Shown here piece by piece: positions 1 to 64,000 of a DNA stretch of 64,000 nt. A program made the translations under genes and the position numbers. The DNA lies in contig NZ_CP096019.1 of NCBI RefSeq assembly GCF_023115355.1, positions 186,001 to 250,000 on the forward strand. Direction: 5' to 3'. Under the pieces are notes generated by a model. That model worked only from the letters and a program-made list of their open reading frames with translations, was not told the DNA's origin and ran no database searches. Every line of letters begins with the position of its first letter. The stretch's first letter is position 1. The stretch is from Halocatena salina. GTDB taxonomy: Archaea > Halobacteriota > Halobacteria > Halobacteriales > Haloarculaceae.

Positions 1-50
1 GATGCCTCTACTTCGATCGCCTCCCGCGTTGCGATGTCTACTATGTCCAT
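1..50 (-). CDS. CBS-domain protein, N-terminus only (cut by window edge)
   Basis: Only the first 16 codons of a leftward gene are present, starting at the ATG read from 50 to 48 and running off the left edge. The visible residues (MDIVDIATREAIEVEA) look like the start of haloarchaeal CBS-domain proteins, which sense adenine nucleotides or act as signalling modules. It is divergent from the lycopene cyclase gene. The family call rests on very few residues. Confidence 0.45.
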   Translation of the reverse strand, partial: MDIVDIATREAIEVEA

Positions 51-137
51 TGGTAGCCTCCCAGTTCAGTTTGTCTTGTACGATAATCAAAGTTGGTAGG
101 GCAGCAGGGCTATGATTGTAGTGGTCGAACAAGGCGT

Positions 138-455
138 ATGGTCAGTGTGCTCCCAGATATCGGGGTGTTCGGCCCGTACACCTACCTCGTTACTGAACTG
201 TTCTGGGGAACGATCGCGTTCGCGCTGGTGTGGTACGCCGGTGTCGTTCGGAGTACTGTTCGAACGATTCTCGTTTTGTATCCGTTCGCGTACGTTTGGG
301 ACTGGTACACGTTACGAGTGGGCGTGTTCGTGATCCCACTCCGTACCGGGGTCGAGCTGCTCGGCATACCCATCGAAGAGCACATCTTCATGCTGGTCGT
401 TCCGGCGTTAGTCGTCGGTCTCCACGAAACCCTCCGGTCGTGGGACCGATCCTGA
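138..455 (+). CDS. Lycopene cyclase-domain protein (single domain)
   Basis: This predicted membrane protein of 105 residues has about three hydrophobic helices and the sequence PIEEHIF at residues 78-84, the acidic signature of CarR/CrtYc-CrtYd-type lycopene beta-cyclase domains. Such enzymes close the ionone rings of carotenoids in the membrane. A complete archaeal cyclase normally carries two of these domains in one chain, so this half-size protein is either a subunit of a heteromeric cyclase or a diverged relative. The ATG at 138 is preferred over upstream in-frame codons because the hydrophobic domain begins right after it. No carotenoid partner gene is adjacent in the window. Confidence 0.75.
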   Translation: MVSVLPDIGVFGPYTYLVTELFWGTIAFALVWYAGVVRSTVRTILVLYPFAYVWDWYTLRVGVFVIPLRTGVELLGIPIEEHIFMLVVPALVVGLHETLRSWDRS

Positions 456-458
456 CCG

Positions 459-665
459 CTACCGCGACCGGCGTCGACCGTCGGGAACTACGATCTTAGC
501 GAGGAGGCCCCCAAGAAGCAGTCCTGCGAGAACGACGAGTGCGGTTTCGGTGATGGTCGCATCACCGACGAGCGTGATGAGCCCGGAGGACGCGCCCACG
601 AGAACGACGATCGCGGGCCGTATCCACTCGAAGCGGTTCCGATCGCTGGAAGAAGGACCGACCAT
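459..665 (-). CDS. Small two-helix membrane protein
   Basis: The 68-residue product has two hydrophobic stretches (about residues 18-36 and 40-59), a charged N-terminus (SSSDRNRFEW) and a basic tail (PDGRRRSR). It is convergent with the cyclase-domain gene, with three bases between the stop codons. No family was recognised. It may be a small membrane protein of unknown role; its length and lack of a motif keep confidence moderate. Confidence 0.5.
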   Translation of the reverse strand: MVGPSSSDRNRFEWIRPAIVVLVGASSGLITLVGDATITETALVVLAGLLLGGLLAKIVVPDGRRRSR

Positions 666-728
666 GGTATCTCACCCGTGAACTCGATCGTGAGCAACGT
701 TTGACGTGTTTCTAGGCACGGATACCGA

Positions 729-1277
729 TCACTGGAATCCCCGGTCGACACCGTCGTCGGTAATGATGTCCTCGAAATCCCGCTCGAGGAGTCGCTCGGC
801 TTCTTCGAAGGTCGTGTTGAGATCTTCGAGCGGTTCGGGACGGTCGTACTGGTCGTACTCCATGGGACCGTAGGCGGGACTGTCGAGCGCGCCCATCACG
901 TCCTCGAACAGCGCGTCCGGTGTGGTTGGGGCATCTGCGTGGGTTTTGATCACCTCTTCGAGTTCGGTTGCTGTCTGTTCGGCCTGGGTTTCGTCTTCGA
1001 TCGGCGATTGGACACCGAATCGACCGGTGCTATCGGTCGGAAACAGAGGATCGAGTTCGTCGTCGAGTCGTCGAGCGACCTTTCCCCCGACGCCTTTCAC
1101 TTCGAAGGGGTTTTTCGCATACGTTTTGAGCTGGAACACCCCCATATCGGGATGGCCGAGATACATGTCCTCCCCGACGCCCTCGCTTCGGGTACCGGCG
1201 ACGGCACGCCAGTCATCGGGTGTCGCAGTTGAATCGACAACGTCGGTCAGTATGTCCTGCCAATCACGGATACGCAT
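729..1277 (-). CDS. Conserved haloarchaeal hypothetical protein
   Basis: This soluble, acidic 182-residue protein has no membrane segment and no recognised catalytic motif. The N-terminus MRIRDWQDIL and the internal GVGEDMYLGHPDMGVFQLKT read as a compact folded domain, followed by a Glu/Asp-rich helical tail ending in VDRGFQ. It sits alone on the minus strand downstream of tpiA. I recall similar proteins in haloarchaea but cannot name a function. Confidence 0.7.
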   Translation of the reverse strand: MRIRDWQDILTDVVDSTATPDDWRAVAGTRSEGVGEDMYLGHPDMGVFQLKTYAKNPFEVKGVGGKVARRLDDELDPLFPTDSTGRFGVQSPIEDETQAEQTATELEEVIKTHADAPTTPDALFEDVMGALDSPAYGPMEYDQYDRPEPLEDLNTTFEEAERLLERDFEDIITDDGVDRGFQ

Positions 1278-1345
1278 TGGTGACTCTACGGACGACTATC
1301 AAATGAGCGTGTCGGCTATCACAACTGTGATCGATCGTGGGAAGC

Positions 1346-1990
1346 TCACAGCCCGGTGACGAGATCGGCGAGCGCAGCGCGGGGATCGTCAGCTTTTGCG
1401 ACCCCGCTTGCGAGTAGTACGCCCTCGCTACCAAGCTCCCCAGCAGCTGTCACGTCCTCTCCTGATGAGATGCCCGCGCCACAGAGCACGGGAATCGAAC
1501 TGTCGACGGCATCGGCCGCGCTGACGGCCTCGCGGACGACCTCGGGATCGGCGTGGCTGACCGGCGTGCCGGTGCCGATGAGTTCGGGAGGTTCGACAGC
1601 CACCATATCCGGCGACAGTGCAGTGACAGCACCGATCTGTTTCGGATCGTTTGCGCAGACGATGGTGTCGAGACCGGCCCGTTCGGTCGCACGAATCCCC
1701 GCGTCGATATCTGCCAGCCGTAGCCGGCGTTCGGAGTGATTGAGCAAGGTGCCCTGCGCGCCCGCCGTAACGACCGAGTCCGCGAGGGTGCTTCCCGTAT
1801 GGCTCCCGTGGCCGACGGGATCGACGTGTTGTGCCCACGTTTCGACGCCCGTTTCCGCAACGCGTGCGATATCTGCCGTCTGGGGGGCGACAGCAACACG
1901 TACGTCCGCGTCGTCACCGACAGCAGCGGCTGCTGTGGCGATCGCAACTGGGTCACAGTCGTAGGCCTTCAGATTGACGAGGATGAACAT
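1346..1990 (-). CDS. tpiA: Triosephosphate isomerase
   Basis: TpiA interconverts dihydroxyacetone phosphate and glyceraldehyde 3-phosphate in glycolysis and gluconeogenesis. The 214-residue chain has the short archaeal length. It carries the active-site lysine in VNLKAY (Lys8), the electrophilic histidine in NHSERR (His85) and the catalytic base in [11 protein letters not shown] (Glu133), with phosphate-binding glycines near CGAGISSG. The short archaeal form is typically a tetramer. The ATG at 1990 is directly before the first beta strand. The gene is monocistronic here. Confidence 0.96.
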
Positions 1991-2058
1991 ACCGAAGACG
2001 ACACGCCGAGGCTGATATAACTACCCGTTTGTGGTGATCACCGCCACGAGATGGTTCA

Positions 2059-2580
2059 CTACTTTCGACGGACGACGTCCCCCAGCGTGTAGCTTCCAGA
2101 CGACGAACCACCGTCCCAGTCGCTGTCGTCCATCTCGGCCGATTCCGAAAGCGAGATGCCCAGCTTGCGTTCGAGTTTCGTCTGAACCGAGTCGCTCGGA
2201 AGACTGTCACCGTGTTCGAGCTTTCGGATCAAACTCGATTTCTCGTTGAGCTGGTTCGCCAGTTCCTCCTGTGAAAGACCAGCCGACTCCCGGGCGCTCC
2301 GAATGCGCTGGTCGTAATCCTGAACGATCTCGTCCATCTCGTCGAACATATCGTGGCCCCGAGATTCGGTGCTGCTCGATCCCGTAGACGGCGTGCCTGA
2401 CGTGGATGAGGAGCCTGCTGCCCCACTGTCCGTCGAGTATTTCGTGGATTGAGAGGTCGACTCCGTACGAACCTCAGTTCCGAAGTCCGCACAATCATCA
2501 CAAACGTCGATCTCCGCCCCCTCGATCCGGACTGCTGTCAGGGACGGTACCTCTTTGCCACACATCTCACATTGAGGCAT
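2059..2580 (-). CDS. Multiprotein-bridging factor 1 homologue (zinc ribbon + HTH)
   Basis: This 173-residue protein has an N-terminal zinc ribbon (Cys4/Cys7 and Cys27/Cys30), a long Ser/Thr/Gly-rich linker (about 38-75) and a C-terminal Cro/C1-type helix-turn-helix (about 92-150, with AGLSQEELANQL). That is the architecture of archaeal MBF1 (COG1813), a ribosome- and transcription-associated factor. An in-frame ATG lies at 2607. However, a TATA-like CATTTATG about 28 bases before 2580, and the position of the first zinc Cys pair, support a leaderless start at 2580. Confidence 0.9.
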   Translation of the reverse strand: MPQCEMCGKEVPSLTAVRIEGAEIDVCDDCADFGTEVRTESTSQSTKYSTDSGAAGSSSTSGTPSTGSSSTESRGHDMFDEMDEIVQDYDQRIRSARESAGLSQEELANQLNEKSSLIRKLEHGDSLPSDSVQTKLERKLGISLSESAEMDDSDWDGGSSSGSYTLGDVVRRK

Positions 2581-2708
2581 AGCTGAATCTTTGCCACCAT
2601 GAGGCATAAATGGTACGCTGACTACGACTCACAATGATTGTCATACCATATTTCGGACGTCTATTGTGATGTTCAGCCGAGATACTAGGAGCATCACCCG
2701 GTTTCGAG

Positions 2709-3320
2709 TCAGCCATCGAGCGCTGCTATCGCGTGGTAGAACCGTTGGATCGCCGTGAGATGTCCCACAACAGCAAACAGGACAAGCAACCAGCCGATGA
2801 CGGTCAGTTCGTAGAACCGGCCGGGAACGAGCGCATAAAGCATACCGGTGATGCCGATGAGCGCGAGCCGGTCGGCGCGGCCGAGTATCCCTCCATACAC
2901 GCGATCGAGACCGACGGCTTGTGCTTGTGTTCCGAGATACGACGTCATCAACACGCCGGTGACTGCTGCTATCCCGAGACCATAGCGGTCGCTTCCGGCA
3001 GCAAGTCCGATGATGACGACGATGTCCGCGTACCGATCGAGGACGTGATCAAGGAGATCACCCGTCGAGGAAGCGGCGTTCAGTCGGCGGGCGAGCGCTC
3101 CATCGAGTAAGTCGAGCCACCCGTTACAGAACACGAGCACGGACCCTCCCATCGCCAGCCACGGAGTGATGTCCACGAACGAAAACGCGATACCGGCACC
3201 GAGTGCCAGCGCGAACGCCATGACGCTCACCGCATTCGGTGTCAGTCCCACACTGGCCGAAGCGTTCACGAACGGGTTCATTACGCGGGATACCAGTGGA
3301 CGGAAACGATCAAGCGTCAT
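2709..3320 (-). CDS. CDP-alcohol phosphatidyltransferase family membrane protein
   Basis: Members of this family transfer a phospho-lipid from a CDP-activated donor to an alcohol; in archaea they make archaetidylinositol-, archaetidylserine- or archaetidylglycerol-type head groups. The signature D-x2-D-G-x2-A-R-x8-G-x3-D-x3-D is complete at residues 70-95 (Asp70, Asp73, Asp91, Asp95). Several transmembrane helices follow. The start overlaps the end of the adenylate kinase gene by four bases, so this is the last gene of a hisC-kinase-transferase operon. The alcohol acceptor cannot be told from sequence. Confidence 0.9.
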   Translation of the reverse strand: MTLDRFRPLVSRVMNPFVNASASVGLTPNAVSVMAFALALGAGIAFSFVDITPWLAMGGSVLVFCNGWLDLLDGALARRLNAASSTGDLLDHVLDRYADIVVIIGLAAGSDRYGLGIAAVTGVLMTSYLGTQAQAVGLDRVYGGILGRADRLALIGITGMLYALVPGRFYELTVIGWLLVLFAVVGHLTAIQRFYHAIAALDG

Positions 3321-3811
3321 AGGTAGTCTGTGAAATCGACGTTCCCAGCACTTGGCTTGCGTTCATCGGCAAGCACCCGATTGATCTCCGTTGCGACCGC
3401 CGACGGGTCCTGATCGGTGGTGTCGATCTCGTAGACATCGGCGTGGCGATCGAGCGCCTCCACGAGAATTACGTCGAGTGCTTCGGCCTCAGCGTTTTCT
3501 TCTGCAGACGCTTCGGATTCACCGCGTTCGCGCAGCCGTCGGCGGAGTTTCTCGGGGTGACACCGGAGTACGACGACGCGCTCTGCCTCGAAGTGGTGAG
3601 CGAGATGCGATTCGACGATCGTCGGCTCGCGCTCGGCGAGCCACGCCTCGGTTTGGTCGAAGTCTACGACGCGACTGTCGCGCGTATCGTCGGTCTCGGT
3701 GTAAAGGCCTCGTTCGCGGATCACCTCGTTGAGATGGACGACGTCCGGTTCAAGCAGTTGTGCGGCGGTCGTCTTCCCCGTTCCAGGGGTACCAGTGATA
3801 GCGAGTTTCAT
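3317..3811 (-). CDS. Fap7/AK6-type adenylate kinase family protein
   Basis: This 164-residue P-loop kinase has GTPGTGKTT at residues 7-15 and a lid-like Arg-rich segment (HPEKLRRRLRERGE). It matches archaeal Fap7/hCINAP-like adenylate kinases, which act in nucleotide balance and late small-subunit ribosome maturation. The ATG at 3811 overlaps the hisC stop as ATGA. A longer in-frame extension to 3880 lies inside hisC, is Arg-rich and is not supported. Overlaps on both sides show translational coupling with hisC and the phosphatidyltransferase. Confidence 0.9.
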   Translation of the reverse strand: MKLAITGTPGTGKTTAAQLLEPDVVHLNEVIRERGLYTETDDTRDSRVVDFDQTEAWLAEREPTIVESHLAHHFEAERVVVLRCHPEKLRRRLRERGESEASAEENAEAEALDVILVEALDRHADVYEIDTTDQDPSAVATEINRVLADERKPSAGNVDFTDYL

Positions 3812-4875
3812 ACGATATCGTTGATAACGTCGACGGCGCGTTTCGTTGCCTCGCGCGTTCCACAGCTGATCCGAATACAATCGGACAGACCGAAGCTCGT
3901 ACAGTCCCGAACGATGACGCCGTGCTCTTTGCTAGCGTGAGCCACCGCTTGGGCGTCGTCGACGGCTGTGAGTACGAAGTTTCCACCGCTCGGCCATGTC
4001 GGGGGCTGGAGTCGGTCATGCATGTACTCGCGTGCCCACCGAACCAGTTCGATCGTGTTATCGAGATGGGCGTCGTCTTCGAGCGCTGCCAGTCCCGCCC
4101 GACACGCGAGTTCGCTCGCTGCAAACGGCGTCGTGACGCGTTCGTAGGCGTCGGCCCACGTCGGTGGCGCGAGGAGGTATCCAAGCCGGACGCCGGCCAA
4201 TCCATAGGCCTTTGAGAACGTGCGGAGAACGGCGATGTCGTCGCGCTGATCGACCAGATCCACCGCGCTATCGGTTTCGGAGAACTCGGCGTACGCCTCA
4301 TCGATAAGAATGAGCGTCGAATCGTCGGTTTGGTCCGCGAGCGCGAGGAGTTCCGCCCGGGGCAGTTCTCGACCGGTCGGATTGTGTGGGCTGGTGACGT
4401 AAACGATGCGCTCGCCGTCGTAGCTTTCGAGAACGGTCGTCGCGGTCTGTTCGAAGTCGTCGGCTTTGTCGAGCTGGTACGTTCCGACCGTACCGTGATG
4501 GTACCGGGCACTCATCGGGTAGTAGGCGAACCCCGGTTGAGGAACGAGCACTCGATCGTCAGGCTCCAAGAACGCGCGGGCGAGATAGTCGAGCGCCCCA
4601 TCGCCGCCGTTGGCCAACCACACCTGTGAGGGTGACACGTCCCACTCGCGCGCGATCGCGTCGATCAGATCCGTGTGTGAAGATTTCGGATACGTGTGGC
4701 TGTGGCTGGCGTGTTGCTGGATCGCTTCGACCGCGGCCGGACTCGGCCCGAGTGGGTTCTCGTTTGAAGACAGTTTGACCAGTTCGTCGGGGTCTACATC
4801 GAGTTCGCGGGCGACTTCCTCGATACCGCGTCCTGCCCGATAGACGCTGTGGGTGGAGAGGTCCCGGGGTTGCAT
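3808..4875 (-). CDS. hisC: Histidinol-phosphate aminotransferase
   Basis: HisC converts imidazole-acetol phosphate to histidinol phosphate using glutamate and PLP. The 355-residue chain shows the fold-type I landmarks: SSNENPLGPS near 36-45, SPHNPTG (162-168), DEAYAEF (192-198) and the Schiff-base Lys222 in TFSKAYGLAGVRLGY. It is the first gene of a three-gene operon. Histidine genes are scattered in haloarchaea, and the only other ordinary one in the window is the disrupted hisE at 31.1 kb. Confidence 0.95.
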   Translation of the reverse strand: MQPRDLSTHSVYRAGRGIEEVARELDVDPDELVKLSSNENPLGPSPAAVEAIQQHASHSHTYPKSSHTDLIDAIAREWDVSPSQVWLANGGDGALDYLARAFLEPDDRVLVPQPGFAYYPMSARYHHGTVGTYQLDKADDFEQTATTVLESYDGERIVYVTSPHNPTGRELPRAELLALADQTDDSTLILIDEAYAEFSETDSAVDLVDQRDDIAVLRTFSKAYGLAGVRLGYLLAPPTWADAYERVTTPFAASELACRAGLAALEDDAHLDNTIELVRWAREYMHDRLQPPTWPSGGNFVLTAVDDAQAVAHASKEHGVIVRDCTSFGLSDCIRISCGTREATKRAVDVINDIV

Positions 4876-4941
4876 TATCTACATAAAGGCTACAGACGAT
4901 TGGGCTTAAACGTGCCCACACGGATCGGCACAGACACTGGT

Positions 4942-5538
4942 CTACTCGGACGCTCTAGCTTTGTGTTTCTCGTACGTTTCGGTGAACTGCTGTTCACACG
5001 ACGGACAGCAGAAGTGATAGACGGAGCCGTCGAGCCGCGTCACGACGCCCTCCTCGGTGACGGTGTTGCCACACTCCGCGCACGTCAGCGCGAACGCCGT
5101 CCCGCCGACGGTCGGCGTCCACTCGGTGTCCGAGAGTAGCTGCACGTCGTACGCCTCGATCTCCACACCGTCGAGGAGTTCGAGCACCGACTCCCTGATC
5201 GACGTTGGTTCGACCCGTGCCGTGAACAGGAGTTCGCTTCCGGCGGTTGTGAACACGTGTTCCACGGAGTCAGCGGCTTTGAGTGTCGACCGAACGCCGT
5301 CGATCGCTTTGAGCGGGAGCGTTACTGTCACGAACACGGAGACCCCGGCGTGCAGCTTCGACCGGTTGAGATCGACCGTAAACCGCCGAATGACGCCCGA
5401 TTCCTGCAACCGTTCGATGCGGTCGGACACCGCCGGTGGTGATAGCTCTACCTCTTGGGCGATGTCGCTGTACGGTTGGCGGGCGTCCTCCGCCAGCAGC
5501 GAGAGGATCTGAACGTCCGTCTCGTCGAGCGTCCGCAT
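4942..5538 (-). CDS. Lrp/AsnC-type regulator with C-terminal TRASH metal-binding domain
   Basis: Residues 1-55 form an AsnC winged helix-turn-helix (LSPPAVSDRIERL). Residues about 65-140 are a ligand-type alpha/beta domain, and residues 150-190 are a TRASH domain with CAEC (153-156) and CCPSC (177-181). AsnC-TRASH proteins are archaeal copper sensors; CopR/CopT of Sulfolobus and VNG1179C of Halobacterium regulate copper-efflux genes. A metal-responsive role is therefore likely, although no efflux ATPase or metallochaperone lies in the window. It is divergent from the DUF5694 gene. Confidence 0.88.
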   Translation of the reverse strand: MRTLDETDVQILSLLAEDARQPYSDIAQEVELSPPAVSDRIERLQESGVIRRFTVDLNRSKLHAGVSVFVTVTLPLKAIDGVRSTLKAADSVEHVFTTAGSELLFTARVEPTSIRESVLELLDGVEIEAYDVQLLSDTEWTPTVGGTAFALTCAECGNTVTEEGVVTRLDGSVYHFCCPSCEQQFTETYEKHKARASE

Positions 5539-5596
5539 ACGGACGGTAGACGCACCACGACAATAAGGCTAGCTCACCGGGATCACACTGCCACAG

Positions 5597-5608
5597 AAAT
5601 ATATATAA
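5597..5608 (+). promoter_or_regulatory. TATA box of the DUF5694 gene
   Basis: The run AAATATATATAA lies about 35-45 bases before the ATG at 5642. Transcription would then begin near 5630, after the earlier in-frame ATG at 5615, which favours 5642 as the translation start. Confidence 0.55.
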
Positions 5609-5641
5609 GCATTCATGTCTGTATCGACACTCGTCTCTGTG

Positions 5642-6505
5642 ATGTTTCGACCGAAAGCGACCGCACGCAAGACCCCGACGTGGCCGACGCCGACCGCCGA
5701 GCAGATCGAAGTCGTTCTTCTCGGAACGCATCACATGGATGAGCCGGGCCTAGACGAAGTGAACGTCAGCGCCGATGACGTTCTCGCTGACGATCGCCAG
5801 TGCGAGCTCGAAACCCTTGCTTCGAATCTCGAACGCGCAGAGCCGGACCACGTTGCTGTCGAGCGGCCCGCGTCACGGTCGAATGCCGTGAACGACATCT
5901 ACGCGCGCTATCGGGATGGGGACATCGCGTACGATGAGGAACACGCGTTCGAACCCCGACATCCAGAGCGCGACGATGAGCTGATGGCGTGTCGAAGCGA
6001 GGTCGTCCAGATCGGATTCCGGCTCGCCGATCGCCTCGGACACGAGCGCGTCTATCCTATCGACGTTCCGGCAACGCTCGGAGACAGTTCCGACTTCGAA
6101 GCGCTCGAAACAGCGGACTTTGAACCCACAGTCAAAACGGACGTGCCGCGATTAGACACCGACGATCTACAAGCATCGCTCGACGAACGCCTCGCCGAAT
6201 CCACGATTCTCGCATATCTCAGACACCTGAACGAGGAGACTGCGCTCCACGGTAATGATAACATGTTCGATGAGTTCCTCCGATACGGCGAGGGCGACAA
6301 CTACGCCGGTCCCGACGCCCTCGCTACGTGGTATCAGCGAAACCTTCGGATGGCCCACAACGTGTGGCGAGCTGTAGCTGAGGATACCGGGCGCGTTCTG
6401 TTCGTCGTCGGCTCCGGCCACGTCCACATCCTCCGGCAGCTGCTCACCGAATTTCCGCCGTTGTGTCCCGTCAGTCCGTTACCGTATTTACCGCGTGAAC
6501 AATGA
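5642..6505 (+). CDS. DUF5694 family protein
   Basis: This is a soluble protein of 287 residues. The early motif VVLLGTHHMDEPGLD and the C-terminal VVGSGHVHILRQLL mark the DUF5694 family, whose pattern of a His-containing N-terminal strand and a late GxGHxxxL motif recalls the TraB/ChaN-like fold. No biochemical role is established that I know of. An ATG at 5615 is in frame, but the TATA box placement favours 5642. The gene ends before a convergent HTH gene. Confidence 0.8.
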   Translation: MFRPKATARKTPTWPTPTAEQIEVVLLGTHHMDEPGLDEVNVSADDVLADDRQCELETLASNLERAEPDHVAVERPASRSNAVNDIYARYRDGDIAYDEEHAFEPRHPERDDELMACRSEVVQIGFRLADRLGHERVYPIDVPATLGDSSDFEALETADFEPTVKTDVPRLDTDDLQASLDERLAESTILAYLRHLNEETALHGNDNMFDEFLRYGEGDNYAGPDALATWYQRNLRMAHNVWRAVAEDTGRVLFVVGSGHVHILRQLLTEFPPLCPVSPLPYLPREQ

Positions 6506-6532
6506 CAACGTTCCCATCCACGATCACTACAC

Positions 6533-7000
6533 TCATCGCTCAAAGAGACCGAGTTCGGCCACGCCCCACAGGAAGTCAGCATGCTCTATCTCAACGGTTG
6601 CACTGGCCTCTCGGTACGTCAACTCTCTCTCTTCGACCGCATCCCGAATATCAAGGATCGCCTCAATGCTGTCTTGACCGTAGGTATCGACGAGATAATC
6701 CAGCCTCTCTGATTCGGTTTCAACTGCTGTTGCGATCACCCCGGGCGAGAGATGAAACTCGAAGTCGACGGGCGCATACCGTGCCGATTTCCCCTGTTTG
6801 CGTTCCAACAACCCAGCGGACTGCAGCTCACGACAATACTCGTGGGCAGTCGTGTGTGGATGATCGAGATCGGTCTTCAGCTCCGTAACAGTGAATTCAC
6901 CCTGCTCGGCCGCGTATCCGAGGAGATCGAGCTTTCGATCGTTCGCAAGTTGCTCAAAGACGGACTGTAGTCGTTTCCGAGATGGGGGTGTATCGTCAAC
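6533..7000 (-). CDS. Winged-HTH regulator with no usable start codon (frameshift candidate)
   Basis: The conceptual product has an ArsR-like winged helix (ANDRKLDLLGYAAEQGEFTV, then HPHTTAHEYCRELQSAGLLER) and a C-terminal helical domain (LSPGVIATAVETESERLDYL) seen in haloarchaeal HTH regulators. The frame is open from 7045 to 6533 but holds no ATG, GTG or TTG before the TTG at 6811, which would remove the DNA-binding domain. A TATA-like ATATATACGTA at about 7021-7031 predicts transcription starting near 6997-7000, where TTG (6999-6997) is in the neighbouring frame. A one-base indel between about 6999 and 6960, or a non-standard start, would explain this. The upstream limit given is the GTT codon at 7000. 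Confidence 0.6.
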   Translation of the reverse strand, partial: VDDTPPSRKRLQSVFEQLANDRKLDLLGYAAEQGEFTVTELKTDLDHPHTTAHEYCRELQSAGLLERKQGKSARYAPVDFEFHLSPGVIATAVETESERLDYLVDTYGQDSIEAILDIRDAVEERELTYREASATVEIEHADFLWGVAELGLFER

Positions 7001-7204
7001 GGTTCTCGTTCGATAATCACATATATACGTATTTTTCGGATGATTCTAAGTGTTTCACCGCTGGTGATGGAAGAAATCAATGGAAGTAAATCGTGTCGTA
7101 GAGCGTTGTAGAGGGGTTGAGCGTCGTTCTCGGAAGATCAGCCATTCGCGTTCAACAGCGCGACCAACGCGACGGACGACGACCCGATTCACGAGAGCTG
7201 ACAC

Positions 7205-8482
7205 TCAGTCGTCGGGCGTCGACGGCTCACCGACCGCCGTCTCCTTGCTGGTCTTGCCGGGGTCGTACACCTGCGTAACGACGAGAAGGGTTCCGACCAG
7301 CGCGAGCGCCGCTCCGAAGACGAACGGAACAGGATAGCCAAACCGGATGAGAAAGCCCGACGTGAGCGGTCCGAGGGCGGTTCCGAGACCGAACGTCATC
7401 GTCAACAGAGAAAGCTGGGTGCCGGAGTGACCTTCCAACGCGAAATCGCCAGCAAGCGCCAGCGCGGGCGCGAACACCATCGCCCCTGCGATGCCTTGGG
7501 CAAACCGTGCGATCACCATTCCCCAGGAAGTGGTGATGAACCCCTGGACGAGCGTTGCCGGCACCAACAGCAACATTCCGATCACGATGAACGGTCGCCG
7601 TCCGTACCGATCGCTGGCGTGGCCGATCGGCGTCTGAAAGATCACTTGGGCCACGACGAACGCCCCGAACTGAACGCCGAACATCGCTGCTGTCTGGTGA
7701 AGCCGGCGGTTGACGTGGGGTTCGATCGTCGAGAGCAACGCGATACTGACTGCCATGAACAACGACGCGAGTGCAAGCGTGAACACGGGATCCAGCGTCG
7801 TCCGTCCGTCTGAGAACACCGACACCGAAAGTTCCTCCGCGGTCGGTTCGGTCTGTGGGCTGTCCTCAACGAACGCGGCGACGACGAAGAAGCTTGTGAG
7901 GATCGCTCCAGCAGCGATGTAAAACGCCGCGTTGAATCCGCTGATCGAATACCTTCCATCCAACACCGAGACGTGGTACGGTCCCAGATGCACAACCGAA
8001 CCGGCCACGACCGGACCGAGACCGAATCCGACGAGCCGAAACGTGTTGTAAACGCCCATGTTACTGCCGCGGCTCGTGTCCGTGGCGTACTCATCGATGA
8101 GCGCGACCGTGGCCGGAATCGTCAGCGCCGCTCCGACGCCTTGGGCCGCTCGAATGACGAGCAACGCAGTGTAGCTCGTAGCGAACGAGTACGCGAAACT
8201 CGCAATACACAGCACGGAGAGCCCCGCCAGAACGAACACCTTTCGCCGACCGAGCCGGTCGGATAACCGACCGGTAAACGGCTGTCCGAAACTGTTGAGG
8301 AACCCAAACATCGAGAGGACGATGCCGGTGATGAGAGATTCCTCCAGCCCGAAGAAGCCGCCGCTGATGCCGCGTGCGATGTACAGTGGAAGAACGATGA
8401 TCAGAAACGAATTGCCGAACGAATCGACCATCCGAGCGAGTGCCAGCGACACCACCGCGCGGTTGATATCGAACGTTTCCAT
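7205..8482 (-). CDS. MFS transporter
   Basis: This polytopic protein of 425 residues has about twelve hydrophobic helices. MFS motif A (GRLSDRLGRR) is at residues 71-80 after helix 2, and a second copy (GHASDRYGRR) starts the C-terminal half. Helix 4-5 has the motif RAAQGVGAALTIP, common in drug:H+ antiporters. A hydrophilic central loop (EDSPQTEPTAEELS) separates the halves. Export of small molecules is likely; the substrate is unknown. It lies downstream of the HisG-like gene on the same strand, separated by about 230 bases. Confidence 0.9.
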   Translation of the reverse strand: METFDINRAVVSLALARMVDSFGNSFLIIVLPLYIARGISGGFFGLEESLITGIVLSMFGFLNSFGQPFTGRLSDRLGRRKVFVLAGLSVLCIASFAYSFATSYTALLVIRAAQGVGAALTIPATVALIDEYATDTSRGSNMGVYNTFRLVGFGLGPVVAGSVVHLGPYHVSVLDGRYSISGFNAAFYIAAGAILTSFFVVAAFVEDSPQTEPTAEELSVSVFSDGRTTLDPVFTLALASLFMAVSIALLSTIEPHVNRRLHQTAAMFGVQFGAFVVAQVIFQTPIGHASDRYGRRPFIVIGMLLLVPATLVQGFITTSWGMVIARFAQGIAGAMVFAPALALAGDFALEGHSGTQLSLLTMTFGLGTALGPLTSGFLIRFGYPVPFVFGAALALVGTLLVVTQVYDPGKTSKETAVGEPSTPDD

Positions 8483-8710
8483 CTATCCGCCGACCTCATA
8501 GACGGATCGACGACCAGTGTGCCACACTCCAACCGATCGGTCGGATCTGCCCATCGTACAGGTCATCGAAAGGAGCGTTCCGATCGAAAGAAAGCGGTCC
8601 TGTATCATAGTCAGCACGTGGGTCTATGTCCGTCCTGCCAATCAAGTTTCTGAGCCGCCAATGAGCCAACAGATCAAGCGCCGCGGTGCTCCCACGTTCG
8701 GGAAAGCGAG
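8483..8710. other. Intergenic region between the MFS and HisG-like genes
   Basis: These 228 bases hold no convincing gene. A 72-codon frame begins with GTG overlapping the HisG-like stop, but its third codon positions lack the strong G/C preference of neighbouring genes and it shows no motif. No repeat or clear terminator was seen. Confidence 0.4.
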
Positions 8711-9598
8711 TCACAGAGACGGTGAAACGACCGTTTCGATCGTTTCAAACAACCCTTTCGTTCGTTCGTGTTGGGCGGTTAACTCCGTTCGATTCTCCAG
8801 TAGTACGGTTTCGCTCGGGAAAAGACGTTCACCGAGGACGAGACCGTGCTCCCGTGCCGTTGATCCGGAGACAGTAAGATACACACCGAGACCGGCATCG
8901 GCGATCGCGGCTTCCTCTTCGATACCGTCGTCCGGATAGCAGAACTCGACGGTTTCGACGGTGGTGGTTCCGAGTACGGCCTCGACGAGACGTTCATACC
9001 GGGGAGAGATACACAGCGGGCCGGAGTAGGATTCGACGAACGCTCGTGTCGGATCGTCACCGACGACGGTCGGATCCCCGAGCAGCGTATGATAGACAGT
9101 GTCACCGAGTCCGTTGACGACACGCACGTCGGTGTCATGTGGATTGATGCGGTCGTTCACCGCATCCATGTCGGTAAGCGGGTCGGAGCGGAGTGTAACG
9201 ACTTCCTCGAGTACGAGATCGGCACTGTCGAATCCGAGCGCGAACTCGTGTTTCCGCAGCGCTCGAAACGGCTCCTCCCGCCCGATGAGTTGGATCTCGT
9301 CGTCTCCGACGGGAAACGTTACGGAATCGAACACGATCCGGCGGGGAAGTCCCGAACGAGCGTCTCGAAACAGCGTATACTCCGGGGCGGTCGCGTCAGT
9401 GGGATCGCTGTACTCCGCGAGCCGTTCGTACACCGACTGAGTCGGATCGTTCTCTCTTTTGGTGATGGACTTTTCGTGTCTGAGAGTAGAAATGATCTGG
9501 TCGGCCAACGCCGTCGTCCCGCTTTGCTCCGCCAATCGTTCGAGAACGGCGTACAACGGTCTCCCCTTCCGGGGGACGGCTACCCGAATGGTCGTCAT
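8711..9598 (-). CDS. HisG-like (ATP phosphoribosyltransferase-related) protein
   Basis: The N-terminus TIRVAVPRKGRPLYAVLERL resembles the HisG opening strand (normally R-I-A-L-P-x-K-G-R-L). The C-terminal part, ADAGLGVYLTVSGSTAREHGL followed by ETVLLENR, resembles the HisG phosphoribosyl-pyrophosphate loop and last strand. Between them sit segments that do not match ordinary HisG well, including an inserted YERLAEYSDPTDATAPEYTLF region. At 295 residues it is in the size range of long-form HisG. It may be a neofunctionalised paralogue with a periplasmic-binding-protein-like fold, or a much diverged enzyme. The ATG at 9598 is chosen because it directly precedes the conserved strand. Confidence 0.7.
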   Translation of the reverse strand: MTTIRVAVPRKGRPLYAVLERLAEQSGTTALADQIISTLRHEKSITKRENDPTQSVYERLAEYSDPTDATAPEYTLFRDARSGLPRRIVFDSVTFPVGDDEIQLIGREEPFRALRKHEFALGFDSADLVLEEVVTLRSDPLTDMDAVNDRINPHDTDVRVVNGLGDTVYHTLLGDPTVVGDDPTRAFVESYSGPLCISPRYERLVEAVLGTTTVETVEFCYPDDGIEEEAAIADAGLGVYLTVSGSTAREHGLVLGERLFPSETVLLENRTELTAQHERTKGLFETIETVVSPSL

Positions 9599-9670
9599 TA
9601 CCGAACCGAACCCATCGAGCAGTAAAACCCGACCGGTCTCGGACGGCACTGTCGGACCGACCGTGTTGTC

Positions 9671-10879
9671 TCATGTCTCGTGGAGGGCGACCAGTTCGTG
9701 CGTGCCATCGCCGTGTTTCACGGGGACGAACAGCCGTTCAGTCGTCGCAGCGACACCTGGACCGACGTGCTGACCCAAATCCATTGACCAGCGCGTCGCA
9801 CCGAACCGGATCGGGGCGATTCCGATACCGCCCGATGGATCGAGCGCGAACAGACGTCGACCGCCGACGTACAACGTATCGTCGAGAAGAATCGGTGCAC
9901 ACCTGATGAACTCGCCGAGATCGATCGTCACCCCTTTGTCGCCTTCGTCCCCGCCGAGAACGACGATATTACGGCCAGAGACAGCATACACCGACGAATT
10001 CCGCACGGCAAATCCGTGTTGATACAGTGTGTTGACGTAGCTGGTCCACCGATAATTGCCTGTAATCGGATCGAGACTGTAGACGTTGTTGTTCGTCCCT
10101 CCGGCGAACACCGTCCGATCCGAGATCACTGGTGGAGTCTCGCTGCCCGCTTGGAGTCGCTGCCGCCACAGAGTGGTGCCGTTTTCCTCGAACGCGTACA
10201 CCTCGCCCGAGCGGGTAGTGACAACGACGAGCGGTGAGTCGACTGCTAAACTCGTCGTGACCGATCCGAGCACCGTCTGTTGCCAGCGTTGTTCACCTGT
10301 AGCAGGATCGAGCGCGTACACCTGTTCTGTGTCCGTTCCGACGTACAGCGCATCACCGGCGTCGTTGAGCGTCGGTGTGCCCGAGACGGCACCAGTCTGT
10401 TGGCCTTCAAACGTCCACAGTCGTTCACCACTGGTTGCATCCAACGCCACGACGCTTTCTGCACCCTTCGTCACTCCGAGATAGACGACGCCATTCCGAA
10501 CCGTCGGTGCCGTATACAGCTGGGTCGTGTTCGCGTCAGTGGTGTGCGTCCATTGCTGTGATCCTGTCACCGCGTCGAGAACGTGAAGCCCGGTACTATC
10601 GGGAATGTACACCTGTCCCTCCGCAACGACGGGTTGGTCAGTCGGCAAACCGGTCTGGAACTGCCAGGCCTTCGTCGGCTGCGAATTCACTGTTCCCCGT
10701 GAGGCGTGTCTCGTGTTCGCTGGATCGTGACCCACAGTAGGCCAGCTACCGCTCTCTTTGGAAGCGTTCGGATCGTGGGTCGGACTGGAAGCACCCACAC
10801 ACCCAGCAAGCACGCCTCCGAGGCAACTTCCCATCGTTGTCAGAATATGGCGGCGAGAGAGTTGGTCGATAGTAGACAT
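9671..10879 (-). CDS. PQQ-like beta-propeller lipoprotein, Tat-exported
   Basis: The N-terminus has a twin-arginine signal (SRRHIL, residues 8-13) and a lipobox LAGC with Cys27, so the protein is probably exported folded and lipid-anchored outside the membrane. The remainder is a series of WD/PQQ-type blades with repeated A-x-D-x-x-T-G-x-x-x-W motifs (for example LDAVTGSQQWTH, LDATSGERLWTF, LDPATGEQRWQQ, LDPITGNYRWTS). Such propellers act as binding scaffolds, like BamB, or as quinoprotein relatives. No dehydrogenase cofactor residues were identified. ATG at 10879 is preferred to the GTG just before it. Confidence 0.9.
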   Translation of the reverse strand: MSTIDQLSRRHILTTMGSCLGGVLAGCVGASSPTHDPNASKESGSWPTVGHDPANTRHASRGTVNSQPTKAWQFQTGLPTDQPVVAEGQVYIPDSTGLHVLDAVTGSQQWTHTTDANTTQLYTAPTVRNGVVYLGVTKGAESVVALDATSGERLWTFEGQQTGAVSGTPTLNDAGDALYVGTDTEQVYALDPATGEQRWQQTVLGSVTTSLAVDSPLVVVTTRSGEVYAFEENGTTLWRQRLQAGSETPPVISDRTVFAGGTNNNVYSLDPITGNYRWTSYVNTLYQHGFAVRNSSVYAVSGRNIVVLGGDEGDKGVTIDLGEFIRCAPILLDDTLYVGGRRLFALDPSGGIGIAPIRFGATRWSMDLGQHVGPGVAATTERLFVPVKHGDGTHELVALHET

Positions 10880-11358
10880 CACTGATTCTCATGCTGTAGC
10901 GCGAGACCTTTCTGTGCCGGTAAACACGAGCCATCCATCCGATTCTCTCCGACGGGTAGCACCCAGAGCACGGAACGTAGTGATGCCCCGACACCGGTCC
11001 TCCCATCTGGACTTCGAGGTGTCTGATCGGTTTGTATCGGCTGGCACGGCCGGCGTATGTGTTCGGTTCCGGTATGCGTCGGAACGAACACCGAAGTAAC
11101 TGTCAAGATCCCGTGCACAAAGCCATCAATGAGTGAGGAAACATTCAATATGTCGGATTCATCTCGGTCCGGAACAGTCACTGTTGCTGGTCGTTGTATA
11201 TCGCTCATCGGTCGCGGAGAACGCTCTCGGCTATCGTTTCATGGCGTACGCTCCTCTGGGGGAAGATACCAGCACCCACGAAGATACGTCTCTCGAACGC
11301 GTTCAGTTCTAGACCGATCTATAATCAGAGCGGAACCGGCGTGTTCAGTCGGTCCACG
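10880..11358. other. Intergenic region with one weak reading frame
   Basis: These 479 bases separate the PQQ lipoprotein start from the coiled-coil gene. The only long frame is a 109-codon minus-strand one (11208 to 10879, beginning MSDIQRPATV). Its codon third positions are not G/C-biased and the C-terminal half is unstructured and Pro/Arg-rich. It could be a decayed gene or chance. No RNA gene or clear repeat was seen. Confidence 0.4.
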
Positions 11359-12531
11359 TCACCCATCGAACACCGACTGCATCCGTTGGCGGAACGTCGC
11401 AAGGCTGTCGAGTTCTGCCTGGATCTGTTCAAGATCTTCTTCGGTCGCGGTGCTGTTATCGAGTCGTCTAACCCGCGATTGCAACCGAGAAACGTCAGAG
11501 GAGACCGATTCGAGATCCGATTCGAACGTGCTGAGATCATCAGACAGAGAATCGATGTAGTCATTGAGCGAATCGATTTCGGTCGTGAGAGAATCCACAT
11601 CGGAAGAAAGGGCACCGATCTCCCCAGAGAAATCATCGATGGTGTTCGACAGCTCCTCGGACATCTCGTTGGTTTGGGTTTCGAGTGAGCTGACACGGGG
11701 GCTGAGATCGTCTAATTCCTGCCTGAAATCGGAGAGGATAACTTGTGCTTCCCCGTTCTCATCGAGAAATCCTTCGAGAGCATCGGTGTAAGCGCGGAGA
11801 TCGCCGACATCGGCTTGTAGGCGACGGATACGGGCGTCCATGCTGCTGTCGCTTTTCGCTCCCCCGCCTCGTTGGCGTTGGGAACGGTCGGGCCGTTGGG
11901 GTTCGATCGTGAGGCTCTCTTGCAGCGTTTCCAGCGTCTGATCGTCGACCGTACCGTTTCTGATTTCCTCGGCCAACGCGTCCGCGACGGAGTCCATAGC
12001 AGGCGCGCCCGATTGGGGCTGTTCCCCGGATCGGCCACCAGGACGGACGCTCGTACCGCCACGAGTGTTGCCACCAGCTCCTGCCCTCGGATCGGGACTC
12101 CGAACGTCGTCGCTCTCGCCCGCGATGACCTCTCGGACGTGTTGTCCACTGTTCTCTCCAAGGATGTCTGTCGCGGGATCGAGGATCTCGATCTCCGGCT
12201 CGACGAGAAACTGATCGGCAGTGTCCACGTAGATGTGGCGAAGCCCGTATACAGTCACATACTCCTCGTTCGGGTCGAACGGGCGTTTGAAGACGGCGCT
12301 GTTCTCCTCAACGGACCAGTATTCACCGCCGTACTCCGGATGAAGCCCGATGTGATCGGAGTTTACTTCATCGGGAAGCGTATCGTGCATGCGGAGCGTG
12401 ATGGGGTCGTCACGCTTCGAGCTGATGGTAAAAGCGATAGCCGGCACCGGAAATTCATCTGGTTCGAAGCGTTTTTCTACTGTCACGCCAGCCGCTTCGG
12501 CGATGACAGCCTCTGACTCTGCTGTACGCAT
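11359..12531 (-). CDS. Coiled-coil protein with haloarchaeal N-terminal domain
   Basis: This 390-residue acidic protein has two parts. Residues 1-130 form a beta-rich domain (VTVEKRFEPDEFPVPAIAFTI, then DEEYVTVYGLRHIYVD-like strands). After a Gly/Arg-rich linker (150-185) come long heptad-patterned helices from about 225 to the end. Repeated D-L-x-x-x-x-D-S/L-x-x segments (SSDVDSLTTEIDSLNDYIDSL) predict a parallel coiled coil. There is no signal peptide or membrane segment. A cytoskeletal, scaffold or envelope-associated role is possible but not shown. It is monocistronic. Confidence 0.75.
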   Translation of the reverse strand: MRTAESEAVIAEAAGVTVEKRFEPDEFPVPAIAFTISSKRDDPITLRMHDTLPDEVNSDHIGLHPEYGGEYWSVEENSAVFKRPFDPNEEYVTVYGLRHIYVDTADQFLVEPEIEILDPATDILGENSGQHVREVIAGESDDVRSPDPRAGAGGNTRGGTSVRPGGRSGEQPQSGAPAMDSVADALAEEIRNGTVDDQTLETLQESLTIEPQRPDRSQRQRGGGAKSDSSMDARIRRLQADVGDLRAYTDALEGFLDENGEAQVILSDFRQELDDLSPRVSSLETQTNEMSEELSNTIDDFSGEIGALSSDVDSLTTEIDSLNDYIDSLSDDLSTFESDLESVSSDVSRLQSRVRRLDNSTATEEDLEQIQAELDSLATFRQRMQSVFDG

Positions 12532-12626
12532 GTTACTCTAACGCTACAGCTCACGGCGCATAAATCTAGTCCGTTGCCGATCGTGCGAATAGAGCACCTA
12601 TCCGACTGTCTCAGAGACGGATAAGT

Positions 12627-13460
12627 TCACTCAATCTGAACACGATCGCCGATCCGACAGATTTCGAGCCGTCGGGGGTATGCCATCGTGTACCGATGGT
12701 GTTCGAGCGTCGTTGGATCGGCGGTGAGTCCGCGCCACATGTCCCAATGGGTGGGTATGAGCCGATCGAGTTGGAGCTGCTCCGCTGCCTCGATGATCTC
12801 GTTTTCGTCGTTGTACCACCGGGTGCGAACCGGCTCGCCGGTCTCTTTATCGGGGATCATCCCGATGGTTCCGAACGCCAACGCACCGAGATCGATGTCG
12901 TACGTCGATCCGATCGATTCGAACGCGTCGCTCGGTCTGGCGTCCCCGCCGTGGAAGAACGTCTTTCCATCGTGTTCGATGAGATACGACACCGGGTGCG
13001 TCGCGTCGGGGTCGTTCGCCGGCTCGACGTGAACGGTCACCGGGCCGATCTCGACCGTATCGCCCTCGTACACCTGCTCAAACACGGCGTCAGTGAGATC
13101 GTACGTTTCTTGCCAGCCCTCGCGTTCGGTGACAGCCAGACTGTCGTCGGGGGCGTAGAAGCGAGCATCCGTCGCTTTAAGGATCGGACCTTGGCTCGGG
13201 CCGTGAACGTGATCGGTGTGCTCGTGGGTCGCCACCACGGCGTCGGCAACCTGTACGTCCGTCGGATCGAACGGGACCGGAATCATCCGAACCGTCCGCG
13301 GCGGATCACCCGTCCCGAGATACGGATCGATGAAGATCGTCGTGCCGTCGTTGGCCTTCACAACAAACCCGTTGCACCCCAAATACCACACTGACAACGA
13401 TTCTGGTACCGTCGCCTCGATCTCCCGGAGTAACCAATCACCCCAGTCACTGTGAGTCAT
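12627..13460 (-). CDS. UlaG-like metallo-beta-lactamase-fold hydrolase
   Basis: This cytoplasmic 277-residue protein has the metal-binding motif HEHTDH (79-84), a later GGDA and the final-strand histidine in IPTHWDMWRGL. The IPTHWDMW ending and overall order match the UlaG (L-ascorbate-6-phosphate lactonase) branch of the metallo-beta-lactamase fold. Because no ascorbate or sugar gene is nearby, the substrate could be another lactone or phosphoester. It is transcribed in the same direction as the small protein gene at 13496-13837, with a short gap. Confidence 0.88.
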   Translation of the reverse strand: MTHSDWGDWLLREIEATVPESLSVWYLGCNGFVVKANDGTTIFIDPYLGTGDPPRTVRMIPVPFDPTDVQVADAVVATHEHTDHVHGPSQGPILKATDARFYAPDDSLAVTEREGWQETYDLTDAVFEQVYEGDTVEIGPVTVHVEPANDPDATHPVSYLIEHDGKTFFHGGDARPSDAFESIGSTYDIDLGALAFGTIGMIPDKETGEPVRTRWYNDENEIIEAAEQLQLDRLIPTHWDMWRGLTADPTTLEHHRYTMAYPRRLEICRIGDRVQIE

Positions 13461-13495
13461 ACGCGACCAGTTTCACCCCGATCGTAAAATATCCT

Positions 13496-13837
13496 TCACT
13501 CACTCGCCGGGACGCGGTAGATCTCGATGCTGTCAGGATGGATATCCAAACCGATTCCTGTTCGGCCCGGTCGCACGGAGTACGTTGCGGCAACCGATTC
13601 GCCGTAGTGCAACGAGACGGTTACGTTGTAGGTCCCAGGTCGTTGAAAGACACCGCGCCACGTGAGATCGCCGCCACGAACGACGGTTCGATCGGCCGTT
13701 ACGACCGTTTCATCCGCTTCGTCGGTGATCTCCACGCTCACCTCGCGCTCCATCAGATCGTAGTTAGTGATCCGAAGGTCCGGAACGATTCGGGTGATCG
13801 GTGACCGAGTCCGATTCCGGGAGCCGTACTGGCTCAT
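13496..13837 (-). CDS. Small beta-sandwich protein, haloarchaeal
   Basis: This is a 113-residue soluble protein with a basic N-terminus (MSQYGSRNRTRSP) and alternating hydrophobic/polar strands (LRITNYDLMEREVSVEI, then GTYNVTVSLHYGES), suggesting an immunoglobulin-like or CARDB-like beta sandwich. No signal peptide is seen despite the extracellular-type fold. It lies just upstream of the UlaG-like gene on the same strand and may be co-transcribed. Function unknown. Confidence 0.65.
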   Translation of the reverse strand: MSQYGSRNRTRSPITRIVPDLRITNYDLMEREVSVEITDEADETVVTADRTVVRGGDLTWRGVFQRPGTYNVTVSLHYGESVAATYSVRPGRTGIGLDIHPDSIEIYRVPASE

Positions 13838-13939
13838 ATCTCTACGCTCGACCCCCTTCCTAAATAGGCTTCTGGCCGATCTACTAGATCACAGTGACGA
13901 CTACCGTCCAAAGCTAATGTATCTATTATTATATTCAGG

Positions 13940-13948
13940 TTTTTATTT
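13940..13948 (+). promoter_or_regulatory. TATA-like element of the DUF6789 gene
   Basis: TTTTTATTT is centred about 26 bases before the ATG at 13970, the spacing of haloarchaeal leaderless promoters. A second AT run (TTATTATA, 13926-13933) lies just upstream. Confidence 0.5.
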
Positions 13949-13969
13949 GTGGGTGGTGTTACCGCATGT

Positions 13970-14524
13970 ATGGTAGTCGATGAGAACGAGCGGACGACGA
14001 CCTCCGAAGGTGGAACGACGACGATGGCTGACACCGAAAAGACGTCGATAACTGAGATCGGCACGACGACCGAAGAGCTTACTGCGATCATTAGAGACGG
14101 GGTCGTTGGCGCTGCTGGAGGGTTAGTAGGGACAGCGCTCATGACGGTCGTTCTGCTCGTGGGGAACGCCCTCGGTGGATTCGACCTGTCGAGCTTCGCC
14201 GTTCTTGCCGAACTTACCAGTCTCGATACGATCGCGCCTGCCGTTCCAGCCGGCTACTTCATCTTTCTCGGCGGCGGGATGACGACGTGGCCGTTGCTGT
14301 TCGCTTCCGTTGAGCAGTATCTCCCGGGGAAAACGATCCGCCAGCGAGGGATTCCATTCGGAACGATTCTCTGGACGGGGTTCGTGCTCGCGTTTTACGG
14401 CGGGCATACGGGAACGGCGCTGTACGTGTATCTCGTCACCACGTTGGTGGCCCACTGGCTGTACGGCTTCGGTCTCGGATCCGTGTTCGACTACCTTGGT
14501 AATAGACCTGATACGTTGGTGTAA
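13970..14524 (+). CDS. DUF6789-type membrane protein
   Basis: This 184-residue protein has a hydrophilic Thr/Glu-rich N-terminus and about four membrane helices (GVVGAAGGLVGTALMTVVLLV, FIFLGGGMTTWPLLF, IPFGTILWTGFVLAFYGG and a final one around YVYLVTTLVAHWLYG). The pattern matches haloarchaeal DUF6789 proteins, of unknown role. A GTG at 13949 is in frame, but the AT-rich promoter places transcription start near 13970, favouring this ATG. Confidence 0.7.
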   Translation: MVVDENERTTTSEGGTTTMADTEKTSITEIGTTTEELTAIIRDGVVGAAGGLVGTALMTVVLLVGNALGGFDLSSFAVLAELTSLDTIAPAVPAGYFIFLGGGMTTWPLLFASVEQYLPGKTIRQRGIPFGTILWTGFVLAFYGGHTGTALYVYLVTTLVAHWLYGFGLGSVFDYLGNRPDTLV

Positions 14525-14610
14525 CTGCCGGTAAGAAGTTGCCCATCGGAGGTGCTGTTTCTCTCAATAAGCAAGACTTATCGTCGTTTGGTGAGAATAA
14601 GTAACACAGG

Positions 14611-15270
14611 ATGCATCGCCGTCGCTTTCTTGCAGTTATCAGTGCTACGACCCTGACGGTTCTCGCTGGCTGTTCGTCCGAGGAAACCCCTCCCCCACGC
14701 AAATCCAGTGTCGTCGAGCAGCTTGAGACCAAAAACGGGATGATTCGTATCGACCTCGCGAATCAGGCGTGGGTCCTCTCGCGGTACACGCCTCCTCGTT
14801 CGTCGATCGCGGTTGGTGTCGCGGCCGCCAAGGGTGGCGGCGCCGGCAGTGCCCGGGGTGCAACGGGCCGGGCAGGGGGTGGACACGCGAGTGCACCCAG
14901 AACCAATCACGGATGGGCGTGGTGGCACGGTGGCGCGTACGCCGACGACTGGTATGAGGACCACGACGACGAAACGAGTCGGTATCCGGTTCAAATCGAG
15001 GAGATCGGGGTGCGTCATTTCGGTTCCGACGACGTGTTCAAGAAAGATCGTCCCGGTGCCGGACCGGTCGACTGGGATTGGACCTACCGATTTCCGGACC
15101 ACCGAATCGACCATCCGATCCGGAAACCGGGCTGGTATCGCGTGGGAGCGCACATCGTCGGCAAACGGGTCGACCATGACTTTCAGTGGGAGTGTATCGA
15201 CTTCGAGATCCGTTCTGTAGGACAGTCTTACACTGTCGGAAAGGAGTGGAAAGTGTCACCCCGAATCTGA
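14611..15270 (+). CDS. Tat-type lipoprotein of the SpeE-like cluster
   Basis: The start MHRRRFLAVISATTLTVLAGC is a Tat-like signal ending in a lipobox with Cys21, so the protein is probably anchored outside the membrane. A Gly/Ala-rich segment (GGGAGSARGATGRAGGGH, about residues 74-92) is followed by a Trp/His/Asp-rich domain (WAWWHGGAYADDWYEDHDDE) and beta strands to the end. It precedes the spermidine-synthase-like gene by 46 bases. Similar lipoproteins (DUF4247-like) accompany SpeE-like/DUF2617 genes in other genomes, as I recall. Metal binding by the His/Asp stretch is speculation. Confidence 0.75.
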   Translation: MHRRRFLAVISATTLTVLAGCSSEETPPPRKSSVVEQLETKNGMIRIDLANQAWVLSRYTPPRSSIAVGVAAAKGGGAGSARGATGRAGGGHASAPRTNHGWAWWHGGAYADDWYEDHDDETSRYPVQIEEIGVRHFGSDDVFKKDRPGAGPVDWDWTYRFPDHRIDHPIRKPGWYRVGAHIVGKRVDHDFQWECIDFEIRSVGQSYTVGKEWKVSPRI

Positions 15271-15316
15271 GTGGTATCGCGTCAGGACCGCAGTGATCGG
15301 AGATACGTAGACACAT

Positions 15317-17056
15317 ATGAAACGCCCACTACACTCTCGGAGGATCGTGTTACTCGCAGTGACGTTTGTCGTATCGTTTTGTAGCTTTGCGTATGAGTTC
15401 GTCTATTCGGAACTGCTCACCGTGATGTATGGGGGGACAGTCACCCAGTACGTTATCACGGTCGGGCTGTATTTTTTCAGCCTCGGTGTGGGTGCTGGGC
15501 TGTCAGACGATCTCGGGGCCGACCGTCCGGCGAACTTCTTTCGAACCGAGGTGTATCTCGCGGCGGTTGCTCCAACCGGGTTCTTGCTCATCGTCGCGCT
15601 CAACAGTGTCACGATCCCGTCGTGGGTGCCTGCCGCCATCGTGTGGGTACTCGCGCGGCTTCCAGTGATCGCTGTGGGTGTTCTATCGGGATTTGAACTG
15701 CCGTTGCTGACGAGGATGGTCCAGCAAACCGACGAAGACGCCTCGTGGACCGGGCGGGTAGCCGGACGTGTCGCGACGCTCGGACGGCGCGGACTGGAGC
15801 CGTTCTGGCACACTCACTCATCAGGAGATGCACGAAGCGGATTATCGATCGTACTCGCACTGGATTACATCGGCGGACTGGCCGGTGCGGTCGTCTACGC
15901 GCGGGTTCTCTACCCCCAACTGGGGCTCATCACTACGATCGTGGTGCTATCGCTGGTCAACGCGGTCACGGCGCTAGTATTTCTCGCTCGGTTCAGCGAT
16001 CGGTGGGGGGTTGGCGGTGGAACTGCGCTTTCGTTTGCCAACGAACCCCGGGTGTTGTTGGTCGTGTGTTTACTCCTCACTGCCGGTCACGCCGGAGCGC
16101 TCACCCACCACGAACGGCTCGATGATCAGGTGACGGAGCTGTATCTCGAACAGAAAATGGAATCCGAATATGCGCCGGGAACCATGGAGACCGAGATCAT
16201 CGAACAGAAAACGACAAAATACCAGCACCTCGTTCGTTACCGCCGGACGTGGGCGGAGTCGAGTCCGAACCCCTACTTTACCGGTCGGACTGAGCAGTGT
16301 CTTCGGCTCGGGATGGACGTGCAACTGTGTGAGAGTTGGGCGGACTCCTATCACAATGGTCTCGTGGACGTACCGATGTCGATGTACGAACACACACCCG
16401 ACACTGAGGTACTCGTGATCGGTGGCGGGGATTGGATCGCCATCGACCACCTTCGGAACTACAACGTCAGCATCGACCATGTGGATCTCGACGCCCAGTT
16501 CATGGAGCACACCAAACGAACGCCGTTTTTCAGGAAGTGGCACAACGATTCGTATTCGTATTCGAGACTCAACACCACTGCCGAGGACGGGTACACGTAT
16601 CTCCAGCGGACGAACCAACAGTACGATCTCATCCTACTCGACATCCCCGGCGCGTCGGACGATGATCTCCTCAAGCTGTATTCAACCGAGTTCTACCAGC
16701 TCCTTCGAACCCATCTCAAAGACGACGGGATGGTCGGCACGTGGATCTACTCCCCGAACACCCATCCCCAACACTACAAGGCGTACAGCAACACCCTCCG
16801 CGAGGCGGGTTTTACACAGCAGCTTCCGTACTCGGCGTGGGAGGACACCGACAGCGACAGCCGAACCGAACGCGTCGAACAGTTCTCCCTGCTTGCACCG
16901 ACGGCGCGAGAGCCGATCGATCCCACCCGAACGGCGTACGGCCGTCGGTACACAGAGCGCTACGAAACGGTACAGTGGGAGCCGATTCCGCGGTATACTG
17001 GCGTACGGAGCAATTCGATTTTCCATCCGAACTACGACATCATCGTCGACAGATGA
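15317..17056 (+). CDS. Membrane-embedded spermidine synthase-like protein
   Basis: The first 270 or so residues carry about seven hydrophobic helices. The C-terminal part is a spermidine-synthase-like methyltransferase fold: KTTKYQHLVRY (the beta-hairpin region), VLVIGGGDWIAIDHL (about 364-378, cofactor loop) and YDLILLDIPGASDDDLL (about 436-452). Soluble SpeE moves aminopropyl groups from decarboxylated SAM to putrescine. These membrane-fused relatives have no proven substrate, and the loop after the glycine motif here (DWIAIDHL) departs from the usual GGDGG. It is followed by the DUF2617 gene after 13 bases. Confidence 0.88.
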   Translation: MKRPLHSRRIVLLAVTFVVSFCSFAYEFVYSELLTVMYGGTVTQYVITVGLYFFSLGVGAGLSDDLGADRPANFFRTEVYLAAVAPTGFLLIVALNSVTIPSWVPAAIVWVLARLPVIAVGVLSGFELPLLTRMVQQTDEDASWTGRVAGRVATLGRRGLEPFWHTHSSGDARSGLSIVLALDYIGGLAGAVVYARVLYPQLGLITTIVVLSLVNAVTALVFLARFSDRWGVGGGTALSFANEPRVLLVVCLLLTAGHAGALTHHERLDDQVTELYLEQKMESEYAPGTMETEIIEQKTTKYQHLVRYRRTWAESSPNPYFTGRTEQCLRLGMDVQLCESWADSYHNGLVDVPMSMYEHTPDTEVLVIGGGDWIAIDHLRNYNVSIDHVDLDAQFMEHTKRTPFFRKWHNDSYSYSRLNTTAEDGYTYLQRTNQQYDLILLDIPGASDDDLLKLYSTEFYQLLRTHLKDDGMVGTWIYSPNTHPQHYKAYSNTLREAGFTQQLPYSAWEDTDSDSRTERVEQFSLLAPTAREPIDPTRTAYGRRYTERYETVQWEPIPRYTGVRSNSIFHPNYDIIVDR

Positions 17057-17069
17057 GTGTACACATCGT

Positions 17070-17600
17070 ATGACAGACGACAGTATCGTTTCCGAACGGC
17101 TGTATTTCGCATACACGCTGGCACCGCCGCCGCTCGACCGATTCGACGTGAAACGAACGGTTTCGGCCGAGTTGTTCGGAAAACCTGCCACGCTCACAAT
17201 CATCGGTTCGTCACACTACATTGCCAGTCGACAGCTCGGCTTTCACGAACTCTGTTCGTGTCGCCCGCTTCACGCCGAGTCAATGGCCAGCGTGTCGCTG
17301 TTAGAGCCAGTCGATCAGTCGTTCACGTTCGAGAACGACCTGCTGTCGGCGTCGACGACGCTCGAAACGCGGCCGCTCTCGGATCATCCCACGACGGACC
17401 ACGCCGACATCGCCTATCGGTTTGCCTCCGAAGCATGGACGATGATTACCCTTACGAGAACGGGTTATGAGACGTATCACACGTACCCCGAGTACGACTG
17501 TACGCTGTACACTCGAACACACCTCACAGCGGTTACAGACATCGAATCGTCAGACATCGACCCACCACTCACAACGGATTGTCGTATCCAAACAGATTGA
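17070..17600 (+). CDS. DUF2617-like protein
   Basis: This soluble 176-residue protein opens with ERLYFAYTLAPPPLDRFDVK and contains LTIIGSSHYIASRQL, the conserved middle of the DUF2617 family. An open frame extends upstream inside the SpeE-like gene, but the ATG at 17070 directly follows that gene's stop and starts the conserved domain. DUF2617 genes are regularly found beside membrane SpeE-like genes in bacteria and haloarchaea, so a joint role is likely, though its nature is unknown. Confidence 0.75.
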   Translation: MTDDSIVSERLYFAYTLAPPPLDRFDVKRTVSAELFGKPATLTIIGSSHYIASRQLGFHELCSCRPLHAESMASVSLLEPVDQSFTFENDLLSASTTLETRPLSDHPTTDHADIAYRFASEAWTMITLTRTGYETYHTYPEYDCTLYTRTHLTAVTDIESSDIDPPLTTDCRIQTD

Positions 17601-17617
17601 TGTAAATCAAAATCAAA

Positions 17618-18583
17618 ATGGTACGTATGAGTGATTCCGCGACGACCTACAGCGGCGACGTAACACTGACCGGTTCGTTGGACGCACCGATCGAGATCCG
17701 CGATCCCGACGACGTGTTCATCCAGATGGAGGGCGTCGATGGCGATCTGATAGCGAGCAATCCGGAAAACGTGTTCACGCATCTTTCCTTGGGAGATGCA
17801 CCCTCCGCGATCGACGCTGAAACGACCGTTCGTGGCGATCTCGAAGACGGATACGTACGAAATGGTGGGGTCGCTGGGGATCTCATCGTTACTGACGCCG
17901 AGGACGTGTTCGTTCCGGTGCACGCAGCACGAACCGTTTCGACCGATGGCGCTGAGAACACGTATTCGGCCGCGGAAATCGACGTTCCTACGGATACACG
18001 GGTGTATGACAGCACCACGACGGGATGGCGACAGTCGGATGCCATCGAAGACCCCGAAACGGGCGTGTACGTTACCGGGGCACACCACACTGTCGAAATC
18101 GATCGGACGTCGACCGACATCGATGTGTACGTCGTCGGGTACGGCCACGAGGTGACGGTCACGGGACGTGACGCTGATATCAACGTTGTTATACTCGGTT
18201 ACGAGAACACCGTTCGAGTCGGACAGCGGCTTTCAGTCGACGACCGGACCACCACGGGCTTTGACAACGAGATCATCGACGATCCGTACCCGGTCGAGGA
18301 TCTCATCGAAACCACGAAAGACGAGGCGTTCGATGCCGCTGGCTTCGGACGGTCGAAAGTCACCTATCAGGTTCCTGCAACGGACGAACAGTGGTGTCAA
18401 AACTGCGGGGAAGCAGCCGACGCGATCATCGAACGCCACCAGCTCGATGCGTGGTTTCTCTTCGGCCGTCCGGTCAGGGTGTACGGTAAAAGCATGAACC
18501 CGGCAATGGAGTGTGAACACTGCTCGATGAACACTGTCGCTACCGAGCTGTCCGAAACCGAGAGAAAGAACCTCCTCAGGTAG
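17618..18583 (+). CDS. Repeat-rich beta-helix protein with C-terminal zinc ribbon
   Basis: Residues about 10-210 are short strand-turn repeats (DVTLTGSLDAPIEIRDPDDVF, HHTVEIDRTSTDIDVYVVGYG, NVVILGYENTVRVG) that suggest a right-handed beta-helix or DUF3060-like fold. The C-terminus has two Cys pairs (Cys260/Cys263 and Cys299/Cys302) that can bind zinc. There is no signal peptide. It starts 17 bases after the DUF2617 gene and so completes the SpeE-like operon. A second in-frame ATG at 17627 is possible. Function unknown; perhaps a cytoplasmic adaptor for the membrane partner. Confidence 0.72.
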   Translation: MVRMSDSATTYSGDVTLTGSLDAPIEIRDPDDVFIQMEGVDGDLIASNPENVFTHLSLGDAPSAIDAETTVRGDLEDGYVRNGGVAGDLIVTDAEDVFVPVHAARTVSTDGAENTYSAAEIDVPTDTRVYDSTTTGWRQSDAIEDPETGVYVTGAHHTVEIDRTSTDIDVYVVGYGHEVTVTGRDADINVVILGYENTVRVGQRLSVDDRTTTGFDNEIIDDPYPVEDLIETTKDEAFDAAGFGRSKVTYQVPATDEQWCQNCGEAADAIIERHQLDAWFLFGRPVRVYGKSMNPAMECEHCSMNTVATELSETERKNLLR

Positions 18584-18611
18584 TAGTTGCTTCCGAGCGG
18601 AGTTATCGCGG

Positions 18612-19166
18612 CTAGACGATCAGCTGGACCACGACGAACAGCACGATGACTCCAAGAACGTCACAGACGTTCGTGACGACCGGGATCACCACGTCGTCGG
18701 GATCCAGTTGGAGCCGGTAAGCGATGTAGGTCGCGGCGACCGTAACGAGCACCGTGATTACGGCCAACGCTCCCCCACTCCCCACTGCAACCAGGAGGAC
18801 CGTTACGACGGGAAGCTGTGCGGTTCCGAGGAGGGTCGTGAGCGTCCACGCACCGATGCCAACGCCCGGAAACACAGTGAACGCGAGCACGACCGTGGCG
18901 AGGGCATTGCCAACCAACAGCGCATCCATGCCGAAGGACAACGTCCCGAGATGAAGCGCCGTCGAGAGCCGAGAAGCAAGTATACTGCCGAGATTACCGG
19001 CCGTTCCGATGACCACCGGAACGAGCACCAACAGCGTGGGGTACCGCAACAACGCCGCTTCGAACTCGTTGAGTACGAGTCCACTCCCGATCTCGATGAG
19101 CGTCAGTACAAACAGCACGGGTAGCGTCGCGCGCATAATGGCCCGGACGGTCCAGTCGGTCGTCAC
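18612..19166 (-). CDS. MgtE-type transport domain protein, copy 2
   Basis: This 184-residue protein is almost wholly membrane helices (about five) and shows the MgtE/SLC41 transport-core pattern: LVLVPVVIGTAGNLGSILASRL near helix 2 and DPDDVVIPVVTNVCDVLGVIVLF in the last helix, where the conserved Asp residues line the ion path. The cytoplasmic N and CBS domains of bacterial MgtE are absent. Its start overlaps the stop of the partner gene (19163-19735) by four bases. The two halves probably form a heterodimeric divalent-cation channel or transporter. Confidence 0.85.
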   Translation of the reverse strand: MTTDWTVRAIMRATLPVLFVLTLIEIGSGLVLNEFEAALLRYPTLLVLVPVVIGTAGNLGSILASRLSTALHLGTLSFGMDALLVGNALATVVLAFTVFPGVGIGAWTLTTLLGTAQLPVVTVLLVAVGSGGALAVITVLVTVAATYIAYRLQLDPDDVVIPVVTNVCDVLGVIVLFVVVQLIV

Positions 19167-19735
19167 AGCGCAAGCACCACCTTGACCGCGAGATACAGAA
19201 AGAAGACACCGAAGATGTCGCCGGTGGTCGTTACGGCCGGCCCGACCAGAGTATCCGGATTGTACCCACGTCGGTACCCGACGAACACGACGGCGATGAC
19301 GATGACTGACAACGCGATCCCCGAAAGCAGTCCGGCCAGCACTGCGACGGCGAGGAGGGCGCGCAACGCGGCCGGCTCGGAGAGCACCCAGAGAAAAACG
19401 GACGCCGCAATGGCAGCGAATGCACTCGTGAGTATCCCGCTCGCGAGTGCAGCGACGACTGCCGATTTGAGTCGTTGTCGTTCAGCATGAGAGAACAGAG
19501 ACGGCGTGAGAAGCCCTTGATGGAGCGCGGTGGCGATGCGAGCACCGAGCGAACCGTACACGTTTCCACGAGTGGCAAGCAGCGCAGGCACGAGCACGAG
19601 TAACCCGGGCAGCACCCGGAATTCTGCCTTTAGCCCGCTCAGAACGATTCCAGCGAGAAGACTTCCGATCGTGCTCGCGCTGAGGGCACCCAATCCCTCT
19701 CGGTAAGCCCTGATAGCGACTGCTCGAACACCCAT
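19163..19735 (-). CDS. MgtE-type transport domain protein, copy 1
   Basis: This is the first gene of the pair: 190 residues with about five helices. It has LLVLVPALLATRGNVYGSLGAR and NPDTLVGPAVTTTGDIFGVFFLY, matching the same two signature helices of the MgtE/SLC41 core. Like its partner it lacks regulatory CBS domains, so magnesium gating must differ from bacterial MgtE. The first helix has basic residues before it (VRAVAIRAYREG). The pair is convergent with the SpeE-like cluster and follows the CTAG methylase gene on the same strand. Confidence 0.87.
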   Translation of the reverse strand: MGVRAVAIRAYREGLGALSASTIGSLLAGIVLSGLKAEFRVLPGLLVLVPALLATRGNVYGSLGARIATALHQGLLTPSLFSHAERQRLKSAVVAALASGILTSAFAAIAASVFLWVLSEPAALRALLAVAVLAGLLSGIALSVIVIAVVFVGYRRGYNPDTLVGPAVTTTGDIFGVFFLYLAVKVVLAL

Positions 19736-19779
19736 ATGCTACCGGGGGTCGCTAATCACAAAAAGACGGTCGATTCGAG

Positions 19780-20925
19780 TCACAAATCGGATAACGAATC
19801 GATCTTTGCTCGTTCGAGACTGTCGATGATGCCGGACTCCGTAGAGACGACGGGATCGTGTGTCACCACGTATTCGGTCCCGGTGTCGATCGAGGAACGA
19901 GTCACGTCCGATACCGAGTGAAACTGAATATCCGTTTCCTGTTTCGTCATCACGTGGAAATCGTAGTGGGTCGCCTCGTAGCCCTCGTCCTCTTCGGTAA
20001 GGCGTTGCTCGATGAACGCTCGGTGATCATCGAGACGATCATCGACGACCGCCTCCGACAGCGCACCGAGATCGGTGATCCGTCGCTCGAAGATGTCAGC
20101 GAACGCGGATTCGATCTCGTAGCCGGCCGAGTTGCGACCCGCGATCATCGCGGCGAGGGTCGTCGTTCCGATTCCCCAGAACGGATCGAGAACAGTGTCG
20201 CCGTATACGGAATACATATTGATCAACCGATATGGGATGGCGAGTGGAAACGCTCCGGACCGATCCCGAACGTCGTCCGTATCGGTCTCAGTTTCCGTCG
20301 CCTGCTCTCGTTCTGGTTCGAGTAGTTGGGTCGTGCCGTTGATGTCGGTCCACACGTCGGTAAACCACTGATTGCGCTCTTCCCAGAAGTACGCCGACTG
20401 ATACCGCTGGTCCGACCCGACCGCGAAACGACGCCTCTGGGACCCGTTCCGGAACACGAGGATGTACTCGTGTTCGAGGGTGACGTACGCGTTCGGCGGC
20501 ACCATGCCACTGCCCATGAACTTCGTTCCCGAGTTCGCCGGCTTACGCCAGAGCACGTCCGGCAACGGCTCGAAGCCCAACTCTTTCATCGCTTCGCTGA
20601 TCCGAACGTGATTCTGATAAACACGAAATCCCTCGCCGACTTTTCGGGTCGCATCCCCGACGTTGATACACGCGATGCCACCATCGACGAGGACGCGGCT
20701 GAGTTCCTCCCAGACCGCGTCGAGCTCCTCGTGCATCAACTCGAACGCCCTCGTTCCGTTTTCCTCTGTGAGGGCCTGACGGACCCCCGGAGATAGCTCC
20801 GAAAACAGTTCATCCCACATCTCGATCATCGGATACGGTGGTGACGTTACCACCAGCTCTACCGAATCATCATCAAGCGTCATCTCCCGTGCATCCGTGA
20901 TTCGGACACAGTGTGACGTTTTCAT
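19780..20925 (-). CDS. zim: N4-cytosine-type DNA methyltransferase, probable CTAG methylase (Zim)
   Basis: The catalytic motif TSPPYP (residues 27-32) is the Ser-Pro-Pro-Tyr form typical of N4-cytosine methylases, and the SAM motif DPFWGIGTT is at 247-255, so the order is beta-class. The 381-residue size, and conservation of an orphan methylase of this kind in nearly all haloarchaea (HVO_0794 of Haloferax volcanii), suggest it marks CTAG sites. No restriction enzyme is adjacent. The C-terminal 100 residues (ESAFADIFERRITDLGALS onward) are an acidic helical extension. The CTAG specificity is inferred, not seen. Confidence 0.82.
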   Translation of the reverse strand: MKTSHCVRITDAREMTLDDDSVELVVTSPPYPMIEMWDELFSELSPGVRQALTEENGTRAFELMHEELDAVWEELSRVLVDGGIACINVGDATRKVGEGFRVYQNHVRISEAMKELGFEPLPDVLWRKPANSGTKFMGSGMVPPNAYVTLEHEYILVFRNGSQRRRFAVGSDQRYQSAYFWEERNQWFTDVWTDINGTTQLLEPEREQATETETDTDDVRDRSGAFPLAIPYRLINMYSVYGDTVLDPFWGIGTTTLAAMIAGRNSAGYEIESAFADIFERRITDLGALSEAVVDDRLDDHRAFIEQRLTEEDEGYEATHYDFHVMTKQETDIQFHSVSDVTRSSIDTGTEYVVTHDPVVSTESGIIDSLERAKIDSLSDL

Positions 20926-21037
20926 GATTTGTGCTACCCTTCTCTAGACTAATATCCTTCGCTACTATTCTATATTAGAAATTAGACATTAGGTTCGACG
21001 AAGCGTTATTTCGATCCGAGCGATCATCACGGCTCCG

Positions 21038-22414
21038 TTAGAACGGACCGAGCCCACCGAGTCCGCCACCTTTGTTGTCCATCTTCTTCATCATTCGTTG
21101 CATGTCGCTGTCGCCCATCCCCTGGAACTGTTTGAGCATCTGCTCCATCATCCGGTGTTGTTCGAGCAGTTCACGGACCCGCTCGGGAGGCTGTCCGGAG
21201 CCGCGTGCGATGCGTTTGACGCGGTCTGCACCGACCGATCGAGGATGTTCGAGTTCGTCGTCGGTCATCGAGTCCATGATGACGTCGAAATCTCGAAGCC
21301 GATCCTGTGTGACGTCCATCGCGTCGTCGGGGAGCTGATCGCGGATGTTGCCGCCAAAGCCCGGAATCATATCGATCACCTGATCGAGGGGACCCATCCG
21401 GTTCATCGCCTGCATCTGTTTTCGCATGTCGTTGAGGGTGAACTGGCCCTTCATGAGGTCTTCAGGCTCCCAGTCTTCCTCTTGGGCCTGAGTCTCCTCC
21501 ATTGCGCGCTCGACGCGCTCGGAGAGCTGTTTGAGATCACCCATGCCCAGCAGCCGGGAGATGAACCCGCTCGGCTCGAACCGTTCGACGTCCTGCACCG
21601 TCTCGCCCGTTCCGAGGAAGGCGATCGTCGAATCGGTCTCGTTTACGGCCGCAAGCGCACCGCCACCTTTGGCCGTCCCGTCGAGTTTGGTGATGACGAC
21701 CCCATCGATACCGATGGCCCGCTCGAACTCCTTGGCTTGATCGCTGGCTCCTTGTCCGATCGCCGCATCGAGCACCAGCAGACTGATGTCGGGATCGACG
21801 AGGCTATCGATCTCTTCGATCTCGTCGATCAATTCCGATTCGAGCGCGTGTCGACCCGCTGTATCCACGATGTGGACGTCACAGTCGTCCGTCGCTGCCA
21901 ATCCATCGCGGGCGATTTGGACGGGATCGTCGGCGTCGGGATCGCCGTAGAACTCGACTTCCGCGCGCTCACACATCTGTTTCGCCTGATCGTACGCCCC
22001 GGGTCGGAACGTGTCGGTCTGAATCACGGCTGGGCGAAGTCCTTTCTTCGAGAACCACCACGCCATCTTCGCTGCCGATGTCGTTTTCCCCGATCCCTGG
22101 AGACCTGCGAGGAGGACAGTTTGTGATTCGAGGGGAATCTCAGTGCTCTCCCCGATGAGCGACACCATCTCCTCGTATACGATCCGGAGCACGTGATCCC
22201 GAGCACTCGTCCCTGCTGGGGGATCCTCATCGAGTGCACGCTGCTCGATCGAATCAGAGAGTTCCATCACCAAACTAACATCAACGTCGGCCTGCAACAG
22301 CGAACGTTGGATCTCTTTTACGACCTCCGCTACGTCCTCCTCGCTCAGCCGGGACTTACCTTGAAGCGTAGAAAGCGTCCCGCGGAGCGAGCTGCCGAGA
22401 TTGTCGAGTACCAT
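21038..22414 (-). CDS. srp54: Signal recognition particle 54 kDa protein
   Basis: SRP54 binds signal sequences and 7S RNA and docks with FtsY at the membrane. The 458-residue chain has the N domain, the G domain with GLQGSGKTT (104-112), DTAGR and [10 protein letters not shown], and a methionine-rich M domain near the end ([21 protein letters not shown]) with the RNA-binding [13 protein letters not shown] segment. The Gly-rich tail [10 protein letters not shown] is normal in haloarchaea. The gene is monocistronic and divergent from dnaK. Confidence 0.97.
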
Positions 22415-22604
22415 TGCTCCATCCTAGCCCATTCGACAGTAAAGGCTTTCTCGTCTTTCAGGATGATCCTCGTTTGTCTCTTAGCGCCTATTTTCACCTA
22501 AGATATCATACCCACAATCACACGAAATCGACGGAATAGAACCGTTGTGTGAGACACTGTATTCAGCAAGGTTTAACGGTTCGACAGCAATAGGGACGAG
22601 TAAC

Positions 22605-24503
22605 ATGGCGAGTAACAAGATTCTTGGTATCGATCTTGGGACGACAAACAGTGCGTTTGCAGTGATGGAAGGTGGCGATCCCGAACTGATCGTCAACGCC
22701 GAAGGCGACCGGACGACGCCCTCAGTCGTCGCGTTTACCGACGAGGAGCGACTCATCGGTGGCCCGGCGAAAAACCAGGCCGTCCAGAATCCGGAGCGGA
22801 CCATCGAATCGATCAAGCGACACATCGGTGAAGATGGGTACACGGTCGACATCGATGGCGAGGAGTACACGCCCGAGCAGATCTCCGCGATGATCCTCCA
22901 GAAGATCAAACGTGACGCCGAGGAGTATCTCGGCGAGGAAATCGAACGGGCCGTAATTACGGTCCCGGCGTACTTCTCGGACAGTCAGCGACAGGCCACC
23001 AAAGACGCCGGTGAGATCGCCGGGTTCGAGGTCGAACGCATCGTCAACGAGCCGACGGCTGCGTCGATGGCCTACGGACTCGATGACGACACCGACCAAA
23101 CCGTACTCGTGTTCGACCTCGGCGGTGGGACGTTCGACGTTTCTCTTCTCGATCTCGGAGGCGGTGTGTACGAGGTGGTTGCCACTAACGGTGACAACGA
23201 ACTGGGTGGCGACGACTGGGATCAGGCGATCATCGACTGGTTGGCCGACGACTTCGAGGAGGAACACGGCAAGGATCTCCGCGAGGAACGTCAGGCGCTC
23301 CAACGCTTGAAAGACGCCGCAGAAGACGCGAAGGTCGAACTTTCGAGCCGCAAAGAGACGAATATCAACCTCCCGTTCATCGCAACGACCGACTCGGGAC
23401 CGCTCACGCTCGAAACGAAGCTCACGCGGGCGAAGTTCGAGGCACTCACGGAAGATCTCGTCAAGCGGACGATCGAGCCGACGGAGCAGGCGCTGGCCGA
23501 CGCTGGCTACTCCAAAAACGACATCGATGACGTGATCCTCGTGGGGGGATCGACCCGGATGCCGATGATCCAAGAGCAAGTCGAGAAGCTCACCGGACAA
23601 GAGCCGAAGAAAAACGTCAATCCTGACGAGGCCGTCGCGCTCGGAGCGGCCATTCAGGGTGGCGTTCTCGGTGGGGAAGTCGACGACATCGTGTTGCTCG
23701 ACGTAACGCCGCTCTCGCTCGGGATCGAGGTCAAAGGTGGTCTGTTCGAGCGACTCATCGAGAAGAACACCACCATCCCAACCAAAGAGTCGAAGATCTT
23801 CACCACGGCCGCTGACAACCAACAGAGCGTCCAAGTGCGCGTCTTCCAGGGCGAGCGGGAAGTCGCAAACGAAAACGAGCTGTTGGGAGCGTTCCAACTC
23901 GACGGCATCCCGCCTGCTCCAGCCGGGACGCCACAGATCGAAGTGACGTTCAATATCGACGAGAACGGCATTGTCAACGTCGAAGCCGAGGAAGAACAAG
24001 GCGGCAACGCCGAATCGATCACCATCGAAGGCGGTACTGGGCTTTCCGACGAAGAGATCGAGCAGATGAAAGAGGACGCCGAGGCCCACGCCGAGGAAGA
24101 CGAAAAACGCCGCGAGCGGATTGAGGCCCGTAACACCGCAGAATCGACCGTCCAACAAGCCAAAACGCTCCTCGAAGAGAACGAAGACGAGATCACCGAC
24201 GAGATCCGCGATGACATCGAGGACGCGATGGAATCGCTCGAAGAGACGCTCGAAGACGAGGACGCCACGACCGAAGAACTCACCGACGCGACGGAACAGC
24301 TCTCCGAAGAGCTACAGGAGATCGGCAAGCACATGTATCAGCAACAGGCTGGCGGTGCTGGCGCAGGTCCCGGTGGTGCCGGTGCAGCCGGAGCCGGTGC
24401 TGGTGCTGGCGCAGCAGGCGCTGGTGCAGCGGGCACTGGTAGCGACGATCAGGAGTATGTCGATGCCGACTTCGACGACGTCGAAGACGAGTCATCGACC
24501 TAA
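22605..24503 (+). CDS. dnaK: Hsp70 chaperone DnaK
   Basis: DnaK is an ATP-dependent folding chaperone. The 632-residue protein starts [17 protein letters not shown] and contains [27 protein letters not shown], the linker [14 protein letters not shown] and a substrate-binding domain. The C-terminus is a Gly/Ala-rich stretch followed by an acidic tail ([12 protein letters not shown]). The ATG at 22605 starts the conserved domain; an upstream frame to 22545 has no support. GrpE and DnaJ, often neighbours of dnaK in haloarchaea, are not in this window. The gene is convergent with the HAD gene. Confidence 0.97.
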
Positions 24504-24551
24504 GTCTGAGTCACCGATCGGCCGATAGTTGGGCGGACTGTCCGTCTTTGA

Positions 24552-25421
24552 TTACTCCAGTATCGTTGGGAGTTCGTTGACGGTTTCGACGACCATGTGA
24601 GCACCCGCGTTTTCGAACGCCTGATGGCCACTCTCCCCCGAAAGCCCACCGGATTGAACACCGATGGCGAAATAATCGTGTTCAGGATCGGCGTCAGCCG
24701 CGTTGTGGACCGTTTTGATGTCGTCGAGCGTGTCGCCTGCGAACGCCACGCGGTTCGTTCCGTTGCCGAACTGCTTGGTGAGATCGATCAGCGCGTCGGG
24801 CGCCGGTTTTCCGGGTGTATTGCTGTCCATCGTGAACAGCCGCTCGTCCGAAACGTCTATCCCGGTCCGATCGAGCGCGAGCGCAGCCTCGGCTGCGGGT
24901 CGACCGGTGACGATCCCGAGCGGTTGATCAGCGAGCCACGTCACAGTGTCTGGTGTGACGAACACCGGTTCGTCGTGAATGAACCCCTCCGTTTCCAAGT
25001 CCGGCTCGTTTTCATGAAGGCTCTGATACAGGTCACTCCCGAGATACAGCTGCTGGAAAACGGTGGTAAGACGATCTCGGTCCCACCGCGCATAAACCCG
25101 TTCTCGGACGTCGGGATCGACCGCGTTGGCGATAACGGTTCGTGCGCCCTCAAGCCCGCCGCCGCTCGCCTCGATCGCGTCGGTGAACGTCGCCAGATCG
25201 TAGGCTAGCCCTTCCTTGCGCGCGAGAACGTACAGCGCTGTCGCGTGCGTGAGTTCCCAGTCGTTGTTGAACCCGCCAGCGTTCTTGAACAGTTGGACAT
25301 CGCTTTTCGGAATCGTATCCCCATAGACATGCAACACCGACTCGACGATGGCCCGGCGATAGGAGTCGGCCACGTCGACGAGTACGCCATCGATATCGAG
25401 GACGACGGCATCGATCCTCAC
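24552..25421 (-). CDS. HAD-IA phosphatase-like protein (TIGR01548 type)
   Basis: This 289-residue protein has HAD motif I VVLDIDGVLVDV (Asp9 nucleophile, Asp11), motif II threonine in GIVTGRPAAEA, Lys in PGKPAPDALI and motif IV AGDTLDDIKT. It matches the TIGR01548 branch, which has phosphatase activity of unsettled substrate. Its start overlaps the end of the UPF0146 gene by four bases (ATGA), showing a two-gene operon. A phosphoglycolate-type substrate is one possibility but cannot be inferred. Confidence 0.88.
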   Translation of the reverse strand: MRIDAVVLDIDGVLVDVADSYRRAIVESVLHVYGDTIPKSDVQLFKNAGGFNNDWELTHATALYVLARKEGLAYDLATFTDAIEASGGGLEGARTVIANAVDPDVRERVYARWDRDRLTTVFQQLYLGSDLYQSLHENEPDLETEGFIHDEPVFVTPDTVTWLADQPLGIVTGRPAAEAALALDRTGIDVSDERLFTMDSNTPGKPAPDALIDLTKQFGNGTNRVAFAGDTLDDIKTVHNAADADPEHDYFAIGVQSGGLSGESGHQAFENAGAHMVVETVNELPTILE

Positions 25422-25825
25422 GGCAGTTCACCCCGTTCGGTACGAACCCGAAACAGAGTCTCACCCGGCAGCGTTTCGGATTCGACGCGGGGCAACGCCG
25501 GATCGTTCCCGAGCGTCGTAAACAAACAGTCCGCGTCCACGTCCCGAGCGATCGACCAGAGCGGCCGTTGTAACTCCGGTGGACAGTTCAGGGCGTAGAT
25601 CGCATCCCCTGTCGTGTACACTTCCGACTGTGGTGCGGTGATATCATCTCGAACGAACGTAACGCCCGGTGGGACCGAACACTCCTGTACATCGACCGCG
25701 ATGACCTCTGTGCGATTGGCAAGCGCGGTTGCGACGTCGGTCCGAGCACCGATGCCGACCTCGATGACCGTCTCGTAACTGGCGAGACGGTCGACCAACG
25801 CCTCGCGCGTTCGGGATGTCGTCAC
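25418..25825 (-). CDS. UPF0146 family protein
   Basis: This is a 135-residue Rossmann-like protein (ETVIEVGIGARTDVATALA, then VIAVDVQECSVPPGVTFVRDDI) of the archaeal UPF0146 family, which resembles small SAM-dependent methyltransferases but has no known substrate. The frame is open further upstream, to 25966, yet that part lies inside the divergent archaemetzincin gene. The GTG at 25825, just before the family domain, gives the usual length. It is translationally coupled to the HAD gene. Confidence 0.8.
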   Translation of the reverse strand: MTTSRTREALVDRLASYETVIEVGIGARTDVATALANRTEVIAVDVQECSVPPGVTFVRDDITAPQSEVYTTGDAIYALNCPPELQRPLWSIARDVDADCLFTTLGNDPALPRVESETLPGETLFRVRTERGELP

Positions 25826-25830
25826 GTCGG

Positions 25831-25842
25831 GATATTTATAGC
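25831..25842 (+). promoter_or_regulatory. Shared TATA region between UPF0146 and amzA
   Basis: GATATTTATAGC sits in the 39-base gap between the divergent starts at 25825 (minus) and 25865 (plus). Its centre is about 28 bases before the amzA ATG, as for a leaderless promoter. Any minus-strand promoter for UPF0146 would have to lie in or beyond this gap, inside amzA. Confidence 0.55.
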
Positions 25843-25864
25843 CGGTCCGTTCTAATCCCTTTCT

Positions 25865-26386
25865 ATGCATGTTGACATCGTGCCGGTCGGTGATGTTCCT
25901 GCGGCTGTAAAACGCGAGGCCTCCTCTGGCCTCCGTTCCGTGTACGAGTGTGATGTCACTGTCCACGAAGAGCAGCCGATTCCCGACGGCGCGTACGATT
26001 CAAACCGAAACCAGTACCGTGCTGAGGAGTTCATCGAACTCGCCAGTCGTATCGGTTCCGGTGGCAAAAACATCGCGCTTACCGCAAAAGATCTCTTTTA
26101 TCGCCGTCGAAACTACGTCTTCGGACTCGCCTACCTCGATGGTAACGGCAGCGTCGTCTCTACGTATCGTCTCCAAACAACCACCGACGGTGGACTGGCA
26201 ACCAACTCCGGTAGGGAAGTGTTTGCAGACCGGGTCAGAAAGGAAGTGATCCACGAGATCGGACATACGCTCGGACTCGAACACTGTGACAACAAACGAT
26301 GTGTGATGAACTTCTCACCGACCGTCCGAGAGGTCGACGTGAAAGAACAGTTTCTCTGTGGCAGTTGCAGTCGGTTAATACACTAA
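25865..26386 (+). CDS. amzA: Archaemetzincin metalloprotease
   Basis: This 173-residue protein carries the full archaemetzincin signature: HEIGHTLGLEHC (His130, Glu131, His134, His140, Cys141), then Cys146, Met148 and a distal Cys165-x2-Cys168 pair for a structural zinc. Archaemetzincins are small zinc aminopeptidases or proteases of unknown physiological target. The N-terminal MHVDIVPVGDVP strand is typical. The start is supported by the TATA box at 25831-25842. Some of the promoter and gene start overlaps an unused minus-strand frame. Confidence 0.94.
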   Translation: MHVDIVPVGDVPAAVKREASSGLRSVYECDVTVHEEQPIPDGAYDSNRNQYRAEEFIELASRIGSGGKNIALTAKDLFYRRRNYVFGLAYLDGNGSVVSTYRLQTTTDGGLATNSGREVFADRVRKEVIHEIGHTLGLEHCDNKRCVMNFSPTVREVDVKEQFLCGSCSRLIH

Positions 26387-26525
26387 ATACTGTGTTGCTC
26401 CGATCATACCAAACCGTTCGAAAGGCAACCACTACTGCGATGGAACGCAATGGCCCCCGTCAGTTACCAATATATTCATGGTAAATAGGCGAAAGATTTG
26501 TATCGTACGCAATATAATAGTTAGT

Positions 26526-26711
26526 ATGATGGACATGAGAAGGGATGCCACGGTTCGGGGTGGGGCCGCACTCGTGTTGATCGCATTTCTCGTAGGAGTC
26601 GTTTCTCTGTACGATCCACTGCCCCAACCGATACAGTTCCATATCGCGCTCCCGGTCGGTCTGGTGGTCGGGACCGTGGTGATCGCCGCGTGGTACCAAC
26701 TACGGACATAA
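26526..26711 (+). CDS. Small two-helix membrane protein
   Basis: This protein of about 61 residues has two hydrophobic helices (GGAALVLIAFLVGVVSL and IALPVGLVVGTVVIAAW) and a short basic start (MDMRRDATVR). In-frame ATGs are at 26526, 26529 and 26535. An AATATAATAG run at about 26510-26519 predicts transcription starting near 26537, so 26535 may be the true leaderless start. Family unknown. It is convergent with rli1. Confidence 0.55.
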   Translation: MMDMRRDATVRGGAALVLIAFLVGVVSLYDPLPQPIQFHIALPVGLVVGTVVIAAWYQLRT

Positions 26712-26761
26712 ACGGGTGACAATCGGTCGAAGCTCCCGTGGTCGTAGTCGTGGTTTGAGAG

Positions 26762-28585
26762 TTACTCCTCTTGTGGGGCGTAGTAGTATTCGCCAGCTGC
26801 TTTCTGTTCCCGATCGAGTTGGCTACCGGGCTTGTTGATTCGCGGGCGTGTCGTCCGCTGATCACGTCGGAACGTGACTCCGAGGTTGCTGAGGAACTGG
26901 TTCATACCTTCCCGCATACCGACGGGCGATGAGGCATGGCCGTCGGTGGCAGGAGTGCCGTTGAAGACGAGAAGTCGATCCGCGAGGAGATCGATCATGT
27001 ACGTGTCGTGGTCGATGACCAGCGCAGTGGCGTCGTGGTTTTCGGTGTAACGACGGATGGCGCGGGTGGCGAGCACGCGCTGTTCGACGTCGAGGTGAGC
27101 AGACGGCTCGTCCAGGAGGTAAAGGTCGGCCTCTTCGGACAAACACGCGGCGATAGCGACCCGCTGGCGCTCCCCACCTGACAGATCCGTGAGCGTCTGT
27201 TCCATGATCCGTTCAAGCTGGAGCGGCTGTGCGATCTCCGTCTCCCAGTAGGAGGAACCGAACTGATCGGTGATCGAAGAGAGGAAGGCATCAACCCGCA
27301 TCGGTTCGTCGATCTCGATGTATTGTGGCTTGTACGCGATGTCGAGATGGGTGTCGACCGATCCCTCCGTCGGTTCGAGCGATCCAGTGAGAAGCTTCGC
27401 AAACGTGGATTTTCCGATCCCGTTGGGTCCGACCGCCCCGAGCACCTCCTTTTCCCGGATCATACCCGATTCGACCGTCAAAGAGAACTCGTTTTCCCCG
27501 TAGGATTTGACGAGATCCGGATACTCGACGAGGACGTCACCCGTCGAGGCCGTTCGGGGGGCGTGTTGCTCGAACTCGATCGCTTCGGGCCGGATACGCA
27601 TGTTCTCGGACTCCAGATAGCCGGTGAGATACTCGTTGATGCCCTGTCGCGTCGATTTGGGTGGTGTGATGACGCCGAACGCACCGGGCTCACCGTATGC
27701 GACGTGGATGGTGTCTGCAAGCAGATCGAGCACCGCGAGATCGTGCTCGACGACGAGCATCGACCGATCGCCGTTAGCTGCGAGTTCTCGAATGAGTCGC
27801 GCTGCGGTTACCCGCTGTCCAATGTCCAGATACGGCGTGATCTCATCGAGGAAATAAAAGTCCGCATCACGGGACAGCGTTGCCGCGAGCGCGACGCGCT
27901 GTAGCTCACCGCCCGAAAGCGTGTCGATCGGCTGGTCGACGACTGGACCGATCGACAGCCGTTCGATGAGATCGTCGACGACGCCCCGTTCGTCCGCCCC
28001 AGCGAGTAGCTCGCGAGTGTTCCCATCGAACTGATTCGGGATCTTATCGACGTACTGGGGCTTTCGTGCGACCGTGACGGTGCCGGTTTGTAACTTCTCC
28101 AAATAGGATTGGAGTTCGGTGCCTCGGTATTCGTCGATCACGGTGTCCCAATCGGGAGTAGTGTCGTAGTCGCCGAGGTTCGGTTGGATCTCGTCGGCAA
28201 GGATCCGAACCGCGGTCGTTTTCCCGATCCCGTTGGGTCCGAGAATCCCGGTCACCGACCCTTCCTGTGGAACAGGTAGCCCATAGAGGGCGAAGGAGTT
28301 CTCGCCGTAGCGGTGAACCGGTGTCTGGTCCAACTCTTGGGGGAGATTGATAATCTCGATAGCATCGAACGGACACTTCGTGACGCAGATCCCACACGAC
28401 TCTCCTAAGCAGATCTCTTCGGAGATCTGCACTTGATCCGCCGTCCCTCGAACGGTCTCCTCACCGCGTTTGGTGATGCACTCCTTCCCGGTTCGGTTGG
28501 GTGGACAGTAGTTTGCACACTCGTAGTTACACCGGTCGGGCTGACACCGGTCGAGATCCACGACAGCGATGCTATCGTCCGCCAT
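26762..28585 (-). CDS. rli1: ABCE1/Rli1 ribosome-recycling ATPase
   Basis: This 607-residue protein has an N-terminal pair of [4Fe-4S] cluster motifs (CQPDRCNYECANYCPPNRTG and CLGESCGICVTKCPFDAI), then two ABC ATPase domains, each with a Walker A (GPNGIGKT, GPNGIGKS) and LSGGE signature. It splits ribosomes after termination and is essential in archaea. The ATG at 28585 is chosen because the conserved MADDSIAVVDLDRC follows. The stop of the upstream EMC6-like gene overlaps this start by one base. Confidence 0.97.
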   Translation of the reverse strand: MADDSIAVVDLDRCQPDRCNYECANYCPPNRTGKECITKRGEETVRGTADQVQISEEICLGESCGICVTKCPFDAIEIINLPQELDQTPVHRYGENSFALYGLPVPQEGSVTGILGPNGIGKTTAVRILADEIQPNLGDYDTTPDWDTVIDEYRGTELQSYLEKLQTGTVTVARKPQYVDKIPNQFDGNTRELLAGADERGVVDDLIERLSIGPVVDQPIDTLSGGELQRVALAATLSRDADFYFLDEITPYLDIGQRVTAARLIRELAANGDRSMLVVEHDLAVLDLLADTIHVAYGEPGAFGVITPPKSTRQGINEYLTGYLESENMRIRPEAIEFEQHAPRTASTGDVLVEYPDLVKSYGENEFSLTVESGMIREKEVLGAVGPNGIGKSTFAKLLTGSLEPTEGSVDTHLDIAYKPQYIEIDEPMRVDAFLSSITDQFGSSYWETEIAQPLQLERIMEQTLTDLSGGERQRVAIAACLSEEADLYLLDEPSAHLDVEQRVLATRAIRRYTENHDATALVIDHDTYMIDLLADRLLVFNGTPATDGHASSPVGMREGMNQFLSNLGVTFRRDQRTTRPRINKPGSQLDREQKAAGEYYYAPQEE

Positions 28586-28902
28586 CAGACGCTCACTCCA
28601 GCGGTGAGAAGGACTGTTAGGCTGACGAACCAAACCGCAAACGTCATGAATGAAACATAAAGGATGTCCTTCCCTGAAAACTCGTCTTTGAGCCCACTCA
28701 GTTTGAGTATCGGGAACTGCACCGCGATGGCCGCCGCGAGCACGTACACCACAGTGGAACTCGTCGCGGTCTCTGCTGGGGCCACGTCACCAGTGACGAC
28801 GAGAGAGCCATAGGCCGCGGTGATCCCGAGAACGGCGGACAACGCCGTGACTGTTACCCCGCGTAGATAGTCGCTGTGGGCATCAGTCGTATCGGTTGCC
28901 AT
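28585..28902 (-). CDS. EMC6-like membrane protein
   Basis: This 105-residue protein has three helices (GVTVTALSAVLGITAAYGSLV, STVVYVLAAAIAVQFPILKLS, ILYVSFMTFAVWFVSLTVLL) joined by the conserved LKDEFSGKDILYV loop, matching haloarchaeal EMC6-like proteins. Eukaryotic EMC6 is part of a membrane-protein insertase, so a role in membrane insertion is plausible. It is coupled to rli1 by a one-base overlap. The ATG at 28902 is preferred; the in-frame extension to 28953 is Arg-rich and unlikely. Confidence 0.82.
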   Translation of the reverse strand: MATDTTDAHSDYLRGVTVTALSAVLGITAAYGSLVVTGDVAPAETATSSTVVYVLAAAIAVQFPILKLSGLKDEFSGKDILYVSFMTFAVWFVSLTVLLTAGVSV

Positions 28903-29075
28903 GCCACTACGTCGGCTGGCTGGCCGCAAAAACCGTTCGATTGTGTCTCTCATCCCGTATCGGCAGGATCAGAACGGTTTGACGTCCTCCATACTGTATG
29001 ACCACAAAGTGTTTTCCATACATATCATGTACATTATGTTGATATTCCTGATTTGTCAGCATGATTTGCCTCAAT

Positions 29076-29083
29076 CTTTATAC
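29076..29083 (+). promoter_or_regulatory. TATA box for the HTH gene at 29110
   Basis: CTTTATAC is centred about 30 bases before the ATG at 29110. It supports this internal ATG rather than the GTG at 29095 as a leaderless start. Confidence 0.55.
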
Positions 29084-29109
29084 GCCCTGAACGTGTGAGT
29101 ATCGAGAAA

Positions 29110-29382
29110 ATGAGTGATACGGCCACAGAGGGTCTTGTCGATCTCCCCCCGAGCGCGAAACTCGTCTACAAAGTCCTTGAGTACAACGGTCCGTTGACGC
29201 AAAAGGGTATCGTCGAAGAGTCGATGTTGTCCGCGCGTACGGTGCGGTACGCACTCGAACGACTCGAAGGAATCGACGCAGTCGATGAGGACGTTTACTT
29301 CGCTGATGCCCGGCAGAATCTGTATGAGATCACTGGTGAGATCGGGACAGAAAACGCGGAAGCAGCCGTCTGTAACGATTGA
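29110..29382 (+). CDS. MarR/TrmB-like winged-HTH protein
   Basis: This small DNA-binding protein of 90 residues has a winged helix: SAKLVYKVLEYNGPLTQKGI, then recognition helix SARTVRYALERLEGI and a wing around DEDVYFADARQNLYEI. It resembles the small haloarchaeal HTH proteins found near information-processing genes. The target is unknown; the rli1/EMC6 genes are divergent from it across about 200 bases, so it could act there or on itself. The acidic tail ends in ENAEAAVCND. Confidence 0.8.
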   Translation: MSDTATEGLVDLPPSAKLVYKVLEYNGPLTQKGIVEESMLSARTVRYALERLEGIDAVDEDVYFADARQNLYEITGEIGTENAEAAVCND

Positions 29383-29415
29383 TACCCCTCATACCGCATC
29401 TCGTCGTCTCCTTGG

Positions 29416-29685
29416 TTACGCTCCTGCCTTTTCGAGCGCGGTTTCGATGTCGTCGCGCTGTGTAACGCCGACGAAGCGCTCGACGACGCCCTCCTCGTTT
29501 TCGATGATGAGCGTCGGCAACGATCGTACCTGATACTCGTTGGCAACGTCCTGTTGTTCGTCGACGTTCACTTTTTCGACCTCGAACCGATCTCCCCAGT
29601 CTTCGTGGAGCTCTTCGAGGATCGGATCTTGGGTCTTACACGGGCCACACCAGTCCGCATAGAAATCCTTCAGCGTGATGGTCAT
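29416..29685 (-). CDS. Thioredoxin
   Basis: This 89-residue thioredoxin-fold protein has the classical redox motif WCGPC (residues 12-16) and the cis-proline segment SLPTLII. It lacks the first beta strand and helix of longer thioredoxins but keeps the catalytic core, as many small archaeal thioredoxins do. It reduces protein disulfides in the cytoplasm, probably with a thioredoxin reductase encoded elsewhere. It is convergent with the HTH gene. Confidence 0.93.
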
Positions 29686-29786
29686 CGTACACCAAAGCTA
29701 ACCAAGCCGTCGGAATAAGGGTTTTCACTATCCACTGTACCCTCCCACGCCGAAACGCCTACAAACGATGGTCCGAATGTATTCGT

Positions 29787-29945
29787 ATGAGTAAAGGACA
29801 AAGTTCAGGCGGGCTGATGTCGAGTGCCGGGTTGGTCCGGTATTTCGACTCTGAAGACCGCAACGCACCCCGGATTGATCCGCGCACCGTCGTCGCGTTC
29901 GGTGTTCTGTTCGGCGTTCTCATTATCGTTCTCAACGCGCTGTAA
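29787..29945 (+). CDS. secG: Preprotein translocase subunit Sec61-beta (SecG)
   Basis: A short gene encodes 52 residues beginning [20 protein letters not shown], which is the highly conserved haloarchaeal Sec61-beta N-terminus, followed by [16 protein letters not shown] and one transmembrane helix ending IIVLNAL. It is the smallest subunit of the SecYE-beta protein-conducting channel in the cell membrane. The gene precedes pdxT by about 40 bases on the same strand, an association also seen in other haloarchaea. Confidence 0.93.
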
Positions 29946-29985
29946 CGCGGCGCTTTTCCGTTGTGCCACCAACAAATCTCAATAG

Positions 29986-30582
29986 ATGACTCTCACTGTC
30001 GGTGTCATCGCTGTTCAGGGTGACGTTACGGAGCACGAGATGGCGATTCGACGCGCTGCTCGCCGTCATGACGTGGATCCGGACGTCCGCGAGATCCGAA
30101 CGTCAGGGGTGGTTCCGGACTGTGACATGGTTCTCATGCCTGGTGGCGAGTCGACGACGATCTCCCGACTGCTCCGGAAACAGGGGATCGACGGGGAGAT
30201 CACGAGCCACGTCGAAGCGGGCAATCCGTTGTTTGCCACGTGTGCCGGGTTGATCGTCGCCAGTCGAGATCCGAAAGACGAACGCGTTCGATCGTTGAAC
30301 CTTCTCGACGTATCGGTCGATCGGAACGCGTTCGGCCGGCAACGCGATAGTTTCGAGACACAGCTCCGGATCGATGGGCTAGAGACGCCGTTTCCGTCAG
30401 TGTTCATTCGTGCACCTCTCATCGACGCAGCGGGATCGGACGTCGAGGTGCTCGCAGAGTACGACGGCAACCCAGTCGCCGTTCGGGAAGGCCCGGTCGT
30501 GGGCACGTCGTTCCATCCCGAACTCACCTCCGACACGCGACTGCACGATCTCGCGCTGTTCGATACCGATCGTTTGTACTGA
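29986..30582 (+). CDS. pdxT: Pyridoxal 5'-phosphate synthase glutaminase subunit
   Basis: PdxT releases ammonia from glutamine for PdxS, which builds PLP. The 198-residue chain is a class-I glutamine amidotransferase with MPGGEST (51-57), the nucleophile Cys86 in FATCAGLI and the His177/Glu179 pair in SFHPEL. The start TLTVGVIAVQGDV is typical. The partner PdxS is not encoded in this window, so the complex depends on a distant gene. It lies just downstream of secG. Confidence 0.96.
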   Translation: MTLTVGVIAVQGDVTEHEMAIRRAARRHDVDPDVREIRTSGVVPDCDMVLMPGGESTTISRLLRKQGIDGEITSHVEAGNPLFATCAGLIVASRDPKDERVRSLNLLDVSVDRNAFGRQRDSFETQLRIDGLETPFPSVFIRAPLIDAAGSDVEVLAEYDGNPVAVREGPVVGTSFHPELTSDTRLHDLALFDTDRLY

Positions 30583-30624
30583 CGTTCCCGAGGGGTTTTG
30601 CCGTGCGCGCTCTACAGTTGTTGT

Positions 30625-31122
30625 ATGAACGCATCCATCGAAGGCGTCCGAGTAGCGGGCACACAGCGGGGTGCAGTTCCGGTCGTCACACTCGCGCCCG
30701 ACGACGAGGACGAAACGGATCTCCTGCCGATCTTTATCGGTTTCTCGGAGGCCACGAGTATCGTCCGTGGTCTCGACGCCGACGACATCGGCCGACCGCT
30801 CACACACGATCTGTTGCTCGATGGGATCGAAGAACTCGGTGGTCGGATCGATCACGTGGCTATTACGGCGGTCGAAGACGGGACGTACTTCGCCGATCTT
30901 CATCTCGACACTCCACGGGAGTCTGTCGTGATCGATTCTCGTCCGAGCGACGCTCTCGCGCTTGCCGCCCGGACGAACGCCCCGATCGAAATCGCACCAG
31001 ACGTATTCGATGGTGGGGGGGACGATCCGGAGCAGTATCTCCAACTCCACGACATCCGCGAGGTAATCGATGGTTCCGGTCCCGACGTGTGGCCGTCCAC
31101 GGAGGAGGAATTCGATGAGTGA
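30625..31122 (+). CDS. Bifunctional nuclease family protein (DUF151)
   Basis: This 165-residue protein matches the BFN_dom family: VVTLAPDDEDETDLLPIFIG, then EATSIVRGLDADDIGRPLTH and the conserved SRPSDALALAARTNAPI. Plant relatives have nuclease activity; the role in haloarchaea is unproven. The ATG at 30625 begins the conserved strand. The acidic tail (GPDVWPSTEEEFDE) overlaps the start of the hisE-like frame by eight bases, linking the two genes translationally. Confidence 0.88.
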   Translation: MNASIEGVRVAGTQRGAVPVVTLAPDDEDETDLLPIFIGFSEATSIVRGLDADDIGRPLTHDLLLDGIEELGGRIDHVAITAVEDGTYFADLHLDTPRESVVIDSRPSDALALAARTNAPIEIAPDVFDGGGDDPEQYLQLHDIREVIDGSGPDVWPSTEEEFDE

Positions 31123-31385
31123 GGTGCTCGCGGAGCTGTTCGAAGTGATCGAAGACCGAAAGGAAACGTTACCGGATGGCTCTGTTTACCCACGAAAAGG
31201 GATCGAACGCTGTGCTTGAGAAGTTGGGAGAGGAAAGCACGGAACTCGTTCTGGCTGCGAAGGACAACGATCACGAAGAGATCGCTCACGAAAGCGCCGA
31301 CATCGTCTATCACTTGCTCGTGTTGCTCGCGATGTACGATATGCAGCTAGAGGATCTCCTTGAAGAGCTAGAGCGTCGGCGGTGA
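31115..31385 (+). pseudogene. hisE: Phosphoribosyl-ATP diphosphatase with internal frameshift
   Basis: HisE hydrolyses phosphoribosyl-ATP in histidine synthesis. The N-terminal helix (MSEVLAELFEVIEDRKETLP) starts at 31115 but that frame stops at TGA 31217-31219. The rest of HisE (LFTHEKGSNAVLEKLGEE, then HESADIVYHLLVLL) continues in the +1 frame from about 31176 to 31385. Family members usually have about seven residues (such as EDSYTAS) between LP and LFTHEKG; here only seven bases remain. A deletion of roughly 14 bases would explain the break. The downstream frame alone could give a 69-residue protein starting at ATG 31176 that keeps the metal-binding Glu residues but lacks helix 1. Confidence 0.85.
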
Positions 31386-31387
31386 CC

Positions 31388-31747
31388 TCACGCGACGGCA
31401 CCGCCGAGTGCGCCGGTGATCGCGCTCGGTATCGCGGTCAACAACGCCACCAAAATCGCGATCACGCCGAGACCGAGTCCCCCGAGCAGTCCGACGGGAC
31501 CGGCAGCGATCCCCCCGATGACCGTTCCGCCGAGGAGGACGACGATACCCAGTAGGATGCCACCCAACGCTCCCGCGAGCAGCCCGTGCCACGCACCACG
31601 ACCTAGCCCACCACCCGCGAGGTAACCGGCGACGAATCCCCCTAGCAGACCGGCAGCAGCGTGGCCCAACACCGGAACGGCAAAGCCGATCAGTCCGAGC
31701 ACCAGTTCGACCAGAAAACCGATGACGACAGCGCGCCAATTGGTCAT
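31388..31747 (-). CDS. DUF5518 membrane protein
   Basis: This 119-residue protein is nearly all small hydrophobic and glycine residues, with about four helices (AVVIGFLVELVLGLIGFAV, AAAGLLGGFVAGYLAGG, GLLAGALGGILLGIVVLLGG, GLGVIAILVALLTAIPSAI), as in haloarchaeal DUF5518. Function unknown. The ATG at 31747 starts MTNWRAVVIG; upstream in-frame codons to 31987 belong to the opposite-strand GTPase. It is convergent with the hisE remnant, three bases apart. Confidence 0.8.
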   Translation of the reverse strand: MTNWRAVVIGFLVELVLGLIGFAVPVLGHAAAGLLGGFVAGYLAGGGLGRGAWHGLLAGALGGILLGIVVLLGGTVIGGIAAGPVGLLGGLGLGVIAILVALLTAIPSAITGALGGAVA

Positions 31748-31847
31748 ATTCCATGTAGTGCGCTCCCTGTTAAATCGTTTCGTGCACTGGCCGAGCGGAC
31801 GTCGGTTCAACGAACGTGCTTTTACCTGCCGGACTGGTAGTCCGTGT

Positions 31848-32819
31848 ATGACGTTCGAGGATTTGCCGACCGTCCCTCGGTCGGAGGAACTCATCGATAC
31901 AGCGTTTTCTCGGGCCGCTCGGGCGGGACGAGCGAAATCCGGCATCGAGGCACAACAGTCGATGCTGGTCACAGCCTCGAATATCATTTCCGATAATCTA
32001 CAGAACGTTTCGACGACGTGGCCGGATTTCGACGCGCTCGACCCGTTTTATCACGAGCTGGCCGACGCCGTGGCCGACGGTGGCGTCGATGCGCTCAAAC
32101 AACACCTCTCGGAAGTGATGTGGGCCAGCGAGAAGGCCGCCGAGATCCGTTCGGAGTATCAGTCTCGGCTCCGGGGGGAGACTGAAACTGCACGGCTGTT
32201 TCGAAAGCAGGCGTTCGCTCGGCTCGCTGATGTCACACGCGAGGTGTCCGAGGATCTCCAAGCGCTCAACGCGGCACGCGACCAGCTCAAGCAGCTTCCC
32301 GACATCCGTCCGGATGAGCCGGCGATCGTCATCGCCGGCTACCCGAACGTCGGCAAATCGACGTTCGTGAACCACGTGACCAACGCCCGAAACGAGATCG
32401 CGTCGTACCCGTTTACCACCAAACGGGTGCAAGTCGGTCACATCGAGCGCAACCACATCCGATACCAACTCATCGACACGCCGGGACTGCTAGACCGGCC
32501 AGCGGCGGATCGCAACGACATCGAATCCCAAGCCGTGAGCGCGCTTACTCACCTCGCCGACTGTATCCTCGTGTTCGTCGATGCTAGCGCGTCGTGTGGC
32601 TATCCGGTCGACGTACAGCTCGCGCTCAGAGATGAGCTCGAATCCCGATTCGCCGGGGTGCCAGTGGTGACCGTCTGTGCCAAAGCCGACCGGTCGCGAG
32701 AGCTAGACGCCGATCTGCATCTCAGCGTTGCCGAGGAGGAAGGCGTCGACGAACTGCTCGAAACGGCGATCGACCGGATCGATCACACGATCGAACTGCC
32801 GTTCGAATCGACGGAGTAA
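31848..32819 (+). CDS. NOG1-type GTPase
   Basis: This 323-residue protein has an N-terminal helical domain (residues 1-155) and a TRAFAC GTPase domain: GYPNVGKST (G1), [10 protein letters not shown] (G2), DTPGLLDRP (G3) and a G4-like CAKADRS. It is the archaeal counterpart of NOG1, involved in large ribosomal subunit assembly. The ATG at 31848 starts [11 protein letters not shown], the family start. engB follows five bases after the stop, so two ribosome-assembly GTPases form one operon. Confidence 0.9.
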
Positions 32820-32824
32820 CGACC

Positions 32825-33442
32825 ATGTTCGATAGCCGTCCGGATCGATCCGCGGAGGTCGTGCTCGTCGGTCGCTCGAACGTGGGGAAATCCACACTGA
32901 TGCGCGAGTTGACCGGACACACGGTGTCGACCGGATCAAAGCCCGGTGTGACCCGCTCGCCCAACCACTACGATTGGGTCGCTGAGGACTTCGTACTCAC
33001 TGATCTCCCCGGGTTTGGGTTCATGGAAGGAGTGCCCGAAGAGCGCCGCGAAGCGATCAAAACGGACGTCGTCCGGTATGTCGAAAACTACGCCGAGTCG
33101 ATCCTCGCCGGGGTGGTCGTGGTTGACGGCAAGAGCGCCATCGACATCATCGACCGGCACTCAGAACGCGGGGAAATCCCCCACGACGTGGAACTGTTCC
33201 ATTTCCTTCGGGACGTCGGAATCCCACCGGTCGTGGCCGTCAACAAGATGGATAAGGTCGATGACCGCGACGACCGCCTTGATGCGCTCTGTGATCGGCT
33301 TGGACTCGTTCCCCCGTGGCAGCAGTGGGACGAGACGATCGCCCCGATCAGCGCAAAGCGCGGCCAGATCACTCCACTCACCGACGCGGTCAGACACCAC
33401 CTTCATGAGGCCAAGCGCGACGATCTCCTCGGGTTTTTCTGA
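32825..33442 (+). CDS. engB: GTP-binding protein EngB
   Basis: EngB/YihA GTPases assist assembly of the large ribosomal subunit. The 205-residue protein shows GRSNVGKST (16-24), a G2 threonine in [19 protein letters not shown] (G3) and NKMDKVDD (G4), with SAKRGQI as the G5 SAK motif. It follows the NOG1-like gene by five bases and is convergent with the SDR gene, leaving three bases between the stops. The C-terminus [12 protein letters not shown] is typical of archaeal EngB. Confidence 0.95.
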
Positions 33443-33445
33443 TCG

Positions 33446-34183
33446 CTACACTGTTTCCGGAAGCCACCCGCCATCAACCTCAATGTTCTGCCCGCTGATG
33501 TACGCCGTGCCGCCGAGAAAGAACAGGACAGGATCGATCACGTCCGTCAGCGTTGCAGGACGGTCCCGCGGGAGCGCCTCGGGAAACGCATCGGACGTTT
33601 CGACGACGTACGGTGACACGGCGTTGACGGTGATGCCGTCTCCTTGGGTATCAGCTGCGAGCATCCGTGTGAACATGAGCACGCCAGCTTTGGCTACGAA
33701 ATATGGGAAGTTCGTCGGACTGACCAGCCCTTTCTCGGCGCTTGCGTAGCCAATATTGACGATCCGTCCGAATTCGGCGTCGCGCATCGGTGCCAGCGCG
33801 CGTTTCGAGCAGAGATACGTGGCGTTGAAGTTCGTATCCAGCACGCGGTTCCACGTCTCCCAGTCAATGTCTTCCCAGTGTGTCGGTGCGAAGTCGCCGA
33901 CGTTGTTCACGAGGAGATCGACGCTACCGAGTTCGGTTTCGATCGCGTCGAACAGCCCATCAACGGCGTCAGGATCGGTAACGTCACCCTGCACAACCGT
34001 CGTTCGGACGCCATGGCGCTCGCACGCTGTTTGTGCCGTTTTCTGCGCCGCGTCGGCGCTCGTATAGTAGTGGACCGCGACGTCCGCGCCACACTCGGCG
34101 ACCGCCGAAACCAACCCGCGACCGATGCCCGTCGCGCTTCCCGTTATGAGTGCTGTCCGTCCGGTGAGATCCGGTTGCTCCAT
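33446..34183 (-). CDS. Short-chain dehydrogenase/reductase (FabG-like)
   Basis: This 245-residue classical SDR has the cofactor motif TGSATGIG (14-21), NNVGDF (the NNAG equivalent) and the active-site Tyr-x3-Lys in YFVAKAG. The N-terminus TGRTALITGSATGIGRG is close to FabG-type 3-oxoacyl-ACP reductases. The natural substrate is unclear: haloarchaea lack a standard fatty-acid synthase, so a role in other ketone or alcohol metabolism is likely. It is monocistronic. Confidence 0.9.
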   Translation of the reverse strand: MEQPDLTGRTALITGSATGIGRGLVSAVAECGADVAVHYYTSADAAQKTAQTACERHGVRTTVVQGDVTDPDAVDGLFDAIETELGSVDLLVNNVGDFAPTHWEDIDWETWNRVLDTNFNATYLCSKRALAPMRDAEFGRIVNIGYASAEKGLVSPTNFPYFVAKAGVLMFTRMLAADTQGDGITVNAVSPYVVETSDAFPEALPRDRPATLTDVIDPVLFFLGGTAYISGQNIEVDGGWLPETV

Positions 34184-34293
34184 ACAGAGCGATAGGGGGG
34201 TACGTAGTAGCGACCGTCGGTTGCAGTTTCAGGCGTGCAACTCGATATCATATATCAAATACGTTCAAGATGATCGCTTTCTATCAGCTGTGT

Positions 34294-34821
34294 ATGCCTG
34301 GACCAGTATTTCTGGAGGGTACGGACGTGAGCCTCCGGACGATCGAGGACGACGACGCCGAGTTCTTCCAGCGGCTTATCAACGATCCGCGCGTCCGAAT
34401 CTCGATCGGTTCTGTCGAGGCGATGAATCACACAGCGGAACGGGAGTGGATCGAGTCGCTCGGTGAACGTGCGGGAACGCATCTGTCGATGTGTGTCGAT
34501 GGCACCCCCGTCGGGAGCATCAGCCTCAAGCCCCCGAACGAAGTGGATGGCGTGGTCGAAATCGGCTACATGGTCGTTCCCGAACAGTGGGGCAACGGCT
34601 ACGCCACCGACGCAGTGAAGCTGCTCTGTGGCTACGCGTTCGACGAACGACGGCTCAACAAGGTGTATGCCCGCGCCTACGCGGGAAATCCGGGATCACA
34701 TCGGGTGTTGGAAAAAGCGGGTTTTACCCAAGAAGGTCGGTTCCGCCAGGAAGGGTTCGTCGAGGGAGAGTACGTCGATGTGCTTCGCTACGGACTCCTT
34801 GCTAATGAATACCATACGTAG
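34294..34821 (+). CDS. GNAT N-acetyltransferase (RimJ/RimL type)
   Basis: This 175-residue acetyltransferase begins with GTDVSLRTIEDDDAEF and has IGYMVVPEQWGNGYATDAV, the GNAT motif A (Q/R-x-x-G-x-G/A) acetyl-CoA loop, and later NPGSHRVLEKAGFTQEG, typical of the RimJ/RimL family. These enzymes acetylate protein N-termini or small amines. The target is unknown. An upstream in-frame ATG at 34270 adds a few residues; 34294 directly precedes the domain. It is separated from the ABC genes by about 50 bases. Confidence 0.88.
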   Translation: MPGPVFLEGTDVSLRTIEDDDAEFFQRLINDPRVRISIGSVEAMNHTAEREWIESLGERAGTHLSMCVDGTPVGSISLKPPNEVDGVVEIGYMVVPEQWGNGYATDAVKLLCGYAFDERRLNKVYARAYAGNPGSHRVLEKAGFTQEGRFRQEGFVEGEYVDVLRYGLLANEYHT

Positions 34822-34872
34822 CAATCTGATGTACACAAAACATATACCCGGAGTGGTTTGAGCGTTCGATCA

Positions 34873-35787
34873 ATGGCCGCAATCGAATTGGAGTCACTTC
34901 ACAAGCAGTTCGACGATATCGTTGCGCTTCGGGATGTCGATCTCACCGTTCACGCGGGAGAGGTGTTCGGTCTCCTCGGACCGAACGGTGCCGGAAAGTC
35001 GACGATGATCGACGTGGTGCTCGATTACGTCCGGCCCACTGCTGGAACGGCGACCGTGTTCGGGTTGGATGCACAGCAGGAGACGAAGGCGGTGCATCGT
35101 CGCGTCGGTGTGCTTCCAGACGCGTACCATCTCGACGGCCACCTGAGCGCCCGCAATCACGTCGAATTCGCCATCGAATCGATGGACACAGACGACGACT
35201 CGGACGCCGTGCTAGATCGCGTCGGACTCGGATCGGTCGCAGATCGGGCCGTCGGTGGTTTTTCGAAAGGAATGGAACAGCGGCTGGCGCTGGCATTGGC
35301 GTTGGTCGGCGAGCCGGAACTGCTCATTTTCGATGAGCCCTCAACCGGATTGGATCCCAACGGCGCGCGCAGGATGCGGACGATCGTCCGTGAGGAGTGT
35401 GACCGCGGCGCGACGGTGTTTTTCTCTAGCCACATCCTCGGACAGGTCCAAGCAGTGTGTGATCGCGTCGGCATTCTCGTGGACGGAACGATCGTCGCAG
35501 AAGACAGCATCGGAGGACTGCAGGAGACCGTCGGGACCTCAGAAACGCTTCGGGTAACACTCGACAGCCAGCCGGGTGAGACGATCGAATCGGTCAGACA
35601 GCTTCCCGACGTGAGAAACGTCTCGGTTTCCGATACTGACGGCGTCGTCTCCGTGTCGTGTCCAGCCCGTCAGAAGGTTGCTGTCATTGATACACTCCGG
35701 CAGAACGGCGCGTCGGTGCTCGACATCGAAACCAGTGAGGTGTCACTTGACGAACTGTTCGCCGCCTACACCGGAGCAGACGGATGA
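34873..35787 (+). CDS. ABC transporter ATP-binding protein
   Basis: This 304-residue ATPase has GPNGAGKST (Walker A), a signature helix of GGFSKGMEQRLALALALVGE and the Walker B LLIFDEPSTGLDP, with the switch His in SSHILGQV. The extended C-terminal region (residues 215-304) is that of export-type or NatA-like ABC-2 ATPases. The stop overlaps the permease start (ATGA) so the two form one transporter. The substrate is unknown; drug or ion export are the usual roles. Confidence 0.93.
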   Translation: MAAIELESLHKQFDDIVALRDVDLTVHAGEVFGLLGPNGAGKSTMIDVVLDYVRPTAGTATVFGLDAQQETKAVHRRVGVLPDAYHLDGHLSARNHVEFAIESMDTDDDSDAVLDRVGLGSVADRAVGGFSKGMEQRLALALALVGEPELLIFDEPSTGLDPNGARRMRTIVREECDRGATVFFSSHILGQVQAVCDRVGILVDGTIVAEDSIGGLQETVGTSETLRVTLDSQPGETIESVRQLPDVRNVSVSDTDGVVSVSCPARQKVAVIDTLRQNGASVLDIETSEVSLDELFAAYTGADG

Positions 35788-36569
35788 GTTGGCTGGTCGT
35801 CGCCAAGCGACGGCTACTCGATCCCTACCGGTCGCGGTATCTGTGGGTGGTGCTCGGCGTGACTGTACTGCTGTTCGGGGGCGGCGTCTACATGGTTACG
35901 AGGGCTGGCTTGGTCTCGATGCTTCTCGGTTTGGGTGCGTTGTTCGTCCCACTGCTGTCGATCGTTGGCAACTACCGGACGATCGCGGAACCACACCAAA
36001 CCGGGAGCCTCCGAGTGGTGCTTTCTTATCCACATTCGCGTCGGGATGTCGTGGTCGGTACGGTGGTCGGGCGGAGTCTCTTCACGGTGGGCGTCGTTTC
36101 GGTCGGCTATCTCGTTGCTGGTGCGGTCGCGTTGTTCACGCTTGACGCATACAGTGTCGTACTAACCCTTGTGGTGTGGTTCGCTGCCGTGCTGTTGGGT
36201 GTCAGTCTGACGGTGTTGGCCGTCGGCGTCTCCGCGGCGTCTCGAACCGTGAACCGCGCTGCGATCGCCTCGTTCACGTTCGTGTTGCTGTTTTTCGGTG
36301 GGTGGGATCTGCTTTTGCGTGGGATCCGCTACGTGCGCAACGGGTTTTCGATGCCCCAACCACCTCAACCGGCGTGGGTCGACGTGTTCGTGGCGCTGAA
36401 TCCCATGCGGGCGTTCAGTCACCTCGTCCAGCGTCTGCACCCGACGGAGACGCTGCTGTTTGAATCCGGCGTTCACACGACCGCGTGGTTCGGGATCCTC
36501 GTTCTCGTGTGCTGGGCGTTCGTGTCCGTGACGATCGGGGGCTGGCTGTTCGAACGGCGTGATTTATAA
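35784..36569 (+). CDS. ABC-2 type transporter permease
   Basis: This 261-residue membrane protein has about six hydrophobic helices. One cytoplasmic loop (NYRTIAEPHQTGSLRVVLSYPH SRRD region) has the conserved EPH-x-TGSL-R-x-LLS/YP signature of NosY/ABC-2 permeases. It is translated from an ATG overlapping the ATPase stop. The two genes probably make a homodimeric exporter. A loop following helix 5 (FSMPQPPQPAWVDVF) is proline-rich. Confidence 0.9.
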   Translation: MSWLVVAKRRLLDPYRSRYLWVVLGVTVLLFGGGVYMVTRAGLVSMLLGLGALFVPLLSIVGNYRTIAEPHQTGSLRVVLSYPHSRRDVVVGTVVGRSLFTVGVVSVGYLVAGAVALFTLDAYSVVLTLVVWFAAVLLGVSLTVLAVGVSAASRTVNRAAIASFTFVLLFFGGWDLLLRGIRYVRNGFSMPQPPQPAWVDVFVALNPMRAFSHLVQRLHPTETLLFESGVHTTAWFGILVLVCWAFVSVTIGGWLFERRDL

Positions 36570-36620
36570 CCGACCATCTCACAACGAAATCATCAAGGTG
36601 TGGTCCTGAGTACGAGCGGT

Positions 36621-37286
36621 GTGAGCTACGATACAGTGGTGTTCGACAGCGACGGCGTGTTGGTCGAACCCCCCACCCGTGAGACCCAATTGGGGGCCAC
36701 ACGGGCCGCATTCCGTGAGATGGGTGTCGAGGATGTCGATCATGAGCACCTCATGGACATCGTGAATGGTGTGACGAGTGATCGGTTGTCTGCACTTTGT
36801 GCCGGTTACGATCTGGAGCCAGCCGAGTTCTGGGCAGTTCGTGAGCGCCACGACGAACGCTCGCAGTTCGAGGCGTTCAGGGCAGGGGATCGAACGTGTT
36901 ACGACGATATCGATGTCGTCTTGGAACTCTCCCAGCGCTGTGGCGTGGTGAGCAACAACCACCACAGCACGATCGAGTTCGTGCTTTCGTTTTTCGGGTT
37001 GCAGTCGGCGTTCGACACGTACTACGGTCGGCCGAAAACGATCGAAAGCCTCGCGTTGAAGAAACCGAATCCGCACTACCTCGAACGCGCACTCGCAGAA
37101 CTGGAAGCCGAAAACGATTCGGCGCTGTACGTTGGTGATCGCGAGACGGACATCGTCGCCGCCGAGCGGGCGGGCATCGACTCGGCGTTCGTCCGCCGAT
37201 CCCACTGCCGCGGCGTTGAGCTTGCGGCCGCGCCGACGCACGAGATCGCGGATCTCTCCGAGATCGAACCGCTCATCAGCGGCTGA
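36621..37286 (+). CDS. HAD-superfamily phosphatase
   Basis: This protein of about 221 residues has HAD motif I VVFDSDGVLVEP, motif II in GVVSNNHHS, the lysine in KKPNPHYLERAL and motif IV YVGDRETDIVAAERAG. The motif layout is that of subfamily IA phosphatases. In-frame GTG codons occur at 36600 and 36621; the family starts with SYDTVVFDSDG, so the latter is favoured. A TATA-like GATTTATAACC (about 36560-36570) lies at the end of the ABC permease gene. The substrate is unknown. Confidence 0.85.
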   Translation: MSYDTVVFDSDGVLVEPPTRETQLGATRAAFREMGVEDVDHEHLMDIVNGVTSDRLSALCAGYDLEPAEFWAVRERHDERSQFEAFRAGDRTCYDDIDVVLELSQRCGVVSNNHHSTIEFVLSFFGLQSAFDTYYGRPKTIESLALKKPNPHYLERALAELEAENDSALYVGDRETDIVAAERAGIDSAFVRRSHCRGVELAAAPTHEIADLSEIEPLISG

Positions 37287-37370
37287 CCCGCCCGGACGAC
37301 ACCCCTGTTGATTCGTTCGCGGTGGGGCGTGGTCGCCGAGCGCGTCTGTTCGTCCGGCTACAACTGGGGG

Positions 37371-37613
37371 CTACGGTCCCAAGATCGAGCGGAACGTCCG
37401 ATACGCCTGCCCATCAACGTCAAGCAAGCGCTTTCGGACGAAGTGCCCTTTCGCACAGCGTTTGATCTCGACGCTGCCACCCTCCTCCTTGCTGATCCGG
37501 GTGTACACTGCTGCGTCACACCACGGCTTGATGCACGTCTCCCGAGCTGGTGGCTCGTCGTCGTTCTGGTCACAACCGATACTTTTCTCTACGTCGGTGT
37601 CGTTAGGATCCAT
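37371..37613 (-). CDS. Small zinc-binding protein
   Basis: This 80-residue hydrophilic protein has Cys27-x4-Cys32 (CIKPWC) and Cys53-x3-His57 (CAKGH), enough to form a small treble-clef or zinc-ribbon site. The acidic N-terminus (DPNDTDVEKSIGCDQNDD) is disordered. I recall similar single-domain zinc proteins in haloarchaea, with no function established. Its upstream region is full of short hairpins, described separately. Confidence 0.72.
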   Translation of the reverse strand: MDPNDTDVEKSIGCDQNDDEPPARETCIKPWCDAAVYTRISKEEGGSVEIKRCAKGHFVRKRLLDVDGQAYRTFRSILGP

Positions 37614-37700
37614 TGGTGTTCAATCCCTCGCGTTACGCGAGTCGTGCTGAACACCGCCGTTCGGGTGGTCCTAACACCCGGACACTTCGTGTGTCGAGCG
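37614..37700. other. Hairpin-rich leader upstream of the zinc-binding protein gene
   Basis: Several inverted repeats follow each other. One is GTGTTCA (37615-37621) with TGAACAC (37647-37653), enclosing the perfect hairpin CTCGCG-TTA-CGCGAG (37626-37640). The others are GGGTG and CACCC about 37661-37677, and GACAC with GTGTC about 37681-37693. They lie directly 5' of the minus-strand gene that starts at 37613, so they would be in its mRNA leader if a promoter lies further upstream. They may also be the end of a palindromic mobile element. Confidence 0.45.
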
Positions 37701-38057
37701 GCGTTCGTGCTTCTCATCGGAATGTGTAAGTAAAAAGCTATCGAACAGGATAGATAATTGTCAATATTAGTGATCGATCAATTCTTGTGAACTATCCGGG
37801 GCACTGTGAATGTGGTTTCGGTGGAAGAGGGGACAGTGAGAGATATGGATATACGATTTCGACAAGTTATTTTCGGCTATCGGTCCTATTTTATGAGTTT
37901 GTGTCCGTTCGTGACGTATGCCGGTTGCGAGGAGGCAGAGAATTCTCGGTATGAGTCATAGAAAGTACTATATGTCGCGCGATGGTTTGATGAATTAAGT
38001 TGTCATTCGTCAATGATCGCCACCACAGTATCCAGTCCGAGCGGAGGGGTGTGTTAG
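37701..38057. other. AT-rich non-coding region before the HEAT-protein operon
   Basis: About 350 bases have no credible gene, only a 22-codon frame near 37892. The sequence is richer in A and T than its surroundings and includes TATA-like runs (GATAGATAATTG near 37750; TCCTATTTTATG near 37883). A purine-rich GCGGAGGGG ribosome-binding-like stretch lies 10-18 bases before the ATG at 38058, unusual for this window because most genes look leaderless or overlap their neighbour. Confidence 0.5.
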
Positions 38058-38876
38058 ATGGCAGAATCAACTGATGTCGAGAGAGCAGTCAACTCTCTTG
38101 AGGATGGGACCGAGGAGGAGCAACTCAGAGCACTACGACTCCTCCTCGACCATGCAGAAGATCAGCCAAGCGATCTTGTCCCGCATCTAGATCTCATCTG
38201 TTCATTCGCCGAAGATGAGGATGAGAACGTCCAGTCTAATGTCGCAGGGATCCTTGCAACCGTTGCTGGTCACGATCCCAGTGCTGTCATACCCTATAGT
38301 TCCGTTGTGAGTACGCTGCTCACGAGCGATGATCCGCTCGTACTCGCGTTTGCTACTGCGGCGGCAAGACGAACCACCCCAGAATCGCCCGCCGCACTAT
38401 CTGAGGATGTCGATAGACTCATCGAACTATTGACTTACGAAGAAGACTGGGAGATCGATCAAGCACGGAATACGCGATTGAGAGCGGTTTCAGCACTCGG
38501 AGATCTTAGCGAAGCTGATCGTGATCTTGCTATTCGAATTGACGAACCACTCGCAGACAGACTCAATGACCCAGATCACAAGGTTCGAACCGCCACAGTA
38601 ATCACGCTTACTCAGATTGGACTGGCTCACCCAAGGGCCGTCTCAACGGCACTTGATCGCCTTCCAACCCAACTAGACGATCCCGAAACTCGTCGGCCCA
38701 CTATCAGCGCGTATATTCAGTTCCGCCATGAGCAACCGACCGCGATTGTTCGGCCAAGTGTAGTTGCCTCAGCACTCAGAGAAGCTGCCGAACAAGCTGA
38801 TCTGGATGATGGAGAACTACAGGCAGTGAGAGAAGCGTGCCAATATATTGAAGAAAAGCTAGTAGACGGAAACTAA
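38058..38876 (+). CDS. HEAT-repeat-like alpha-solenoid protein
   Basis: This soluble, acidic protein of 272 residues consists of paired amphipathic helices of HEAT type, for example DENVQSNVAGILATVAGHDP, then RAVSALGDLSEADRDLAIRID and DHKVRTATVITLTQIGLAHPRAV. HEAT proteins act as binding scaffolds. No catalytic motif is seen. It is three bases upstream of the zinc-ribbon gene and preceded by a GGAGGGG motif. The pair appears to be an accessory unit; a partner-binding role for the HEAT part is inference. Confidence 0.8.
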   Translation: MAESTDVERAVNSLEDGTEEEQLRALRLLLDHAEDQPSDLVPHLDLICSFAEDEDENVQSNVAGILATVAGHDPSAVIPYSSVVSTLLTSDDPLVLAFATAAARRTTPESPAALSEDVDRLIELLTYEEDWEIDQARNTRLRAVSALGDLSEADRDLAIRIDEPLADRLNDPDHKVRTATVITLTQIGLAHPRAVSTALDRLPTQLDDPETRRPTISAYIQFRHEQPTAIVRPSVVASALREAAEQADLDDGELQAVREACQYIEEKLVDGN

Positions 38877-38879
38877 GCC

Positions 38880-40370
38880 ATGGCTGACTCACTTGATACA
38901 TGCTCGAATTGTGGAGATGATGTAAGTCATGTTAGAGTAGAAGAGAGCAAGAATAATGTAACATTGCAGGTTGATAGCAGCAGACAAAATACTATCGAAT
39001 CTATTTCAAAAAGCTCAGTCCAAGGTGGGGCCAGTGTCTCTTTTACCGGGCCAAAGCTGTCTGGGAAAGCAGGAAGTTCCAGTGAACTGAAAGGTGCTAT
39101 AAATGAAACTGATAGTGTTTCAGTAAATATTCCGATTGAGTCGGGCCCTACTATTACTTGGATTGAAAATCCAGATCCTGAACAGGATGATGTTGTTTCT
39201 GGCTGTTTGACTGAGGGATGCGACAATAATATAGCCGATAAAATAAACAGAGGGATTGAAAACATAGAGGAATTATCAAAGCAAATAGATGTAGATAATA
39301 GTCTTGAGGAAGAAGATATAGCTGAAATGTTGGATGAGAAGAGCACATTTGATTTTTCTAATAATTCTATTGATGAAATTGGTTCAATGACTGAATCTAA
39401 AAGCAAGAGTACCATTAGCCGCTATGCAGGCAAAGCGAAGAGCGGCATCGGTACCGCCGTGAGCAAGGCTCGAAGCGGTGCGAGCAGCGCTGCAACCAAG
39501 GTGGGAAGCGGCGTCAGCAGCGCCGTCGGCGCGATCAAACAGCGGGTTGGAAGCGACGGTCAGGACCCCACTCAGAACGGTGCCGTCGCCCCCGCTGGTG
39601 GGTCCTCGACGGAACAGGAGATGCCTTCACCAGAGGAGTCCCACGCCGAAGAGGCACGTCTCCACGTTTCGCCCACGGAGGAAACCGAGGTTGACACGTC
39701 GTTCTCCAACGGGGCTGTCGATCTCGCCTTCACAGACGGGGAGACCACGGTCCCGGGCACGAGGGTCCACGTGTCGCTCGACAATGATATCCCCGACGTT
39801 TCTCCCGGTGAGGACGGCTCCGTCACGGTGGGGCTCGGCAGCGATGCGGGCACCACCATGGCGGTCTCTCCCGCTGAGAACGACGAGGTCGATCGATCCT
39901 TCGGGAATGGTGACATCCAACTCTCGCTCAACGACGGGAACGTCCGTGTCGCTCCCGGTGACAACGAGATCCAGATGGAGACCGGCGACAACGGTGACGT
40001 CCAGTTTGCCGTCGGTGACGCCCCACTCACGGGCGAACCGAGCAACGATCTAGCAACGGAGCGGGACCCTGAAGCCGTCCAGAATACCACGCCACCGTCC
40101 ACATCCAACGCCCCCCGAACCGAGCAGCAGGGACAGTCTTCGGTGCGAGACGACGCAATCGCGGTGACGGAAGCGACGACCAACGGCCACGAGCCGACCC
40201 GGGCTGCAAACGATAAGTGGCTTGGGCCTAATCCTCCCGAAAATCGCCCCGACTGGATGGAACAAACCGAAGAGCAGGCTTCCGATGAGCGCCAAAACGG
40301 CTACGATCGGAACAATGATGAACGCGATGAGGATCCATCCCCCAACGGCGGCCACCCTGACTTCGAGTGA
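38880..40370 (+). CDS. Mixed-composition protein: N-terminal zinc ribbon, AT-rich half, acidic repeat half
   Basis: This protein of 496 residues starts with a single Cys pair, CSNCGDD (Cys8/Cys11), and a second pair lies at CLTEGC (about residue 109). Residues 1-180 are encoded by A/T-rich codons (AAT, ATA, AGT), while residues 185-496 use G/C-rich codons. Residues 185-225 are a Gly/Ser/Ala/Lys-rich segment (AGKAKSGIGTAVSKARSGAS). Residues 265-385 hold two or three copies of a D-x-S-F-x-N-G-x-x-x-L pattern with acidic, Gly-rich strands (VDTSFSNGAVDLAFTDGE; VDRSFGNGDIQLSLNDGN). The tail is disordered. No enzyme motif or signal peptide was found. Confidence 0.75.
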   Translation: MADSLDTCSNCGDDVSHVRVEESKNNVTLQVDSSRQNTIESISKSSVQGGASVSFTGPKLSGKAGSSSELKGAINETDSVSVNIPIESGPTITWIENPDPEQDDVVSGCLTEGCDNNIADKINRGIENIEELSKQIDVDNSLEEEDIAEMLDEKSTFDFSNNSIDEIGSMTESKSKSTISRYAGKAKSGIGTAVSKARSGASSAATKVGSGVSSAVGAIKQRVGSDGQDPTQNGAVAPAGGSSTEQEMPSPEESHAEEARLHVSPTEETEVDTSFSNGAVDLAFTDGETTVPGTRVHVSLDNDIPDVSPGEDGSVTVGLGSDAGTTMAVSPAENDEVDRSFGNGDIQLSLNDGNVRVAPGDNEIQMETGDNGDVQFAVGDAPLTGEPSNDLATERDPEAVQNTTPPSTSNAPRTEQQGQSSVRDDAIAVTEATTNGHEPTRAANDKWLGPNPPENRPDWMEQTEEQASDERQNGYDRNNDERDEDPSPNGGHPDFE

Positions 40371-40415
40371 TGGCTCGGTACAGTGAACCGTGAAGGCTGA
40401 TCCGAGCCGCTCAGG

Positions 40416-40835
40416 CTACTCACTTGATGGTTCATCCGGTTCGGTGTGCGCTCGGTTGCTCCACTCCTGTTTCTGTGCCCGTTCGGCGACGTGGCGTTTC
40501 CCGCCTGCAATGCGTCGATGCGCAGTGTTCTCGAAGGCGGTGATCTCGCCCAAAAACCCGTCCCGAAACTCCTCGATGACCTCGTAGCTCCAGCGGTCGT
40601 GTCCGTCGACACCCCGGGGAAGCTGTTCGTCCCGCAGCGCGTCGGCCAACTCCGTCCAGCCAGCGTCCCGAAGCAGCGTCTCTGCCCGCGCGAAATGATC
40701 CATTCCGTGACCGATGTCGTGGTGGAACTCGATGAGGGCCCCATGGGCGCGGTGGACCCACTCTGCCCCGAGTTCGATCTCGTGAAGCGCCCTGCGTTCG
40801 GTGTCGCTCAACTCGTTCGACTCGCGTTCCTCCAT
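40416..40835 (-). CDS. Conserved haloarchaeal hypothetical protein
   Basis: This 139-residue acidic protein is mostly helical, with conserved-looking LHEIELGAEWVHRAHGALIEFHH and MDHFARAETLL. Similar sequences are widespread in haloarchaea, as far as I recall. The His-rich helix (HRAHGALIEFHHDIGHGMDH) could bind a metal but no pattern proves this. It is transcribed in the same direction as the FAU-1 gene, which is upstream with a 49-base gap. Confidence 0.75.
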   Translation of the reverse strand: MEERESNELSDTERRALHEIELGAEWVHRAHGALIEFHHDIGHGMDHFARAETLLRDAGWTELADALRDEQLPRGVDGHDRWSYEVIEEFRDGFLGEITAFENTAHRRIAGGKRHVAERAQKQEWSNRAHTEPDEPSSE

Positions 40836-40884
40836 GAGGTGTGATAGCGCCTCACTACGAATATACCTGTCCTCGGTTCACAGG

Positions 40885-42264
40885 TCACTCCGAGAGCGCC
40901 CGCTGGATCGAGGTCGCTACGGTTCGGGCACGCTCTGCGAGCACGTCGGGAACGTCTCCCCGATCACAGGCCGCGTCGAGTTCGTCGTCGTCGACGCGTT
41001 CGACGGTGCCATCAGCGTGTTTGACGACATCTACATGGAGGTCGACGTAGCGTGCCGATTCGGGGAACAGTTCCACGGGCGTACAGACGTTGACGTACGT
41101 GCCTCGTCGCTTGTCCTCCGCGCTGCGGTAGACGGTTGGATACCACCAGCGCCCCTCCGTGAGTTTCGTGACGGCGGTGTCACCCGCCCGTCGTTCGATG
41201 CCGAGTGCGTCGTACGTGCCACCGGGAGACATCCGTCGCTCGATCGTGATCGTCTCGTCGGTGTGATCCGTGACCTTCCCCGGACCAAGATCGAAACACC
41301 GGCCATCGGGCTTGCCGTGACGAAGCGCGATCCGATCACCGACGTGGGGACCGAACTGACGGATTGTCACATCGAACGGAAACGAGCCAGTCGGTTCACA
41401 GACCGCTTCGGTGAAGTCGACGGCCGCACTGGCGGCGTTAGCGCCGGCTTTGATTCGGTGGTGGCCGTCCATCGTAGACGTCACCGATCGACGATGTTCA
41501 TCGAGGGCAAAACGGGTTTCCCGTCCGAACCACACCCATGCCGTCGACCGCGGCGTGACCCTTCGTCGTGGATCACCCACAGCGTCTTCGAGCGCGTGAT
41601 CGATGCGAGCGGCCCGCTCATTGAGGGCTTCAAGCGCCTCTGTTAGCGCGTCGAAGCTTGAATCACTCGCGCGGTCGCTCCACCGAACTGTCCACCCCTC
41701 ACGTGGCTCCGTCGAGAGCAGCTCTGTGATGTCGATCGTGTTCGAAGCAGACGTGGTTTCACCGCGGACGAGACGAGCGAACCCGTTCGACACGGCGGTA
41801 TCACACCGGAGTATGGGTCGGTCGTCAGTCCACGGCGGAACGGCTGTCGCCACCTGTACGCGGAGCTGATCACCGCGCTCGACGTGGTCGTTCGTGTTGG
41901 TAAACGGCAGGTACCCCTCACTCGCGCCGAGATCCACGACTGCGCCGTTGGTGGTGGTGTCTATCACGCGACCGTCGAACACCGCTTCCGGGGGAACGGG
42001 GTCGCTCCACGACAACGCATCGATTCCCCTATCGGCGATGGCGTTCGTGACGTCCTGTCCGGATGCGTCCGCAGTGCTGTCGACGCCCACACCCAGCCGG
42101 TCGTCGGTCGTCTCGATCGTGACGGTTGCTGGCGTGTCAGCAAACGATGCCGGAAAGCGCGCTTCGATCGGCTCGGAGGGCTGTACGATCTCGTACTCCT
42201 CCATCTCCGAGAGCAGCCGTGTCAACGCCGTCGCGTAGATCCCTCGGACACGAACGGTAGTCAT
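40885..42264 (-). CDS. RNA-binding protein of the FAU-1 family
   Basis: FAU-1 proteins bind AU-rich RNA and have RNase E/G-like and DUF402 domains. The 459-residue chain has an S1-like strand order near residues 95-140 (VFDGRVIDTTTNGAVVDLGAS), an RNase G-like centre and a C-terminal DUF402 region (FDLGPGKVTDHTDETITIERR, then RWWYPTVYRSAED). The start overlaps the stop of the upstream DUF7532-like gene by four bases. A role in RNA processing, such as 5S rRNA maturation, has been proposed in Thermococcales. Confidence 0.85.
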   Translation of the reverse strand: MTTVRVRGIYATALTRLLSEMEEYEIVQPSEPIEARFPASFADTPATVTIETTDDRLGVGVDSTADASGQDVTNAIADRGIDALSWSDPVPPEAVFDGRVIDTTTNGAVVDLGASEGYLPFTNTNDHVERGDQLRVQVATAVPPWTDDRPILRCDTAVSNGFARLVRGETTSASNTIDITELLSTEPREGWTVRWSDRASDSSFDALTEALEALNERAARIDHALEDAVGDPRRRVTPRSTAWVWFGRETRFALDEHRRSVTSTMDGHHRIKAGANAASAAVDFTEAVCEPTGSFPFDVTIRQFGPHVGDRIALRHGKPDGRCFDLGPGKVTDHTDETITIERRMSPGGTYDALGIERRAGDTAVTKLTEGRWWYPTVYRSAEDKRRGTYVNVCTPVELFPESARYVDLHVDVVKHADGTVERVDDDELDAACDRGDVPDVLAERARTVATSIQRALSE

Positions 42265-42632
42265 AGTTGCTCGGAGTCGTCGACGAACCGAACGCGGTCG
42301 TGTACCGTTGGACCAAGCGTGAGCTCGACCGAACCGTCATCGAGCACGCGGCCGCCTTCGATCGGCACGCCCCAGTTCTCGAACCGGAGATACCCACGGA
42401 TGTCGGCCGCGTGGGTGTAGCAGTCGACGTATTCGACCGTGTGCTCCTGGATGCCTCCGCTGCTGTGGGCGCGATCCATCTCCGAGTACACGGTATCCGT
42501 ATCGAAAAACGCCGTTATCTCCGCTGCCGTCTCGCGCGTGGCGGTGACGACGTGTTCCGATGCTTCTTGGATCTCGTCCATCGACAACCCCACCGCGCGG
42601 AGCGCGGCTTGCGTTCGTTGGTCGAAGTGCAT
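42261..42632 (-). CDS. Small haloarchaeal protein (DUF7532-like)
   Basis: This 123-residue soluble protein (MHFDQRTQAALRAVGLSMDE at the start, ENWGVPIEGGRVLDDGSVEL near the end) is co-transcribed with the FAU-1 gene through a four-base overlap. The order next to FAU-1 suggests a DUF7532-type protein. The start at 42632 is the only convincing Met; the longer frame to 43181 is antisense to riboflavin synthase. Function unknown; RNA metabolism is a context-based guess. Confidence 0.72.
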   Translation of the reverse strand: MHFDQRTQAALRAVGLSMDEIQEASEHVVTATRETAAEITAFFDTDTVYSEMDRAHSSGGIQEHTVEYVDCYTHAADIRGYLRFENWGVPIEGGRVLDDGSVELTLGPTVHDRVRFVDDSEQL

Positions 42633-42738
42633 ACCGTCTCTGACACCGCCGACACCGAAAAGACCGCGATCCGAAGCGAACCGGATCGATACCGAAGAGA
42701 ACGGAACGCTTTCGTAGGACAGACAGGTAAAACGGCGT

Positions 42739-43395
42739 ATGTTCACAGGGATCGTCGAGGAAACGGGGACCGTCGTCGAGGTCGATGCCACTGATGAGGG
42801 TCGTCGGCTTCGCGTCGAAGGGTCGTTCGCTGAGGAACTCACAGCTGGCCAGAGCATCGCAATCAACGGCTGCTGTCTCACGGTCGAAGACCACGACGCC
42901 GACAGTTTCGAGCTGTTTCTCTCCGCAGAGACGATCGAACGAACGTATTTCGACCAGATCGATCGTGGCGATCGCGTGAACCTCGAACGCGCGCTTGCTG
43001 CTAACGATCGGTTCGACGGCCACATCGTGCAAGGGCACGTCGATGCCACAGCGACGGTCACAGCCATCGAATCCGTCGGCGACGACTGGACGTTCGAGTT
43101 CTCGATTCCCGACAGTCTCGAGCAGTACGTCGTCGAAAAGGGATCGGTCGCTATCGACGGGATCTCGCTCACAGTGGCCACTCACGAGTCGGACGGCGAA
43201 GACACCGACGCGACGTTCACCACGGCGATCATCCCGACGACGTATGAACTAACAACGCTCTCTGAGAAGGTGGTGGGCGATCCGGTCCACATCGAAGTCG
43301 ACGTACTCGCCAAATACACCGAGCGACTGTTGGCTCACGACAACGCCGAGCCGACGGCCGGCGAGCGGACCGAGCACAGCCCCATTCCCCACTGA
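42739..43395 (+). CDS. ribE: Riboflavin synthase, alpha chain
   Basis: This enzyme makes riboflavin from two molecules of 6,7-dimethyl-8-ribityllumazine. The 218-residue protein has the opening MFTGIVEETG, two lumazine-binding domains with GCCLTV (the usual G-x-C-L-T-V) and a matching SIDGISLTV-type motif in the second half (GSVAIDGISLTVA), and GHVDATATV between them. It is the bacterial-type enzyme, common in haloarchaea in place of the archaeal RibC. It is divergent from the FAU-1 operon. Confidence 0.95.
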   Translation: MFTGIVEETGTVVEVDATDEGRRLRVEGSFAEELTAGQSIAINGCCLTVEDHDADSFELFLSAETIERTYFDQIDRGDRVNLERALAANDRFDGHIVQGHVDATATVTAIESVGDDWTFEFSIPDSLEQYVVEKGSVAIDGISLTVATHESDGEDTDATFTTAIIPTTYELTTLSEKVVGDPVHIEVDVLAKYTERLLAHDNAEPTAGERTEHSPIPH

Positions 43396-43402
43396 GATCG
43401 CT

Positions 43403-44437
43403 CTACTCGTCGAACTCCGTCCGATCGACGGTGAGGGACGATCCGTCCTCCATCGATTCGTCTGTGAGTGTCACGTACAGCCGTCGATACCGATCGATCT
43501 TTCGAAACAGGAGATAGCCGAACAGTCCCAAAAAGACGAGTACGAACCCAAAAAACGGGACGAGTGTCGGCACGGTCGGGAACACAGTGGAGACTGTCCC
43601 GACGAACAGCCCCGAAAGCGTGTTATAGGTGGCGTGAATGAACACCGCGATGAGCAGTCCTTTCATCACGATGGGACCTGCGTCGTTCGGATTGAATTTC
43701 GCTAAACCCAGATAGTAACCGGAGAACGCCGAGTAAATGACGTGTCCCGGTCCGGCGAGCGCTCGCGTTGCGGTGATATCTGATCCGGCAGTAACGGTTT
43801 GGAGCACCGTATTCCCCGGAATACGAACGAAGTCAACGCCGATGTAGAGAGCGTTTTCGATGGTCGCAAATCCAAGACCTGCCACGGCACCGTAGACGGC
43901 ACCATCGATGACCGCGTTGAAACTCGGCTGCCGGTAGGCAAATAGCCACACGGAACAGAGTTTGACGAACTCCTCGACCGGACCGACGATCAGAAAGTAC
44001 ATGACGATCGTTCCGATCGGTCCGCCCAGAACAGCCGAAAACGGTGCTTCGACGAGACCAGCCAGCCCCGAAAACAACATGCCGAGAACGAACGTCGATG
44101 CGACGAGATCGATCGGTTCCGACGCTGTAACGTCCGATACGTACACATAAACCACGATTGCCAGTGCTGGCAGCGCAGAGAGTATTGTCAACACACCGAT
44201 GACGGGCACTGATCTCGTCCGCAGATCTTTGAACGAGACGTACAGTATCGCGATCGTGAACAACAGCGCGATGAGTACCGTGCCCCACCGTACACCGACG
44301 ATCCCCCACGTATACAGCTTGCTCGCCAATCGATCGAGCGCCGTCCGAGGCTCCCACGTCGACACGTCGTACAGATCGCGTGACTGGTTAGCCAACCGCT
44401 CTAATGGATCCCGATCCACCATATCATCCCATCCCAC
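43403..44437 (-). CDS. PrsW-family intramembrane metalloprotease
   Basis: This multi-spanning protein of 344 residues has about eight helices. Conserved PrsW motifs are seen: VEEFVKL (Glu-Glu-x3-Lys), GFATIENALY (E-x3-Y-type) and a His in FIHATYNTLSG. PrsW cleaves membrane proteins, such as anti-sigma factors in Bacillus; the archaeal targets are unknown. It is convergent with ribE. The N-terminal cytoplasmic part (DPLERLANQSRDLYDVSTW) is hydrophilic. Confidence 0.88.
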   Translation of the reverse strand: MGWDDMVDRDPLERLANQSRDLYDVSTWEPRTALDRLASKLYTWGIVGVRWGTVLIALLFTIAILYVSFKDLRTRSVPVIGVLTILSALPALAIVVYVYVSDVTASEPIDLVASTFVLGMLFSGLAGLVEAPFSAVLGGPIGTIVMYFLIVGPVEEFVKLCSVWLFAYRQPSFNAVIDGAVYGAVAGLGFATIENALYIGVDFVRIPGNTVLQTVTAGSDITATRALAGPGHVIYSAFSGYYLGLAKFNPNDAGPIVMKGLLIAVFIHATYNTLSGLFVGTVSTVFPTVPTLVPFFGFVLVFLGLFGYLLFRKIDRYRRLYVTLTDESMEDGSSLTVDRTEFDE

Positions 44438-44506
44438 GGGGGAATATAAGCTGCTTTGTTACCTAGCGACGGGAACGCGTGTCAACGATACGTAACTCGT
44501 CGATAC

Positions 44507-44514
44507 GTTTATTG
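44507..44514 (+). promoter_or_regulatory. TATA box for the zinc-finger gene at 44540
   Basis: GTTTATTG is centred about 30 bases before the ATG at 44540, consistent with leaderless transcription. The sequence between contains ATG codons in other frames, which supports starting at 44540. Confidence 0.5.
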
Positions 44515-44539
44515 TTATGAGATACCATGGCAATCACGT

Positions 44540-44725
44540 ATGGCGCTTGGGAACGACGACGTTTTCGATGCGTTTCTGTCACAGCGTGGTCACCGAACGG
44601 AACCCGACAGCGTCGGGTGGAAGCGTGATCACAGGAAAAAACAGTGTCCCGAGTGTGGCGGTCTCCACGATCCACCCGCAACGGAGTGTTCGGTCTGTGG
44701 ATGGGCGCCCCACGAGTCGTCGTAG
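44540..44725 (+). CDS. HVO_0416 family zinc finger protein
   Basis: A compact 61-residue protein: an N-terminal helix (NDDVFDAFLSQRGHRTE), then the two Cys pairs CPECGGLH and CSVCGWAP that form a zinc ribbon. The order and spacing match the small HVO_0416-type zinc-finger proteins of haloarchaea, whose role is not established. The start is supported by the TATA box at 44507-44514 and by family length. Confidence 0.85.
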   Translation: MALGNDDVFDAFLSQRGHRTEPDSVGWKRDHRKKQCPECGGLHDPPATECSVCGWAPHESS

Positions 44726-44802
44726 CCGGTGAGCCGTCGGGGAGCGGACGTTCCGTCTTTCACTGTACTCGACACGTTTGCGGAGCCAGCCGTCCGATCG
44801 AG

Positions 44803-45255
44803 TCACTGGTCGTCGTCGATCGGCACGCCTTCCTCGGTCGGCGGTGCGAGATACTGGATGTACGTCTCCGGGTCCGGCTCCTCGACTGTCACAGTGACGC
44901 GAACGTCGCCAAGTTCGTCCGGATTCCCGACTGCAAAGTTCACGACCTCCTCGAAGGCGGCCTGTTTTTTTAGCCGGAACTGGAACGTGTCCGTCTCGGC
45001 ATCGATCCCGTCCATCATAGCCGAGCGCGCCGTATCGAGGATCGCCTGCTCGTGAAACAGCTCCGAAAGGTGTTCGAGAGAGTGGGTCGTGGCGACGATC
45101 TCACCGGCGGGCTGTCCATCAGTCGCGTCCGTCGTCGCTGGTCGCTCTTCGATCGTGGCGTCGGGAAAGAGGTTCTGGACGACAGCGACCACGCGATCGG
45201 TCACTTCCGTCGGTTGTACCGCTACTTCGATGGTCGTGTCAACGCTGTAAATCAT
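44803..45255 (-). CDS. UPF0201 family protein
   Basis: This 150-residue alpha/beta protein of the archaeal UPF0201 family (MIYSVDTTIEVAVQPTEVTD at the start, FQFRLKKQAAFEEVVNFAV in the middle) has a ferredoxin-like or RNA-binding-like fold predicted in the family. It overlaps the end of the UPF0200 gene by 17 bases. UPF0200 and UPF0201 genes are paired in many archaea, which implies a shared, unknown function. The acidic tail is disordered. Confidence 0.85.
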   Translation of the reverse strand: MIYSVDTTIEVAVQPTEVTDRVVAVVQNLFPDATIEERPATTDATDGQPAGEIVATTHSLEHLSELFHEQAILDTARSAMMDGIDAETDTFQFRLKKQAAFEEVVNFAVGNPDELGDVRVTVTVEEPDPETYIQYLAPPTEEGVPIDDDQ

Positions 45256-45784
45256 CGTCTTGGAGTAGCTCGTGGATCCGTTCGTAGTACGTGTCGATAC
45301 TGCTCGTGTTTTCGATCGTAACGTCGGCGTTCTCGATCGCTGCGTCCATGCCGAAGGCAAGTTCTCGACGATCTCGTTCTTCGAGACTTTCGGTAGCGTT
45401 GTCCCGATCCCGGTCGTCGATTCGGTCTTTCCGAACGTCGAAGGGTGCCTCGATGGCGACCAGTCGGAACTCAGATCCAAACGCTGCTTCGAAGCGTTCT
45501 ACCTCGACATCCGAACGAATGCCATCGACGAGAACGGTGTCGGTCTCCGTGTACGCCTCACGGATGCGTTCTATTGAGCGGTCTGCGATCGCTGTCGGAC
45601 CTTCTTCTTCCCGCAGGGCAACCGCTATCTCGCCGTGGTGATCCGCAGGATCGAGTCCGCGTGCACGACACTCCTCACGGATAACGTCCCCCATCGTCAC
45701 GACGGGGATGTCGAGCTCGCGCGCGACGGAGGCAGCCTCGCCTTTCCCGCTGCCCGGAAGTCCGACGGTTCCAATGATTCCCAT
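45239..45784 (-). CDS. UPF0200 family nucleotide kinase-like protein
   Basis: This 181-residue P-loop protein starts MGIIGTVGLPGSGKGEAASVA (Walker A GLPGSGKGE at residues 8-16), with DGIRSDVEVERF and a lid-like RDRDN segment, resembling dephospho-CoA kinase or adenylate kinase. It belongs to UPF0200, whose substrate is unknown; archaeal dephospho-CoA kinase activity has been assigned to a different family. It is the first gene of the pair with UPF0201. The tRNA-Arg gene is upstream on the opposite strand. Confidence 0.9.
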   Translation of the reverse strand: MGIIGTVGLPGSGKGEAASVARELDIPVVTMGDVIREECRARGLDPADHHGEIAVALREEEGPTAIADRSIERIREAYTETDTVLVDGIRSDVEVERFEAAFGSEFRLVAIEAPFDVRKDRIDDRDRDNATESLEERDRRELAFGMDAAIENADVTIENTSSIDTYYERIHELLQDDDLQR

Positions 45785-45882
45785 CGACCGGAATTCGGAC
45801 CGATGTATCCTTAACGGCTACGTTCAGTCCGTCGAGACGAATCCAACCGTTTTTGATGGTTGGCGTAAATTGATTCGAATGC

Positions 45883-45958
45883 GGGCACGTAGCTCAGCTA
45901 GGATTAGAGCGTCGGACTTCTAATCCGACGGCCGTGGGTTCAAATCCCACCGTGCTCG
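45883..45958 (+). tRNA. tRNA-Arg (TCT anticodon)
   Basis: A complete cloverleaf is present. The acceptor stem is GGGCACG (45883-45889) with CGTGCTC (45951-45957) and discriminator G; the anticodon stem TCGGA/TCCGA encloses the loop CTTCTAA, giving anticodon TCT; and the T arm is GTGGGTTCAAATCCCAC. There is no intron, and CCA is not encoded. A short T-run (ATTTTTG, near 45979-45985) downstream may serve as a terminator. It reads AGA arginine codons. Confidence 0.97.
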
Positions 45959-46051
45959 GTATCGATGTTCATCTTGCATTTTTGTAAAACTGCGAACCGT
46001 GTTCGTCGCGTGTCGGTAGGCTAATACCCCTCCCTATCGAACGTTTTTCCG

Positions 46052-46456
46052 ATGAAATCGACGGAACATGCGGTCGTCGGCGCTGTCGTCAGCGCGCTCG
46101 GTGTCCGCGCGGTTGGAGATCACCTTTCCCGCCCATGGAAGGCAGCGCTCTGGTGTTATGGAGTGTTCCTGAGCGTCTTCATCGATCTCGATCACTTCGT
46201 GCTCGCCAGATACTACACGGGCGACTGGGAGGCGCTATTCGAGGCACTCACGACGCCAAAGCGAGCGTTCACGGCTCCAAAATGGCTGTTCAGTGACGTC
46301 ACGATGCGGGCGGAACGGCTGTTGAGCCACACGATCATCGGCGGGGTGCTCGCGCTCGGCTCGTTTTTCATCGCGCCGTTTCTGGCCTGTTTCACTGTCG
46401 TCGTCGTCTACGCCCACGTCCTCTGTGACCTATTGAGAGACACGAAAACGTTGTAA
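46052..46456 (+). CDS. Membrane protein, YdjM-like metal-dependent hydrolase family
   Basis: This 134-residue protein has about three helices and the pattern MKSTEHAVVGAVVSALG, FIDLDHFVLARYY and LLSHTIIGGVLAL, with His6, Asp/His in LDHF and His in LLSHT. These positions resemble the metal site of the YdjM-type inner-membrane hydrolases, but the family call is by motif only. The C-terminal VVVYAHVLCDLLRDT is a last helix with His and Asp. It is convergent with the aminopeptidase gene. Confidence 0.7.
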   Translation: MKSTEHAVVGAVVSALGVRAVGDHLSRPWKAALWCYGVFLSVFIDLDHFVLARYYTGDWEALFEALTTPKRAFTAPKWLFSDVTMRAERLLSHTIIGGVLALGSFFIAPFLACFTVVVVYAHVLCDLLRDTKTL

Positions 46457-46463
46457 GCAGACG

Positions 46464-47558
46464 CTATGTCGCTTCGAATCCGTCTTCGAAGACGAACCGT
46501 CCGTTTCGCTGGACGACCTCGCCGTCGAGTTCGATGAACGATTCTTCACTCATGTCGACGATCATATCGACGTGAACGGCGCTGTCGTTTCGTTCTCGGT
46601 CCGGGCCGACGGTGTCGTCGTAGGCCTTGCCGAGCGCCATGTGGACGGTGTCACCCATCTTCTCATCGAACAGCATGTTGTACGTGAACTGGTCGATGTC
46701 GCGGTTCATGCCGATTCCCAACTCACCCAGCCGTCTGGCTCCCTCATCGGTTTCGAGCACGCCGGTTAACACGTCCTCGTTCGTGTCGGCGTCGTGTTCG
46801 ACGACCCGACCGTCCTCGAAGACGAGATGTGCGCCCGTGACCTCCCGGCCTTGGTGGTACAACGGCATGTCGAACAGCACTTCGCCGTCGACGGAGTCGG
46901 GAACTGGGGCGGTGAACACCTCCCCGCCAGGAAGGTTGTTCTCGGCGTCGTCGTTTTCGGTTACCATGCCGTCCACGGACATCGTCACGTCGGTCGTGTC
47001 CCCGCTGACGATCCGGACCTCACTGGCCGGATCGAGCCGCTTGACCATCTGATGTTGGTGCTGACGTTGGGTCGCCCAGTCTTTGTCGATGGCGTCCCAC
47101 ACGAAGTTCTCGTATGCTTCGGTGCTCATCTCGGCGAGTTGCGCGTAGCTCGTGCTCGGGAACTGGGTGAGACACCACCGCTGGGACAGCGCCATCTCTT
47201 GAACGGGTTTGTAGCTCCGCTGGTTCGCCGCCATCGTTTCCGGGGACACGTCACTTTCCTCCGTTGCGTTCACCCCGCCACGCACCCGGATGAGCGCGTC
47301 CGCGGCTTCATACAACGCCAACTCGTGGGCGGGCGTTTCGATCTCGTTCGCATCCACTGCCCGGAGGTACGCCCGCTTGGCTCGGCTGCTGTCGTCGAGA
47401 AACACTGGCGTCGCGCCGATGTCACCGATCGCTTCGTGGAGCGCGACAGCGAGGTCTTCTGCATCAGACGGAGCAGAGACGACCACGTTGTCGCCCGGCT
47501 GGAGATCTACAGAGTGATTCACGATGATCGACGCGTGCCGACGGATTCGTGCGTCCAT
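46464..47558 (-). CDS. M29 family aminopeptidase
   Basis: This 364-residue metallopeptidase resembles thermophilic aminopeptidase T (M29, AmpS). It begins MDARIRRHASIIVNHSVDLQ and has NLPGGEVFTAPVPDSVDGE (with a metal-binding Glu), EDGRVVEHDADTNEDVLTG, then LGELGIGMNRDI and MALGKAYDDTVG, the known conserved blocks near the metal site (Glu, Glu, His, Tyr, His, Asp). The upstream in-frame codons to 47963 run through the palindromic repeat and lack family similarity, so the ATG at 47558 is used. Confidence 0.93.
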   Translation of the reverse strand: MDARIRRHASIIVNHSVDLQPGDNVVVSAPSDAEDLAVALHEAIGDIGATPVFLDDSSRAKRAYLRAVDANEIETPAHELALYEAADALIRVRGGVNATEESDVSPETMAANQRSYKPVQEMALSQRWCLTQFPSTSYAQLAEMSTEAYENFVWDAIDKDWATQRQHQHQMVKRLDPASEVRIVSGDTTDVTMSVDGMVTENDDAENNLPGGEVFTAPVPDSVDGEVLFDMPLYHQGREVTGAHLVFEDGRVVEHDADTNEDVLTGVLETDEGARRLGELGIGMNRDIDQFTYNMLFDEKMGDTVHMALGKAYDDTVGPDRERNDSAVHVDMIVDMSEESFIELDGEVVQRNGRFVFEDGFEAT

Positions 47559-47595
47559 ACCCGGTGACTGTTTTTGCCGGAAAAACAACTTTCGA

Positions 47596-47712
47596 ACCAC
47601 CTTTTTCCGCGAGGGTAGCTTTGCTACCCTCGCGGAAAAAAGATAGGGCAAAAAAGCCGCTCGCTTCGCTCGCGGTGGGTACACTCTGTTACCGTACCGT
47701 TCCGCTACCGCT
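47596..47712 (-). repeat. Palindromic intergenic element, left copy
   Basis: A 117-base non-coding element lies before the aminopeptidase start. It contains a perfect 18-base inverted repeat with a 3-base loop (TTTTTCCGCGAGGGTAGC at 47602-47619; its complement at 47623-47640), then a run of A residues, AAAAAAGCC and CGCTCGCTTCGCTCGCGG, ending CCGCTACCGCT. The end nearest the gene reads ACCACC. The reverse complement of a second copy lies at 48033-48163. Similar GCGAGCGAAGCGAGC-rich elements are common in haloarchaeal intergenic DNA, as I recall. Confidence 0.75.
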
Positions 47713-47802
47713 ACAAGCGTACCAGTGTACAGCTTTTGAAGCAGTCTACCAAATGACAGTAACGTGTACTGATTTATGGTTCTACGAGTTCGAGACGCGG
47801 TA

Positions 47803-48015
47803 ATGGCGTTTGAGCGCAACGTTGGTGGGATCGACCGAATCGTTCGTGGCGTGCTTGGAACTTGGTTACTCTTAGTTACTATAAGGGCCATGCTCAACGG
47901 CCAGCGAACGAAAGCATTCGCTACGGGCATCGCAAGCGTCGGGTTGTTGTTTAACGTCGTCATTGGCTGGTGTGGATTGAATGCGGCGCTCGGCGTCGAT
48001 AGCTGTCAACGGTGA
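47803..48015 (+). CDS. DUF2892 (YgaP-like) membrane protein
   Basis: This small protein of 70 residues has the family start MAFERNVGGIDRIVRGVLGT, two helices (WLLLVTIRAML and GIASVGLLFNVVIGWCGL) and a final Cys pair region (WCGLNAALGVDSC), typical of DUF2892. Some members are fused to rhodanese domains in YgaP. Role unknown. The gene lies between two inverted copies of an intergenic element. ATG 47803 precedes the conserved segment; a frame extends upstream to 47776. Confidence 0.85.
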   Translation: MAFERNVGGIDRIVRGVLGTWLLLVTIRAMLNGQRTKAFATGIASVGLLFNVVIGWCGLNAALGVDSCQR

Positions 48016-48032
48016 GTGAAGTAATTCGTAAC

Positions 48033-48163
48033 AGCGGTAGCGGAGCGGTGGCAGTGCGGAAGCGGGGAAGACGCAGTACTGCGAGTGAAGCGAGTGGCTT
48101 TTTTTGGTCCAGATTTTTTGCGTGAGCGGTGGCCGAAGGCCACCCGAGCGGAAAAAAGGTGGT
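48033..48163 (+). repeat. Palindromic intergenic element, right copy
   Basis: This 131-base element is the diverged, inverted counterpart of 47596-47712. It begins AGCGGTAGCGG, contains CGAGTGAAGCGAGTGGC-TTTTTTT, TTTTTTGCGTGAGCGG, the hairpin GGTGGCC-GAA-GGCCACC (48128-48144) and CCGAGCGGAAAAAAGGTGGT, which ends four bases before the threonine aldolase ATG at 48168. The GGTGGT could pair with the 16S 3' end and act as a ribosome-binding site. Confidence 0.75.
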
Positions 48164-48167
48164 ATGC

Positions 48168-49175
48168 ATGATCGATCTACGAAGCGACACTGTGACCCGA
48201 CCCAGCGATGCGATGCGCGAGAGCGCACGAGACGCGACGGTCGGTGACGACGTGTATCAAGAAGATCCGACCGTCAACGAACTCGAACGCCGCGCAGCTG
48301 AGCGGCTCGGAATGGAGGCAGCGTTGTTCGTTCCGTCAGGAACGATGGGTAATCAGGTTGCTGCACGGACCCACACCGAGCGCGGCCAAGAGATCCTCCT
48401 CGAACGGAACAGTCACATCTACCGGTGGGAGCTGGCTGGTCTCGCACAGCATGGAGCGCTCCAGACGCGTCCACTCGATGGAACCGACCGGGGGGTGCTC
48501 ACGCCCGAAACCGTTCATGATGGCGTCGTCTCGGCCGACGGCCACCGTCCCGGAACGGGGCTGCTCGCGCTCGAAAACACCCACAACGCCGCCGGTGGCA
48601 CTGCAGTTGCGCCCGACGCTATCGACGCCACGGCGCAGGCGGCCCACGATCACGGCGTTCCCGTCCACCTCGATGGTGCGCGGCTCGGTAACGCTGCCGT
48701 TGCTCAGGACGTCTCTCTATCCCGGATGACACGGGAAGTCGACTCGGTGATGCTGTGTCTCTCGAAAGGGCTCGGCGCGCCAGTCGGATCGGTGCTCGCG
48801 GGATCGGAAGCGTTCATCGAACGTGCACGGCGCGTCCGAAAGCTACTCGGGGGTGGTCTCAGACAGGCGGGTATCGTCGCGGCCCCCGGATTGCGCGCGT
48901 TGGACAACGTCGATCGCCTCGCGGCGGATCACGAGAATGCGCGCTTACTAGCGGAATCGCTGTCCGAGCTGCCCGGCTTATCAGTTCAAGAACCCGAAAC
49001 GAACATTGTGCTCGTGGAAACCGAACGCACCGCAACAGCGTTTCTCGATCGGTGTTCGGACGTCGGTGTCGGTGGCGTCGCGTTCGACGATCACCTCGTG
49101 CGTTTTACCATCCACTGGGATGTCGACAGAGACGACATCGAAACGGCAGTTGATCGGATCGCTACCGTCTGCTGA
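48168..49175 (+). CDS. ltaE: Low-specificity L-threonine aldolase
   Basis: This PLP enzyme cleaves threonine or allo-threonine to glycine and acetaldehyde. The 335-residue chain begins MIDLRSDTVTRPSDAM, the threonine aldolase opening, and has GDDVYQEDPTVNELE, ALENTHNAAGG, HLDGARLGNAAVA and the PLP lysine in CLSKGLGAPVGS. Frames before 48168 run into the palindromic element and are not used; an ATG at 48164-48166 is out of frame. The gene is alone, and its leader consists of the intergenic repeat. Confidence 0.95.
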   Translation: MIDLRSDTVTRPSDAMRESARDATVGDDVYQEDPTVNELERRAAERLGMEAALFVPSGTMGNQVAARTHTERGQEILLERNSHIYRWELAGLAQHGALQTRPLDGTDRGVLTPETVHDGVVSADGHRPGTGLLALENTHNAAGGTAVAPDAIDATAQAAHDHGVPVHLDGARLGNAAVAQDVSLSRMTREVDSVMLCLSKGLGAPVGSVLAGSEAFIERARRVRKLLGGGLRQAGIVAAPGLRALDNVDRLAADHENARLLAESLSELPGLSVQEPETNIVLVETERTATAFLDRCSDVGVGGVAFDDHLVRFTIHWDVDRDDIETAVDRIATVC

Positions 49176-49259
49176 GATCGCCCTCGTTCGACCGCCCCGA
49201 TCAGTACACTGCGATCGCTACCGGCTGCTCGGAAAACACGACCGTACGAAAAGCGCCGA

Positions 49260-49394
49260 TCATCGGTTCTTACCGTCCATTCCCTCCTGAAAGGCGAGTG
49301 CGGTTCGTCGGAACAGCAGGTACAACGCGAAAAGGAACAGTACGACGACAGCAAGCACGACGATGAGGAGTGGATCATTGAGATCGAACGCCAT
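49260..49394 (-). CDS. Very small membrane protein
   Basis: A 44-residue protein too short for ordinary gene finding: MAFDLNDPLLIVVLAVVVLF, then a continuous helix through LFALYLLFRRTALAFQEG and a short basic end. One transmembrane helix is predicted. Many haloarchaea have single-helix proteins of this size. Stop TGA is at 49262-49260. Function unknown; the coding status rests on the clean start, the helix and the absence of other candidates. Confidence 0.6.
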   Translation of the reverse strand: MAFDLNDPLLIVVLAVVVLFLFALYLLFRRTALAFQEGMDGKNR

Positions 49395-49443
49395 ACCCCA
49401 ACTCACGACGCTGTCATTAAAACCATTTCGTCCGTTCTGTGGG

Positions 49444-49962
49444 TTAGAACGGTCGACTCGGAACTATGAACGTCTCGAAGACGGTTCCATCCAGCGCACG
49501 AAGCCGCCCGGTGAATCCGTCGTCGGTCGGCTTGAGTGTCGCGTACGCCGGTCGATTGCCGCGTGGCTCGGCGTGACTCCCCGGATTGAGAAGCGTGTAT
49601 TCATCGGTCGACCGAACCGTTGGAGCATGGGAATGACCGACGACGAGCAAGTCAGCGTGTTGTTGACGAGCGAACAGCGAGCGCGACGTTTCGGTGTGGT
49701 GGTGGCCGTGTATGACTGCGATCCGAATCCCATCGTGCTCGATGGTGTGCGTTTCTGGGAGTCGCTGTTGGACGGAAAGCGTGTCGCTGTTACCGGCAAC
49801 ACCGACGAGGCGCGAGCTTTCGGACTCGAACGCCGACAGCACGGATTCAGTAATGAGATCACCGGCGTGAATCACGAGATCCGCCTCTCGAACGGCAGTG
49901 AGTAACTGACCCGACAGTCGATGAGTAGTTCGTCCGTGGGTATCAGAAACGACGGTAATCAT
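49444..49962 (-). CDS. YfcE-type phosphodiesterase (metallophosphoesterase)
   Basis: This 172-residue protein shows the calcineurin-like metal motifs: ITVVSDTHGRT (Asp, His), VIHAGDLI, VAGNSD, IHGHHHTE and VGHSHAP, followed by LLNPGS, the YfcE/MJ0936 order. Such enzymes hydrolyse phosphodiesters and are often manganese-dependent. The ATG at 49962 starts MITVVSDTHG; three codons upstream are unlikely. It is divergent from the CDF transporter gene. Confidence 0.93.
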   Translation of the reverse strand: MITVVSDTHGRTTHRLSGQLLTAVREADLVIHAGDLITESVLSAFESESSRLVGVAGNSDTLSVQQRLPETHTIEHDGIRIAVIHGHHHTETSRSLFARQQHADLLVVGHSHAPTVRSTDEYTLLNPGSHAEPRGNRPAYATLKPTDDGFTGRLRALDGTVFETFIVPSRPF

Positions 49963-50125
49963 CGATAACGGTGGAGAAGCATACGGCACGTAGCCGCTCT
50001 AACAGTAGTTGCGTCTGTGAGAGTTCTCATTAGTATGTCAGTTCGGTTGGCCATGTGTGGGCCTCAGTCCGACAAAGACGGCCACGAGCGGTAGATATTT
50101 CGGTCGACAATCGGTTGAAGGGGTA

Positions 50126-51067
50126 ATGGCGAGCAGCAAATCCGTCGTCATCGCGGCTTTCATCGCAAACGCAGCGATCGCAGTGTTGAAATTCCTCGGA
50201 TTTCTTCTGACCGGCAGTGCAGCAATGCTTTCGGAGGTGTACCATTCGATCTCCGATACAGGAAACCAACTGTTTCTCCTGTTTGGTATCCGCTACAGCG
50301 GACGGGATCCCACTCAAAAACACCCGTTTGGCTACGGAAAAGCCCAGTTTTTCTACTCGTTTCTCGTCGCCGTGCTCCTGTTCGGGATCGCCGGCTGGGA
50401 GAGTCTTTCCCACGGGATCCACACGTTCACCCACCCCGAACCCGTTCGGGCCACGACAGAAACGCTGTTCGGGTACCGGTTTCCCTCCCACTGGGTCAAC
50501 TACATCGTTCTCCTCGGTGCGATCGCCTTCGAGAGCTACGCACTCAAAACGGCCCACAACGGACTCACCCGACAGATGCACGAACACGACTGGAAAACCA
50601 TCTCCGAGGCGTTCACGAAAACGAGCGACGTGACGACGCTGACGGCGTTCACGGAAGACACCATCGCTGTCGCTGGTGCCGGGATCGCACTGGGAGGTGT
50701 CTATCTCACGCGCGTTACGGGCGATCCACGGTACGACGCAGCCGCCTCGATCGGTATCGGCGTCTTGTTGATGGGGTTTTCGCTAGCGCTTGCGTGGGAA
50801 AACAAACGTCTCTTGCTCGGGGAAAGTCTCCCCTCCGAGAATGAGCGTTCGTTGAAAGAGCTGATTACCACCATCGACGGCGTTCACCACGTCGATGATC
50901 TCCGAACGGTGTTCTTTGGTCCTGAACACCTCCTCGTCGCCGCAAGTGTCAGCTTCGAAGCCACACTCACCACCGAAGGGATTGACGAGCGGATCTCTAC
51001 GATCGAAACGACGCTTACCCAAAACGACGATCAGATCAAAACGGTGTACATCGAACCGGAAACGTGA
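50126..51067 (+). CDS. Cation diffusion facilitator transporter, SLC30A9-like
   Basis: This 313-residue transporter has about six helices and a C-terminal ferredoxin-like cytoplasmic domain. The helix 2 metal site is H-x3-D (His40, Asp44, in SEVYHSISDTGNQ). In helix 5, the usual H/D-x3-D is replaced by an E-D pair (TAFTEDTIAVAG), the pattern of the SLC30A9-like CDF branch. The loop HPFGYGKAQFFYSF is conserved in that branch. Zinc, manganese or iron export are possible. The stop overlaps an inverted repeat. Confidence 0.9.
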   Translation: MASSKSVVIAAFIANAAIAVLKFLGFLLTGSAAMLSEVYHSISDTGNQLFLLFGIRYSGRDPTQKHPFGYGKAQFFYSFLVAVLLFGIAGWESLSHGIHTFTHPEPVRATTETLFGYRFPSHWVNYIVLLGAIAFESYALKTAHNGLTRQMHEHDWKTISEAFTKTSDVTTLTAFTEDTIAVAGAGIALGGVYLTRVTGDPRYDAAASIGIGVLLMGFSLALAWENKRLLLGESLPSENERSLKELITTIDGVHHVDDLRTVFFGPEHLLVAASVSFEATLTTEGIDERISTIETTLTQNDDQIKTVYIEPET

Positions 51068-51091
51068 TGTTCCACCATTATCGGAACATCA
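51065..51091. terminator. Inverted repeat at the end of the CDF gene
   Basis: A 9-base perfect inverted repeat, TGATGTTCC and GGAACATCA, with a 9-base spacer begins at the stop codon TGA of the CDF gene (51065-51067). It could form a hairpin in the mRNA 3' end, or be a dimeric operator. No T-run follows directly, so termination is only a guess. Confidence 0.35.
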
Positions 51092-51392
51092 TGCAGGCAG
51101 AACCGAAGCCGATCGGCCGTCACACACCGTATCGTAGGGGAATACGCTTCTTTTGTCGATATTTTGTATAGTCCTTCCGATGGTTGGTGGATGGGTGAAT
51201 AGTTATTACCCACCACTGAGATGAACACGAATAGAGACGTTGACTGAGGACACCCCGACGGGACCGATCATGTACCGAGAACAGACACCGAAACCGCCAG
51301 CGCGACCGGCGCGACAGCTACGGAACTGTGGAGCATAAAACGACCGTGAGAACTGTCCAGATGCCGTTTATCCAGATAAGACGGAGACGGAC
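51092..51392. other. Intergenic region before the histidine kinase gene
   Basis: These 301 bases contain no credible reading frame. A TTTTG-rich patch (CTTCTTTTGTCGATATTTTGTATAG, about 51146-51171) resembles a termination or promoter region. A TATA-like ATAGTTATTACC occurs near 51198-51210. Nothing else was identified. Confidence 0.4.
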
Positions 51393-52907
51393 ATGACGAA
51401 TCGGTTGGGCAGAAGGGATCGGCTGTGGCGGTGGGGTAGTGCCATAATTATCGGAGGCTGTGGCGTCGTCACGGGCGCGATTCAGGGGTTGCATTTCGTT
51501 ACAGACAGTCCGGAGTCGCTTCCCACGATCGCGTACAGCATCGTTCTTCCGCTTTGTCTGTCGGTCGGACTGATCGCTGCAGGGTGGTGGACCGGCCGGA
51601 GCAATCTCCCAGCACCGTACACGCTCAGAATTGCCAGTTGGAGCATCGCCGGAGGTGGCGTGTTTAGCGTCTCTGGGGGAATGATGATCCGATACCAGCA
51701 GTCGATGGGAATCATTCTGAGTGACCAGCTGTTCGTTATCATCAACGTGATCACTGGTGGCATGGCCATCGGGTTCGCGTTCGGGCTGTATGCGATCCGG
51801 ATCAAACGCCAAGCCACGCAGTTAGACCGGTACCAACACCGACTGGAACGGGAACGCGACAGGTTCGTTGCGCTGTTCGATAATCTCCCCGATCCAGTCG
51901 TTCAGTACGATCTCACGGACGACACAGCAGTCATCCGAGTCGTGAATCCGGCGTTCGAGCGGCTATTCGACGTCGATGGCACCGCAGCCCATGGCACCCC
52001 TGTCAGGCAGCACCTCGTGCTGTCCAACCTCGAACAGTCGGCGATCGATCTCGATGCGACGCTCCACGCTGACACCGTGGTACAACACGAGGTACGGCTC
52101 AAGACGGCCGTTGGGATCCGAGATTTCCGCTTGCTCGTCATCCCACCCCAAGTAGCCACTGAACAGACCGGCCACATCATCGCTGCCGACATCACCGATC
52201 GAAATCAGCACGTGCGCAGGCTTGAAGTTCTGAATCGAGTGTTACGACACGACCTCCGTAATGCTGCGGGCATCATCCTCGGGAGTACCGACTTGCTCAA
52301 CGAACGGCTTTCGGAGCAGACCCAGGTCGAAACCATTTATGAAGCGGCATCCGATCTCGTCGAACTCAGTGATACAGTTGGAGAAATAGAAAACGCGCTG
52401 GACTGTGACCAACGGACGAACGGACCGATCGCGTTGCGTGAAGTGCTCACGTCGTGTATCGAGCAGGCAAACGACGACTATCCCGACGCCGACGTTCGAC
52501 TAGACAGCTGTGTGGATGGGCAGATCCCGGTCATCGCCAACGATCGAATCGATGTCGCGCTCGAAAACATCATCGAAAACGCCGTCGAACACAACGACTC
52601 GGATCAACCAGCCGTCTCTATCACTGTCTCGAATAAGATTTCCGATTTCGTTTCGATCGAAATCGCGGACAACGGTCCCGGGATCCCGAAGCGCGAACGG
52701 AACGTCATCGAACAAGGATCGGAATCACAACACCACCATTCGTTGGGATTGGGACTCTGGTTCGTCAACTGGATCGTCGTCGATTCCGGCGGGAACGTGA
52801 CGTTCGATGACAACGAACCGCGCGGAAGCATCGTCACCATCCATCTGCCGAGCGCCACGCTCGACCACCAGCCACCGACTCCTTCGACGAACATCCCCAG
52901 CGAATGA
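51393..52907 (+). CDS. Membrane PAS sensor histidine kinase
   Basis: This sensor kinase of 504 residues has about four N-terminal helices (residues 14-140), a coiled linker (RYQHRLERERDRF), a PAS domain (about 150-265, VALFDNLPDPVVQYDL and ADITDRNQH) and a kinase core. The phospho-acceptor is His286 in VLRHDLRNAAG, then the N box ENIIENAVEHN and G box IADNGPGIP and LGLGLWFVNWI. This is the standard haloarchaeal HK layout without a receiver domain; a partner regulator is not in the window. The signal is unknown. Confidence 0.92.
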   Translation: MTNRLGRRDRLWRWGSAIIIGGCGVVTGAIQGLHFVTDSPESLPTIAYSIVLPLCLSVGLIAAGWWTGRSNLPAPYTLRIASWSIAGGGVFSVSGGMMIRYQQSMGIILSDQLFVIINVITGGMAIGFAFGLYAIRIKRQATQLDRYQHRLERERDRFVALFDNLPDPVVQYDLTDDTAVIRVVNPAFERLFDVDGTAAHGTPVRQHLVLSNLEQSAIDLDATLHADTVVQHEVRLKTAVGIRDFRLLVIPPQVATEQTGHIIAADITDRNQHVRRLEVLNRVLRHDLRNAAGIILGSTDLLNERLSEQTQVETIYEAASDLVELSDTVGEIENALDCDQRTNGPIALREVLTSCIEQANDDYPDADVRLDSCVDGQIPVIANDRIDVALENIIENAVEHNDSDQPAVSITVSNKISDFVSIEIADNGPGIPKRERNVIEQGSESQHHHSLGLGLWFVNWIVVDSGGNVTFDDNEPRGSIVTIHLPSATLDHQPPTPSTNIPSE

Positions 52908-52934
52908 ATTTCAGATGCGTACTGATACGGGGAG

Positions 52935-52942
52935 TTTTTATA
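52935..52942 (+). promoter_or_regulatory. TATA box for nhaC
   Basis: TTTTTATA is centred about 29 bases before the ATG at 52968, consistent with leaderless transcription of the antiporter gene. Confidence 0.6.
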
Positions 52943-52967
52943 GACAGAAACGGACGTTGGAGCAGTT

Positions 52968-54641
52968 ATGTCGCTCGAAACCATTAACGCAGGTGTCTGG
53001 ACGCTCGTTCCACCCCTGCTTGCGATCGGATTGGCGTGGTACATCCGTGACGCACTCATCGGGCTGTTCGCCGGCATCGTCGGAGCGGGAATCGTGTACG
53101 GAGCGCATACACCGGTTGCAGTGGGCGTTCCAGAGGGACTCGCTGGGGGAATCTCCGGAATCGTTCTTGGTGGAGTGATGGGACTAACGGCTGTGCCAAC
53201 GCTGATTGCCACGGCACCGCTGTTCGACGACCCGTGGTACGTCGAGAACGTGTTGATCGCCCTGTTCATGATCGGCGGCATGATCGGTCTCATGATCCGG
53301 TCTGGGGCGATTCAGGGCGTCCTCGAAGCGCTCGCGGCACGTGTCGATTCCCCGGCCGACGCCGAACGAGCGTCGTTTTTGGCTGGGATGATCATCCATA
53401 TCGACGATTATTTCAATTGTCTAGTGGTCGGATCGATGATGCGACCGCTCACAGATCGGTACGACGTCTCACGGGCAAAGCTCGCCTACTACGTCGACAG
53501 CGCAGGGAGTCCAGCGGCTCGACTGGCGTTTTACTCGACGTGGGGGGTCGCACTCATCGGATTCATCGGACAAGGACTCGTTCAGGCACAAAAAGGGGGA
53601 TCACTGCCGTCGGGGATGGGGAATCTCGTTTCGGGCACCGGGCAAGAGGCTAGCGCGGCCACCGCAGAACTGTGGCCGCTGTTTTTCAACAGCCTACTGT
53701 TCGGCTTTTACTCGTGGATCGCGTTGATTCTCGCGGCACTGGTCGCGTGGCAGGTGGTTCCGAACTTCGGTCCGATGAAACGCGAAGAAGAACGTGCACG
53801 CAACGGTGATGGTGTCATCGGTCCGGACGCCAGTCCGATGATCTCCGAAGAGATGGATCGGTACGAGATGGCCGATGTGGCCACTCCCGACTGGCGTAAC
53901 TTCGCCGTTCCGATCGGGACGATGATCTTGCTCGCGTTTGCGGCGATGTTCTGGCGGGCGTCGCCGGTGATACAGGCCTCTGAGATGTCGACACTGTTTT
54001 CCATCGGCGGATACTCCCTGATCGTTCCTGACGGCGGGCAATGGTCGTTCAACATTGGCGATGTCAGGCTCGGACTGGCTGCCACTGGAGGACTGGTCGC
54101 GGCGTTCCTGTTGTACCGACTGCGGGGTGATATTCCGACGAACGCGGACGCAGCAGACGCCACCGTTCACGGCTTCAAAGGCATTCTCCTCGCTGCTGCC
54201 ATCCTCACGCTGGCGAGTTCGATCCAAAACAGCGTTACGACGCTCGGGATCTCCTCGTTCGTTACTAACTGGTTCACGGGCGTCCCTCCTGCGATCATCC
54301 CCGTTGCGCTCTTTCTCGTGACTGCATTCATCAGCTTCTCCGATGGAAGCTCGTGGGCGACCTACGGTATCATGTTCCCGATCGCCATGCCCATCGCGTT
54401 CACGACGGGCACGAACCTTCCGCTCGTCATGGGTGCAGTGTTCAGCGGCGGTATTTTCGGTGATCATTGTTCACCCATCAGTGACACGACCGTTCTCTCT
54501 TCGAGTACGAGCGGCAGCGACCACATGGTCCACGTCCGGACCCAGATCCCGTATGCGCTAGTGACGGCGGGAGTCACGGCAGTACTGTTCGTCGTCTTCG
54601 GCGTGCTAGTCCCACAGGGATTCAGGATCCTTCCGTACTGA
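52968..54641 (+). CDS. NhaC-family sodium/proton antiporter
   Basis: This membrane antiporter of 557 residues has a dozen or so hydrophobic segments and the NhaC landmarks HIDDYFNCLVVGSMMRP (acidic-aromatic ion path) and DGSSWATYGIMFPIAMPIA, then GGIFGDHCSPISDTTVLSS, conserved near the ion-binding aspartates. It exchanges sodium for protons across the cell membrane, important at high salt. A hydrophilic loop (KREEERARNGDGVIG) lies in the middle. It is monocistronic, with a TATA box at 52935-52942. Confidence 0.92.
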   Translation: MSLETINAGVWTLVPPLLAIGLAWYIRDALIGLFAGIVGAGIVYGAHTPVAVGVPEGLAGGISGIVLGGVMGLTAVPTLIATAPLFDDPWYVENVLIALFMIGGMIGLMIRSGAIQGVLEALAARVDSPADAERASFLAGMIIHIDDYFNCLVVGSMMRPLTDRYDVSRAKLAYYVDSAGSPAARLAFYSTWGVALIGFIGQGLVQAQKGGSLPSGMGNLVSGTGQEASAATAELWPLFFNSLLFGFYSWIALILAALVAWQVVPNFGPMKREEERARNGDGVIGPDASPMISEEMDRYEMADVATPDWRNFAVPIGTMILLAFAAMFWRASPVIQASEMSTLFSIGGYSLIVPDGGQWSFNIGDVRLGLAATGGLVAAFLLYRLRGDIPTNADAADATVHGFKGILLAAAILTLASSIQNSVTTLGISSFVTNWFTGVPPAIIPVALFLVTAFISFSDGSSWATYGIMFPIAMPIAFTTGTNLPLVMGAVFSGGIFGDHCSPISDTTVLSSSTSGSDHMVHVRTQIPYALVTAGVTAVLFVVFGVLVPQGFRILPY

Positions 54642-54705
54642 TCGGACGCCACGCGCGTGGGGAGTGACCGCGACGGTTTTACGCACGAATCGAATACCGT
54701 GGGTA

Positions 54706-55776
54706 ATGAGCACCCCCGATCCCGACGTGTACGAGCAGGGCCGTGGGATGGACGCGCACAATCAGGTGATGCGTGGAATTCGCGCGCGCAACCAGCAAAC
54801 GTACGATCCCCACGAACCAACGCGCGTCTGGCTGGATGAAGACAACACGCCCTCCGGCGTTCACCAGTCGCTGACGATTATCCTCAACACCGGCGGCTGT
54901 CGGTGGGCGCGCGCTGGCGGCTGTACGATGTGTGGGTACGTCGCCGAATCGGTCGATGGTGGAACCGTCTCCCACGACGCGCTAATCGACCAGATCGAAG
55001 CGTGTCTCGAACACGAACGCGAGCACGCCGACGCGCCCGCCGACCTCATCAAGATCTACACGTCCGGCTCCTTTCTCGACGAACGGGAAGTGCCAGCCCA
55101 AACGCGCCGAGCCATCGCCTCGACGTTCGCCGACCGCGAACGCATCGTCGTCGAAAGCCTTCCCGATTTCGTCGATCACGAGAAGCTCGAAGATTTCACC
55201 GCTACGGGCCTCGACGTGGACGTTGCGATCGGTCTCGAAACGGCGACCGACCGCGTTCGACACGACTGCATCAACAAGTATTTCGATTTCGAGGATTTCA
55301 GACGAGCGAGCGAGATTGCGAGCGCTGTCGGAGCAGGGATCAAAGCGTATCTCCTGATGAAACCGCCGTTTCTCACCGAATCCGAAGCCGTCACCGACAT
55401 GAAACGGTCGATCCGTCGGTGTGCCGAACACGCTCACACCGTCTCGATGAATCCGACAAACGTCCAGCGACACACGATGGTCGAGGAACTGTACCACGAA
55501 GGCGGCTACCGGCCACCGTGGCTCTGGTCGGTCACCGACGTGCTCCGAGAGACGGCCGATGTCGATGCCATCGTCGTCTCCGATCCCGTCGGTCACGGCA
55601 GCGATCGGGGACCACACAACTGTGGGGAGTGTGACGACCGAGTCCAAACCGCCATCAAGGATTTCGACCTCCGACAGGACCCCTCCGTGTTCGAACAAGT
55701 GTCATGTGATTGTAAATTGACGTGGAACGCGGTGATGGAACGGGAAACGGCCTACGGAAATCCATTACTTCATTGA
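54706..55776 (+). CDS. raSEA: Archaeosine biosynthesis radical SAM protein RaSEA
   Basis: RaSEA works with archaeosine synthase ArcS to make archaeosine at tRNA position 15. The 356-residue protein has NTGGCRWARAGGCTMCGYV, the radical-SAM cysteines (C-x-x-C in CTMCGY with an upstream Cys), SGSFLDEREV, AIGLETATDRVRHDC and a C-terminal CGECDDRV/CDCK region. The frame opens further upstream, but ATG 54706 precedes the family start. ArcS is not in the window. Confidence 0.9.
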   Translation: MSTPDPDVYEQGRGMDAHNQVMRGIRARNQQTYDPHEPTRVWLDEDNTPSGVHQSLTIILNTGGCRWARAGGCTMCGYVAESVDGGTVSHDALIDQIEACLEHEREHADAPADLIKIYTSGSFLDEREVPAQTRRAIASTFADRERIVVESLPDFVDHEKLEDFTATGLDVDVAIGLETATDRVRHDCINKYFDFEDFRRASEIASAVGAGIKAYLLMKPPFLTESEAVTDMKRSIRRCAEHAHTVSMNPTNVQRHTMVEELYHEGGYRPPWLWSVTDVLRETADVDAIVVSDPVGHGSDRGPHNCGECDDRVQTAIKDFDLRQDPSVFEQVSCDCKLTWNAVMERETAYGNPLLH

Positions 55777-55832
55777 TACTCGTGCGGGAGAACGTTCGGG
55801 TTTAAGGTTTCTCGCAAGAATTCTTTCGTAAG

Positions 55833-58800
55833 ATGGTCACCCCCGTCGGCTCCGACGATGTTTTTATTCGGTTGCTGCATCGGCGGATAGAGTTCCTACG
55901 GTGTCTCGAATCATCTCCCAGACAGAAACCGGAGATGGTAGATCGTCTCGAATGGTCGCGGTCAACCGTCGACCGTGCCGTTCGGGAACTCCAACAGGCC
56001 GGATTGCTAAAGCGTAGCAAAGAGGGGTATACGACTACACTCGCCGGTCGACTCGCCGCTGCCACGTACACCGAATTCACCGAGATGGTCTCTGATGTGC
56101 ACACGGCCACGCCGCTGCTCGAAACGCTCGATCGGGAGTACCCTGTACCCATGGCGTCCCTATGGGGCATAGAACCCGTTCCAATCGACGACCATACACC
56201 GTATGAGATTCCAACAGAGCTTCGGGAAGCGATCGAAGATGCCCACTCGCTCACAGCGCTTATGCCGGTCATCTCTGACCCGATCATACTGGAATTTTGC
56301 CAATCGCAAGCGGTGGAAGGTTCCTTAGATCTCACCCTGATCGTCGGACCGAATCTATACGATGCGCTTCACGAACGCTCCCCGGACACGCTTTCAGTGT
56401 TATCTCACCACGGACAGCGGTTCTTACGCGCAGCCCACTCACCACCACATCCCATGTTCCTTCTTGAAGGGTCTTCGGGACGGGAGGGGTTCGTCATCGT
56501 CTACGAGGAAGGGGCACATTCCGCGATGTTTCGGAACCGCCGCCAAGGTGCGTTCGAGGCTGCACAGGAGTACGTCGACTCGATCATCGAGCAAGCGACG
56601 GAGATCACTGACACAGGGGAGACGATGAAAAGACAGACTCCCATGATGGGCCCTCAGCAACGATCCCAGCCCGGCAGGACCGATAGCCACCCTCTAAGCG
56701 TGCTCGAGCGGGAAGGGTTCATCGAGCTGACCGACGCGTACATCGAATCTCACGAGCCGGGAGAGCCGACGACGAGCTGGCGAACCGGGATCGACTTCGC
56801 CGAGATCGCTGTTGGACACGCCATCGAACGCACGTACGACGGCGATCGTTCTCCGAGCACGGAGACGGACTCGCAAGCGTCATCTACTGGCGTCGAAGAG
56901 CCTACCAGCGGGCGGGCATCACTCGTTGGGACACTTCTCGATGGACTCAGTTCCGGGAACGACCACGCGCTAGTTGGACTTCCAGGCTCGGGAAAAAGCA
57001 CGGTTTGTAAGATGGTCGCCTATCGGTGGCACGAGACCGACCGCGGAGACGTACTTTACCGAGAGGGAGGAGCTGGTCGGACGTTCACCAGCACGGCGGC
57101 ACTTCGTGCTCGGCTACGTGAATGTGAGGGCCACGCCCTGATCGTCATCGAAGACGTCCTTTCACCCGAGGCCAAGGCCGTGTTTCGGGTGATGGCTGAC
57201 TACCGTGACGATCCGGCGGTGACGTTCCTCGTCGAATCGCGTGAACACGCGTGGGCTGATCCGTCGGCGTCCTCTTCAGGGTTGGCACCCCGGCTCGACA
57301 GCTACCGAACCGAATCGATCGACTGCGTGCGAATGCCAGCGCTAGATATCATCGAATGCGAACGTCTCATTCGCCACTTCGAAGCGATGCAGGGCCGACA
57401 ACTCGCCATTGAAGTCTCCGATCTTCTCGACTCCCCCGAACAGAGCAGCGATCCCGCCACGTTGCTCGTCGTACTCCATCGGCTCGTGTTGTCGGTCGAT
57501 CCACTCGCCTCGGTTCGAGACACGACTCCGACAACGCTCACAGAGGACGTTCGACGAACGTTCGACGATCTGCGAGCGGTCGGTGATCGGGCGCTCGACG
57601 TCGGCGTGCTCGTTTCGTTGCTCAACGCTGCCGACATCGGCGTACATCCCGAACTCGTCTACGCACTCACCTCGGAAACGACCGAAGCGATCGAAGAAGC
57701 CCTAGCGCTGCTAGAAGGACGCGTCATCTTCGACCGATCCGACAGCGACGACGAGAACGAAAACAACGGAATGCCGTCCTACCGATCGGTTCACAAATCG
57801 TGGTCCGTACTGTTTCTCAGACAGCTCCACGAACGGGTGACCAGTGTCGACGAGATGCGGGCTGCACAGCGTCGATTCGGTCGGGTTGTCACAGCTCTGT
57901 TGTCGTTAGCCGACGACCAGACCAAGCGGGCCTGTATCGACTGGCAGAGTACTGGCACCTCAACCGTGATCAAAGAGATCTCCGCCGATCCACAGGCGTG
58001 GGCCGACGAGACCACAGAACGTCTCTTCACCCTTGGTCTCACCCATTCTTCGCTCGTTCCGTTGTTCGAAACGAGCGCGAATTCGTGGATCGAACTTCCC
58101 GAGGCGTGTTCGGACGAGATGGAAATTCGCTGCACGGAGTGGTGTGGACGGATGGCTTTACAGGCGGGAGCGCCGGATCAGGCAGCGACGGAGTTCGAAC
58201 ACCTTGCTGCGCTGGCAGACGATCCCCCCGCGTCGGTCGATGCCGACTGTTTGGAGGCTAGATGCCTGAAATACCAGGGGACGGTCGCGTTTCGACGGAG
58301 CGAGTACGATCGTGCGGAGTCGTTCTACAACCGCAGCCGCCGGGCCTATCGTGCGGCGGGTGATGAGCAAGGTGAAGCCGACGTAGTCAACAATCTCGGG
58401 ATCGTCGCGTGGTCGCGTGGTGAACTTGCTGCCGCAAAGGAACGACTCCAATGGAGTCTCGACCGGTACCAGAAACTGGGTGATCACGTCGCCGCGGCTG
58501 ATGCCAGATTCAACCGGGCGATGGTACTCAACGTGGAAGGTGATACCGAAACCGCAACGGAGCAGTATCAGGTCTGTCTCGATCGGTACCGATCGGCGGG
58601 CAACAGCCGGTCGGAGGCGAATGCACTCAACAATCTCGGCGTTCTCAAGCGCGAGTGTGGCGAGCTGGACACCGCAGAGCGTCATCTCACCAGGGCATTC
58701 GACACGTATCGCGACGTCGGAGACGAACTCGGACAAGCAGGCAGTCTCCACGGCTTGGGGTATGTCGCCCAGATTCGCGGTAACTTCGAGCGCGCAGTCG

Positions 58801-59528
58801 AGTATTACGAGCGCAGTCTCGATCGCTATCGTGATGCCAGTGACACACACGGGGTGGCGCGCTGTCTCCACGATCACGCCACCTTGGATCGCCGTCGAGG
58901 CAGGCTCGACGCTGCCAAACAGCGGTACGAACGCAGCTATGATCTCCGCGTTGACATCGGAGATCAACGCGGGATCGCAGAGTGTCTCATCAGCCTCGGT
59001 CGGATCGCTCTGCGTACGGGCGCGATCGAGACCGCGCTGGATCGCGTGAAGTGCGGTCTCGATCGCTACCGGCAACACGGCGACGTGCGCGGTGAAGCCA
59101 CTGCTCTAGAGCTTCTGGGAGCGCTTTACCGCAATACCGGGCGAACCGAGCGCGCAAAGGACAGTCTCGATCGGAGCCTCGAACGAACCCGAGAGAGCAA
59201 CCACCGGCTCGGTGAAGCACGAACGCTACGCGAACTCGGTCGGCTTGCAGAGGTGCACGACGACCTCGAACGGGCCAAAGAACACCACGAGTCGGCTCTG
59301 TCGACGTTCAGTGACATCGGCGCGCGACCCGACGTCGTCGAGACGTGCCACGAACTCGTGGCTATTTGTGAAGCGCTCGACGAGCCAGAGACAGCGGCGA
59401 CCCACCGCAACACGGCTATCGAATTCGAATGTGTCATCGGAACCGACCACGACACGCTGAATCGACGGACCGATGGTCGGACGACGTCACAACCACCCCC
59501 TTCAACCGACGGAACGACTAACAGCTAG
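55833..59528 (+). CDS. Giant regulator: HTH-FilR1-like domain + STAND-like NTPase + TPR array
   Basis: This is the longest gene in the window (1231 residues). Residues 5-75 are a winged HTH (RLEWSRSTVDRAVRELQQAG), followed by a FilR1-like middle domain (about 80-260; LTALMPVISDPIILEFC, MFLLEGSSGREGFVIVY). That is the usual complete layout of a 260-residue haloarchaeal regulator. After a linker, a P-loop NTPase has GLPGSGKST (382-390), a Walker B-like LIVIEDV (436-442) and a sensor-like FLVESRE (about 464). The C-terminal half (about 775-1200) holds roughly ten 40-residue tetratricopeptide repeats (NNLGIVAWSRGELAAAKERL). The whole is a STAND-type layout: effector, switch, sensor array. A TTTAAG near 55801 may serve as promoter. 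Confidence 0.88.
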   Translation: MVTPVGSDDVFIRLLHRRIEFLRCLESSPRQKPEMVDRLEWSRSTVDRAVRELQQAGLLKRSKEGYTTTLAGRLAAATYTEFTEMVSDVHTATPLLETLDREYPVPMASLWGIEPVPIDDHTPYEIPTELREAIEDAHSLTALMPVISDPIILEFCQSQAVEGSLDLTLIVGPNLYDALHERSPDTLSVLSHHGQRFLRAAHSPPHPMFLLEGSSGREGFVIVYEEGAHSAMFRNRRQGAFEAAQEYVDSIIEQATEITDTGETMKRQTPMMGPQQRSQPGRTDSHPLSVLEREGFIELTDAYIESHEPGEPTTSWRTGIDFAEIAVGHAIERTYDGDRSPSTETDSQASSTGVEEPTSGRASLVGTLLDGLSSGNDHALVGLPGSGKSTVCKMVAYRWHETDRGDVLYREGGAGRTFTSTAALRARLRECEGHALIVIEDVLSPEAKAVFRVMADYRDDPAVTFLVESREHAWADPSASSSGLAPRLDSYRTESIDCVRMPALDIIECERLIRHFEAMQGRQLAIEVSDLLDSPEQSSDPATLLVVLHRLVLSVDPLASVRDTTPTTLTEDVRRTFDDLRAVGDRALDVGVLVSLLNAADIGVHPELVYALTSETTEAIEEALALLEGRVIFDRSDSDDENENNGMPSYRSVHKSWSVLFLRQLHERVTSVDEMRAAQRRFGRVVTALLSLADDQTKRACIDWQSTGTSTVIKEISADPQAWADETTERLFTLGLTHSSLVPLFETSANSWIELPEACSDEMEIRCTEWCGRMALQAGAPDQAATEFEHLAALADDPPASVDADCLEARCLKYQGTVAFRRSEYDRAESFYNRSRRAYRAAGDEQGEADVVNNLGIVAWSRGELAAAKERLQWSLDRYQKLGDHVAAADARFNRAMVLNVEGDTETATEQYQVCLDRYRSAGNSRSEANALNNLGVLKRECGELDTAERHLTRAFDTYRDVGDELGQAGSLHGLGYVAQIRGNFERAVEYYERSLDRYRDASDTHGVARCLHDHATLDRRRGRLDAAKQRYERSYDLRVDIGDQRGIAECLISLGRIALRTGAIETALDRVKCGLDRYRQHGDVRGEATALELLGALYRNTGRTERAKDSLDRSLERTRESNHRLGEARTLRELGRLAEVHDDLERAKEHHESALSTFSDIGARPDVVETCHELVAICEALDEPETAATHRNTAIEFECVIGTDHDTLNRRTDGRTTSQPPPSTDGTTNS

Positions 59529-59537
59529 GCCGCTTCG

Positions 59538-60227
59538 CTATGTGTTCGAGACAGTAAACCCTTCGAGGATGGGGTGGCCGTCCGTCCCGTTCTCGGCGAT
59601 CGCCGGAAGCGTGGCACGTTCGGGGTGAGGCATCAACACCGCCGTCGTGTCGCGTTCCCCGAGCACGCCAGCGACGTTGTCCGTCGATCCGTTCGGATTC
59701 GCCGCCTCGGTGACCGCTCCGGTAGCATCACAGTACCGGAAAAGAACCCGATCGTCGGCGTTTAGCTCCGATAGTCTCTCTTCTGCGATCTCGAACCGTC
59801 CTTCACCATGGGCGATCGGCAGCGAAATGACCGCTCCCTCCTCGTAGGCGTGCGTCCACGGCGTGTTCGCGTTCTCGACCCTGAGATGGACGTGCTCACA
59901 TTGAAACCGCGCGCTCCGGTTCGTGGTGAACGCGCCGGGCGTGAGACGTGCCTCACAGCCGATTTGTGCGCCGTTACACACTCCCAACACGGGCGTTCCG
60001 TCCTCGATACACTGACGAACATCCTCCATCACCGGCGACCGGGCGGCCATCGCACCGGCACGGAGGTAATCACCGTAGGAAAATCCACCCGGAAGGACGA
60101 TTCCGTCGGTTTCGGTGGGAAGACCGTCCTCGTGCCAGACGCGCTGAGCTTCCAATCCCACGTGGTCGAGCGCACGGACGACATCCCGGTCGCAGTTGCT
60201 CCCACCGAACTGCACCACTGCGATCAT
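59538..60227 (-). CDS. purQ: Phosphoribosylformylglycinamidine synthase subunit PurQ
   Basis: PurQ supplies ammonia from glutamine for the FGAM synthase step of purine synthesis. The 229-residue class-I amidotransferase starts MIAVVQFGGSNCDRD and has VLPGGFSYGDYLRAG, the nucleophile Cys in VLGVCNGAQIG, and the His/Glu pair in MPHPERA. The start overlaps the stop of purS by four bases. The synthetase subunit PurL is not in this window. It is convergent with the giant TPR gene. Confidence 0.96.
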   Translation of the reverse strand: MIAVVQFGGSNCDRDVVRALDHVGLEAQRVWHEDGLPTETDGIVLPGGFSYGDYLRAGAMAARSPVMEDVRQCIEDGTPVLGVCNGAQIGCEARLTPGAFTTNRSARFQCEHVHLRVENANTPWTHAYEEGAVISLPIAHGEGRFEIAEERLSELNADDRVLFRYCDATGAVTEAANPNGSTDNVAGVLGERDTTAVLMPHPERATLPAIAENGTDGHPILEGFTVSNT

Positions 60228-60475
60228 CGGTCCGTAACCACGACCTCATAGTCATGAATGGTTGGATTCGCAAGGAGACGCTCGGCCATCTCCTCGGCAC
60301 GCTCGGCGGCTGCTTCGCTCGATTCGGCGTCGAAATCGATCTCGAATCGATCGGCAGAACGCAGCGCGTTTACATCAAATCCCAGCCGCGAAAGCGCTTG
60401 CTGTGTCGTCTCTGCCTCCGGATTGAGAACACCCCGCTTCGGACGGACGGTCACTGTCGCCGTGTACGCGGTCAT
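60224..60475 (-). CDS. purS: Phosphoribosylformylglycinamidine synthase subunit PurS
   Basis: PurS is the small structural subunit that links PurQ and PurL in archaeal and Gram-positive FGAM synthase. The 83-residue protein starts MTAYTATVTVRPKRGVLNPE and shows ALSRLGFDVNALRSADRFEI, the family core. It is translationally coupled to purQ and is probably the first gene of the operon. The upstream stretch is AT-rich. Confidence 0.95.
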   Translation of the reverse strand: MTAYTATVTVRPKRGVLNPEAETTQQALSRLGFDVNALRSADRFEIDFDAESSEAAAERAEEMAERLLANPTIHDYEVVVTDR

Positions 60476-60777
60476 TAATCCCGTCTCGGGGTTGAGAAGC
60501 CAAATGGGTTGTTATCTCGATCATACAGCCTCACCACGACTGTACACATATTACGGTCACTACATGAATCGCTACGTCATAACGAAACGAATGATCATAA
60601 CATAGTTGTCGTATCAGAAATACATAAATAAGTAATAGTAGAGTACAATAATGAACCTACACTCTAGCCGATTAGTTTTATATTATCTATAAATCAAAAC
60701 GATTCTCTATAGTCAGACAATTAACCAAATGATATAATTGTCCAGATTATAAAGAGATCAGTATCGGTCTGATAAGC
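60476..60777. other. AT-rich intergenic region upstream of the B3/B4-domain gene
   Basis: About 300 bases are clearly richer in A and T than the surrounding genes and have no reading frame of note. The 3' half contains AATACATAAATAAGTAATAG, TTTTATATTATCTATAAATC and AGATTATAAAG. One such run (ATTATAAA at 60746-60753) has the spacing of a promoter for the gene at 60778. The rest may hold regulatory sites or be remnants of foreign DNA. Confidence 0.5.
60746..60753 (+). promoter_or_regulatory. TATA box for the B3/B4-domain gene
   Basis: ATTATAAA is centred about 28 bases before the ATG at 60778, the spacing of leaderless haloarchaeal genes. Confidence 0.6.
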
Positions 60778-61467
60778 ATGGATAGCATCAATGAAATCGT
60801 CATTCATGGCGATGCTCATAAACTGGGTATCAATCCCGTGGGGTGTGTCATTCGGAATCTCGATATTCAATCGGAAACGAACGAATTGGATGATGAGATT
60901 CGAGCAGTAGAAAAACAACTTACAAACGACGCTGAGTCGGTTCTCCAATCCCAAGACGTGGTTGGATCCCGGGAACTTTTCAGCCGGCTCGGATATCCTG
61001 AACAAGAGCCTGCTGGGGAGCAGCTCGTAACGCTCATCGAAACGAGCGGACTCAATCGTCACAATCACGTTGTAGATGCGTACAACATCGTCGGGGGACG
61101 CTCCGGCGCTGTTATGGGGATGCACGATACAGCGCAACTCGGTGAGAAGATCACGGTTAGACGTGCTGATGGAGGTGAAACGATGCTGCCGATCTTCCAC
61201 GATGAGCCGGAGACGGCATCGAACGGCGATCTAATCTGGGAGTCCGAAGAAGACGTATTAGCTCTTCTCGGTCCGATCAGTCGTGACGCAGATGCATTCA
61301 AAGTTACCGAATCCACAGAAGAAGTCCTTCTAATGATTCCCGGGAATGACAAGACGTCCGAAGAACACAACCGACGACTGTGTATTCAAACGTTTGACCT
61401 CATCGAGCAGGTCAATCCCGATGCAGAGTTGGAATTCATCGACGTGAAAAAACCCGCGCTTCACTAG
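60778..61467 (+). CDS. B3/B4 tRNA-binding-domain protein
   Basis: This soluble 229-residue protein has the middle region SRELFSRLGYPEQEPAGEQLVTL, then VVDAYNIVGGRSGAVMGMHD and LGPISRDADAFKVTESTEEV, which match the B3/B4 domain of phenylalanyl-tRNA synthetase beta chains and free-standing editing-like proteins (COG3382 type). These may bind or deacylate misacylated tRNA. It is not part of a synthetase here. Its stop codon TAG lies within a CTAG shared with the opposite-strand XRE gene. A role as an amino-acid-related regulator is also possible. Confidence 0.85.
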   Translation: MDSINEIVIHGDAHKLGINPVGCVIRNLDIQSETNELDDEIRAVEKQLTNDAESVLQSQDVVGSRELFSRLGYPEQEPAGEQLVTLIETSGLNRHNHVVDAYNIVGGRSGAVMGMHDTAQLGEKITVRRADGGETMLPIFHDEPETASNGDLIWESEEDVLALLGPISRDADAFKVTESTEEVLLMIPGNDKTSEEHNRRLCIQTFDLIEQVNPDAELEFIDVKKPALH

Positions 61468-62387
61468 ATCGGTTCCGCTTTTTCCCACAAGTATTCGAAT
61501 ATATTTATCGACTCTTTCAGGTGGTCAGTGTCCATCACCATCGTCCCTTGAGCTGATTCTGCGGGCCCGATCGTGTATCCGACCCATCTATCGGAGCAGT
61601 AATCATGTTCTAAGAGAAAATCGTATATCACGGGGTGTTCAGATCGTAACTCCTCCATATCTAACCGGTAAAGACCACACCCGGTGATCGTCGGCGTATT
61701 GGTCACACGGAATTTACAATTATTCCTTACAGTCGCTTCACTGTGCATATTGTCTATCAACAGGTCCCTGAACGAATCGACAACAGATACCCAATCATCG
61801 CTATTGGCGGGAAGAAGATACCGGTACGTGTGCCCTTGACTCAAATTTTTCACAACAGTCGTAAAGAATTTCCCGGGCGTTTCGGTCTGGGGATCAAGCA
61901 GATTATAATGGAATGATTTGAGTAACAACCGTATCTCGACGCTGTTTTCTTCCAACGCCAACACTTGCGGATTACTCATCGTCCCCGAGAACAGCTGCTG
62001 TGTCGAAGAATCCGACAGATAATTTTCAATCTCTTCGTCCAACTTTTGTGAAATCCTGTGTCCCACGTTCGAGACCATAGAGATCCGTTGTGCCTGTCGA
62101 AGCTGTGAATCTTGTAACGACTCCCCCATGTACCGAACCACAGGCCCGGCATTTATCTCACTGCTGTCAGCGTTTTCACCAAAAACGAGATAGTCGAGAC
62201 TGACGTCGAACACCTCGGACATCGAGACGAGAGAATCGAAGCTCGGTCGTGCTTGGCCCTGCCGGTATGCCGATAATGTTGCTCCAGAAATCCCCATTTT
62301 ATCTGCAATTTCGGCATTTGTTTCATTTGAGAGAGCAAGTAACTCGGAGATTTTACTTTCGAGTTTGATCTCACTCGTATCCTTCAT
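61464..62387 (-). CDS. XRE-family HTH regulator with unknown C-terminal domain
   Basis: Residues 8-68 form a Cro/C1-type HTH (NAEIADKMGISGATLSAYRQG, then PSFDSLVSMSEVFDVSLDYL). The remaining 240 residues are an unrecognised domain with SVEIRLLLKSFHYNLLDP, LSQGHTYRYLLPANSDDW and TGCGLYRLDMEELRSEHP. The LSQGHTYRYLLP pattern is reminiscent of effector domains in bacterial XRE regulators, but I cannot assign it. A full XRE regulator of bacterial style is unusual among the other transcription factors of this window. CTATAATC (62410-62417) is centred about 26 bases before the ATG, so it is likely leaderless. Confidence 0.82.
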   Translation of the reverse strand: MKDTSEIKLESKISELLALSNETNAEIADKMGISGATLSAYRQGQARPSFDSLVSMSEVFDVSLDYLVFGENADSSEINAGPVVRYMGESLQDSQLRQAQRISMVSNVGHRISQKLDEEIENYLSDSSTQQLFSGTMSNPQVLALEENSVEIRLLLKSFHYNLLDPQTETPGKFFTTVVKNLSQGHTYRYLLPANSDDWVSVVDSFRDLLIDNMHSEATVRNNCKFRVTNTPTITGCGLYRLDMEELRSEHPVIYDFLLEHDYCSDRWVGYTIGPAESAQGTMVMDTDHLKESINIFEYLWEKAEPI

Positions 62388-62612
62388 AGTCGTACCTAAT
62401 ACCGGATCGCTATAATCAGTAGTGGATTGTATATCTCAAATATAGCCTAATGAAAACCATGTGAAGTGAATAATAACTAGGTTATAAGCTGCCATGGTCT
62501 GTGCACATATATGAGAAAACATCGTGTATCACTAAATCACAACAACCATACACGCATAAGAAAATGAAGTATCGTATGAAAGTAATGAATACGGATAGCT
62601 GCTGGTGTAAAA
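62388..62612. other. AT-rich intergenic region with the XRE promoter
   Basis: The minus-strand TATA box CTATAATC (on the plus strand 62410-62417) lies about 26 bases upstream of the XRE start at 62387. The remaining 200 bases are AT-rich with several ATG codons in other frames, but no frame is convincingly coding before 62613. No repeat was identified. Confidence 0.5.
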
Positions 62613-63125
62613 ATGAAACAAGCAAACGAACGGGCAAGGCCGATACAGAAAGCATCATCGGAGATCGATTGGGAGTACACGTGTACGAACTGCAGTCGAG
62701 GATTCAACGCCTCGATGGCGCACCAGATCGTCATTTTGAATGAAAGTGAGGCTGAAGTGATGTGTTCGTGGTGCAAGCATACTGATACGTATTGGGCACC
62801 AAACGAAGAAGAAGTCGAACGGCCGCCAGCGATCGTCAATTACACAGTGGGAAAAGACAGTGAGGGGCGACCGATCGCGCGGTTGTTTTTCGAGAGTGGT
62901 GCATGGCTGCAGTACCGAAAGGCTGCGGATGAGTGGGTGTACGAAGAGATGTTTACTGCCGAGGGCGACGAGGTTGCCTCATTCAAAGTCGAATTCGACC
63001 AAGACGACTGCGACACTCCGAGGGAATATCTCCAGCGAGAGGTGGAACGATACGACAAATACACCGTTCGGGGATTGGGGATTCAGCGGCCCCACATTGC
63101 TACCGTTCTCATCGAGGGTTACTAA
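62613..63125 (+). CDS. Zinc-ribbon protein of unknown function
   Basis: This soluble 170-residue protein has a zinc ribbon (Cys24/Cys27, Cys51/Cys54: YTCTNCSRG and MCSWCKHTD), then a beta-rich domain (PIARLFFESGAWLQYRKA, SFKVEFDQDDCDTPREYL) and a final IATVLIEGY. The C-terminal part has the alternating pattern of a small beta barrel. No family was recognised. It is beside the XRE regulator, divergent from it across 225 AT-rich bases, so it could be a target. Confidence 0.7.
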   Translation: MKQANERARPIQKASSEIDWEYTCTNCSRGFNASMAHQIVILNESEAEVMCSWCKHTDTYWAPNEEEVERPPAIVNYTVGKDSEGRPIARLFFESGAWLQYRKAADEWVYEEMFTAEGDEVASFKVEFDQDDCDTPREYLQREVERYDKYTVRGLGIQRPHIATVLIEGY

Positions 63126-63202
63126 GTCGGTGGTGCCGTCAAGAATTATTAGAAAGACAATGTGAAGTTGCTCGAGCGAGCGAAATCGATGGCTGGCGAG
63201 TC

Positions 63203-64000
63203 TCACTCATAAATATCGTAGTGATCCAATATCCCCCGTGTAATCGTTTTTTGCCACTGAACTCGCGTGTTTTCGTTTACGCCTTCATAGGTTTCGATGA
63301 TAAACGAGGAGATTCCGGCATCGTAATCGGCCTTCTCGGACAGCAGTCCCGTCGGTGGGTGGTTCGGTCCGCTGATCCGTCCGTGACTGAACCGTAAACG
63401 CTTCTTGCCGATCGTCTTGTTGGCCCGTCTGATTCCCATTTGGGTGGCGTTGTGGGTGTCCGGCCGTCCCCGATGAAACACCCCCTGACCGACACCTGCG
63501 GGCGTTCCGCTGTTGATTCCTTTCGACTCGTGTAGGGTGATGAGTAGATCGGGATCCACAGCGGTAACAGCATCCCAGATGGATCGTGCCAACGCCGATC
63601 TCGGCTCCGACCCAACGGGAAACTTCCGGTTCAGGTTGCCTGAGGAGTTCTCTCGACTGTTTCGTTCGATGGCTTCGGGATTCGCTTCGGGAAGCACTAC
63701 TAACCGTCCGTAGTCCGGCGTCCACTCCGTGATGTTTTTGGCAGCGGTGATTCCGGCACGTTCATCGCCATGGATCCCACCTGCGATGAACGCCGTTCGT
63801 CCTTCGTTCTTACTGTCAGTTATAGCCACATCCAAAATATCAGTTATATCTGAAGTTCCGGTCGGAACGGGACTGGTCTGGTCTCCCATATCCCGGCGGG
63901 AACACGCGTTGGCCAGTTTTCCGCTGCGATTTTCCGCTGCCGACGCCTGGCCAATCCACGCAGCACTGGCGCTAACCGTCGTCATCGCGGCTAAAAACGA
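63203..64000 (-). CDS. Exported succinylglutamate desuccinylase/aspartoacylase-like protein, N-terminus cut
   Basis: The protein carries the zinc-binding GGIHGDERAG motif (His, Glu), a later LITLHESKG and HNATQMGIRRANKTIG, matching the AstE/AspA carboxypeptidase-like family. Just inside the right edge, the reading frame starts with SFLAAMTTVSASAAWIGQAS; the preceding codons are outside the window. This is a signal-peptide h-region and cleavage site, probably of Tat type, so the enzyme is likely extracellular. An internal ATG at 63985 is not the start. The substrate could be an N-acyl amino acid or a peptide. Confidence 0.85.
   Translation of the reverse strand, partial: SFLAAMTTVSASAAWIGQASAAENRSGKLANACSRRDMGDQTSPVPTGTSDITDILDVAITDSKNEGRTAFIAGGIHGDERAGITAAKNITEWTPDYGRLVVLPEANPEAIERNSRENSSGNLNRKFPVGSEPRSALARSIWDAVTAVDPDLLITLHESKGINSGTPAGVGQGVFHRGRPDTHNATQMGIRRANKTIGKKRLRFSHGRISGPNHPPTGLLSEKADYDAGISSFIIETYEGVNENTRVQWQKTITRGILDHYDIYE

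Follow-up and report, generated by a model that had tools for sequence, protein, structure and literature searches.

A probable recent 14-base deletion in the only hisE gene of a Halocatena genome and the histidine auxotrophy that it predicts

The hisE gene of Halocatena salina, expected to encode phosphoribosyl-ATP pyrophosphohydrolase, lies in two different reading frames, which raises the question of whether the sequenced strain has lost a step of histidine biosynthesis, makes the enzyme in an unusual manner, or has simply been recorded wrongly at this point. The locus is part of a 64,000-nucleotide stretch, hereafter the window, from a 4.0 Mb genome that is assembled in five contigs and is 98% complete. 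In the hisE region the nearest relative is Halocatena pleomorpha, with 94% protein identity, and synteny with this sister extends over long stretches of the window at ~81-93% nucleotide identity (86.5% in the main 26 kb block); these values indicate that the two are separate species of the same genus. Among the relatives of Halocatena are haloarchaea that form hyphae and spores (PMC10067837). At the locus, pdxT is followed by a gene with a bifunctional nuclease domain (BFN_dom), hisE and, on the opposite strand, a DUF5518 gene. Both upstream neighbours are intact on the plus strand, the pdxT/SNO glutamine amidotransferase gene at 29986-30582 (profile match) and the BFN_dom gene at 30622-31122 (open reading frame and profile match), and the start of hisE shares 8 bases with the end of the latter, its ATG lying at 31115 and the BFN_dom stop at 31120-31122.

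A preliminary description of this DNA had reported that the first 20 codons of hisE and the remainder are in different frames, with about 14 bases missing and no intact HisE, and all of this is borne out by the frame reads, the PRA-PH matches and the alignment with the sister. The 5' part (31115-31219, plus strand) consists of codons 1-20 (MSEVLAELFEVIEDRKETLP), which cover helix 1 and include the conserved EDRK Arg, followed by out-of-frame residues. Frame 1 from ATG 31115 reads MSEVLAELFEVIEDRKETLPDGSVYPRKGIERCA; after the 20 HisE residues it continues with D-G-S and foreign residues to its first stop, the TGA at 31217-31219, and translation from the normal start thus gives 34 residues. The 3' part occupies the +1 frame as a 69-residue open reading frame from ATG 31176 (31176-31385, plus strand; MALFTHEKG...ELERRR). 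Aligned at the DNA level with the intact hisE of H. pleomorpha (locus L038), the gene has suffered a net loss of exactly 14 bases after ~31175 with clean homology on both flanks, the junction occupying 31175-31182 of the plus strand. Since both halves are ~94-95% identical to the sister protein (94% for the C-terminal part against H. pleomorpha HisE), the match of the split gene cannot be attributed to chance. The pentamer GGCTC at 31178-31182 fits the left-hand reading (D-G-S, as in the family) as well as the right-hand one (A-L-F, as in a single relative with T-T-A-L-F, L034). This family pattern points to a possible 5-base microhomology, and the pentamer may be the expected trace of two short direct repeats, present in an unseen ancestor, between which the bases were deleted. 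The junction itself seems to have created ATG 31176.

Compared with the monofunctional HisE described by PF01503, TIGR03188 and NF001611, the locus is alike in the sequence of both halves and in the metal-site motif, and it differs in the broken frame, in the absence of 14 bases together with the S-Y-T loop, and in having no single coding frame. The +1-frame part matches PRA-PH/HisE with 70 bits (TIGR03188) and retains the metal-site motif EExxE...ExxD as GEESTE...ESAD. The 69-residue frame matches PF01503 with 60.3 bits over profile positions 28-86 only, and its NF001611 score of 74.4 is below the cut-off of 99. If the sequence is read through upstream of ATG 31176, the PF01503 match covers positions 13-86, and one open frame over the whole PRA-PH domain (PF01503 ~2-85) is absent from this genome. 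To the missing bases noticed earlier we can add the loss of a motif, the S-[YW]-T loop found eight residues past the conserved Arg, which is missing here in either frame. In plant HISN2, glutamates and an aspartate from the two long helices form the metal site, and Arg183, Ser195 and Thr197 hold the AMP phosphate, which according to the authors marks the N1-phosphoribosyl site (PMC8102479). In the profile match, the Thr of the family falls on residue 152 of the 7bgm chain, with S-Y-T aligned to Ser-Trp-Thr, and this residue corresponds to Thr197 provided that the 238-residue chain spans residues 46-283. By analogy, S-Y-T and the upstream Arg are the predicted phosphate-binding residues of the hisE product. 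The 69-residue fragment is without both of them and the product of a +1 frameshift would retain the Arg and still be without S-Y-T, so that a working enzyme would be expected from neither.

None of this is seen in the other genomes searched. A family match was obtained in 57 of 59 genomes, the present one included; the two exceptions are draft genomes with a completeness of 81% and 59%, and in all 56 other genomes the best PF01503 match runs unbroken from position 1-4 to 85-86. The 116 other hisE loci, representing 108 distinct proteins, are all intact; S-Y-T, the Arg eight residues earlier and the metal motif are kept in all 108, the spacing from S-Y-T to KLGEE is identical in 107 of them, and the split arrangement was not found in any. 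Each of the seven Halocatena genomes has one hisE, intact in the six others, and the start of the domain is missing only here. The lesion is thus a disrupting one of 14 bases without counterpart in close relatives, as would be expected of a recent pseudogene.

What remains of the pathway gives the break its meaning. Open reading frames exist for hisG, hisI, hisB, hisD, both His_biosynth genes (hisA/F), hisH and hisC, and a search of this genome for a second hisE with the family profile, a check proposed earlier, returned a single PF01503 match and no further copy. A HisIE fusion was also considered and rejected. With no second hisE and the remaining pathway present, the best supported of the earlier proposals is a real deletion with predicted histidine auxotrophy: we estimate a probability of roughly 0.7 that a recent 14-base deletion has left a null hisE, which would make the sequenced strain a histidine auxotroph. 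Slippage between two short GGCTC repeats probably removed the 14 bases, shifting the frame of the only hisE in the genome. The remaining frame would yield at most a 69-residue fragment with the metal-binding helices but with neither helix 1 nor the Arg nor the phosphate-binding S-Y-T loop; hydrolysis of phosphoribosyl-ATP would then fail, and the strain is for this reason predicted to require histidine. Most likely, a pathway that is otherwise intact has lost one gene to an ordinary loss-of-function mutation, with no new mechanism involved. Recent pseudogenes and loss-of-function alleles of amino-acid biosynthesis genes are a known phenomenon in cultured prokaryotes, and the present case resembles them in its one lesion, in the one affected step of an otherwise complete pathway and in its undecayed remnant, with no difference of note. 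A literature search found no paper on the histidine needs of the strain.

The most serious alternative, improbable in our estimate and still deserving attention, is that the deletion was introduced during assembly or consensus calling, or belongs to a minority variant of the culture, and that the organism itself carries an intact, working hisE. The intact remainder of the his pathway agrees with this, as does the purifying selection visible in the remnant. Over the 68 codons past the junction shared with the sister, the only ones covered by the test and so few that a very recent lesion would leave no trace in them, dN is 0.039 and dS 0.744 (dN/dS ~0.05), similar to the values for seven nearby genes (dN 0.017-0.065, dS 0.35-0.61). 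A remnant without excess protein changes means that the lesion is very young, was born in culture, or is not real, and the same signature would be expected from an intact living gene, be it behind an assembly fault or in a mixed culture, or from a working fragment. Against an artefact stand the clean loss of 14 bases, which is unlike a one-base homopolymer slip or a typical read error, a repeat of 5 bases that is too short for misleading an assembler, and the 98% completeness of the genome. Moreover, hisE is the only gene broken in its body among the ~58-62 conserved genes of the window (~49 kb aligned with the sister), which argues against a generally poor consensus and leaves room for a single local fault. 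This count derives from a codon-position test against the sister, the remaining flagged cases being read by eye; the test replaced an earlier tblastn scan for frame breaks that had been swamped by antisense and spurious open reading frames. In the other flagged genes the cause proved to be the choice of start codon, a small compensated gap or a spurious frame. The assembly error envisaged in the preliminary description accordingly stands as the less likely course of events.

Two further proposals made there, reliance on the truncated HisE and use of frameshifting, are poorly supported, since both products are without S-Y-T and no relative has the arrangement. The idea that the 69-residue protein begun at ATG 31176 serves as a minimal functional HisE draws on an open frame that is intact and conserved, on the EExxE...ExxD metal motif and on the persisting PRA-PH match. 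The protein would nevertheless be missing the first helix of the swapped dimer, as well as the Arg and S-Y-T whose HISN2 counterparts hold phosphate (PMC8102479), its NF001611 score falls short as given above, its start is seemingly a product of the junction, and such a form occurs in none of the 108 distinct relatives; we regard it as very improbable. Slightly more remote still is a split or minimal HisE working without S-Y-T, in which the fragment would act perhaps together with the 34-residue frame-1 product as a separate helix. A +1 ribosomal frameshift fusing the two parts is conceivable in that the frames overlap from 31149 to 31216, and it can be given hardly any credence, as the fusion would lack five residues and an unsystematic look identified no recoding element; in a programmed case the arrangement should be kept in relatives and the product should carry the essential motifs, and here neither is found. 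Frameshifting conserved across the genus was likewise rejected, the Halocatena relatives carrying intact hisE. Equally negligible is the replacement of the lost HisE by another pyrophosphohydrolase, for which the genome offers a MazG-like gene (G000:C1:2497884-2498078) of the same superfamily and of another family than HisE, because this gene is common to all seven Halocatena genomes beside a hisE that is intact in the others, and is thus not a new replacement.

If a recent deletion has indeed made the strain dependent on histidine, growth tests and media should allow for this need, and the broken hisE could act as a natural his marker for Halocatena genetics, while the species should not be called a natural histidine auxotroph on the basis of one culture; if the fault lies in the assembly, the sequence record needs correction.

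Several minor observations were made alongside. About 20 bases downstream of the junction, TCG at 31203-31205 encodes the Ser of EKGSNAV, a position occupied by Glu in 97 of 108 relatives, by Gln, Asp, Val or Ile in the others and never by Ser; early decay was considered as an explanation and rejected, a single residue being too little. The heptamer GGGATCG (31199-31205) recurs, perhaps by chance, in the linker of the sister that this genome has lost. Two of the compared genomes listed as different species, G002 and G006, have the same main contig size (3,915,224 in both) and the same gene coordinates, and G006, with 9% contamination, may have been assembled from a mixture that includes G002. 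Another Halocatena genome carries, besides the intact hisD of its main chromosome, a further hisD-like gene that is divergent and contains a single in-frame TGA (G005:C3:596160-597362).
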